From: an uncultured Brachyspira sp.
Lineage (GTDB): Bacteria; Spirochaetota; Brachyspiria; Brachyspirales; Brachyspiraceae
Reading direction: 5' to 3'
DNA: 35,054 nt
Assembly (NCBI GenBank): GCA_944392715.1
Contig: CALXXQ010000034.1
Span: forward strand, 1-35,054
A program made the translations under genes and the position numbers. Shown piece after piece: positions 1 to 35,054 of this stretch. Each line of letters begins with the position of its first letter. Position 1 is the stretch's first letter. The notes beneath the pieces are model-generated. The model was not told where the DNA came from. It ran no database searches and saw only the letters and a list, made by a program, of their open reading frames with translations.

Positions 1-2
1 AA

Positions 3-1700
3 CTGCAATGCAGAATGACTGAATTTGAAAAGCCTTCTTCTAATGCATTATCTTATGGAAAAATTGTACCTATATATCCATTAACAGAAGGATTGTCTCA
101 AAAAAAATTAAGAACTTTAATTGTAAATGAACTTTCTAATTTTGAAAAGAATATGAAATATGATATTCCAAGTATTATTAAAAAAAAATATAGACTTAAA
201 AGTTTTGTACCATCTATAATGGAGATGCATTTTCCTACTTCTTTTGAGGCACTTGACGAGGCTAAAGAGAGTTTAATATTTGAAGAGTTTTTAACTTTTC
301 AATATATACATTTAAGTGAGAGAAGACCTAATATACTTATAAAAGAAGAGAGATATAATTCTTCAAATTTATTAGATAAAGTAAAATCAAGTTTATCTTT
401 TGAGCTTACTTCTGACCAATTAAGTACTATAGAGGAAATAAAAAATGATTTATTTTCAAATAAGCAGATGTTTAGGCTTCTTCAAGGAGATGTTGGAGCT
501 GGAAAGACTATAGTAGCATTTTTAACTGCATTAATTCCTACAGAATCTGGTTTTCAAACTGCATTTTTAGCTCCTACTGAAATACTGGCTTTGCAGCATT
601 ATAATACATTTAAAAACATTATTAAAGCATCATGTTTAGAGGATATTATAAAAATAGATATACTAACTTCATCAATTAATCAAAGTGAAAGAGGATATAT
701 ATTAAAAAGGCTTAGAGAAGGAAAAAGCAGTATATTAGTAGGTACGCATTCAATACTTTATGATGAAGTAGTATTTAAAAATCTTTCTTATGCTATAGTA
801 GATGAACAGCAGAGATTTGGAGCAGCACAAAGAAATAAACTTCTTTCTAAGGGAAATAATGTTGATTATCTTCTTATGACAGCAACTCCTATACCTCAAT
901 CATTAGCATTAACATTATTTGGAGAATTAGATTTATCTATTATAAAAAGTATGCCAAGCAGCAGGAAAGGAGTACTTACAAAATATAAAGAACTTTATGA
1001 GAGAGATCATTGTTATAAATTTTTAAAAAGCAGAATAGCAAAAGGCGAGCAAGGGTATGTGGTTTTTCCTCTTATAGAAAATAATGATTCCAGTTTCATT
1101 ACTTTATCAAGTGAGTTTCAAAGGGCAAAAGAAACTTATTTTTCAGATATTCAAATAGAAATAATACATGGTAAAATGAAAGATGAAGAGAAAGAATATA
1201 TAATGAATAAATTTTCTAATGGAGAGATAAAGGTATTATTTTCTACAACAGTTATAGAGGTTGGTATTGATAATCCAAATGCTACTACAATACTTATAGA
1301 AGGAGCAGAACGTTTTGGTTTATCACAGCTTCATCAGTTAAGGGGTAGGGTAGGCAGAGGAGATAAATTGGGATACTGCTATTTAATACTTCACAGCGAG
1401 CTTAATGATATCATAAAAGAAAGAATTAATATAATATGCGAAACTACTGACGGATTTAAAATATCAGAAAAAGATTTGGAATTAAGAGGGGCAGGGGAGT
1501 TTTTAGGAGATAGGCAAAGCGGAATCCCAGATTTTAAACTTGGCAATATCATAAAAGACAAAGAAATAATGCGTAGGGCAAAAGATGAAATGCGTTCTTT
1601 ATTAAGAGATGAAAATTCTAGAGAAGCTTTTTACAAAGAAAATGAATCATTTATATTAAAAGCTAATTATCTAAAATCAAGAATAGTTAAAGACGAATAA
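3..1700 (+). CDS. recG: ATP-dependent DNA helicase RecG (5' part outside window)
   Basis: This is a superfamily 2 helicase that remodels stalled replication forks and Holliday junctions. The reading frame is open to the left edge, and the visible 561 residues after the first Met are shorter than the usual roughly 680-690, so the N-terminal part of the wedge domain is missing and Met at 15 is not the true start. Visible motifs, numbered from that Met: the linker PIYPLTEGLSQ at about 19-29, Walker A GDVGAGKT (158-165), a DEQQ box (263-266), motif III TATPIPQSLALT, and the C-terminal helicase motifs QLRGRVGRG and LELRGAGEFLGDRQSG. Most RecG proteins I recall have DEQH, so the glutamine is a small departure. 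No clear terminator follows. The next gene, an Abi_2 gene, has its own promoter and is probably unrelated in function. Confidence 0.95.
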   Translation: MQCRMTEFEKPSSNALSYGKIVPIYPLTEGLSQKKLRTLIVNELSNFEKNMKYDIPSIIKKKYRLKSFVPSIMEMHFPTSFEALDEAKESLIFEEFLTFQYIHLSERRPNILIKEERYNSSNLLDKVKSSLSFELTSDQLSTIEEIKNDLFSNKQMFRLLQGDVGAGKTIVAFLTALIPTESGFQTAFLAPTEILALQHYNTFKNIIKASCLEDIIKIDILTSSINQSERGYILKRLREGKSSILVGTHSILYDEVVFKNLSYAIVDEQQRFGAAQRNKLLSKGNNVDYLLMTATPIPQSLALTLFGELDLSIIKSMPSSRKGVLTKYKELYERDHCYKFLKSRIAKGEQGYVVFPLIENNDSSFITLSSEFQRAKETYFSDIQIEIIHGKMKDEEKEYIMNKFSNGEIKVLFSTTVIEVGIDNPNATTILIEGAERFGLSQLHQLRGRVGRGDKLGYCYLILHSELNDIIKERINIICETTDGFKISEKDLELRGAGEFLGDRQSGIPDFKLGNIIKDKEIMRRAKDEMRSLLRDENSREAFYKENESFILKANYLKSRIVKDE

Positions 1701-1785
1701 TTTTATATTAAAAAATTTTATTTACATATAACATCTTTTAATACTTTTGGTTAATTTAAGTTCTGGTATATTTTTATTTTTAATA

Positions 1786-1813
1786 TTGACAAAAAATTAT
1801 GTATATATATAAT
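1786..1813 (+). promoter_or_regulatory. Strong sigma70-type promoter of the Abi-associated RNA/gene
   Basis: TTGACA lies at 1786-1791 and TATAAT at 1808-1813, with 16 bases between them. Both hexamers match the consensus exactly. Transcription is expected to begin near 1820, a few bases before the GC-rich hairpin, so the hairpin would be at the very 5' end of the transcript. Confidence 0.75.
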
Positions 1814-1819
1814 TACAGT

Positions 1820-1871
1820 AACAGGACCCCCAGCATGCCATTTATGGCGTGGACCATGGGGGACATTTTTT
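1820..1871 (+). ncRNA. Putative small structured RNA / attenuator upstream of the Abi_2 gene
   Basis: A GC-rich island in very AT-rich surroundings. An inner stem of 7 pairs (1834-1840 with 1845-1851, including one T-G pair) carries a TTTA loop (1841-1844). An outer stem pairs CCCCC (1827-1831) with GGGGG (1858-1862), separated from the inner stem by AG on the left and six bases on the right. The fold is followed by ACA and six T (1866-1871), like an intrinsic terminator. With the promoter at 1786-1813 this predicts a transcript of about 50 nt, and the Abi gene would be reached only by read-through. It could be a discrete RNA antitoxin or guide, a transcription attenuator, or both. The fold was found by eye; no covariation test was done. 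Confidence 0.6.
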
Positions 1872-1887
1872 ATTTTGGTTAATTTTT

Positions 1888-2781
1888 ATGGATATAAAAC
1901 GTCCTTATAAATATGAAGAACAACTTCAAAAATTAAAAGATAGGGGCTGCATTATTAATGACGATAAAAAATGTATATCTATACTTGAATCAATAAATTA
2001 TTATCGTTTTAGTGCCTATTTTCTTCCTTTTAAAAAAGATGATGATACATATGAAAAAGATACCTCATTTGAAAAAGTTTTTAATATTTATGAGTTTGAT
2101 AGAAAATTACATACTTTATTATTTAATGCTTTAGAAGAAATAGAAATTTTTATTCGTGCTAAAATAGCATATTATCATGCTCATAAATATGGAGCATTAG
2201 CATATTTGGATAAAAAAAATTTTTATAATGAAAATTCTAATCAAAAATATATAAATAAAAAGATAAACTATCATGAAAAATTTACAAGTAATTTTAAAAA
2301 AGAGGTAAAAAACAATAAAAAAGTATTATTCGTTAAACATCATATATCTAAATATGATAGTAATTTTCCAATATGGGTGGCAACAGAAATATTTACTTTT
2401 GGTATGTTATCAACTTTTTTTGCTAATTTAAAATTAGAGGATCAGAAAATATTAGCAAAAGATATGTATGATATTACTGCTAAGAAATTAGAAAGTTGGC
2501 TTCGTTGTTGTACAGATTTAAGAAATATTTGTGCTCATTATGGAAGACTTTATTATAGAATTTTTTCATCTATTCCAAAAGAAATGAATAATTTAGATAA
2601 TAATTCGCAAAGAAAGTTATGGGGAAATATTTTAGCAGTTAAAGAATTATATCCTTTTAAAGATAAATGGAATAATGAAATATTACCCAATTTTATTAAT
2701 CTTGTTAATGAATATAAAACTTATATAGATTTTGTTCATATTGGTTTTCCAAAAGAGTGGAATGAATATTTAAAAAAATAA
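1888..2781 (+). CDS. Abi_2 (AbiD/AbiF-like) abortive-infection HEPN-family protein
   Basis: Recognised as an Abi_2 family protein by the N-terminal segment with YYRFSAYFLPF, the central FDRKLHTLLFNALEEIE/FIRAKIA region and the motif RNICAH (R212-H217). The last is the R-x4-H signature of HEPN ribonuclease-like domains. Such proteins are known from phage-exclusion systems and are thought to act on RNA and stop growth after infection. The chosen start is ATG at 1888, giving MDIKRPYKYEEQ and 297 residues. An in-frame GTG at 1849 lies inside the GC-rich hairpin and would add an implausible FLFWLIF segment. There is no Shine-Dalgarno sequence before 1888; the leader is T-rich. Arginine is often CGT here, whereas neighbours favour AGA, a weak hint of transfer. 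It sits alone between recG and pgm. Confidence 0.88.
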   Translation: MDIKRPYKYEEQLQKLKDRGCIINDDKKCISILESINYYRFSAYFLPFKKDDDTYEKDTSFEKVFNIYEFDRKLHTLLFNALEEIEIFIRAKIAYYHAHKYGALAYLDKKNFYNENSNQKYINKKINYHEKFTSNFKKEVKNNKKVLFVKHHISKYDSNFPIWVATEIFTFGMLSTFFANLKLEDQKILAKDMYDITAKKLESWLRCCTDLRNICAHYGRLYYRIFSSIPKEMNNLDNNSQRKLWGNILAVKELYPFKDKWNNEILPNFINLVNEYKTYIDFVHIGFPKEWNEYLKK

Positions 2782-2813
2782 TTATATTATTGAATAATTC
2801 TTTTATTTACATA

Positions 2814-3125
2814 CCCCACCCTTTATTTTTTACAGCCTATTTTTAATTATAATCTCATTCATTTTTATTGTATTATAAGAATTTTTTGCTCCCACCCATG
2901 TTTTTATTAACTTTAAAACTTTATTCAACGCACGGTTAGCTGAATAATATATACAAGTAAAGTTAGAATTCATAACAAAATCATATATTTAATTTTGTTC
3001 TGCGTGCGTGAGATTTCATTATAAATTTAAAAAAATCTAGGGCGGGCATTATAATATTATTTGAAGATTTAAAAGAAAATTTATATTAAATATTATTATA
3101 AAATTAATAAGTAAGTAGGGCGGGG
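2814..3125. repeat. Non-coding stretch with three nested complementary GC-rich motifs
   Basis: I see no gene between the Abi gene and the terminator before pgm. The otherwise A/T-only stretch contains six GC-rich islands that pair in nested order: CCCCACCCT (2814-2822) with AGGGCGGGG (3117-3125), CCCACCC (2891-2897) with GGGCGGG (3040-3046), and ACGCACG (2928-2934) with CGTGCGT (3003-3009, perfect). Both C-rich/G-rich pairs have one A opposite C. The arrangement could be a long folded RNA, a dispersed intergenic repeat, or a degenerate non-autonomous mobile element. No target-site duplication was identified. Confidence 0.5.
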
Positions 3126-3146
3126 AGTTAGAATAAAGTTTAAAAT

Positions 3147-3177
3147 ATAAAAGCCCCATTAAATAATGAGGCTTTTT
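3147..3177. terminator. Bidirectional intrinsic terminator between Abi gene and pgm
   Basis: Stem AAGCC (3151-3155) pairs with GGCTT (3170-3174), extended after one mismatch by CATT (3157-3160) with AATG (3165-3168), loop AAAT. A T-run follows on the plus strand (3173-3177), and an A-rich run precedes it, serving as a T-run for the minus strand. It would end pgm transcription and anything arriving from the left. Confidence 0.75.
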
Positions 3178-3198
3178 ACATTTTATAAAATAAATATA

Positions 3199-4890
3199 TT
3201 ATTCTTTAATAAACTTTTTGAAATTAGCTACTTTTTCTTTAGCAACATCAAGTCTCTTATCTTTACTTTCTTTTACGCATACTTCAAAGTAGAATTTAAT
3301 TTTTGGCTCAGTACCAGAAGGTCTTATAGTTATTTTTGTCTTATCTTCCAATATATATTGAAGTACATTAGATTTTGGTAAAGATATATCACCTACTTTT
3401 CTTCCTGTATTATCATATACTTCTTTTTTCTCATAATCGCTTATAGTTTCTACTTTTATTCCTGCAATTTCTTTAGGTAAATTGTTTCTGTAATAAGTCA
3501 TTAAATCAGATATAGCTTTAGCTCCGTCAGCACCTTTTTTTGTTATAGATACAGTTTCCTCATAGAAATAACCATATTTTTCATAAATGCTTTCTAAATA
3601 GTCAGCTAATGTCATATTATTATCTTTACAATATGCAAGCACTTCAGCAAGCATTAAGCAGGAACTAACTCCGTCTTTATCGCGTACATTTGAGTTAATA
3701 CAGTATCCAAAACTCTCTTCAAATCCGAATAAGTATGTTCCTTCTTTATCTCTTTCTATAACATCAGCAATCCATTTGAATCCAGTAAGAACATCATAAA
3801 TTTTAACATCATTAGAATTAGCAATAACCCTTGCAAGTTCAGTAGTTACTATAGTTTTTACTATAAATGGATTTTTTATATTTTTTTTATTTGTTATTAA
3901 ATAGTATGCTATTATGGAACCTATTTGATTTCCAGTGAGATACATATAAGAGCCGTCTTTAGTAAGTAAAGCACAACCCATTCTATCACAATCAGGGTCA
4001 GTACCCATAACAAGCTCAGCTCCTATTTCCTTAGCCTTATCAACAGCTATTTTCAATGCCTCAGGATTTTCTGGGTTAGGCGATTCAACAGTAGGGAAAT
4101 TTCCATTAGGAGGCTGTGCACCTTCTAATGTAGTCAAATTAGTAAATCCAGCTTTTCTCAATGCCATAGGTACCATTTTATATCCAGAACCATGAATAGG
4201 AGTATAAACAATTTTTATATCATGATGTTTTTTTATGATATCTGGATTAACTAGATAACCCATTAAATCATTCATGTATTTATCTTCAATATCTTTTCCT
4301 ATAATAGTAACTTTTGAAGAATCTCCCATTTTTACTTCTTCTGGCTTCACTTTTAATACTTCGTCTATTATGTTTTTATCATGAGGCGGTATAACCTGAG
4401 CACCATCAGTCCAATAAACTTTATATCCATTATATTCTTTAGGATTATGGCTAGCTGTAACAACTATTCCAGCAATACATCCTAAACTTCTAACAGCATA
4501 AGAAAGAAGAGAAATAGGATGAATATCATCATATAAATAAACACTTATTCCATTTGAAGATAGTATTTCAGCAGCAGCTTTAGAAAATACATCAGAATTA
4601 TTTCTTGAATCATATCCTATAGCCACTTTATAATTACTTCCTCCTTGCTTTAATATATAATTAGCAAGCCCCTGAGTAGCAACACCAACAGTATATTTAT
4701 TCATTCTATTAGTACCTACTCCCATTATTCCTCTAAGTCCGCCTGTACCAAATTCTAAGTCTCTGTAAAATGCATCTATTAACTCTTTTTCATTACCTGC
4801 ATCTAATAATGCCCTAATTTCTTTTTTAGTTTCTTCATCATAAGATCCATTAAGCCATGAATCAATTCTTGCTTTTACTTCTTGTTCCAT
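3199..4890 (-). CDS. pgcA: Phosphoglucomutase/phosphomannomutase
   Basis: Alpha-D-phosphohexomutase that interconverts hexose 1- and 6-phosphates through a phosphoserine enzyme in the cytoplasm. All four family landmarks are present in order: the phosphoserine loop TASHNPKEYNG with Ser147, the metal-binding DPDCDR (298-303), the sugar-specificity loop FGFEESFGY (388-396), and the phosphate-binding RPSGTEPK (523-530). The length of 563 residues fits the PgcA/PGM2-like bacterial group. ATG at 4890 is preceded by an AGAGG-type ribosome-binding site. It is transcribed alone, toward a terminator at 3147-3177. Glucose 1-phosphate made here could feed the glycogen branch to which the GH57 branching enzyme in this window also belongs. 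The gene symbol is assigned by similarity of type and is less certain than the enzyme class. Confidence 0.93.
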   Translation of the reverse strand: MEQEVKARIDSWLNGSYDEETKKEIRALLDAGNEKELIDAFYRDLEFGTGGLRGIMGVGTNRMNKYTVGVATQGLANYILKQGGSNYKVAIGYDSRNNSDVFSKAAAEILSSNGISVYLYDDIHPISLLSYAVRSLGCIAGIVVTASHNPKEYNGYKVYWTDGAQVIPPHDKNIIDEVLKVKPEEVKMGDSSKVTIIGKDIEDKYMNDLMGYLVNPDIIKKHHDIKIVYTPIHGSGYKMVPMALRKAGFTNLTTLEGAQPPNGNFPTVESPNPENPEALKIAVDKAKEIGAELVMGTDPDCDRMGCALLTKDGSYMYLTGNQIGSIIAYYLITNKKNIKNPFIVKTIVTTELARVIANSNDVKIYDVLTGFKWIADVIERDKEGTYLFGFEESFGYCINSNVRDKDGVSSCLMLAEVLAYCKDNNMTLADYLESIYEKYGYFYEETVSITKKGADGAKAISDLMTYYRNNLPKEIAGIKVETISDYEKKEVYDNTGRKVGDISLPKSNVLQYILEDKTKITIRPSGTEPKIKFYFEVCVKESKDKRLDVAKEKVANFKKFIKE

Positions 4891-4958
4891 TAAATACCTC
4901 TAATATATTTATTTTAAATAAATTTTAATAAAAAAATTAATAATTTCTTATTATTGCT

Positions 4959-5017
4959 AGTGATAAACTCACTTAAAAATAGCTGACAACTAAAGTCCCA
5001 GCTGATCTTTTATCACT
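4959..5017. repeat. Structured palindromic element upstream of pgm
   Basis: An outer inverted repeat AGTGATAAA (4959-4967) / TTTATCACT (5009-5017) encloses an inner one, AGCTG (4981-4985) / CAGCT (4999-5003). AGTGA (4959-4963) can alternatively pair with the nearer TCACT (4969-4973), so two exclusive folds are possible. On the minus strand it sits about 70 bases before the pgm start and about 120 bases after the preceding gene. It lacks a T-run, so it is not a simple terminator. It could be a dispersed palindromic repeat or a 5' leader structure. The rest of the 249-base gap holds nothing I recognise. Confidence 0.5.
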
Positions 5018-5139
5018 TTAAAAAGTTAATAAATTAATACATAATTTTTGTTACTAATATTAGCAATTATAAAAAATAATAATTTTTCTATATAAATTAT
5101 AGTATACAAAAAGTATATAATCAAGTATAAATATGTTAA

Positions 5140-5799
5140 TTATTTAGGCATAGAAATACCATAATTTATTTTAGACCAAGCAGCACCTAAAAAATTATCC
5201 CAGCTTTTGTCATTAGGGTTTGAGGATACATTAGGAAGATACAAATTATCAGGTTTTACATTTCCTGTGAAAGGAGATGCATTTATTACATATGGAGATG
5301 TACCTTTGTATTCTATGTTTTTCAAAGCAGTACATCCGCTGAAACTTGAAGTATCTATTTTTTCTAATGAAGAAGGAATACTAATACTGGTTAATGATGT
5401 GCAGTCTTTAAAAAAGTTTGCACTTATAATTTCTGTTGACGGCAGTATAAAAGATATTAATGCAGAAGTTCCTTCAAATGTGTAAGCATTTCCATTATCT
5501 AAAGATGCATTTGATAAATCTATTATTATATCTTTTTCATTTTTTATAACTTTTTTTATTTTATCGAAAATATCTGATGAGCTGCTTATGTATCCATTCA
5601 CTACTATTATATTTTTTCCGATTTCTTTTTTATTGTTTTCTAAAGCGGCCTTTATTTCATCTTCGGTAGAATTTGCTCCTATTGCTGATGTATTATTATT
5701 TTCTGTATTTAAATTTCCGCAGGTACAATAGGGAGAAATAAGTTTATAATTACAAGAAGATATTATTAAAGAAATGAATAGTATTATAAGTATTTTCAA
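5140..5799 (-). CDS. BspA-type leucine-rich-repeat lipoprotein (TTG start)
   Basis: Exported lipoprotein with a few BspA/TpLRR-type repeats, for example CTSLTSISIPSSLEKID followed by FSGCTALKNIEYKG. Such repeats usually mediate adhesion or surface contacts. I place the start at TTG (5797-5799): it gives a compact lipoprotein signal MKILIILFISLIISSC with Cys16 as the lipidated residue, and GGAG (5806-5809) lies 6 bases upstream. The longer ATG at 5847 would put 16 charged residues before the signal and overlap the upstream gene. The mature protein is about 204 residues. Its C-terminal segment (NLYLPN, then SW, NFLG, MPK) is shared with the next gene upstream, so the two are paralogues. It is last in the 10492-to-5140 surface-protein operon. 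Confidence 0.78.
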   Translation of the reverse strand: MKILIILFISLIISSCNYKLISPYCTCGNLNTENNNTSAIGANSTEDEIKAALENNKKEIGKNIIVVNGYISSSSDIFDKIKKVIKNEKDIIIDLSNASLDNGNAYTFEGTSALISFILPSTEIISANFFKDCTSLTSISIPSSLEKIDTSSFSGCTALKNIEYKGTSPYVINASPFTGNVKPDNLYLPNVSSNPNDKSWDNFLGAAWSKINYGISMPK

Positions 5800-5824
5800 T
5801 TTTTTCTCCAAATTATTTTTTATA

Positions 5825-6817
5825 TTAATTTGGCATATTTTGCCCATAAAATATTTTATCTTTATTCCAATTGTAACCTAAAAAAGTTTCCCAGCTAGTA
5901 TCAGATGAAGCATTAGGAAGATATAAATTTTCAGGTTTGGAATCTTCTTCATATCCTTCAAATACATTTCCATTTTTTACTGTTATATCATTTGCATTAT
6001 TTCCAAGATACTCAATATTTTTTAATGATTTGCAATCACCAAAAGAAAATCTATATATAATTTGTAAACTTTTAGGAAGACTTATTTTCGTTAATGACCT
6101 ACAATTTACAAATGCTGAAGGAAGTATTTGTATTAAAGCAGATGGTAAATTAATTTGATAAAGCGAATAACAATATGCAAATGCTTCAACAGCTATTGTT
6201 TTAATTTCTTCATTCAATTTTACCACAGATAAACTTAGGCAATTATAAAAAGTTTTTCCATTTATAATAGTTATTTTAGTTTTTGATAAATCTATTGTTT
6301 CTAATTTTATACAAAATTGAAACACTGAGTTTCCTATTTCTTTTATGGAAGAAGGAAAGTTAATACTGCTAAGCATTTTGCAATTTTGAAATGCCTCGTT
6401 TCCTATTGATTGTACAGTATTAGGAAGCTTTATTTCAATTAAATTTATATTATCGCTGAATGCATTATCTGGTATTGAGTCAATTGAAGTTCTGCTTAAA
6501 TCAATATATATTCCATCTTTTATATATGAATCTTTTTTTGTAATATTATTGATTATTGAAAGAGTATTATTTTTATTTATATTATCTGCTGTATCTTCTA
6601 AAAATAATATATAATAACCGTATTTATCAAAGTAACTTTTCATTTTTGATTCTATTTCAGATTCTGATGCATCTGCTTTTAGAATATAATCTGTATTAAC
6701 ATTTTCAGGTATTACGGATTTATTATTTGAAAAGTCATAAATAGGGTCTGTTGCCTTATAGTTACTGCATGATATTAACATCAATATTAAAAATAAATAA
6801 TTTATTATTTTGAACAT
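5825..6817 (-). CDS. BspA-type leucine-rich-repeat lipoprotein
   Basis: The signal peptide ends in LMLISC, with Cys17 as the predicted lipidation site. From about residue 105 on it consists of consecutive BspA/LRR_5-like repeats of about 23 residues with the pattern AFxxCxxLxxIxLPxxLxxI, for example AFQNCKMLSSINFP and AFVNCRSLTKISLP. It ends in a cap (ENLYLPN, TSWETFLG, MPN) that the neighbouring paralogue also has. Proteins of this type are displayed on the cell surface and bind host or matrix proteins in other bacteria; here that role is only inferred. GAGGG lies about 12 bases before the ATG at 6817. The gap of 79 bases to the beta-barrel gene upstream is the largest in the cluster, so an internal promoter is possible. 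Confidence 0.85.
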   Translation of the reverse strand: MFKIINYLFLILMLISCSNYKATDPIYDFSNNKSVIPENVNTDYILKADASESEIESKMKSYFDKYGYYILFLEDTADNINKNNTLSIINNITKKDSYIKDGIYIDLSRTSIDSIPDNAFSDNINLIEIKLPNTVQSIGNEAFQNCKMLSSINFPSSIKEIGNSVFQFCIKLETIDLSKTKITIINGKTFYNCLSLSVVKLNEEIKTIAVEAFAYCYSLYQINLPSALIQILPSAFVNCRSLTKISLPKSLQIIYRFSFGDCKSLKNIEYLGNNANDITVKNGNVFEGYEEDSKPENLYLPNASSDTSWETFLGYNWNKDKIFYGQNMPN

Positions 6818-6896
6818 AATAAAATTTTTTCCCTCATAATAATTTACATATCCTAAACTTTAAATAAAAAAAAAGCAATATATAAATTTGTATAAA

Positions 6897-7541
6897 TTAT
6901 AATTTAGGTACTTTGAATCTTAATCCTGCAATAACTTCATGATATCCTTGTACTTTTGTGTCTAATAAATATCTGTATCCTAAATCAATAGACATATAAG
7001 GAAGTATATTAAAGGCCATTCCTCCGCTGAACCCGAAAACCAATGTACTTTCTGCACTTCTAAGTTTTATATCATTTACAGTGTTTTGAGTACATAGGCA
7101 GTCTTTTATTTTTCCTCCTATAGATATTCCTAAATAAATGGTGAAAGGCGGGTATTTATCAATTAAAGTTTGTTTATAACTTTCATCTGTTAATTTTTCT
7201 TTTATAAAGAAAAAGTTAATATCAAAATATACAGATCCTAATAAAGTATGCAATTGAAAATCATCCGACATACTTACTAATTTTCTTCCTAAATATTCAA
7301 ATTCTATTCTAACAGGAGATGATTTATTTATAGTAGGTATACTGTATCCTAAAGAGAAACCTCCTCCCAAATAATTGAAATATGCCTTTTCTCCATTTCC
7401 TTTATCATAATAATTATTTCCATCATGAGAGAATACAAATTTAGGTGTGATATATAAGCCCTCAGGTATCATAGAAAATAATTCTTGAGTTCCATAAAAT
7501 AAAAATACAAGCATAAATACTATTATATAATGTCTTTTCAT
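6897..7541 (-). CDS. Outer-membrane beta-barrel protein
   Basis: 214 residues with an N-terminal signal (MKRHYIIVFMLVFLFYG, then a likely cleavage after the hydrophobic stretch) followed by alternating polar and aromatic strands typical of small OmpA-type or OMP_b-brl barrels. Recognisable strands include VRIEFEYLGRKL, FGFSGGMAFNILPYMSIDLG and a closing strand HEVIAGLRFKVPK. It shares GGGxxxGY near the N-terminus and the ISIDLGYRYxLDTKVQxxHxxxA tail with the next gene upstream, so the two arose by duplication. The function is unknown; a structural or surface-exposed role in the outer membrane is inferred. It lies 26 bases downstream of its paralogue on the same strand. Confidence 0.75.
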   Translation of the reverse strand: MKRHYIIVFMLVFLFYGTQELFSMIPEGLYITPKFVFSHDGNNYYDKGNGEKAYFNYLGGGFSLGYSIPTINKSSPVRIEFEYLGRKLVSMSDDFQLHTLLGSVYFDINFFFIKEKLTDESYKQTLIDKYPPFTIYLGISIGGKIKDCLCTQNTVNDIKLRSAESTLVFGFSGGMAFNILPYMSIDLGYRYLLDTKVQGYHEVIAGLRFKVPKL

Positions 7542-7567
7542 TTATTTTCTCCTATGAACTAACTAAC

Positions 7568-8230
7568 CTAAAAATTAAACCTTACTGAAGCTACTATATC
7601 ATGATTAGACTGTACTTTAGTATTTAGAATAATCCTATAACCTAAATCTATACTAATTAATGGAGTTATATGAAATGCCAAACCTCCGCCGAATCCATAA
7701 ATAAATTGAGATTTATTATAATAAGAGCTTGTTTTAAAAAGTCCGTTATAGTCAAAACTATTATTTATTATATATGTATCCAATTCTGCACCTATTAAAA
7801 AACCTGCATAAACAGACATCATAGGTCTTTTTCCATCATTTATTAGACTTCTAGCAGAATCAGCATTATTATAATTAACATACCAAAAATAAAAATCATA
7901 ATAGGCAGCAGCTAAAAAACTATGTTCCTGCATAGCTATGCCGTTTATATATACATTTCCAGCAGCAGGATGTCTATACAAATATTCAAATTCAACTCTT
8001 ACAGTACTATACTTATGAAATATATCAAAATTATATCCTATAGCAAGACCAGCTCCTGCATATATGTTTTGGATATTTTTACTGCTATTTTCTTTTTTTA
8101 TTCCAGAATCTTCTATTTCAAATATAAATTTAGGCGATAAATAAGCTCCTATATCCATAGACATAAGCATATTAGAAAAGCATACTATAATAAAACAACT
8201 AATTAAAAACTTTTTTATTATAAACTTCAT
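7568..8230 (-). CDS. Outer-membrane beta-barrel protein (paralogue of neighbour)
   Basis: 220 residues with a signal peptide (KKFLISCFIIVCFSNMLMS) and a small-barrel pattern: GAGLAIGYNFDIF, VRVEFEYLYRHP, YGFGGGLAFHITPLISIDLG, ending with VASVRFNF. The terminal phenylalanine is the usual C-terminal signature recognised by the BAM assembly machinery. It is closely related in layout to the 214-residue protein downstream: both have an EFEYL strand and a GYR-I/Y-L-LDTKVQ/LNTKVQ tail. No enzymatic motif is seen. The gap to the preceding gene is 21 bases, so it is very probably co-transcribed. Confidence 0.75.
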   Translation of the reverse strand: MKFIIKKFLISCFIIVCFSNMLMSMDIGAYLSPKFIFEIEDSGIKKENSSKNIQNIYAGAGLAIGYNFDIFHKYSTVRVEFEYLYRHPAAGNVYINGIAMQEHSFLAAAYYDFYFWYVNYNNADSARSLINDGKRPMMSVYAGFLIGAELDTYIINNSFDYNGLFKTSSYYNKSQFIYGFGGGLAFHITPLISIDLGYRIILNTKVQSNHDIVASVRFNF

Positions 8231-8251
8231 AAAATAATTTCCTTAAAAATA

Positions 8252-8965
8252 TCAAAACAGTATTCCAATAGCAAATCTTGGAAGAGGCACTAATCTTATT
8301 AAGCTTTTATATGAAATTCCTATATCTAGTATCGATATATCTAAAAAAGGACGAATACCGCTATTAACTCCTAATCCCCTTGATAAATCTATTCTAAATC
8401 CCATCTCTCCAGATACATAGAAATCCCATATATTACTATTTCTATTTGTATATGATGATGTATCTTTTTGATATTCTTTTCCTTGAGTTATAAACAATGT
8501 TGTTCCTACTTTAGGCATTAAGAAAAATCCTGATGCTCTGTTTTTACTATTAAAGTAAAATCTTAAACCAGCAGAAAGTCCAAGTCCGTATACATTGCCA
8601 TTATATGTAGCTTTTGTATTATCATAATATGTTTTCATATTATAAAATCCAGCATCTACATTAACATCCATCTTTTCTAATATTCTGTATGTATATGTAA
8701 TTCCTAATCCGAAATTACCTTGAAGTTTTAGATTATTTGGGTTATTACTAGGCAGAACAAGATTAAAAACTGAAGGAGCTACAAGCATATAAAAAATTGT
8801 AGGTCCGAAATCTACACCTATAGAATGCCTATGAGAATTTATTTCATTTTCATTTGTATTATTTGATTTGAATTTATCTACTACTATATTTGAAGGTTTT
8901 TGCTGTGCTAAAATAGTATTAGCAAGTATAAATAAAAATAAAATTATTGATATAGTTTTTTTCAT
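8252..8965 (-). CDS. Outer-membrane beta-barrel protein
   Basis: 237 residues. A clear signal peptide (MKKTISIILFLFILANTILAQ) with cleavage predicted at ILA/Q is followed by a short polar stretch and then barrel-like strands: HSIGVDFGPTIFYMLV, FGLGITYTYRILEKMDVNVD, YGLGLSAGLRFYFNSKN, and a final strand ending PLPRFAIGILF. The terminal Phe fits BAM-dependent insertion. The DISILDIGISYKS strand resembles DISILEIGYYVRS of the 318-residue neighbour, so these two form a second paralogous pair in the operon. The function is unknown. It lies 13 bases after the upstream gene. Confidence 0.75.
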   Translation of the reverse strand: MKKTISIILFLFILANTILAQQKPSNIVVDKFKSNNTNENEINSHRHSIGVDFGPTIFYMLVAPSVFNLVLPSNNPNNLKLQGNFGLGITYTYRILEKMDVNVDAGFYNMKTYYDNTKATYNGNVYGLGLSAGLRFYFNSKNRASGFFLMPKVGTTLFITQGKEYQKDTSSYTNRNSNIWDFYVSGEMGFRIDLSRGLGVNSGIRPFLDISILDIGISYKSLIRLVPLPRFAIGILF

Positions 8966-8978
8966 TATTTATACCTCA

Positions 8979-9935
8979 CTAAAATCTTAAGCTGAACCCT
9001 ATTCTAGGGAACAATGAAAGTTTTATAGCTGATACATAATTAAGCCAAGAAGGGAATGAATCCCAACTAGGTATATAAGCTCCAAGATCAACTAATCCGC
9101 TTCCAAAGAAACCTATACCTTCTCTAATATCACCATAAAGTCCAGGTATTCCAGATCTTACATAATAACCTATCTCTAGTATTGAAATATCTATATAAGG
9201 TTTTACAGGCCATTCTTTATCAGGGAATAATTCTATACTCCATCCAAGTTCATAAGAGAAATATATAGTTGCATCAACTGTATGCCTTTTTGTTTTTAAT
9301 CCGCTTATACCATTTTCTGTTTCTATATCATACATCAAAGCTTCTATTCCAAATCTAATTGTATTAACAACTTCTCTTTTTTTACCGCCGAAAAATTTTA
9401 CTCCTATTGTAGCAGGAAAATATATTAATGAAGCTTTAAGATATGTATCAGAACCAATTAAACTTCCAATATTATCGCCTACAATATTTCCTATACCGCC
9501 TGTATTTCCAGTATTAGGCAGAAAAGAATTTGCTAAATCTCCTACTTTATCCTTAGGTATTGAAAACTTAAATGACATAGACTGAACACCGAATCCTATT
9601 TCTACTCCTATTCTAGGATGAAGTAATAGTGTATATGATATATTAGGAACATACCAAAAACTTCCATTTACATCTAAAGCATTTAAGAATTTTTCATTTT
9701 CTCCTAAACTAAATCCTGCTAATCCTAAAAATGTTTCATAATTGTCAAATATTGTATTAAGCATAGGAGGAAATAGTCCTGCATATCCAGGACTTAAATT
9801 TACACTTATAATTTGTCTTCCTTTAATCCAACTATAAGTATTTGTATCCGATTGTGTGGATAGAGCTATACCATTAGCATATAAATTAATAAATGATATA
9901 TTAAATACTATAATAGCTGTAAGGATTTTTTTCAT
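8979..9935 (-). CDS. Outer-membrane beta-barrel protein, larger member
   Basis: 318 residues. Signal peptide MKKILTAIIVFNISFINLYA precedes many amphipathic strands: VSLSPGYAG-like opening, SYTLLLHPRIGVEIGFGVQS, FPATIGVKFFGG, and a last strand IKLSLFPRIGFSLRF with terminal Phe. A glycine/asparagine-rich segment around residues 140-165 (NTGNTGGIGNIVGDNIG) is probably an extracellular loop. It shares the DISILEIG strand and overall layout with the 237-residue protein downstream. I do not recognise a characterised family. It may be among the surface-exposed antigens that spirochaetes carry in small families, but that is inference. Confidence 0.72.
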   Translation of the reverse strand: MKKILTAIIVFNISFINLYANGIALSTQSDTNTYSWIKGRQIISVNLSPGYAGLFPPMLNTIFDNYETFLGLAGFSLGENEKFLNALDVNGSFWYVPNISYTLLLHPRIGVEIGFGVQSMSFKFSIPKDKVGDLANSFLPNTGNTGGIGNIVGDNIGSLIGSDTYLKASLIYFPATIGVKFFGGKKREVVNTIRFGIEALMYDIETENGISGLKTKRHTVDATIYFSYELGWSIELFPDKEWPVKPYIDISILEIGYYVRSGIPGLYGDIREGIGFFGSGLVDLGAYIPSWDSFPSWLNYVSAIKLSLFPRIGFSLRF

Positions 9936-9967
9936 AAAATATACCTTAATACCTTAAAAAATTATTG

Positions 9968-10492
9968 TTATGATTTTGCTGGACCTATTGTATTAGGTTT
10001 TCCAAAGTTATTGCCGCTTAATCCTCCGAATAATTCTTCCAATCTCTTTTTTTCTTCTTCTGAAACTCCTGAAGTTGAAGCTATTTTATCTACATCTACT
10101 TTACTAGGGTCTCCGCCGCTATCTATTAAATCTTTCATAACACCACTAACATTTTCTTCGCCCACTATACCCATAATTTCGTCAATAGACTCTTTTGCTT
10201 GAGTATCCATTTCTACAGTATATAAATTATCTCCGCCAGGAACTGCTACTATATATCCTTTATCTCCGCCTTGATAAACACCTCCAACTCCTAGTATTGT
10301 ATCGCTAAATGTATAGTCTTTACCATTAATATTTAAATTATTTCCATTAACTGTAACACCATCCCAATTACCGCTAGCTATTTTATTTAAAAAGAAATCA
10401 GGACCTGGTTCTGTTATTGTAAGGTTAGTTTTTTTGCATGAAAATGATGCTATAAAAATGCAAATTATTAGAATATATTTTGAAAACTTCAT
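9968..10492 (-). CDS. Small lipoprotein, first gene of the surface operon
   Basis: 174 residues with the signal MKFSKYILIICIFIASFSC; Cys19 is the predicted lipid-modified residue, followed by KK, a common +2/+3 context for lipoproteins. The middle contains a small beta-rich region (NWDGVTVNGNNLNINGKDYTF), the C-terminal third is acidic and helical (SEEEKKRLEELFGG), and the tail is GNNFGKPNTIGPAKS. I recognise no family. AGGAG lies 8 bases before the ATG. It is separated from the first barrel gene by 32 bases, so it probably works with or is localised near those outer-membrane proteins. Confidence 0.7.
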   Translation of the reverse strand: MKFSKYILIICIFIASFSCKKTNLTITEPGPDFFLNKIASGNWDGVTVNGNNLNINGKDYTFSDTILGVGGVYQGGDKGYIVAVPGGDNLYTVEMDTQAKESIDEIMGIVGEENVSGVMKDLIDSGGDPSKVDVDKIASTSGVSEEEKKRLEELFGGLSGNNFGKPNTIGPAKS

Positions 10493-10526
10493 TATATGTT
10501 CTCCTAAAAATAAAAATTATATTTTA

Positions 10527-10554
10527 ATTATATAATTTTTATTAATAAAAACAA
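10527..10554 (-). promoter_or_regulatory. Candidate promoter of the surface-protein operon
   Basis: On the minus strand, TTGTTT (10554-10549) and TATAAT (10532-10527) are separated by 16 bases. The -10 is perfect and the -35 keeps TTG. The predicted start, near 10520, is about 28 bases before the lipoprotein ATG. The rest of the 321-base divergent gap (10493-10813) is plain A/T-rich sequence apart from the opposite promoter at 10742. Confidence 0.45.
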
Positions 10555-10741
10555 CTAAAATAAAAATACACTTATATAAACTCGGATATATATATATTAA
10601 AATTGAATAATTGATTAAATATAGATTTGAAAATATTAAAAAAATAGTAAATATATATAGTGTAAATATTAATTGTTTGTATTAAATATCAAATGAAAAA
10701 TATGTATTATAAATATTTTTACTAATTGTACTATATAATGC

Positions 10742-10770
10742 TTGACAGAAAATTTGAATTGAAGTAAAAT
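10742..10770 (+). promoter_or_regulatory. Sigma70-type promoter of the HIRAN gene
   Basis: TTGACA (10742-10747), 17-base spacer, TAAAAT (10765-10770). The start codon at 10814 is about 37 bases after the expected transcription start, and holA follows on the same strand, so both may be driven from here. Confidence 0.65.
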
Positions 10771-10813
10771 TCTTAAACATGCATTAAAAAAATTAAGGTA
10801 AATTTCTTGTCTT

Positions 10814-11236
10814 ATGGATAAAAATACAGAACATATTACTTGTCTTATTAATCATGAAGAAAGTTTTAAAAGAATTATTATAAATAGAAACTATAAAACA
10901 AAGAGATATTATATAGATTTTTTTGTTGCAGGATATAAATATAATAATGGAAAAGATGTTATAGATTTATTATTAAAAAATGAGCCTATAAATCTGCTTC
11001 GTGATATAACAAATCCTTATGATAGATTTGCAATAGCTATTTATGATAGAAGTTTTGATTTTAGATTAGGATATGTTCCAAGTATTATTTCTCCTTTAAT
11101 ATCATACAAGTTAGAAGATAAAAGAAATAAAATATATGCAAGAATAAAAAATGTTAAATTAGATGCTTCAGATGAATGTAAAATAGAAATAAGAGTATTT
11201 ATAGATATAGATAAGAAAAAGAAGAAAGCTGTATAA
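10814..11236 (+). CDS. Stand-alone HIRAN-domain protein
   Basis: 140 residues. The family pattern is visible as FFVAGYKYNNGKDVIDLL (about 35-52), then ITNPYDRFAIAIYD (about 66-79), then RLGYVPSIISPLIS (about 83-97). HIRAN domains bind single-stranded 3' DNA ends in eukaryotic HLTF/Rad5 helicases. Bacterial copies without a helicase are common but poorly understood. This one is a single-domain protein with a Lys-rich C-terminus (DIDKKKKKAV). It is 44 bases before holA on the same strand, which suggests a link with DNA replication or repair, but co-transcription is not proven. There is no enzyme motif. An AAGG lies 15 bases upstream of the ATG, which is rather far for a ribosome-binding site. 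Confidence 0.82.
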   Translation: MDKNTEHITCLINHEESFKRIIINRNYKTKRYYIDFFVAGYKYNNGKDVIDLLLKNEPINLLRDITNPYDRFAIAIYDRSFDFRLGYVPSIISPLISYKLEDKRNKIYARIKNVKLDASDECKIEIRVFIDIDKKKKKAV

Positions 11237-11280
11237 TTTATAATATTGCATATAAATAAATATATGATATTATACATTCT

Positions 11281-12300
11281 ATGTTAAATAAACTTTCAGT
11301 AAAAACAGAGCTTGAATTTCAAAAAGTCAAAGATAATTACATAAAAGAGCCTTTTAATCATTGCATTTATGTATTAACAGGTAAGGAAAGATTATTTAAA
11401 AAGGCTTTTGTGGCTGCTATGCATTCTTATATGTTTCCTGATGAGGGAGACAGTGAGATGAATTACAGTGTTTTTTATGATAAAAATGATGCTATTGGTT
11501 TTGCTCCATTAGAAGTAGCAGATACTCCGCCTTTCGGGTCTAAATTGAGGCTTATCGTAATTTATAAATATAATAACTTTCAGGAGGATTTTTTAGAGTA
11601 TTGCTCTAATCCTTCAAAGACTGCTATAGTTATATTAGAAACAGAAAGTTCATTAGAAGAAGATCCTATATACAAATATTTTTCAAAGAAGCAAAATGCT
11701 AATAATATACATTTTATAGATTTTCCTCTTCCTGATGAGAAAGATTTTAGAGGATTAATTAATGCATATATTATTAAGCAAGGTAAGAAAATATCTTCTG
11801 AGGCAGTAGAATATTTAATTAATAATATAAATTTAGATTATGATTCTCTATATTCAGAGCTTGGTAAGATATGCAGTTATAATGATAAAGAATATTTAAA
11901 TGTTGAAGATATAATTGATTTTACTTATGTATCAAAGAATAGAAATATTTTTGATTTTTTAGATGCTGTTTTTGAAAGAAATAGAAAAAAATGTTTTAGT
12001 ATAATGAATAGGCTGGATCAGGAAGCTTCATCTTCTTTAACATTGATGATGAATAATTTTTTAGCTATATATTACATGAAAATATTTCCTCCTCAAACTA
12101 CTTTAAATGAAATAAGCAAAATAACTAAAATTCCAGAGTTTATATTAAAAAAGAAAAAAACTTCATTAAAATTATTTACTTTAGAAGAAATTATTAACAT
12201 AATGTCTAAAATATCATATTTAAATACATTAAATGTAACAACTCCTAATAATATTTTTAAAGCACATTTTGAATTATTTTTATTTACTATTACCAAATAA
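11281..12300 (+). CDS. holA: DNA polymerase III subunit delta
   Basis: 339 residues, the normal size for the delta clamp-loader subunit, which opens the beta clamp and loads it onto primed DNA together with delta' and tau/gamma. Features: an N-terminal segment with YVLTGKERLFKKAF (usual GxExxLxxxA pattern, about 30-43), a RecQ-like lid region with KKISSEAVEYLINNINLDYDSLYSELGKICSY (typical helix pairing L-x-x-E-L-x-K-L), and a C-terminal helical collar beginning IFDFLDAVFERNRKKCFSIMNRL. As usual for delta there is no functional Walker A. Support comes from the pattern of the third domain rather than strong identity, as expected for this divergent family. No Shine-Dalgarno is evident before the ATG; the gene follows the HIRAN gene by 44 bases. 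Confidence 0.85.
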   Translation: MLNKLSVKTELEFQKVKDNYIKEPFNHCIYVLTGKERLFKKAFVAAMHSYMFPDEGDSEMNYSVFYDKNDAIGFAPLEVADTPPFGSKLRLIVIYKYNNFQEDFLEYCSNPSKTAIVILETESSLEEDPIYKYFSKKQNANNIHFIDFPLPDEKDFRGLINAYIIKQGKKISSEAVEYLINNINLDYDSLYSELGKICSYNDKEYLNVEDIIDFTYVSKNRNIFDFLDAVFERNRKKCFSIMNRLDQEASSSLTLMMNNFLAIYYMKIFPPQTTLNEISKITKIPEFILKKKKTSLKLFTLEEIINIMSKISYLNTLNVTTPNNIFKAHFELFLFTITK

Positions 12301-12365
12301 TTATTATATTATTTTTTATAATGAATTAATATAAAAATTTATTTATTTTTAATATGAAATTCTCT

Positions 12366-12394
12366 TTGACAAATAATAGTTTATTTCGTATAAT
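12366..12394 (+). promoter_or_regulatory. Perfect consensus promoter of the ComFB gene
   Basis: TTGACA (12366-12371), exactly 17 bases, TATAAT (12389-12394). The start codon at 12421 lies about 20 bases after the expected transcription start, with GGAGG in between. This is one of the best sigma70 promoters in the window and predicts strong constitutive expression. Confidence 0.75.
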
Positions 12395-12420
12395 ATAATA
12401 TAAATTTGGAGGAAATTCTT

Positions 12421-13095
12421 ATGTATTTAGTAAACCTTATGGAACAAAAAGTTTCAAAACTAGCAGATTCGTATTTGAAAGAAAAAAATATTCCTGTTAA
12501 TACTAATATGCGTATGGATATAATAGCGTATACATTAAACAGAGTTCAGCCTCAATATGTTACAAGTGCTAGGGGGGTTCTTCATAGTTATAATATAGAT
12601 CCTATACAAAGCAATACAGAAATATTGAGCATCATAGCAGATGCATGCGATATAGTAACTAGAAGAAAAGAAAATACATTATTAGAGTCAGTTCCTTCGA
12701 TTGATGAAAGCGGATATTATCTAACTTATCCTAGCATAATGGGTAATATATCATCTTCTAATAATTTTGAAAAAGTAGATAATGCTTTAGTTTATATATT
12801 CTCTGAAGGAAATATACTTCAGGGATATGGAGTTAACTTTCCTAATCCTGCTATAGTATCCAGCAATGTTCCTGGTAAATTTATGTTTTGTTTTATGCCT
12901 AAGAAAGTAGATTCAAATCAGGAAGTAGAAGTAAAGCTAGATATAATTATAGAATCTGAAAAATATATGCAATACGAAAATGTATTAACATTTAAATTAA
13001 AACCATCATACTATAATGCTGGAGATATGCCTTTATTTTCTATAGAGGAAGTTAATGATATACTGCTAATAGAAAATCATAATATACCTAGCTGA
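12421..13095 (+). CDS. ComFB-domain protein with unknown C-terminal domain
   Basis: 224 residues. Residues 1-60 (YLVNLMEQKVSKLADSYLKE, then MRMDIIAYTLNRVQPQYVTSARGVLH) fit the late-competence ComFB pattern, in which a helical domain ends in DhxAxxLNRLxPxYxxSxxG. The cysteines that bind zinc in some ComFB proteins are absent. In other bacteria ComFB-like proteins have been linked to cyclic-di-nucleotide signalling; whether this copy binds nucleotides cannot be seen. Residues about 95-224 form a beta-rich region I do not recognise. The start is ATG 12421, with GGAGG (12408-12412) 8 bases upstream. A TTG at 12406 overlaps that ribosome-binding site and is rejected. Confidence 0.72.
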   Translation: MYLVNLMEQKVSKLADSYLKEKNIPVNTNMRMDIIAYTLNRVQPQYVTSARGVLHSYNIDPIQSNTEILSIIADACDIVTRRKENTLLESVPSIDESGYYLTYPSIMGNISSSNNFEKVDNALVYIFSEGNILQGYGVNFPNPAIVSSNVPGKFMFCFMPKKVDSNQEVEVKLDIIIESEKYMQYENVLTFKLKPSYYNAGDMPLFSIEEVNDILLIENHNIPS

Positions 13096-13136
13096 TTATA
13101 ATATTGCTTATTACTATTGTAGTTTAAGAGAAGTTG

Positions 13137-13691
13137 ATGAGAGTAATTAGGTTTATAGTATTCGCTTGTTTTTTGGTTATTTTTATAGTTATAGCAAATA
13201 TAATTCATAAAAATATGAGTTCTTATGAGATTGTAACTATAACTAGTCCTTTTAATTATTACAATTTAATAGCATATGATAATAATAACAATATTAAATC
13301 ATTAGCATCGCTTTCTTTTAGAACTTCTTTTGATAGTTTGTCAGAAATGTTTGATATTGAAAGGCCGTTTATTGCAAATAATATTTTGAAAAAAAATATA
13401 AATATAAGAGAAGATGAAGCTCAGTTAATAGTTTTTACAGATGATAATTCTATATCTCAGATAACAGTTAATAGCTCAATTAATGTAGAATCATTTTTAG
13501 AGAGTATATTAAATAATTTATCTTCTAATAATATACAATTAGAAAAACAATCTTTAGATGATGAAGATGGAAATCTTTTAGCTGAAATTTATATTTTTAG
13601 AGATGATAACTATAAGATAGTTATAACTAAAAGTTATATACAGAATTCTATTAATTTATCCATAGACTATGTAAATTTATCTATGTCATGA
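13137..13691 (+). CDS. Small membrane-anchored protein of unknown function
   Basis: 184 residues. A single N-terminal hydrophobic segment (about 5-23, FIVFACFLVIFIVIANII) would act as a signal anchor. The rest is polar and predicted to lie outside the membrane, with mixed beta strands (DEAQLIVFTDDNSISQITVN, EIYIFRDDNYKIVITKSY). I recognise no family. The start is ATG 13137; a TTG one codon earlier is equally in frame but unlikely. It lies 41 bases after the ComFB gene on the same strand and may be co-transcribed with it. A promoter for the next gene lies immediately after it. Confidence 0.6.
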   Translation: MRVIRFIVFACFLVIFIVIANIIHKNMSSYEIVTITSPFNYYNLIAYDNNNNIKSLASLSFRTSFDSLSEMFDIERPFIANNILKKNINIREDEAQLIVFTDDNSISQITVNSSINVESFLESILNNLSSNNIQLEKQSLDDEDGNLLAEIYIFRDDNYKIVITKSYIQNSINLSIDYVNLSMS

Positions 13692-13732
13692 TAATTTTTT
13701 TGTGTTATTTGTATAAAAATAATATTTTTATC

Positions 13733-13769
13733 TTGACAAATAATTTACTTGATATATAGTAATATTACT
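13733..13769 (+). promoter_or_regulatory. Promoter and palindromic operator candidate of the Fur/PerR-like gene
   Basis: TTGACA (13733-13738) and TATAGT (13755-13760) are 16 bases apart. A perfect 12-base palindrome AGTAATATTACT (13758-13769) overlaps the -10 and the expected start of transcription. A second symmetric element, TAATTA-T-TAATTA (13779-13791), lies just downstream. Both resemble the A/T-rich inverted repeats bound by Fur/PerR proteins, so autoregulation is plausible. Confidence 0.6.
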
Positions 13770-13812
13770 AAATGAGATTAATTATTAATTATTTTAGCAA
13801 GGAAATTAGGTT

Positions 13813-14199
13813 ATGAATAATACAAGAAATACTATACAAAAACAAGTTATTTTAAATGCGGTGAGAGAATTAAAAAATCACCCAACTTCAGAAGAAGTAT
13901 ACAATCATATAAAACCAAACTTTCCTTCTATAAGTTTGGGAACAGTATACAGAAATTTAAATTGGTTATCGGAAACAAAAGAGATACAGAAATTATCTAT
14001 AATAGATGATGCTGTTCGTTTTGACCATATAACAAATGACCATTATCATTTCCAATGCAGTAAATGTAAAAAGTTATTAGATATACCTATGGAATATCAA
14101 AAAAAGCTAGATGAATTAGTTTCAAATGAATACGAAGTAGAAGTATTCAAACATGATATTGTGTTCACAGGTGTTTGTAAAAATTGTAAAGATTGTTAA
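13813..14199 (+). CDS. Fur-family regulator, PerR-like
   Basis: 128 residues, slightly shorter than usual at the N-terminus. The winged-helix part includes HPTSEEVYNHI and SLGTVYRNLNWL (the DNA-recognition helix). The dimerisation part has RFDHITNDHYHFQC. Structural zinc ligands are Cys82, Cys85, Cys122 and Cys125 in two CxxC pairs, with an extra terminal Cys128. Positions matching the regulatory metal site of Bacillus PerR are all filled: His23, Asp71, His77, His79 and Asp100. An Asp rather than Glu at the last position is typical of peroxide-sensing PerR. I therefore favour a peroxide-responsive repressor over an iron-sensing Fur, by motif only. It is preceded by its own promoter and palindrome and an AAGGAAA ribosome-binding site. 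No peroxidase gene adjoins it. Confidence 0.85.
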   Translation: MNNTRNTIQKQVILNAVRELKNHPTSEEVYNHIKPNFPSISLGTVYRNLNWLSETKEIQKLSIIDDAVRFDHITNDHYHFQCSKCKKLLDIPMEYQKKLDELVSNEYEVEVFKHDIVFTGVCKNCKDC

Positions 14200-14280
14200 T
14201 TATTTATTATATACTATTACTTATATAATTGATAATGTAATTATGATTTTTATTTTTTTGTGATAACTATATTTAAAGTC

Positions 14281-14309
14281 TTGATTTTAATACCTATATT
14301 TTATATACT
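14281..14309 (+). promoter_or_regulatory. Candidate promoter of the branching-enzyme gene
   Basis: TTGATT (14281-14286), 17-base spacer, TATACT (14304-14309). Transcription would start about 28 bases before ATG 14344. An AAGGA ribosome-binding site lies before the start codon. Confidence 0.5.
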
Positions 14310-14343
14310 ATTTGTATAAACATTTTTAATTTAAGGAATAATT

Positions 14344-15930
14344 ATGTCAAAAGTCTATTTAGCTTTAGTGCTGCATGCTCACTTACCATATGTGAGACAC
14401 CCTGAACATGAAAACTTTTTAGAAGAAGAGTGGTTATATGAAGCCATAACAGAAACTTATATACCTTTATTAGATGCTTATGATCGTATGGTTAATGACG
14501 GAGTAAATTTTAAAATTACAATGAGTGTTACTCCTCCGCTTATGAATATGCTGGCCAATGAGCTGCTTCAAAATAGATATGTTAATTATATAGAAAAATT
14601 GATTAAGCTTTCAGAGATGGAATGTGAGAGAACTTCATTAGACCCTAATTTCCATCATACTGCTGAATTTTACAGAGATAAATTTAGAAAGATAAGAGAT
14701 ATTTTTTTTTTTTTATATAATAAAAATATATTGAATGGTTTTAGATATTTCTTAGAGAGAGGAAATCTTGAGATAATAACCTGCGGAGCTACGCATGGAT
14801 TTTTCCCATTTATGCAGGAATATCCTAATGCTATAGAAGCTCAATTGAGAATGGCAGTAAAAACTCATGAAAAACATTTAGGAAGAAAGCCTACTGGTAT
14901 ATGGCTTGGTGAATGCGGTTTCTTCCCTGGACTTGAAAAGCATCTTGCTAATAATGGAATTAAATATTTCTTTGTAGATACTCATGGTATAATGTACGCT
15001 GATAAAGTTCCAAAATACGGAGTTTATGCGCCTTTATATTGTTCAAGAGAAAGCAGAGTTGCGGCATTTGGAAGAGATATAGAAAGTTCAAGAAGCGTAT
15101 GGAGTGCTGAAGTAGGATATCCAGGAGATTTCAGATACAGAGAATTCTATAGAGATATCGGTTATGATTTACCTTTTGAATATATTAAAGATTTTATACA
15201 GAGCAATGGACTTAGAAAAAATACAGGAATAAAATATTATAGAATTACAGGCAAAGACTGTTCTAAAGAGCCTTATAATCCTCAGTGGGCTATGGAAGCT
15301 GCAGGAGATCATGCTGGTAATTTTATGTTCAATAGAGAAAAGCAAATTGAATATTTAGCATCTGTTATGGACAGACCTCCTATAGTTGTATCTCCATATG
15401 ATGCTGAGCTTTTCGGACATTGGTGGTATGAAGGTCCTATGTTTATAGAGTTCTTAATGAGAAAGATTCATTATGATCAAAATACAATAGAGACTATTAC
15501 TCCTAAAGAATATTTGGAAAGACATCCTGTAAATCAGATATCAATGCCTTCTATGTCAAGCTGGGGAGCTAATGGATACGGTGAAGTTTGGCTTAATGGT
15601 ACTAATGGCTGGATATACAGACATTTACATAAGGCTGCTGAGAGAATGATAGAATTAGCTCATGATTATTATAATGAAACAGGGCTTTATGAAAGAGCAT
15701 TGAATCAGGCAGCTCGTGAATTATTGCTTGCTCAAAGCAGCGACTGGGCTTTCATTATGCATACTGGCACTATGGTTGAATATGCTGTTAATACTACAAA
15801 ATTATACATAAAGAGATTTACCGATCTTTATTATGCTATAAAAAACAGAGATTTAAATGAAGAATGGCTAAGCAAATTAGAATGGCGTGATGATATTTTC
15901 CCAGAAATGGATTTTAGAATATACAATTAA
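14344..15930 (+). CDS. GH57-family 1,4-alpha-glucan branching enzyme
   Basis: 528 residues, the normal length for GH57 branching enzymes, which cut an alpha-1,4 glucan and rejoin the piece by an alpha-1,6 bond during glycogen synthesis (EC 2.4.1.18). The N-terminus has the family's HAHLPYVRHPE (11-21). The catalytic nucleophile is Glu190 in WLGECGF, and the acid/base is Asp353 in SPYDAELFGHWWYEG. The C-terminal helical region includes SSWGANGYGEVW and SSDWAFIMHTGTMVEYA, both conserved in this group. A run of 13 T (14702-14714) encodes Ile-Phe-Phe-Phe-Leu near residues 120-124, and slippage there would break the frame. It is a single-gene unit with its own promoter and a good terminator. GH57 is the non-GH13 route; no other glycogen gene is in the window except phosphoglucomutase. 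Confidence 0.93.
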   Translation: MSKVYLALVLHAHLPYVRHPEHENFLEEEWLYEAITETYIPLLDAYDRMVNDGVNFKITMSVTPPLMNMLANELLQNRYVNYIEKLIKLSEMECERTSLDPNFHHTAEFYRDKFRKIRDIFFFLYNKNILNGFRYFLERGNLEIITCGATHGFFPFMQEYPNAIEAQLRMAVKTHEKHLGRKPTGIWLGECGFFPGLEKHLANNGIKYFFVDTHGIMYADKVPKYGVYAPLYCSRESRVAAFGRDIESSRSVWSAEVGYPGDFRYREFYRDIGYDLPFEYIKDFIQSNGLRKNTGIKYYRITGKDCSKEPYNPQWAMEAAGDHAGNFMFNREKQIEYLASVMDRPPIVVSPYDAELFGHWWYEGPMFIEFLMRKIHYDQNTIETITPKEYLERHPVNQISMPSMSSWGANGYGEVWLNGTNGWIYRHLHKAAERMIELAHDYYNETGLYERALNQAARELLLAQSSDWAFIMHTGTMVEYAVNTTKLYIKRFTDLYYAIKNRDLNEEWLSKLEWRDDIFPEMDFRIYN

Positions 15931-15943
15931 TTAGATAAAAAAT

Positions 15944-15979
15944 AAAGAGTATGTATATTTAATATGCATACTCTTTTTT
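15944..15979 (+). terminator. Intrinsic terminator of the branching-enzyme gene
   Basis: Ten-base stem AAAGAGTATG (15944-15953) pairs with CATACTCTTT (15967-15976), with an A/T loop and a T-run continuing to 15979. Confidence 0.8.
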
Positions 15980-16078
15980 ATTGCTTTTTAATAAAAAATA
16001 TATTTTCTTTAATTTATTTTACTAAAATATGTTTATTTAATATAATATAAAAAAATAATGCAGCACTATTTAAAAACG

Positions 16079-16615
16079 TTAATTCTTTATTTTTTCATTA
16101 TACCATATAGTATCACCCAAATTTTCTTCTACTATTTCCTTTAATCCATCAAGATTGAAAGAACCTAGAAGTTCATTTGTATCTTTAATGTATAATTCTA
16201 TATTTGCAGAATCTAATAATATTTTTATAAAATTGTTTGATCTTATTCCATCACCTGATTCTGCTCCTACTGATATATGAGTCTTATTTTCACTATTTAT
16301 TGTTATATCTTTATCATTACTGATAGAATAATTTATATAATTATTAGATTTCTTTTTTATGCGGAAATAAAGATTTATATCTTTTGTTATTTTATTATTA
16401 AATACTACAACAGTAGAAATTTGATAGTCATCATAAACTGCTAAAAAGTCATCAGTGACAGAGGTGTTTACAGCAATTGCAAATATAGATTTATTTTCTG
16501 TATCTTTTTTTATAAAGTATATAATATCAGAATCTATATTTACTCTCCATTGAGATAAAAGGGTTGAGGATAAAATAAATAATATTATTAATACGATTAA
16601 AAAAATATTTTTCAT
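16079..16615 (-). CDS. Secreted or membrane-anchored hypothetical protein
   Basis: 178 residues from the internal ATG at 16615. That start gives a clean signal peptide (MKNIFLIVLIILFILSSTLLS/QWRV), whereas the ATG at 16627 adds MVFT with no better ribosome-binding site. The mature part is beta-rich and polar, with strands such as FAIAVNTSVTDDFLAVYDDY and INLYFRIKKKSNNYINYSIS. It has no cysteine for lipidation and no terminal aromatic barrel signature, so a periplasmic protein is the simplest reading. I do not recognise a family. It is alone on this strand, convergent with the branching enzyme. Confidence 0.6.
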   Translation of the reverse strand: MKNIFLIVLIILFILSSTLLSQWRVNIDSDIIYFIKKDTENKSIFAIAVNTSVTDDFLAVYDDYQISTVVVFNNKITKDINLYFRIKKKSNNYINYSISNDKDITINSENKTHISVGAESGDGIRSNNFIKILLDSANIELYIKDTNELLGSFNLDGLKEIVEENLGDTIWYNEKIKN

Positions 16616-16627
16616 TGTAAAAACCAT

Positions 16628-17002
16628 TTGTATTAAAAGATCTATTTAAAATAATAACATTTATATAATGAATAATCAATATTAAAAATTTATTTTTCTA
16701 ATACTTTATTTATATATTTTTTATAAAAATCGATATATGTAAATTTTGTTTTATAGATTTAGTCATATCAAAATTATTTAATTAATATAAATAGTAATGA
16801 ACAGCCATCATATAAAATCTATTATGATTTATAAAATTATTTCTTTTATTTTGATAATATTTTTATATTTCTTGATTTAAATCATTTAGTTTATTTTCTT
16901 GTATTTTTCACTGTATATATGGAATTGCTATTCCTATTATTAGAATAATAACTATTATAAAATATCTTTAAATAAGGTTAAATTATAGTTATACGAAAAA
17001 AT
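16628..17002. other. Intergenic stretch without a recognised gene
   Basis: About 375 bases of almost pure A/T between the hypothetical protein and the tmRNA 3' end. Two short hairpins are visible around 16921-16950 (GGAAT-TGCT-ATTCC, then TATTAT-TAG-ATAATA read with its flanks). I see no open frame with a start and no RNA I can name. Confidence 0.5.
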
Positions 17003-17352
17003 TGGAGATGGCGGGACTCGAACCCGCGTCCTACGAAGCGTACCATATTCGTCTACATAGCATATCTTATCTTTAAAGGTTTCGCCTTATAGGTAGAAGA
17101 CAAGCAGAAAAACTATAAGACTAGCATGAGTGTACGTAATATTAGGCTCATACGGCACCTAATACAAGTTCTATGTGTTTTGGCACCGAAAAAGCAACCC
17201 ATAGACAAATCACTTAATCAGCGGCAACTTCAATTAAGCTGCAAGTGCGTATTCGTCTGCACTTATTCTTCAGTATGATATTAACGTGCATACACCTAGC
17301 ACGACTATGCAAAATACGTTCCAACCATCGCAGTCGAAGCCGGAGCATCCCC
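17003..17352 (-). ncRNA. ssrA: Transfer-messenger RNA (tmRNA)
   Basis: Reads 5' to 3' on the minus strand from GGGGATGCTCCGGCTTCGAC to CGGGTTCGAGTCCCGCCATC followed by TCCA. The acceptor stem GGGGATG pairs with CATCTCC through all seven positions (one G-T), and the T-arm GGTTCGAGTCCC is intact. CCA beyond the discriminator base is not encoded. The tag frame is at 17260-17234: GCA GAC GAA TAC GCA CTT GCA GCT TAA, which gives ADEYALAA. The LAA end is the usual ClpXP/ClpA degron. The length of 350 nt is normal for a one-piece tmRNA. It rescues ribosomes stalled on broken mRNAs, together with SmpB. A T-run (TTTTTT) directly follows the 3' end and probably ends transcription. Confidence 0.97.
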
Positions 17353-17375
17353 ATTTCAAAGAACAATATACGCTT

Positions 17376-17404
17376 ATATTAATCCATTAATAAAAAATTG
17401 TCAA
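17376..17404 (-). promoter_or_regulatory. Promoter of tmRNA
   Basis: On the minus strand, TTGACA (17404-17399), a 17-base spacer and TAATAT (17381-17376). The mature 5' end at 17352 lies about 17 bases after the expected start, leaving a short leader for RNase P to remove. Confidence 0.7.
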
Positions 17405-17533
17405 CATAAAAAGTGATATTATATTTATAATATATATCAAATAATTCTTAATAATTTTATTTTTTATATATAAAAACTTGAATTTTTCTATAATTTTTAT
17501 ATGATACTTTATATAACATAAACGGAATATTTT

Positions 17534-19354
17534 ATGAAAAACAGAATTAGACTCATATTAAGTTTCACAATACCATATCTAATATTTATATCCATAATAG
17601 GAATCATTTTGATATCAATATTCATACCAGTAAATAGAGATTTTTATTATAATAAAGTCTCTGTTAATATAGAATTAGCACAAAATAATATAGAAAGTAA
17701 AGTTGATGATATAATCAATTCTTTGAATTTTTTAAGTTCTTATGCAGAGATAGGAATCAGCACTCCTAATATATCAAAGACTATTACAAATGTTAAGCAG
17801 TTTGGTAATTATTTAGATGTGTTTTACTGCGATACTATACCCTACAATAGAGGCGGAACATTCGTAAGTTCCAGAATAAAATATCCTGATAATTATGATC
17901 AGACAGCAAGGGAATGGTATAAGAATGCTTCAAATAGTGCTTCAGATTTATATATAACAAGTCCTTATATTGATTTTACTTCTGGAAATTTAGTAATAAC
18001 TTTCATAAATAAAATTATGATGAATAATAGATTGGCTGGATATTTTGGTATAGACTTTGATAATATGAATGCTGTTTTGCAAGGCGTTGATGATTTTAGT
18101 GAATCTCTTAATATAGTTACTGAAAATGGCTTGTATATTACTCATGAAAATACAAATAATATTTTAAATTCCAATTCTGTTTTATTTAATGATAATTTAT
18201 TTGCTTCATATAGAAATAATATGAAAGACGGCGGATTATATTTAAAAGATAATTATTGGTATACATTAAAGAAAATCAATAATGCTCCTTGGTATATGGC
18301 TGTAAAGGTTAATGCTTCTGATTATTATAATACTATAAAATATTTAATATTATTTTTTATAGGTTTTGTAATTCTTTTTGTAATTGGAGAATTAATAATT
18401 GTTTCTATATCTGTAATACCGCTTTCTGATAGATTAGATGATGTTATATTAAGTTTAGAAAATATGGCAAATGGAGACTTTACTTCTAGGATTAAAGAAA
18501 GTAATTTTATGAGAAGCAGCAGTACAAAGAAGCTTGCAAATGTTATAGAGAAAATGCAGAGAAATATTGGAAAAACTATGTATAAGATAAAAACAGGAGT
18601 AGAAGAGGTTAATAAAAATGGAGAAGCTATAGCAAATGTAAGTATTGAATTATCTAATAAGGCAAATGAACAGACAGCAGCTTTAAATAATTTAATAACT
18701 GCAATTAATGCAATATCTGCTTCTATAGATTATGCTTCTAAAAAAACAGATAATGCTAAAATGATGAGTGATAAATCTTTTGAAAATACAAAAGTTGGTG
18801 TTGCTATGATAGGCGAGATAAAGAATAATATGAACGAAATAAATGAGTCAAGTAATAAAATAGCTAATATTATAGGTACTATACAATCAATAGCTTCTCA
18901 GACCAATATACTTGCTCTTAATGCTGCAGTAGAGGCGGCACGTGCTGGAGATCAGGGAAGGGGGTTTGCTGTAGTTGCCAGTGAGGTTCGTTCTTTAGCT
19001 CAGACTGTAACGGATTCCGCTGATAATATTACTGAGATAGTTGAAGGGGCTGTTTCTAAAATAGAGCATGGAAGTGAGTTTGTTAGCAAATCTTCAGAGG
19101 TGCTTACAAGTATAGAATCTTCTTCTTTGGAATCTTCAAATTCATTATCAGAGATATATAAGATGTCTAATGATAAAAAAGCTGGAATAGGTAATATTAA
19201 TAATATAGTTGCCAAAATTAATGATATAACGGTAAGCAATGCTAAATTTGCAAATGAAAGTGCAGATTCTAGTGTTAAAGCTTCAAAAATAGTTAATGAA
19301 ATAGTAGAAGAACTTTCTTTTTTCAGATTCAAAAGTGTCAATCATAAGGAGTAG
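17534..19354 (+). CDS. Methyl-accepting chemotaxis protein with amino-acid-type dCache sensor (first of two)
   Basis: 606 residues. Membrane segment 1 is at about 7-33, the periplasmic dCache domain at about 35-265, membrane segment 2 at about 268-294, HAMP at about 295-350, and the signalling hairpin to the end with the tip [20 protein letters not shown] (457-475), where CheA and CheW bind. In the sensor, Tyr121, Arg126, Trp128, Tyr129 (YDQTAREWY) and Asp174 (FGIDFD) reproduce the spacing of the amino-acid-binding motif of dCache_1AA receptors such as Pseudomonas PctA. An L-amino acid is therefore the likely ligand class. There is no C-terminal CheR/CheB tether pentapeptide. A second copy follows 6 bases later. 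A weak promoter (TTGAAT 17478, TATGAT 17500) is possible. Confidence 0.93.
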
Positions 19355-19360
19355 AATAAA

Positions 19361-21184
19361 ATGAAAAATAATATAAAACTTCTTTTCAGGCTCATTATTC
19401 CATACTCTTTATTTGTTATAATAGTATCAATTATCATTTTTTACTTATTTGTAGGAAGATATAAAAGTAATTATTTAGAGCAAATTTCTATAGATATGAA
19501 TAAAATCTCATATTCTATAGAAAGAGATATAAATAATATTAATTTAGTATTAAATATATTGGATTCTTATACAATAGCAGATTTAACTCCGTATGAAATA
19601 GGATTGTCTATGACTAATATTTATAAAGAAAGACAATCATTCTTTGATATACTTTATGGAGATGCTGTACCTTATTCTGATGGCGGGATATTTTTAAGCG
19701 TAACACATCAGTATCCTACTAATTATGATCAAACTTCAAGAGTATGGTATAAGGGTGCTTTAAATACTAATGGCATTTATATAACAGATCCTTATATAGA
19801 TTTTAATACACAGCAATTACTTATTACTTTTTCAAAAGCAGTTTATACTAATGGAAAATTAAAAGGGGTTTTAGGAATAGATTTTTCTAGTATAAGCAGC
19901 GTTAAAGCTGCAGGCGGCAATATAGATAGGAATAATGTATTTTTAATTACTTCTGACGGTCTTTATATGATGCATAGTGATCCTAAATATATTTTAAAAG
20001 ATGGTGTTACTATATTTAATAATGATGAAGTTTTTAAAGGTGCTGAAGGATATGTAGGAAATATTAATTCTCCTATTATGATAAAAAATAATAATTGGTA
20101 TTCTATTCGTAAAATAGATGGCACTAATTGGGCTTTGGCTGTTAAGGGAAATTTAGATACTTATAATTCTCTTTTAAAGAAGATTATTTTTATCTTTGTA
20201 TTTACGATTATATTTTTATTAGTTATGGGAATACTTCTTACCTCTATGGTTCTTCTTCCTCTTTCAAAATATTTGGATATGGCTATTACAGCTATTGATA
20301 ATATGGCAGATGGTAATTTCTCTTATAGGATAGACAAAGCTGTATTATCTAAAAGTAATAGAGCTGGAGATTTGGCCCGTGCTATAGATAAAATGGAAGC
20401 TAGCATAGGTAAGCTTATTTTTAAGATAAAAAAGGCTATAGAAGATATTAATATGGTTGGTATGGATATTTCAAAATCTAGTGAAAAATTACTTGAAAGA
20501 GCATATATACAGGCAGTTAATCTTGAGAAGCTTGATGAAGCATTAAAAGATATCGCTACAGCAATCAATTTATCATCAATAAGTGTTGCTACTTCTAAGG
20601 ATTCTATGGAAAAAATGGAGAATACAACTAAAACAGGAGTGCAGACTATTTATGAAATAGAAAGCAATATGAATGAAATACAATCTTCTAGTAAGAAAAT
20701 ATTTGAAATAACTAAATCTATAGAATCCATTGCATTGCAGACTAATATATTAGCATTGAATGCGGCAGTAGAAGCGGCAAGAGCAGGAGAGCAGGGTAGG
20801 GGATTTGCTGTTGTAGCTAGTGAAATAAGAAAGCTTGCCACTACTGTATCTCAGGCTACTAAAGATATTACTGTTATAGTTGAAGATGCTGTAACTAAAA
20901 TAAATAATGGAAGCAGTTCTGTTTCAAGAACTACTAAAACTTTGGACTCTATAGCAAAAACTTCTGTAGAGACTTCATCTATTTTATTGGATATATCTGC
21001 ATCTTCAAATGATGAAATAGAGCGTATAAATAATATTAATAATGATATAGGCATCATAAATGAAATAATGATAAAAAATGAAGAGCTTTCAAAAGATGCT
21101 TCTGATGCTAGTGCTAAAACTTCAAAAATGGCTGATGATATAGTAAAAGAATTATCATTTTTCAAATTTGGCCATAAGCATTAA
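19361..21184 (+). CDS. Methyl-accepting chemotaxis protein with amino-acid-type dCache sensor (second of two)
   Basis: 607 residues and the same architecture as the gene before it: membrane segments at about 7-31 and 270-297, dCache between them, HAMP, then the signalling domain with [20 protein letters not shown]. The amino-acid motif is again complete ([10 protein letters not shown] gives Tyr122, Arg127, Trp129, Tyr130; Asp174 in LGIDFS). The sensor domains differ more than the signalling tips, as expected for duplicated receptors that have taken on different ligands. AAGGAG near the end of the first gene serves as ribosome-binding site, so the two are made from one transcript. It is convergent with the LysM protein gene; the 19-base gap holds only an A/T hairpin. 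Confidence 0.93.
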
Positions 21185-21206
21185 TAATTAAAAAATATAA
21201 TTATTA
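21182..21206. terminator. Weak A/T hairpin between convergent genes
   Basis: TAATAATT (21182-21189) pairs with AATTATTA (21199-21206). It includes the stop codons of both flanking genes and is followed by GCTTTT on the plus strand. It has no G/C pairs, so its terminator activity is doubtful. Confidence 0.3.
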
Positions 21207-23042
21207 GCTTTTAGGCAGTAATTTTACAGGATCTACAGATCTTCCTTGATATGAAATTTTAAAGTATAATTCACTTCTGTCTATCATTCCTGTATTTCCA
21301 ATATCGCCTATATATTCGCCTTTTTTTACAATATCACCGAGTTTAACATTAACTTTGGATAAATGGGCATAAGAAGTATTATATCCATTTTTATGTTTAA
21401 GTATTATAACAGTACCGAAACCTCTAATATTATCAACATATTCTACTATTCCGTCATCAGAAGCTACTACTTTATCTCCTACATCTCCTAATATATTTAC
21501 GCCTCTATTAGCAATTTTATCAGAAGAAACTCCATATCCAGAAACTATTATACCTTTATAAGGCCATATAAAAGAACTTTCAGGCAAAACACTGTCATCA
21601 TTAAAAGAATATACAAGCATTTTTGTAGTTTTTACTTTTAGATTTGCCCCAATATAAAGTTTATATTCATTAGCATTTTTTATATTGTTTAACTGCATCA
21701 AATCTCTTAAATCCATTTTATGCTTTCTTGCTATTGAATATAAAGTGTCCCCATTTTGAACTTTATAATCTGTTATAACTAATGCAGCAGTTTTTTTAGG
21801 ACTTGTATATACTTTAAGAGTATCTCCTATTTTTAATACATATTTATCATTAATATTATTTATAGAATATAATTCTACTAAATCCATTCCTCTTGATAAT
21901 GCTATTTCGCTTAAAGTATCTCCATTTTTTACTTTATAATTTTCTAATGTTCTATATTGTGCAGGTTTTGATGAAGTATTTATATTAATATTATCATATA
22001 TTTTTAATGTATCTCCAACTTTAAGAACATAATTATTTTTAAGATTATTTAATTGCATCAAATCCTTTAAAGACATAGAATTTTTTAATGCTATCTCTCC
22101 TAGTGTGTCTCCATTTTTTACTTTATATGTTCTTATAGTTTTGCTTTGAGCATTACTGTTATTTGCTCTTGCATATATTTTTAATTTTTCTCCTGTTCTT
22201 AATTTATATTTCAAAGGATCATCTATATTATTAATTCTTAGAAAATCATTTACATTTATATCATTTTGAAAAGCTATGCCGTATAAAGTATCTCCGCTTT
22301 TTACAGTATAGTATTCTATTTCATTTTGAGAATCTTTTTCATTATTAGAATTATTTTCTTTTTTAGATGCCTTTACATACATAGTTTTTCCAACATAAAG
22401 TTTGTATTTATCAGGATCATCTATATTATTAATTTTCAAAAATTCGCTTGCAGTCATTCCATGAGCAAATGCTATGCCGTATAAAGTGTCTCCGCTTTGA
22501 ACTTTGTATTTATCATAATTTTCTATATTATTATTATTATTTCTATTATTATTTTTTATTTCATTATTACTTGAAACATTATTGTTTTTTTCAGGCTCAT
22601 TATTAGCTACTTTAAGTGTTTCTCCTACTCTTAAATTATATTTTCCTGCATCTTTAATATTATTTATAGCAAGAAATTCATTAGCAGTCATTCCATGAGC
22701 AAATGCTATACCAAATAAAGTATCACCATTTTTTACTTTATAATCCTTATAAGATTTTTTTTCTTCTCCTGCTTTTAGACCATAAACTTTATTTTGAGAA
22801 TCATATACTAAATTGTATCCTGCCTCTTTAACTTTTAGAGTTTCTCCTATTTTGAGATTATATTTATCAGGATCACTTATATTATTAACTTTTAAAAATT
22901 CATTGGCTGTCATATCATGAGCAAAAGCTATGCCGAATAAAGTATCACCATTTTTTACTTTATAATCTACATAGTTAGCTGCAAAATTAATAGAAGCAAA
23001 AGTGCATCCTATAATGGAAGCATATTTAAAAATATTTTTCAT
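21204..23042 (-). CDS. Seven-LysM protein with degenerate M23 (LytM) domain
   Basis: 612 residues. After a short signal-like N-terminus (about 1-22) there are seven LysM repeats, each built as YKVxxGDTLxxIAxxxxMxxxxFLxxNNIxxxxxYxLxxGxxLKV, starting near 27, 101, 179, 245, 306, 369 and 426. LysM binds peptidoglycan. The C-terminal domain (about 495-612) has the M23 fold pattern, including IIVSGYGV, YAHLSKVNVKLGDIVKKGEYIG and IGNTG. The zinc ligands are replaced: the usual HxGxD is NRGVN (512-516), and the usual HLHFE is ELYFK (591-595). Only His560 of YAHLS remains. It is therefore probably not a peptidase but an EnvC/NlpD-like activator or scaffold for cell-wall amidases. It is second in an operon 30 bases behind acylphosphatase. 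Asn-rich linkers separate repeats 2-3 and 3-4. Confidence 0.92.
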   Translation of the reverse strand: MKNIFKYASIIGCTFASINFAANYVDYKVKNGDTLFGIAFAHDMTANEFLKVNNISDPDKYNLKIGETLKVKEAGYNLVYDSQNKVYGLKAGEEKKSYKDYKVKNGDTLFGIAFAHGMTANEFLAINNIKDAGKYNLRVGETLKVANNEPEKNNNVSSNNEIKNNNRNNNNNIENYDKYKVQSGDTLYGIAFAHGMTASEFLKINNIDDPDKYKLYVGKTMYVKASKKENNSNNEKDSQNEIEYYTVKSGDTLYGIAFQNDINVNDFLRINNIDDPLKYKLRTGEKLKIYARANNSNAQSKTIRTYKVKNGDTLGEIALKNSMSLKDLMQLNNLKNNYVLKVGDTLKIYDNININTSSKPAQYRTLENYKVKNGDTLSEIALSRGMDLVELYSINNINDKYVLKIGDTLKVYTSPKKTAALVITDYKVQNGDTLYSIARKHKMDLRDLMQLNNIKNANEYKLYIGANLKVKTTKMLVYSFNDDSVLPESSFIWPYKGIIVSGYGVSSDKIANRGVNILGDVGDKVVASDDGIVEYVDNIRGFGTVIILKHKNGYNTSYAHLSKVNVKLGDIVKKGEYIGDIGNTGMIDRSELYFKISYQGRSVDPVKLLPKS

Positions 23043-23072
23043 AATTATTATTCTTTTAGTTCAATAAAAAAA

Positions 23073-23351
23073 CTAGTTTGCTATTTCAAAAACTTCATCT
23101 ACAAGAGGATCAGATGGAGTAACCACAACAGTAACTTCTTTAACACTGGACATTTGAGGACCTATTTTTATTTTTTCTATAAATTCATCTATTTCTGTTT
23201 TTGTCTGCAAATATCCTACTACCTCAACAGAGCCGTCATAATTATTCCATACCTTTCCGCCGATTTTCATTTCATCAGCAACTTGCTTTGCATAGTATCT
23301 GAATCCTACGCCTTGAACTCTTCCTTTTAATGTAATATCTACTTTAAACAT
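23073..23351 (-). CDS. acyP: Acylphosphatase
   Basis: 92 residues, the normal size. It hydrolyses acyl phosphates such as acetyl phosphate or carbamoyl phosphate. The catalytic loop is GRVQGVGFRYYA with Arg18, and the water-positioning Asn36 lies in GKVWNNYDGSVEV. Both active-site residues are present. The start is ATG 23351 (MFKVDITLKGRV). A longer frame back to 23435 would add 28 residues with no family match and would run through the divergent promoter region. It is followed after 30 bases by the LysM protein gene on the same strand, a pairing without an obvious functional reason. Confidence 0.9.
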   Translation of the reverse strand: MFKVDITLKGRVQGVGFRYYAKQVADEMKIGGKVWNNYDGSVEVVGYLQTKTEIDEFIEKIKIGPQMSSVKEVTVVVTPSDPLVDEVFEIAN

Positions 23352-23380
23352 ATATATTTTATCGGAAACATATTTTATTG

Positions 23381-23431
23381 AATTTATATGAATGATTAAA
23401 AATTGACAATTTATATAAAGGATTATAAAAT
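23381..23431. promoter_or_regulatory. Divergent promoter pair with overlapping -35 boxes
   Basis: Rightward: TTGACA (23403-23408), 17 bases, TAAAAT (23426-23431), serving the methyltransferase at 23457. Leftward: TTGTCA (23409-23404), 17 bases, TAAATT (23386-23381), serving acyP at 23351. The two -35 hexamers share five bases, so polymerase could probably occupy only one direction at a time. The leftward -10 is weak. Confidence 0.5.
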
Positions 23432-23456
23432 ACAAAAAAATATTTATGTGTATTAT

Positions 23457-24071
23457 ATGCCTAATATAGAAATTAATATAAAAAATATAGATTTGAAATT
23501 CATAACAGATGATAAACTCTTTTCGCCTAAAAATATAGATTTGGGTACATTATCTATGCTTGAGGAAATAGATTTTATAAATGAAAGTAAAATTTTGGAT
23601 TTAGGATGCGGTTATGGTGTTGTCGGTATATTGGCTGCAAAAATAATTGGCGAAGATAAAGTAATTATGTGTGATATAGATGATATAGCAGTAAAAGTAT
23701 CAAAAAATAATGCAGTTTTAAATGATGTTTCAAATATTAATATTTTACAAAGTGATGGTTTAATAAATATAATTGATAGAGATTTTTCTTTAATACTTTC
23801 AAATCCTCCATATCATACTGATTTTTCTGTAGCTAAGCATTTTATAGAAGCAGGATTTTATAAATTAGCTTTAAACGGAAGATTTATAATGGTAACTAAA
23901 AGATTGGATTGGTATAAAAATAAATTAACATCTATTTTCGGCGGAGTTAAGGTAATAGAAAAAAATGGATACTATATATTTATTTCTGAAAAACGTAATA
24001 TTATGCCTTCAAATAAGATAAAGAAAAAATTAAAGAAAGAAAATAAAAAAAATATAAAAAATTATAAATGA
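23457..24071 (+). CDS. RsmC-like class I methyltransferase
   Basis: 204 residues. It is an S-adenosylmethionine-dependent methyltransferase. Motif I is LDLGCGYGVVGILAA, an acidic residue follows in CDIDDIAVKVSKNNA, and the catalytic NPPY motif sits in SNPPYHTDFSVAKHFIE, the form typical of RsmC/RlmG-type rRNA guanine-N2 methyltransferases. It is the single-domain form without the N-terminal duplicated half of E. coli RsmC. The start is ATG 23457; the TTG at 23403 is the -35 box and is rejected. The Lys-rich tail (IKKKLKKENKKNIKNYK) is probably for RNA contact. Its last 10 bases overlap the convergent PAP2 gene. The exact target base is not certain. Confidence 0.83.
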   Translation: MPNIEINIKNIDLKFITDDKLFSPKNIDLGTLSMLEEIDFINESKILDLGCGYGVVGILAAKIIGEDKVIMCDIDDIAVKVSKNNAVLNDVSNINILQSDGLINIIDRDFSLILSNPPYHTDFSVAKHFIEAGFYKLALNGRFIMVTKRLDWYKNKLTSIFGGVKVIEKNGYYIFISEKRNIMPSNKIKKKLKKENKKNIKNYK

Positions 24072-24748
24072 CCTATTATAGGAAGGCCTGTTATATAGAA
24101 AAATATTGTATTTGATAAAAGTCCTATTATAGTACCAAATATTATTCCAAAAACAACATCAAATGGATAATGAAGCCCTACATATACTCTACTGAATGCT
24201 ATTAAAGATGCTATAGGATAAAAAAGCATGGCAGAATATGTACTATAGCTTCCCATACAAAATGATATGGCAAATGCTACCATAGTATGTCCTGATGGAA
24301 ATGAATGCTTATCAGGCGGATGCATAATAGGTATTTTTGAATGTTTTTTATAAGGACGCATTCTGCTAAAGAAACTTTTTATGTATAAAAATAAAAATAT
24401 ACATATAAATACAGCTGTTACTGCTCTTGAAAAATATAATGGAGCATAATCTATTCTAAACATATAAAAAAGCAAATAAATTAATACCCATATATAACCG
24501 TCTCCCATTCTGCTCATAAATTTCATAAAAGTTTTCAGAGGACCTTTTCGGTTATCTTTGAATATTTTTAGAAATAGTTTGCTGTCTAAATTCGACATAA
24601 ATTTTATTAATAGCAAACTATTTATATAATTTATTCTTTTTTGCTTTCTTCTTCTTTTAAGAAGTTTTTTTATTTTTTTTCTTCTTCTTTTTTTTATTTT
24701 TAATTGATTTTCATAGTCATCATTAATATTATTTTTTTCATTATCCAT
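24062..24748 (-). CDS. PAP2-family membrane phosphatase
   Basis: 228 residues. All three PAP2 signature blocks are visible: KSFFSRMRP (block 1), SFPSGHT (block 2) and SRVYVGLHYPFDV (block 3). They lie between five or six membrane helices, with the active site facing outward. Family members hydrolyse lipid phosphates such as undecaprenyl pyrophosphate or phosphatidic acid; the exact substrate cannot be read from sequence. The first 45 residues are cytoplasmic and unusually rich in Lys and Arg (KIKKRRRKKIKKLLKRRRK), encoded by A/G-rich DNA. The family does not need such a tail, so it may bind membrane or nucleic acid. The 3' end overlaps the methyltransferase gene by 10 bases, tail to tail. Confidence 0.9.
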   Translation of the reverse strand: MDNEKNNINDDYENQLKIKKRRRKKIKKLLKRRRKQKRINYINSLLLIKFMSNLDSKLFLKIFKDNRKGPLKTFMKFMSRMGDGYIWVLIYLLFYMFRIDYAPLYFSRAVTAVFICIFLFLYIKSFFSRMRPYKKHSKIPIMHPPDKHSFPSGHTMVAFAISFCMGSYSTYSAMLFYPIASLIAFSRVYVGLHYPFDVVFGIIFGTIIGLLSNTIFFYITGLPIIGHL

Positions 24749-24920
24749 ATAAGAAGCCCAATTTAACTATTTATAATAAAATACCATAAAATATAAATAA
24801 ATCAACCATTATAATATTAATATTTCAAATACACTTTAATGAAAATATTTAGTGATTTTTTTAAAGTTTCCGAATATAAAAGGCATATAGAGGAAAATTT
24901 ATTTTTTAGGACATAAAAAA

Positions 24921-25673
24921 GTGCTTGTAGGAAATGATGCTTATGAAAAGTTTATTGATTATATAGAAAATAAAATAAACTTTGATTTTTTATCTCATAT
25001 ACCTGGTTCTGATGACACAGTAGAAACTCAAAAAGAATCTATTATTAATTTAATAAAAAGATCGAATAATAATGAGTCATTTTTAGATTATATATCATAT
25101 ACTTATACTATATTTGAAAATGATATAATTAAACAGGTTCTTTCTATATCTTGGGTTAAAGGAAACGGAGAAGAGGATAAAATAATTAATGATGATAAAT
25201 TTGATCTTAATAATGATGAACTTATAAATTATGTATCTATACTTTTAGTTTTAAGAGATATAATGCATACAAGCTATATAGCATCTCTTCCAATATACTA
25301 TGAATATAAATATGAACAAAAAGAATTTATTGATAAAGCAAGAGAGATGATAGATCATTCTATATCTAATATATCAACATTAGAGCATATTAATCCTATA
25401 TTCATAGCAATAGCAGCAAAAAGTGTTCTGCCTTATTCTATAACAAATGATGAGCTTTCAACTTCATCAAAATTAATAGCAATACTTTTTAATCTATCAA
25501 GAATAATGGCTTCATATCCTTATACTGATAAAAATATAGAAAATACTCAGCCTATATTTTCGAGTGCTGTATTCAATTTGGTAAATAATGCTTCTTTTTT
25601 GGGTCTTGATTATAAGATGATTAGAGTTATTTATGATAAAGCAAGAATAGGAGAAATAAAGTGGAAAAATTAA
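24921..25673 (+). CDS. Cytoplasmic protein of unknown function
   Basis: 250 residues, no signal peptide and no membrane segment. The sequence is acidic and largely helical, for example FDFLSHIPGSDDTVETQKES near the N-terminus and YYEYKYEQKEFIDKAREMID in the middle. I recognise no domain. The GTG start at 24921 is the first good start after a stop codon at 24888; AGAGG lies about 28 bases upstream and AGG about 10 bases upstream, so the exact start is uncertain. It overlaps the following membrane-protein gene by 13 bases, which strongly suggests translational coupling and a joint function. Confidence 0.65.
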   Translation: MLVGNDAYEKFIDYIENKINFDFLSHIPGSDDTVETQKESIINLIKRSNNNESFLDYISYTYTIFENDIIKQVLSISWVKGNGEEDKIINDDKFDLNNDELINYVSILLVLRDIMHTSYIASLPIYYEYKYEQKEFIDKAREMIDHSISNISTLEHINPIFIAIAAKSVLPYSITNDELSTSSKLIAILFNLSRIMASYPYTDKNIENTQPIFSSAVFNLVNNASFLGLDYKMIRVIYDKARIGEIKWKN

Positions 25674-26704
25674 GTAAATATAATATTACCTTTATAGTAT
25701 CTGCTGTATCATCTTTAACTATAATATCTATGTGTGCTTATATGATATTAGATATGCATACATATATTATGAGAGCTTTAATATTTATAGAATTTTTATG
25801 TTCTTTTTACTTTGTATGCGTATTTTTTTATAAGATAAATAAGTATTCTAGAATAGAAACTTTTTTTTATTTAGTTATATATCTTGTTCCTTTTATACTA
25901 TCTATTTTGGGGCTTTTTTATATAACTAATTTCTTTTCTTTGAATAGAGTATTTTTAAGAGAAAATATTATATCTTCTTTTCTTACTAGGGGATATCATG
26001 TATTATTTATTTTTTATATATCACATATAATATATTTCTTCTATCTTTTTAGTATAGAGAATAAGAATAGTTTTTATTCTTTAATATCTTCGCATTTTAT
26101 TATAGTTATATCTGTTATTATGGCTATCATATTTATAATATTATATGGAATAATAAATTGGGTATTTGATGATAAGATAATAACTTCATATAATGATACT
26201 AAAAATGAAATAATATATGAAGCAGGACTTGCATTTTCTCAAAATGCAAATACTGATGAGCTTGAATATGAGGGATTTGCAAAAAGCTATAATATGTCTC
26301 TTCTTTACTATGATAATGAACTTAAATATAAATCAGCTGATTGGGATAATTTTGAGAGCAGACATTTACTTTTTGAAGCTAGTATTATTATTGGAAACGG
26401 ATTTTTCTTTATAGGAAGCGGAAAAGAATTTATATATCCTTACTATATGTTTATACTTATATATGTAATAGTGAATTCTCTTATACTCACTTGTTCTATT
26501 ATTTTCTTTAAATTATTCTTTGAAAAGAAATTTAATAATTATATTAATATAATGATAAAAGGTTTTAAAGAAGATAGTTATATATATGCTATAGATACTG
26601 ATAGTATGGATGAAACAGAAATTAAAAAACTTTCAGAATTATATAATAAAAAATTATTAACATATAAATATAGAGAAAGATTTATAAAAATGTTTACAAG
26701 ATAA
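25661..26704 (+). CDS. Multi-spanning membrane protein of unknown function
   Basis: 347 residues from a GTG start with AGGAG 7 bases upstream, inside the end of the previous gene. About seven hydrophobic segments are visible: near 10-30, 35-55, 68-90, 108-130, 142-168 and, after a polar region of about 95 residues (DDKIITSYNDTKNEIIYEAG onward), one at about 258-285. The polar region between the last two resembles a small extracytoplasmic sensor loop, and the C-terminal 60 residues are cytoplasmic, helical and charged. There is no histidine-kinase, HAMP or GGDEF signature. The layout recalls receptors that lack an output domain, perhaps working through the coupled cytoplasmic partner; this is inference. 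Confidence 0.65.
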   Translation: MEKLSKYNITFIVSAVSSLTIISMCAYMILDMHTYIMRALIFIEFLCSFYFVCVFFYKINKYSRIETFFYLVIYLVPFILSILGLFYITNFFSLNRVFLRENIISSFLTRGYHVLFIFYISHIIYFFYLFSIENKNSFYSLISSHFIIVISVIMAIIFIILYGIINWVFDDKIITSYNDTKNEIIYEAGLAFSQNANTDELEYEGFAKSYNMSLLYYDNELKYKSADWDNFESRHLLFEASIIIGNGFFFIGSGKEFIYPYYMFILIYVIVNSLILTCSIIFFKLFFEKKFNNYINIMIKGFKEDSYIYAIDTDSMDETEIKKLSELYNKKLLTYKYRERFIKMFTR

Positions 26705-26773
26705 ATATCATTATTGAAAAATTATAATTTATTGTCTAAAAAGTATTATGATGATTATATATTTTAAAACTTT

Positions 26774-26819
26774 TTTACATATTGTGCGTCTAATATGATA
26801 TAATTCATATGATGAATTA
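26774..26819 (+). promoter_or_regulatory. Promoter with operator-like palindrome upstream of the RND gene
   Basis: The -10 TATAAT (26799-26804) is paired with TTTACA (26774-26779) at a long spacing of 19. A perfect 8-3-8 inverted repeat, TAATTCAT-ATG-ATGAATTA (26801-26819), overlaps the -10 and the expected start. This is the position and size of a TetR/MarR-type operator controlling an efflux gene. Confidence 0.55.
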
Positions 26820-26846
26820 AATACTTAAGAAAAACAGTTATTTATT

Positions 26847-29800
26847 ATGAAGAGTATAATAGAAACAATTGTAAAAAGGCCTGTTACTATACTTATGGTT
26901 ATAGTATCAGTATTAATATTAGGATTTATTAGCTTATCGAGACTTTCAATAGATTTTATGCCTAATATGCAAGTTCCATATATAAGCATACATACAAGAT
27001 ATAAAAATGCAGGGCCTGAAGAGATAGAAAAATCGGTTACTAAAGTAGTTGAGGGTGCTGTAGCTACTGTAAATAATATAAAAAATATCACTTCTACATC
27101 AAGAGAAGATTCATCTAATGTATTAATAGAATTTAATTGGGGCACTGATTTAACAGATGCTACAGAGGATATAAGAGAGGCATTGGAGCAGGTTTCTTCT
27201 TCGCTTCCAGATAATGCTGATAAGCCTGTAATAAGAAAATTCAATATGGACGACACATCTCTTATGGAGGTAGCTGTTTATGGAATAGATGATCAGGCTA
27301 CACTATATAATATAGCTGATAATCAAATAGCTCCTCAAATAAAGCAGGCTAAAGGAGTAGCACAGGCTGAAGTTTTAGGCGGATTAAAAACACAGATCAA
27401 AATAGATGTTAATTTAAATAGATTAAAAGCTTATAATATTAATATTAATGAAATAGCTTCTGCACTTTCCCGTGATAATAATAATTTAGTTGGAGGGCAG
27501 GCTGACCAGGGTTTTTATAAATATACTATAAGGACTATGGGAGAGATAACAAGTATTGATGATATAAAAAATACTTCTATTTCTTTAAAAACTGATGGTG
27601 AAAATAAAGCTGTAGTAAAGATACAGGATTTAGCTGAAGTTTATGAAGGGTATGATGATGATGTTAATATAATAAGAGTTAATGGAGAAAATTCCATATC
27701 TATAGCTGTGAGTAAAGAATCAGGAGCCAATACAGTTGAAGTTTCTAAAAATGTTATAAAGAATCTTGAAGATTATAATTTTCCAGATGGAGTAAAATAT
27801 CAAATAATGTTCAATACAGCTGACAGTATAAATGAAGCTATAGAGGGTGTGCTTTATGCTGCTTGGCAGGGAGGACTTTTTGCCATTATAGTTCTTATGC
27901 TTTATATGTGGAATATAAGAACTGTATCAATAATAGCAATATCTATACCTCTTTCTATAATAGTAACTTTCACACTTATGTATTTTATGAAAATAACTTT
28001 AAATGTAATATCTCTTTCAGGTCTTGTATTGGGCATTGGTATGATGGTTGATAATTCTATTGTAGTGCTTGAAAATATTTTTTATTATAGAAATAATGGA
28101 TTTGGTAAATATTCATCTGCTATTAATGGAACATCAAAAGTTTCTCTTGCAATTTCTGCTTCAACTTTTACGACAATAGCAGTATTTTTGCCTTTTTTAT
28201 ATATTGAAGGTATGACTAGTCAGATTTTTAGAGATTTATGTATTACAGTTACAATATCTATGATAGCTTCTTTACTTGTGGCGCTTTTGGTTGTACCTAT
28301 GTTTGGAGCAAGACTTGTAACTAATAAAAGATTAAAATTATTAAGTAAATTAGAAACTTTTACTAATAAATATATACATGATAATATAAGCAATTTATAT
28401 TATAAACTTCTATCTTTTTCTATTAGAAGAAAGAAAACAGTATTGATACCTTCTATTATACTAGTATTTGCAGTTATAATATTGGGTCTTAATATTGTAG
28501 GTAAAGAGGGTTTTCCAAAGACAGATGAAGGTCAATTTATGATTCAGGTTACTATGCCTATAGGTACAAAATATGAACAGACGCAGTCATTTGTCAGTTT
28601 AATGGAAAATGATATAAAAGATGTGGTAAAGAACGATTTAAATAGAATTCAGTCAAGAATAAGAAAGGGAGATGAAGCTAATAGTGCCAATATTAGAGTT
28701 CAGCTTAAAGCTAAAAATTCAGGCAGAATGGGGGATATAAATTATTATATAGAAACTGTAAGAGAAAAATTACAGCTTTATCCTGCAAGAATTAATGTTA
28801 GATTATTAGGTTCAAGATCAAGTGCAAGCGGAGGAGAGGCTGTAAGAATAGAGATGCTTGGCGATAATATGGAGCAGGCTAGGGAGCTAGGAAATAGAAT
28901 AGTTAGCGTTATATCAAATATAGAGGGTGTGAAAGGAGCTATGGTTGATATTGATGAATCTAATAGAGAATTGCAGGTTTATGTTAATAGAGACATAGCT
29001 GCAAAAATGGGTCTTAAAGTTAATGATGTTGCTAGGATAATAAATACTAGTTTTGCAGGAAGAACTGCCACTACTATAACCCCAGCTAATTCAGATTTTA
29101 CAGATATAGATGTTAATGTGCAATTAGAAAATATAGATAAAGTTACAATAGAAGATGTTGAGAAAATAAGCATACCTATTAAAGGGGTATTAATACCATT
29201 ATCCTCAATAGCTGATATAGTAAAAAGCTATGGTCCTAATAGAATAGAGAGAAAAGATAGAAAAAGGTTTACTGTTGTTATAGCTAATACTTATGGAAGA
29301 CCTTTAAATGAAATAGTAGCAGAAATAAAAAACAATATAAATAAAGATGTGTTCATACCAAATGGATTATCTGTAAATTATGGCGGAGATTTTGAAGAGA
29401 TGAATGAAGCTTTCGGACAATTAATTCAGACTTTGATTTTAGCTTTAGTTTTGGTTTATGCTATAATGGCTAGTCAATTTGAATCTTTAATAGCTCCTTT
29501 TGTAATAGCATTTGCAATTCCATTTGGTTTTGCGGGTTCTCTGCTTGCATTGCTTATTACTAATACAACATTAAGTGCTTATAGTGCTATAGGATGTATA
29601 GTGTTAATTGGTATAGTAGTTAATAATGGTATAGTATTAATAGATTATATGAATCAGCTTATGCATGAAAAACACATAAATGGAAATGAGTCTGCATTAA
29701 TTGCTGGAAAAAGAAGATTAAGACCCGTACTTATGACTACTCTTACAACCATACTTGGAATATTTCCTATGGCTTTAGGTATAGGAAGCGGAAATGAAAT

Positions 29801-29981
29801 GTATAAGCCTCTTGCTACAGCATTACTTGGAGGTCTTATAGTTTCTACATTATTTACTTTGGTAATAGTTCCTACAATATATGCTGCTATAAGAAATAAA
29901 ATACCTCTTAAGGATTATGATAAAAAAGACAGAGATAGTGCTAATGATTTTATTGAAAATAACTGTAATTATAATGTTTAA
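26847..29981 (+). CDS. RND-family efflux pump inner-membrane protein (AcrB/HAE1 type)
   Basis: 1044 residues, the normal length. It starts with the family's KRPVTILMVIVSVLILGFIS helix and SIDFMPN, followed by GPEEIEKSVTKVVEGAV. The proton-relay region carries VISLSGLVLGIGMMVDNSIV with the expected Asp pair (MVDN), and the second half has the GIVVNNGIVLIDYMN helix. The pattern RRLRPVLMTTLTTILGIFPMALG is also characteristic. Twelve membrane helices and two large periplasmic loops are expected. It would export drugs, bile salts or lipids in exchange for protons. No membrane-fusion protein or TolC-like gene adjoins it, so its partners must be elsewhere. The palindrome at 26801-26819 suggests repressor control. 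There is no good Shine-Dalgarno before the ATG. Confidence 0.93.
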   Translation: MKSIIETIVKRPVTILMVIVSVLILGFISLSRLSIDFMPNMQVPYISIHTRYKNAGPEEIEKSVTKVVEGAVATVNNIKNITSTSREDSSNVLIEFNWGTDLTDATEDIREALEQVSSSLPDNADKPVIRKFNMDDTSLMEVAVYGIDDQATLYNIADNQIAPQIKQAKGVAQAEVLGGLKTQIKIDVNLNRLKAYNININEIASALSRDNNNLVGGQADQGFYKYTIRTMGEITSIDDIKNTSISLKTDGENKAVVKIQDLAEVYEGYDDDVNIIRVNGENSISIAVSKESGANTVEVSKNVIKNLEDYNFPDGVKYQIMFNTADSINEAIEGVLYAAWQGGLFAIIVLMLYMWNIRTVSIIAISIPLSIIVTFTLMYFMKITLNVISLSGLVLGIGMMVDNSIVVLENIFYYRNNGFGKYSSAINGTSKVSLAISASTFTTIAVFLPFLYIEGMTSQIFRDLCITVTISMIASLLVALLVVPMFGARLVTNKRLKLLSKLETFTNKYIHDNISNLYYKLLSFSIRRKKTVLIPSIILVFAVIILGLNIVGKEGFPKTDEGQFMIQVTMPIGTKYEQTQSFVSLMENDIKDVVKNDLNRIQSRIRKGDEANSANIRVQLKAKNSGRMGDINYYIETVREKLQLYPARINVRLLGSRSSASGGEAVRIEMLGDNMEQARELGNRIVSVISNIEGVKGAMVDIDESNRELQVYVNRDIAAKMGLKVNDVARIINTSFAGRTATTITPANSDFTDIDVNVQLENIDKVTIEDVEKISIPIKGVLIPLSSIADIVKSYGPNRIERKDRKRFTVVIANTYGRPLNEIVAEIKNNINKDVFIPNGLSVNYGGDFEEMNEAFGQLIQTLILALVLVYAIMASQFESLIAPFVIAFAIPFGFAGSLLALLITNTTLSAYSAIGCIVLIGIVVNNGIVLIDYMNQLMHEKHINGNESALIAGKRRLRPVLMTTLTTILGIFPMALGIGSGNEMYKPLATALLGGLIVSTLFTLVIVPTIYAAIRNKIPLKDYDKKDRDSANDFIENNCNYNV

Positions 29982-30026
29982 TATTGTTATTTGATGGAGC
30001 ATTTATATTTTTTAAATTCTATTATA

Positions 30027-30054
30027 TTGACTTATTAATTTTTTTTAATATACT
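30027..30054 (+). promoter_or_regulatory. Candidate promoter for the two small unknown genes
   Basis: TTGACT (30027-30032), 16 bases, TATACT (30049-30054). The start would be near 30061, about 30 bases before ATG 30092. Confidence 0.5.
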
Positions 30055-30091
30055 AAAAATTATATAGTATAGCAAAAAAGAGATTAATTTT

Positions 30092-30319
30092 ATGAAAAAA
30101 TATTTATTTATACTTTCATTTATGTTATTAGTATTATTTTCTGAACAGGAATGTAAAGGTCCTGATGGAGACAGTAAACCAACTCCTTTTAGAAAAGAAT
30201 CAGAAATGATTTACAGTATAAAATATGATATTGATATAGAAGGTATTTTTTATAGTATAATATTATTTGCTGGAATTACATTGCCTTCATTGTATATTAT
30301 AAATAAGAAAATTAACTAG
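30092..30319 (+). CDS. Small membrane protein of unknown function
   Basis: 75 residues. An N-terminal hydrophobic segment (KKYLFILSFMLLVLF, about 2-16) and a second one (about 50-68, IEGIFYSIILFAGITLPSLY) enclose a polar loop with a single cysteine (EQECKGPDGDSKP). The sequence before the cysteine (SEQEC) does not fit a lipobox well, so lipidation is unlikely. I recognise no family. It is 19 bases before the next small gene, probably in one transcript. Confidence 0.5.
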   Translation: MKKYLFILSFMLLVLFSEQECKGPDGDSKPTPFRKESEMIYSIKYDIDIEGIFYSIILFAGITLPSLYIINKKIN

Positions 30320-30338
30320 GTAATTACGGAGAATTATT

Positions 30339-30752
30339 ATGATAAGTGTAGAAGATTTAGTAGATGTAGAAGATGCTAATATAAGCGAAGATGATTGGGA
30401 ATTATATAAAGTATTTAAACCTATGCAGGTTTTTGGTAAAAAATTGGAAAGCTTATTTGATATAGGTATTCATAAGTCTTGGAAAGTTGAAGATATTATT
30501 AATAATTTAAAAGAGCATGTTACTGTGTTATCAGATTCCAAAGAACAATTAAAAAAAGCATATGGCGACTTTATGTTCATAGATGTAGATGATAATTGGT
30601 ATGAAAATTTAGAAATATATAAAATTTTAATAAAAATTAATGAAGACGGAAGCATAGAGTCCAAAGTAGACTGCGGAGATGATGAAAATATATTCAGTGT
30701 ATATTTTAATAATAATGAAATTATAAATATAATGGAATCAAGAATAAGATAA
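30339..30752 (+). CDS. Small acidic cytoplasmic protein of unknown function
   Basis: 137 residues with GGAG 8 bases before the ATG. It is acidic, rich in Asp and Glu, with a mixed helical and beta pattern (YKILIKINEDGSIESKVDCG, IFSVYFNNNEIINIMES). The last part looks like a small immunity-type or SUKH/Imm-like beta sheet, but no signature allows a call. No polymorphic toxin gene lies nearby. Its stop codon is directly followed by the stop codon of lrgB on the other strand, with no base between them. Confidence 0.6.
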   Translation: MISVEDLVDVEDANISEDDWELYKVFKPMQVFGKKLESLFDIGIHKSWKVEDIINNLKEHVTVLSDSKEQLKKAYGDFMFIDVDDNWYENLEIYKILIKINEDGSIESKVDCGDDENIFSVYFNNNEIINIMESRIR

Positions 30753-31463
30753 TTAATTCCATATTATTAACAGCAATTTATATAGTATAGGAAGAAGAAC
30801 AACTGTTAAAGCACCTGCTATACCTATTGCAAGTCCAGACATTGCTCCTTCAGTTTCACCTAATTCTATAGCCTTACTAGTTCCTACAGCATGTGAAGAG
30901 GTTCCTATTGCAAGTCCTATAGCTAATGGTGATTTTATTTTGCATAATTTACATATATAAGGTGCAGTAATCGCTCCTGCAACACCAGATACTATAACAG
31001 ATAAAACAGTAATAGATTTAATTCCTCCCATATTTGCTGTTATATCAACGGCTATTGCAGTTGTAACTGATTTCGTAAGCAAAGAAGGGAATAAAGCTTC
31101 AGATATTCCCATTAATTTAGCTGATATAAATATCCCTATTATACCTATTGAGCTTCCTATAGCTATGCTTATGAGTATAACAGCTAAATTAGCTTTTAAT
31201 ATAGGGAGATTTCTATATATTGGAAGAGCCAATACAACAGTTGCAGGTCCTACTAATGCATTTATAAATTTTCCTCCGCTTTCATTATAAACGCTATAAG
31301 GAACATGCATAAAATATAAAGAAAAACCTACTAATATTACACTTGTTACTAATGGCGTTAAAATAGGTAATTTAGTTTTTATATATATTGTGTATGATAT
31401 TATGTATGCTATTAAAGTTATTACTATTGGTATTATAGGGTTTTGTATGAATAATTCTTTCAT
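30753..31463 (-). CDS. lrgB: LrgB/CidB-family membrane protein
   Basis: 236 residues with about seven membrane segments. Diagnostic stretches: ALVGPATVVLALPIYRN (about 89-105), LTKSVTTAIAVDITANMGG (about 128-146) and IGTSSHAVGTSKAIELGETE (about 190-210), all typical of the LrgB family. With LrgA it forms the holin-like system that modulates murein hydrolase export, and in some organisms pyruvate uptake. It follows lrgA on the same strand after a 128-base gap (31464-31591) in which no gene is seen, so the two are probably in one unit. It is convergent with and directly abuts the acidic protein gene. Confidence 0.9.
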   Translation of the reverse strand: MKELFIQNPIIPIVITLIAYIISYTIYIKTKLPILTPLVTSVILVGFSLYFMHVPYSVYNESGGKFINALVGPATVVLALPIYRNLPILKANLAVILISIAIGSSIGIIGIFISAKLMGISEALFPSLLTKSVTTAIAVDITANMGGIKSITVLSVIVSGVAGAITAPYICKLCKIKSPLAIGLAIGTSSHAVGTSKAIELGETEGAMSGLAIGIAGALTVVLLPILYKLLLIIWN

Positions 31464-31591
31464 ATATTGAGTCCTTTATTATGTTTTCCAATTCAAATAA
31501 TCTTAAGTAATTTTATTGCTTTGCAGATTGACTTTTATTTATATGTTTTTCTAATTTAATACTTAAAATTAATCTGATTTAATTAAATATG

Positions 31592-31951
31592 CTATTTCCT
31601 TAATTTTGAAAATATTTTTTCTAAAAACTGTGCCGATAATCCTGTAGTTATCATAATAATTACTCCCATAAACAGACATATTATGATAAAAGGCACAATT
31701 TCATCTTTCACATATTTATATTCATCTATTATAGCTAAAGTTCCTGGAACAAATAATAATGACATATTAGTTATAAGTATATTTCCTGCTTCATCTATAT
31801 TATTTTCTTTTATTATTCCAGTAAGCAGAAGCAAAAACATAAGCATCATTCCTATAACATTTCCAGGAATAGGTAATTTTAATATTCTGCTGAAAATATC
31901 TGATACTGAATATATGGAAAATATTATTGCAAATTGTTTAATGAGCTTCAT
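31592..31951 (-). CDS. lrgA: LrgA/CidA-family holin-like protein
   Basis: 119 residues with four membrane segments, the standard size. The pattern KLPIPGNVIGMMLMFLLLLTG (about 25-45) followed by a second pair of helices around FVPGTLAIIDEYKYVKDEIVPF is typical (LPxPGxVIGMxLLF, FVPxxVGxxxY). The short polar C-terminus is cytoplasmic. It is expected to act with LrgB in the cytoplasmic membrane. No LytSR-type regulator is adjacent. Confidence 0.9.
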   Translation of the reverse strand: MKLIKQFAIIFSIYSVSDIFSRILKLPIPGNVIGMMLMFLLLLTGIIKENNIDEAGNILITNMSLLFVPGTLAIIDEYKYVKDEIVPFIIICLFMGVIIMITTGLSAQFLEKIFSKLRK

Positions 31952-31992
31952 TTTTAATCCATTTCTATTGATTTTTAAAAATTTTAGTATAG

Positions 31993-32023
31993 ATTATATA
32001 TATTAATTTATTGTTTTTCAATA
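31993..32023 (-). promoter_or_regulatory. Promoter of lrgA-lrgB with inverted repeat at the -35
   Basis: On the minus strand, TTGAAA (32021-32016), 17 bases, TATAAT (31998-31993). A 5-5-5 inverted repeat, TATTG-TTTTT-CAATA (32009-32023), covers the -35 and may be a regulatory site. Confidence 0.6.
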
Positions 32024-32078
32024 GTAAAAGGTTATAAAGTCTATGAAAATATTATATATTTTATTGTAATTTTTTTTC

Positions 32079-32107
32079 TTGACATAAAATTTATTTAGGT
32101 ATATAAT
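32079..32107 (+). promoter_or_regulatory. Consensus promoter of the rpmG-tRNA-secE-nusG cluster
   Basis: TTGACA (32079-32084), exactly 17 bases, TATAAT (32102-32107). It is a perfect consensus promoter, as expected for a highly expressed ribosomal operon. The untranslated leader to rpmG is about 58 bases. Confidence 0.8.
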
Positions 32108-32172
32108 AGCATACCTTGTAAATTATAGGTTATCTGAAATTTGTTTAAGATGATACATTTAAGGAGCAAAAA

Positions 32173-32349
32173 ATGGCAGGTGCTAAATTAAAAACCGAAC
32201 AAATCCATCTTCAATGCACAGAATGCAAAAGAAAAAATTATATAACAACTAAAAACAAACAAAATGTTCCAGAAAAATTAGAATTAAAAAAATATTGCCC
32301 TCATGATAAAAAACATACAATTCATAAGGAATTAAAAGTATCAAGATAA
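32173..32349 (+). CDS. rpmG: 50S ribosomal protein L33
   Basis: 58 residues. It begins [20 protein letters not shown] and ends HKELKVSR. It is a large-subunit protein of the E-site region. One zinc-type pair is present as CTEC (15-18). The second pair, usually CxxC, is CPHDKKH here (Cys42, then His44 or His48), so zinc binding is altered or absent. AAGGAG lies 7 bases before the ATG. It is the first gene after the consensus promoter, and the rpmG - tRNA-Trp - secE - nusG order is the usual bacterial one. Confidence 0.93.
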
Positions 32350-32382
32350 ATAATTCTATAATAGAATATTTATAAATTTTTT

Positions 32383-32455
32383 GGGTCAGTAGTTCAATTG
32401 GTAGAGCACCGGTCTCCAAAACCGGGTGTTGCAGGTTCGACTCCTGTCTGACCTG
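32383..32455 (+). tRNA. trnW: tRNA-Trp (anticodon CCA)
   Basis: 73 bases with a full cloverleaf. The acceptor GGGTCAG pairs with CTGACCT, the first pair being G-T. The D-arm includes TTGGTAGAGC. The anticodon stem CCGGT/ACCGG has loop CTCCAAA with CCA at 32416-32418. The T-arm is GCAGGTTCGACTCCTGT. The discriminator base is G, as is typical for tRNA-Trp. CCA is not encoded. It is co-transcribed with rpmG and secE. Confidence 0.96.
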
Positions 32456-32498
32456 ATTGTTTTTTCTGTATATGATAATATAATTTAGGGTAAGTTTT

Positions 32499-32819
32499 AT
32501 GGCGGATAAAAAGAAAAATAGTATAATTGATTCTTTTAAAGAGATAAAAAAAGAGCTTTTTGAAAGAAGTGTTTGGCCTACTCGTCAGGATGTTATAAAT
32601 CAGACAGTTGTAGTTATAGTTTTGCTTATTTTTGCTTCAGCTTTTTTAGGTGCTGCTGATTATGTGGTAACTTTTTTGACAAGGGCTTTACTTGACGGTT
32701 CTATTTTGGGTAGCTTAATATCTTCTAAGATTACATTAGTTTTATTGCTTGCTATAGTATTGCTGTTCGTTGTATATTTTGCTATTCGTTATATGAGAAA
32801 AAATAGATATAATAGGTGA
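32499..32819 (+). CDS. secE: Preprotein translocase subunit SecE
   Basis: 106 residues. The conserved amphipathic segment FKEIKKELFERSVWPTRQDV (about 13-32) precedes the single essential membrane helix (TVVVIVLLIFASAFLGAADYV, about 36-56). A second hydrophobic stretch near 73-97 follows and ends with RYMRKNRYNR, so this SecE has an extra C-terminal membrane segment compared with the minimal one-helix form. SecE clamps SecY in the SecYEG channel. It is 7 bases before nusG. Confidence 0.92.
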   Translation: MADKKKNSIIDSFKEIKKELFERSVWPTRQDVINQTVVVIVLLIFASAFLGAADYVVTFLTRALLDGSILGSLISSKITLVLLLAIVLLFVVYFAIRYMRKNRYNR

Positions 32820-32825
32820 TAAGAC

Positions 32826-33413
32826 ATGTCTGAAGAAATATCTGATATAAAAGATTATAAATGGTATATAGTTCATACTCAGCACGGTTATGAGAATAAA
32901 GTACGTGAACGTATAGAGAAAAGAGCTAAAGAAAATGGAATGACAGACTTGATAGTCGATATATATATACCCTCAGAAACAGTAACTTCTACTAAAAATG
33001 GTAAAAAAGTATCTAAAGAAGAATTCTTTTATCCAGGTTATGTTTTAGTAAAAATGGTAATGAATGATGCTACACAGTCTATGGTAAGAAGAACACCTGG
33101 TGTTGCAGGCTTCATAGGAAGTCATGCTACAACTAAAGAAGAAGGTAATATCATTCCTACTCCTTTAAGCGAAGCTGATGTTGAGCGTATATTCTCAGAT
33201 AGAGAAGAGAAATCCAAAACTGGTATTAATGAAATCATAGGTATGGAATTTGATATAGGGGAAAAGGTTCAGGTAATAGACGGACCTTTCAATGGACTTA
33301 ATGGTATCATAGAAAATATCAATTCTGATAAGGGTAAAGTAACAGTAAAAATAGAAATATTCGGAAGAAGTACTCCTACAGAATTGGAATTCAGCAAGGT
33401 TAAAAAGTTATAA
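32826..33413 (+). CDS. nusG: Transcription termination/antitermination protein NusG
   Basis: 195 residues. The N-terminal NGN domain starts WYIVHTQHGYENKVRERIEKR and includes FYPGYVLVKMVM and RRTPGVAGFIG. The C-terminal KOW domain carries GEKVQVIDGPFNGLNGIIENI. It binds RNA polymerase to reduce pausing and links it to Rho or ribosomal protein S10. It has the standard length without the inserted domain seen in some lineages, and it is in its usual place between secE and rplK. Confidence 0.97.
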   Translation: MSEEISDIKDYKWYIVHTQHGYENKVRERIEKRAKENGMTDLIVDIYIPSETVTSTKNGKKVSKEEFFYPGYVLVKMVMNDATQSMVRRTPGVAGFIGSHATTKEEGNIIPTPLSEADVERIFSDREEKSKTGINEIIGMEFDIGEKVQVIDGPFNGLNGIIENINSDKGKVTVKIEIFGRSTPTELEFSKVKKL

Positions 33414-33457
33414 TTTAAGATAATAAATTAAAAATAAATAAATCAAGAGGTAGTAAA

Positions 33458-33880
33458 ATGGCTAAGAAAGTAGTTGGTATTGTAAAGGTTCGCATACCAG
33501 GCGGAGAGGCAACACCTGCTCCACCATTAGGACCTGCATTGGGACAGAAGCAGATACAAATAGCCGCTTTCGTTAAAGATTTTAATGCTAAAACTTCTAA
33601 AATGAAAGGTCAGCTATTAAACACTTATATAACAGTGTATGAAGATAAAACTTATACATTTGTTACTAAAGGTACATCTACTTCTACATTAATCAAGAAA
33701 AAGTTAGGTATAGAAAAAGGTTCTGGAGCTCCTAACAAAGAAAAAGTTGCTACAATCAATCAAAAGCAGCTTGAAGAAATAGCTCAGGAAAAAATGGCTT
33801 ATATGTCAGCTAATGATATAGAAGCAGCAAAGAAAATAGTTGCGGGTACAGCTCGTGCTATGGGTATTAAAGTAGAATAA
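33458..33880 (+). CDS. rplK: 50S ribosomal protein L11
   Basis: 140 residues, normal length. The N-terminal signature KVRIPGGEATPAPPLGPALG (11-30) and the C-terminal rRNA-binding domain ending AKKIVAGTARAMGIKVE are present. L11 forms the GTPase-associated centre on 23S rRNA. The ATG is preceded by AGAGGT. It is followed after an 81-base gap by rplA. Confidence 0.98.
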   Translation: MAKKVVGIVKVRIPGGEATPAPPLGPALGQKQIQIAAFVKDFNAKTSKMKGQLLNTYITVYEDKTYTFVTKGTSTSTLIKKKLGIEKGSGAPNKEKVATINQKQLEEIAQEKMAYMSANDIEAAKKIVAGTARAMGIKVE

Positions 33881-33898
33881 TAAATAATAATAAGCATA

Positions 33899-33925
33899 CC
33901 ATTTATTTGATTAAATAATAAATGG
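33899..33925 (+). other. Hairpin in the rplK-rplA gap
   Basis: CCATTTATT (33899-33907) is fully complementary to AATAAATGG (33917-33925), with a nine-base loop. There is no T-run, so it is not an intrinsic terminator. It may be an RNA-processing or translational control site between L11 and L1. Confidence 0.45.
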
Positions 33926-33961
33926 GAGTAAACGTTTGAAAGAAAAAGGAAGAAAATAATT

Positions 33962-34663
33962 ATGGCTACAAAAGAGAAAAAAATAGGTGGCAAACGTTAC
34001 GACGCTATAAGAAAGCAAGTAGAGAAATTAAAACTCTATTCTGTAGAAGAGGCTATTGATTTAGCTAAGAAAAACGCTACCTGTAAATTTGATGAAACTA
34101 TTGAGGTTACTATAAACCTTAATATATTACCAAAACACTCAATAAGAGATACTTTATCATTTCCAAATGCATTCGGTAAAGAGAAAAGAGTAGTAGTATT
34201 TGCTCAAGGTGAAAAAGCTGATGAGGCAAAAAATGCTGGTGCTTTAGAAGTTGGTTTTGAAGATTTAATCGATAAAATTAAAGGCGGATATACTGACTTC
34301 GATGTTGCTATTTCTACACCAGATTTGATGAAAGAAGTAGGTAAATTAGGACAGATTCTTGGTAGAAAAGGACTTATGCCTAACCCTAAAACAGGAACTG
34401 TTACTCTTGATATAGCTCAGGCTGTAAAAAGCTTTAAAGCTGGAAGAATGGAGTACAGAGCTGATAAAAATGGTATAGTAAGAATGGGTATTGGAAAAGC
34501 TTCAATGGATGTTAGTAAATTAAATGAGAATTTCAAAACATTCTATGATGAAATTTTAAGAAAGAAACCTACTGATTTAAAAGGTGAATACATCAAAGCA
34601 ATAGGTGTAACATCTACAATGGGTGTTGGTATAAAGATAGATCATAAAAGAATCAAAATGTAA
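33962..34663 (+). CDS. rplA: 50S ribosomal protein L1
   Basis: 233 residues. Features are the N-terminal [20 protein letters not shown], the central [20 protein letters not shown] (the family signature) and GTVT, and the tail [17 protein letters not shown]1 forms the mobile stalk at the E site and in many bacteria represses its own operon. AAGGAAG lies 11 bases before the ATG. Confidence 0.98.
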
Positions 34664-34766
34664 TTAATTCAGCAATAAACTTATTTTGTTTAAGCGAAGT
34701 CATATTTTGTGATCCCATTATATGAATAGTATTATCAAAATAGTTTAATATAATAGAGGTGGTATT
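34664..34766 (+). promoter_or_regulatory. Leader region before rplJ (possible L10 autoregulatory site)
   Basis: A gap of 103 bases precedes rplJ, longer than needed for a ribosome-binding site. In most bacteria this stretch folds into the L10(L12) binding leader. I can see the strong AGAGGTGG site (34755-34762) but cannot draw the L10-binding kink with confidence. Confidence 0.35.
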
Positions 34767-35054
34767 ATGCCTAATAAGAAAAACATTGAAACAGTATCAT
34801 TGCTTAAAGAAACTATGGGAGCATGTGCAGGTTTAGTATTCTTTGATTATAGAGGTACAACAGTAGCACAGCTTACAGATTTAAGACGTGAATTAGCAAA
34901 GACTTCTTCTTCAATGAAAATATGTAAAAACTCTTTAGTTGATATTGCTTTAAAAGAGTTAGGCAGAGAGGTAAAAGATGAGATGTTCATCAATCCTACA
35001 GCAGTAGTATTTGCTAAGGAAGATGTTCCATCTGCAGCTAAAGTAATAAGCGAG
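34767..35054 (+). CDS. rplJ: 50S ribosomal protein L10 (3' part outside window)
   Basis: The first 96 codons are visible and run off the right edge. The pattern is LLKETMGACAGLVFFDYRGT (about 12-31), then LTDLRRELAKTSSSMKICKN (about 36-55) and FINPTAVVFAKED, as in L10. L10 anchors the L7/L12 stalk. It follows rplA in the usual rplKAJL order; rplL would be expected just beyond the window. Confidence 0.95.
   Translation, partial: MPNKKNIETVSLLKETMGACAGLVFFDYRGTTVAQLTDLRRELAKTSSSMKICKNSLVDIALKELGREVKDEMFINPTAVVFAKEDVPSAAKVISE

Follow-up and report, generated by a model that had tools for sequence, protein, structure and literature searches.

An AbiF-type Abi_2 toxin gene and its hairpin RNA beside recG in Brachyspira: a likely toxin and RNA-antitoxin module outside the Rfam model

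Gene order, promoter and protein at the locus

The window, i.e., the whole 35,054-nt stretch of DNA that was analyzed, is contig C34 of a Brachyspira genome, of the same genus as the B. innocens and B. hampsonii records. From left to right it carries a gene that we take to encode a recG-like helicase, a sigma70-type promoter, a G+C-rich hairpin, a T6 run and an Abi_2 gene (Table 1). A sequence-only reading of this DNA had singled out a perfect TTGACA/TATAAT promoter as well as a two-part G+C-rich fold with a T run, and both are recovered here, the former matching at all 12 positions with a spacer of 16 nt and the latter as a hairpin with two stems and the T6 run. Only two other perfect promoters of this type are present in the 35 kb (at 12366 and 32079). 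The -35/-10 pair occupies an equal position in all nine Brachyspira orthologues and is also seen upstream in phage and plasmid relatives. Six bases separate the -10 box from an AACAG that many relatives have at about equal spacing, so that A1820 is the likely +1 and predicted start of transcription.

Table 1. Positions of the features discussed, in window coordinates
Feature	Position	Strand	Remarks
recG-like helicase gene (presumed)	15-1700		left neighbor of the module
Direct repeat TTTTATTTACATA, left copy	1716-1728	+	13 bp; brackets the module
Direct repeat TTTTGGTTAATTT, first copy	1745-1757		13 bp, perfect; before the promoter
sigma70-type promoter	1786-1813	+	TTGACA-N16-TATAAT, 12/12 matches; boxes 1786-1791 and 1808-1813
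abiF-type RNA, ~52 nt (ends predicted)	1820-1871	+	5' AACAGGA leader, hairpin, ACA, U6
Hairpin	1827-1862	+	CCCCCA-G-CAUGCCA-UUUA-UGGCGUG-GACCA-UGGGGG; from folds and pair counts across nine orthologues
Outer stem	1827-1832/1857-1862	+
Inner stem	1834-1840/1845-1851	+
Loop	1841-1844	+
3' single-stranded bulge	1852-1856	+	GACCA
T6 run	1866-1871	+	3 nt past the hairpin
Direct repeat TTTTGGTTAATTT, second copy	1873-1885		between the U-run and the ATG
abiF (Abi_2) toxin gene (predicted)	1888-2781	+	297 aa; Pfam PF07751; HEPN motif R212-NICA-H217
Direct repeat TTTTATTTACATA, right copy	2801-2813	+	left edge of the interspersed repeat
Interspersed repeat	2801-3150		~340 bp, imperfectly palindromic; directly 3' of abiF
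tmRNA gene	17000-17352	-
tRNA gene	32383-32455	+

The start codon of abiF is the ATG at 1888, while a GTG at 1849 falls within the hairpin. The lack of a Shine-Dalgarno sequence before the gene had also been cited earlier; the absence is genuine, but the point has been dropped as evidence because half of the genes in the window (13 of 26) likewise lack a core Shine-Dalgarno sequence by the same crude test. Separately, the two copies of TTTTGGTTAATTT flanking the promoter and RNA are not evident in the orthologues and are possibly a chance occurrence.

In a Pfam search, the abiF product matches Abi_2 alone at significance (181.8 bits, E 2.1e-53; curated cut-off 25.6), with no ToxN/AbiQ-family endoribonuclease recovered. 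A phmmer search of PDB sequences returns 8vz6 as the sole significant entry (E 1.4e-26), entitled "PbAbiF dimer bound to ncRNA". An AlphaFold2 model of the protein (pLDDT 90.5) likewise retrieves 8vz6 as the sole significant fold match in Foldseek (E 3.9e-13, TM 0.80). The R-x4-H motif from which an HEPN ribonuclease had been proposed lies at residues 212-217 (RNICAH); R212/H217 align onto R210/H215 of PbAbiF in 8vz6 and share an RNxCAH column with R202/H207 of the Clostridioides difficile AbiF, and the motif is invariant across 12 relatives. Double mutants of R202/H207 in the C. difficile protein are non-toxic (PMC12373285). Domain, motif and modeled fold thereby point to an AbiF/AbiD (Abi_2) HEPN toxin with a predicted RNase activity.

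The hairpin RNA and the scope of RF03085

The hairpin contains ~60% G+C as against 27% for the window. Its 46-nt core folds with -19.7 kcal/mol (z -2.4; 1 of 200 shuffles as good), but a longer stretch gives a z of only -1.6, and single-sequence folding is for this reason weak evidence when taken alone. Together, the hairpin and the U-run probably form an intrinsic, leaky terminator. Of 39 phage and plasmid relatives, 35 likewise have a T run after the hairpin. A simple terminator scan of the window did not flag the hairpin because such a scan does not allow an internal bulge.

The sequence-only reading had allowed that structured RNAs near Abi_2 genes might already have been reported, and this is correct, the RNA in question being the abiF RNA (Rfam RF03085). 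RF03085 itself does not match the window hairpin even at E<=10 (gathering cut-off 37 bits), and at loose thresholds Rfam as a whole yields chance matches only in the hairpin region. The same model does match directly upstream of the nearest relatives outside Brachyspira (35-38 bits), namely in the C. difficile phage phiC2 (37.6 bits) and in plasmids of Exiguobacterium (38.0), Cytobacillus (36.5) and Alicyclobacillus (35.2), of which the last two are clear relatives that also score under the cut-off. Further, it misses 16 of the 18 phage-borne abiF-type loci tested (L081-L152). The model is narrow and covers only part of the family, and with most relatives missed, abiF-type RNAs are under-annotated.

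When set against the RF03085-positive RNAs of four loci (L053, L056, L057 and L059), the window RNA aligns part by part in a common order: AACAG, outer stem, short 5' joint, inner stem, 3' single-stranded GACCA, outer stem and U-run. For example, the Exiguobacterium RNA reads AACAGAA-CCCACC-A-CGC-CUCUUCACAAU-GCG-GACCAC-GGUGGG-UCAUUUUUU and its counterpart in the window AACAGGA-CCCCCA-G-CAUGCCA-UUUA-UGGCGUG-GACCA-UGGGGG-ACAUUUUUU. As in RF03085, there are two stems and a 3' single-stranded bulge, and the RNA lies directly upstream of, and co-oriented with, the Abi_2 gene. The difference lies at the apex, where the Exiguobacterium RNA has a 3-bp stem capped by an 11-nt loop and the window RNA a 7-bp stem capped by a 4-nt loop. 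The latter lacks the CCUCU...GAUG loop that relatives commonly carry at the apex, and it is because a longer stem replaces this loop that the RNA escapes RF03085. Another Brachyspira locus, L009, displays an intermediate apex (CGC-UUUU-GCG). Extended apical stems are also found in other relatives, e.g., L132, L135 and L071, and apical variation is hence common in the family. On this comparison, the window RNA is best described as an abiF-type homolog outside the Rfam model and is not counted within RF03085. Brachyspira RNAs may already be covered by the covariance models of Zilberzwige-Tal et al.

A covariance model, R1, was built from 12 RNAs, none of them from Brachyspira, with the U-run left out; it was restricted to the GACC/UACC type because MAFFT alignments of all types mis-register the outer stem. 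Among the Brachyspira loci (97 kb) it matches L008 (E 3.9e-5), L007 (7.5e-4), L006 (0.016) and nothing else, and over 26 whole Brachyspira genomes at E<=1 it recovers only these three hairpins, each adjoining an Abi_2 gene. The window's own hairpin is the top-ranking match in the 35 kb with filters off, but its score is weak (13.5 bits, E 0.16), and it is therefore by orthology with L006-L008 that the hairpin is identified: the class-A proteins, i.e., those of the Brachyspira clade that includes the window AbiF, are 83-88% identical to the latter at the recG-linked loci and are encoded at the same chromosomal site. In 22 of 34 loci, mostly from phages and not used for its training, R1 matches the stretch before Abi_2 (20 at E<0.1), with a further match elsewhere in two of them. 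It also gives matches in 10 of 18 Spirochaetota loci (7 at E<0.01).

Some matches depart from the usual single upstream hairpin. L145 (2420-2462) and L154 (2882-2930) each have a second abiF-type RNA match away from the region upstream of Abi_2, possibly orphan or neighboring modules, and L100 has two tandem abiF-type hairpins (1356-1397 and 1418-1459) before one Abi_2 gene, as in RCd22 of C. difficile.

Conservation, linkage and the recG site

A lack of conservation or covariation of the hairpin beside other Abi_2 genes had been named as the main ground for refuting the sequence-only reading, and the comparison did not refute it. In the nine Brachyspira orthologues, standard pairs make up 95.9% of pair cells, as compared with 33-48% when the partners are slid. 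Two of the 13 pairs change on both sides, a count reached by 117 of 500 shuffles, and covariation within the genus is modest, the sequences being few (nine). A second covariance model, R2, represents the Brachyspira class-A RNA and was trained on the nine class-A loci. In 26 Brachyspira genomes it gives exactly nine matches, corresponding to the nine class-A Abi_2 genes (RNA to toxin 9:9), and detects no orphan class-A RNA; because the nine matches are themselves the training rows, the informative part of this result is the absence of further ones.

It is against this strict linkage that a chance origin has to be judged, by which an ordinary terminator-like hairpin that is not homologous to the abiF RNA happens to precede an Abi_2 gene. 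The failure of Rfam to match and the low z of the longer stretch are in line with this view. However, a model trained outside the genus gives specific matches genome-wide, RNA and toxin are linked 9:9 without orphans, and the RNA aligns part by part with RF03085-positive RNAs, making chance extremely improbable and leaving homology with the abiF RNA as the favored reading.

Eight of the nine RNA-toxin pairs lie at one site, between recG and the same downstream sequence. In six other genomes, all of other species (G005, G010, G015, G018, G022 and G024), the same flanks are present with neither RNA nor toxin, and from these empty sites it follows that the two are gained or lost together. In the window, a copy of the 13-bp direct repeat TTTTATTTACATA lies on either side of the module, while the empty sites have one counterpart. 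Gain by insertion and loss by deletion between the repeats both fit this arrangement.

The sequence directly 3' of abiF is an interspersed repeat in its own right. Its ends are ACCCCACCC.../...GGGCGGGGAGT, with inner pairs CCCACCC/GGGCGGGC and ACGCACGG/CTGCGTGCG, and its fold is strong (z -2.6). There are 65 BLAST matches to it on both strands of the source genome, the copies being ~65-76% alike with similar ends, and the empty recG sites carry it too. It matches no Rfam family and was not found in a literature search.

Known systems, proposed mechanism and a second AbiF clade

The characterized system that bears most on the locus is AbiF_Cd/RCd22 of the C. difficile prophages phi027 and phiC2 (PMC12373285). 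It has in common with the window an Abi_2 HEPN toxin (40.7% identical for phiC2), a sigma70-type promoter, an abiF-type hairpin RNA directly upstream and a toxin gene reached by read-through, which in the window is a prediction. In C. difficile, RNA and toxin gene are transcribed from one promoter with most transcription ending before the gene, and RCd22, active both in cis and in trans, binds AbiF directly, disruption of the stem abolishing neutralization (PMC12373285). RCd22 differs in possessing two abiF motifs, a terminator apart from them and a junction of the form GCU...GCUCAAAU; in the window there is one motif, which itself abuts the U-run and has GACCA at the junction and a longer inner stem. 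Further, the window module is chromosomal beside recG, whereas the C. difficile AbiF resides in a prophage lysis module. The second comparison is with PbAbiF-AbiFr (8vz6), which shares the fold, the aligned R/H pair and a hairpin RNA with a single-stranded bulge, inhibitory in AbiFr; each PbAbiF monomer binds one AbiFr, and C32 and U38 of the bulge inhibit the RNase (PMC12737573). Sequence identity with PbAbiF is ~25% in the structural alignment, and the likeness to AbiFr is one of described architecture.

The sequence-only reading had likened the locus to the type III ToxIN/AbiQ systems. In layout and general logic (promoter, RNA antitoxin, terminator and endoribonuclease gene) the likeness stands, and it extends to AbiF-RCd22 and PbAbiF-AbiFr; these characterized pairs also agree with the earlier proposal that the RNA neutralizes the protein and/or acts by attenuation. 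Kinship is not supported: ToxIN/AbiQ has an unrelated toxin family and tandem pseudoknotted RNA repeats, while the window has a single hairpin, with no tandem antitoxin RNA copies in 1690-2860. Membership is rejected on the grounds of this single hairpin and of the toxin family, with only Abi_2 recovered in Pfam and only PbAbiF in the PDB.

The locus is highly likely to be a one-operon AbiF toxin/AbiFr RNA-antitoxin module whose hairpin doubles as an attenuator in cis and an antitoxin in trans. All structural elements of the characterized scheme are present in the window, and the antitoxin role is very probably shared with the characterized relatives, chiefly the C. difficile RCd22/AbiF pair, and it is from such relatives that transcription, termination, binding, neutralization, toxicity and phage defense would be expected here. 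Transcription would begin at A1820 and mostly stop at the U-run to release the ~52-nt abiF-type RNA, with a minority of read-through transcripts yielding AbiF, a ribonuclease that would act as a dimer. The RNA, in excess over the read-through mRNA, would bind one per AbiF monomer, its GACCA bulge occupying or masking the HEPN active site and keeping the toxin inactive. Were the RNA lost or out of balance, e.g., when a phage takes over transcription, the RNase would be released and growth would cease. The single antitoxin hairpin itself abuts the U-run and so probably serves as the terminator too, a configuration shared with most of the phage and plasmid relatives.

Alternatively, the hairpin could work purely in cis, as an attenuator or terminator keeping abiF expression low, with an RNA that neither binds nor neutralizes the protein. 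That nearly all relatives have a hairpin and U-run separating promoter and gene, and that the locus has no other regulator, would be compatible with this. However, a plain terminator would have no need of an AACAG 5' end, an asymmetric GACC bulge and an inner stem that stay conserved over large distances. In C. difficile, termination falls to a hairpin of its own while the abiF motifs act in trans by binding the protein (PMC12373285), and the PbAbiF structure was solved with RNA bound (8vz6). An exclusively cis-acting role is thus unlikely in comparison with the dual role in cis and trans. Less probable still, and very unlikely in absolute terms, is a guide-like RNA that leads AbiF to target RNAs, a role proposed for the Cas13 lineage derived from AbiF. 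Its appeal stems from AbiF being held to be the ancestor of Cas13 (PMC12737573) and from the apical part being the most variable in the RNA; yet the Brachyspira apex is self-paired with a 4-nt loop, L009 offers no more than UUUU, and there are no arrays, spacers or unpaired stretches of guide length.

With AbiF and its RNA held to be the ancestral stock of Cas13, the locus adds a gut spirochete genus with orthologous pairs and clean empty sites. The kind of system, Abi_2/AbiF with an abiF RNA antitoxin, is already known and was described in 2025; what the locus contributes is a set of Brachyspira members outside the Rfam model with their rebuilt apex, which constitutes a natural test of which antitoxin parts the toxin reads.

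Brachyspira also possesses a second Abi_2 clade, class B (L010-L014, L016-L018 and L021), with the hairpin CCGCAG..GGCUUACC-UUU-GGUAGCUCAC-UCUGCGG, whose GCUCA junction resembles the C. difficile type. In the protein tree, class A is nested in a clade of gut-phage relatives, with class B placed at a distance from it; a viral scan with class-B proteins found nothing. Three genomes (G001, G023 and G025) contain members or fragments of both classes. It is conceivable, though we hold this only tentatively, that Brachyspira AbiF uses a rebuilt antitoxin in which the apical loop has become an extra helix and specificity lies entirely in the GACC bulge and stem junction, the single ~52-nt hairpin being antitoxin and terminator at once, and that together with the different RNA of the second clade (GCU..AGCUCAC junction) this would make two mutually non-cognate pairs per cell. 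RNA junction types cluster on the protein tree (12 changes as compared with 32.7 when shuffled), but this was rejected as evidence of co-evolution, since an adjacent RNA and gene share ancestry in any case. Lastly, six second-clade Abi_2 genes (L015, L018, L019, L020, L021 and L022) are degraded, split or truncated, with stops or as fragments, which suggests that modules of this clade decay often in Brachyspira.
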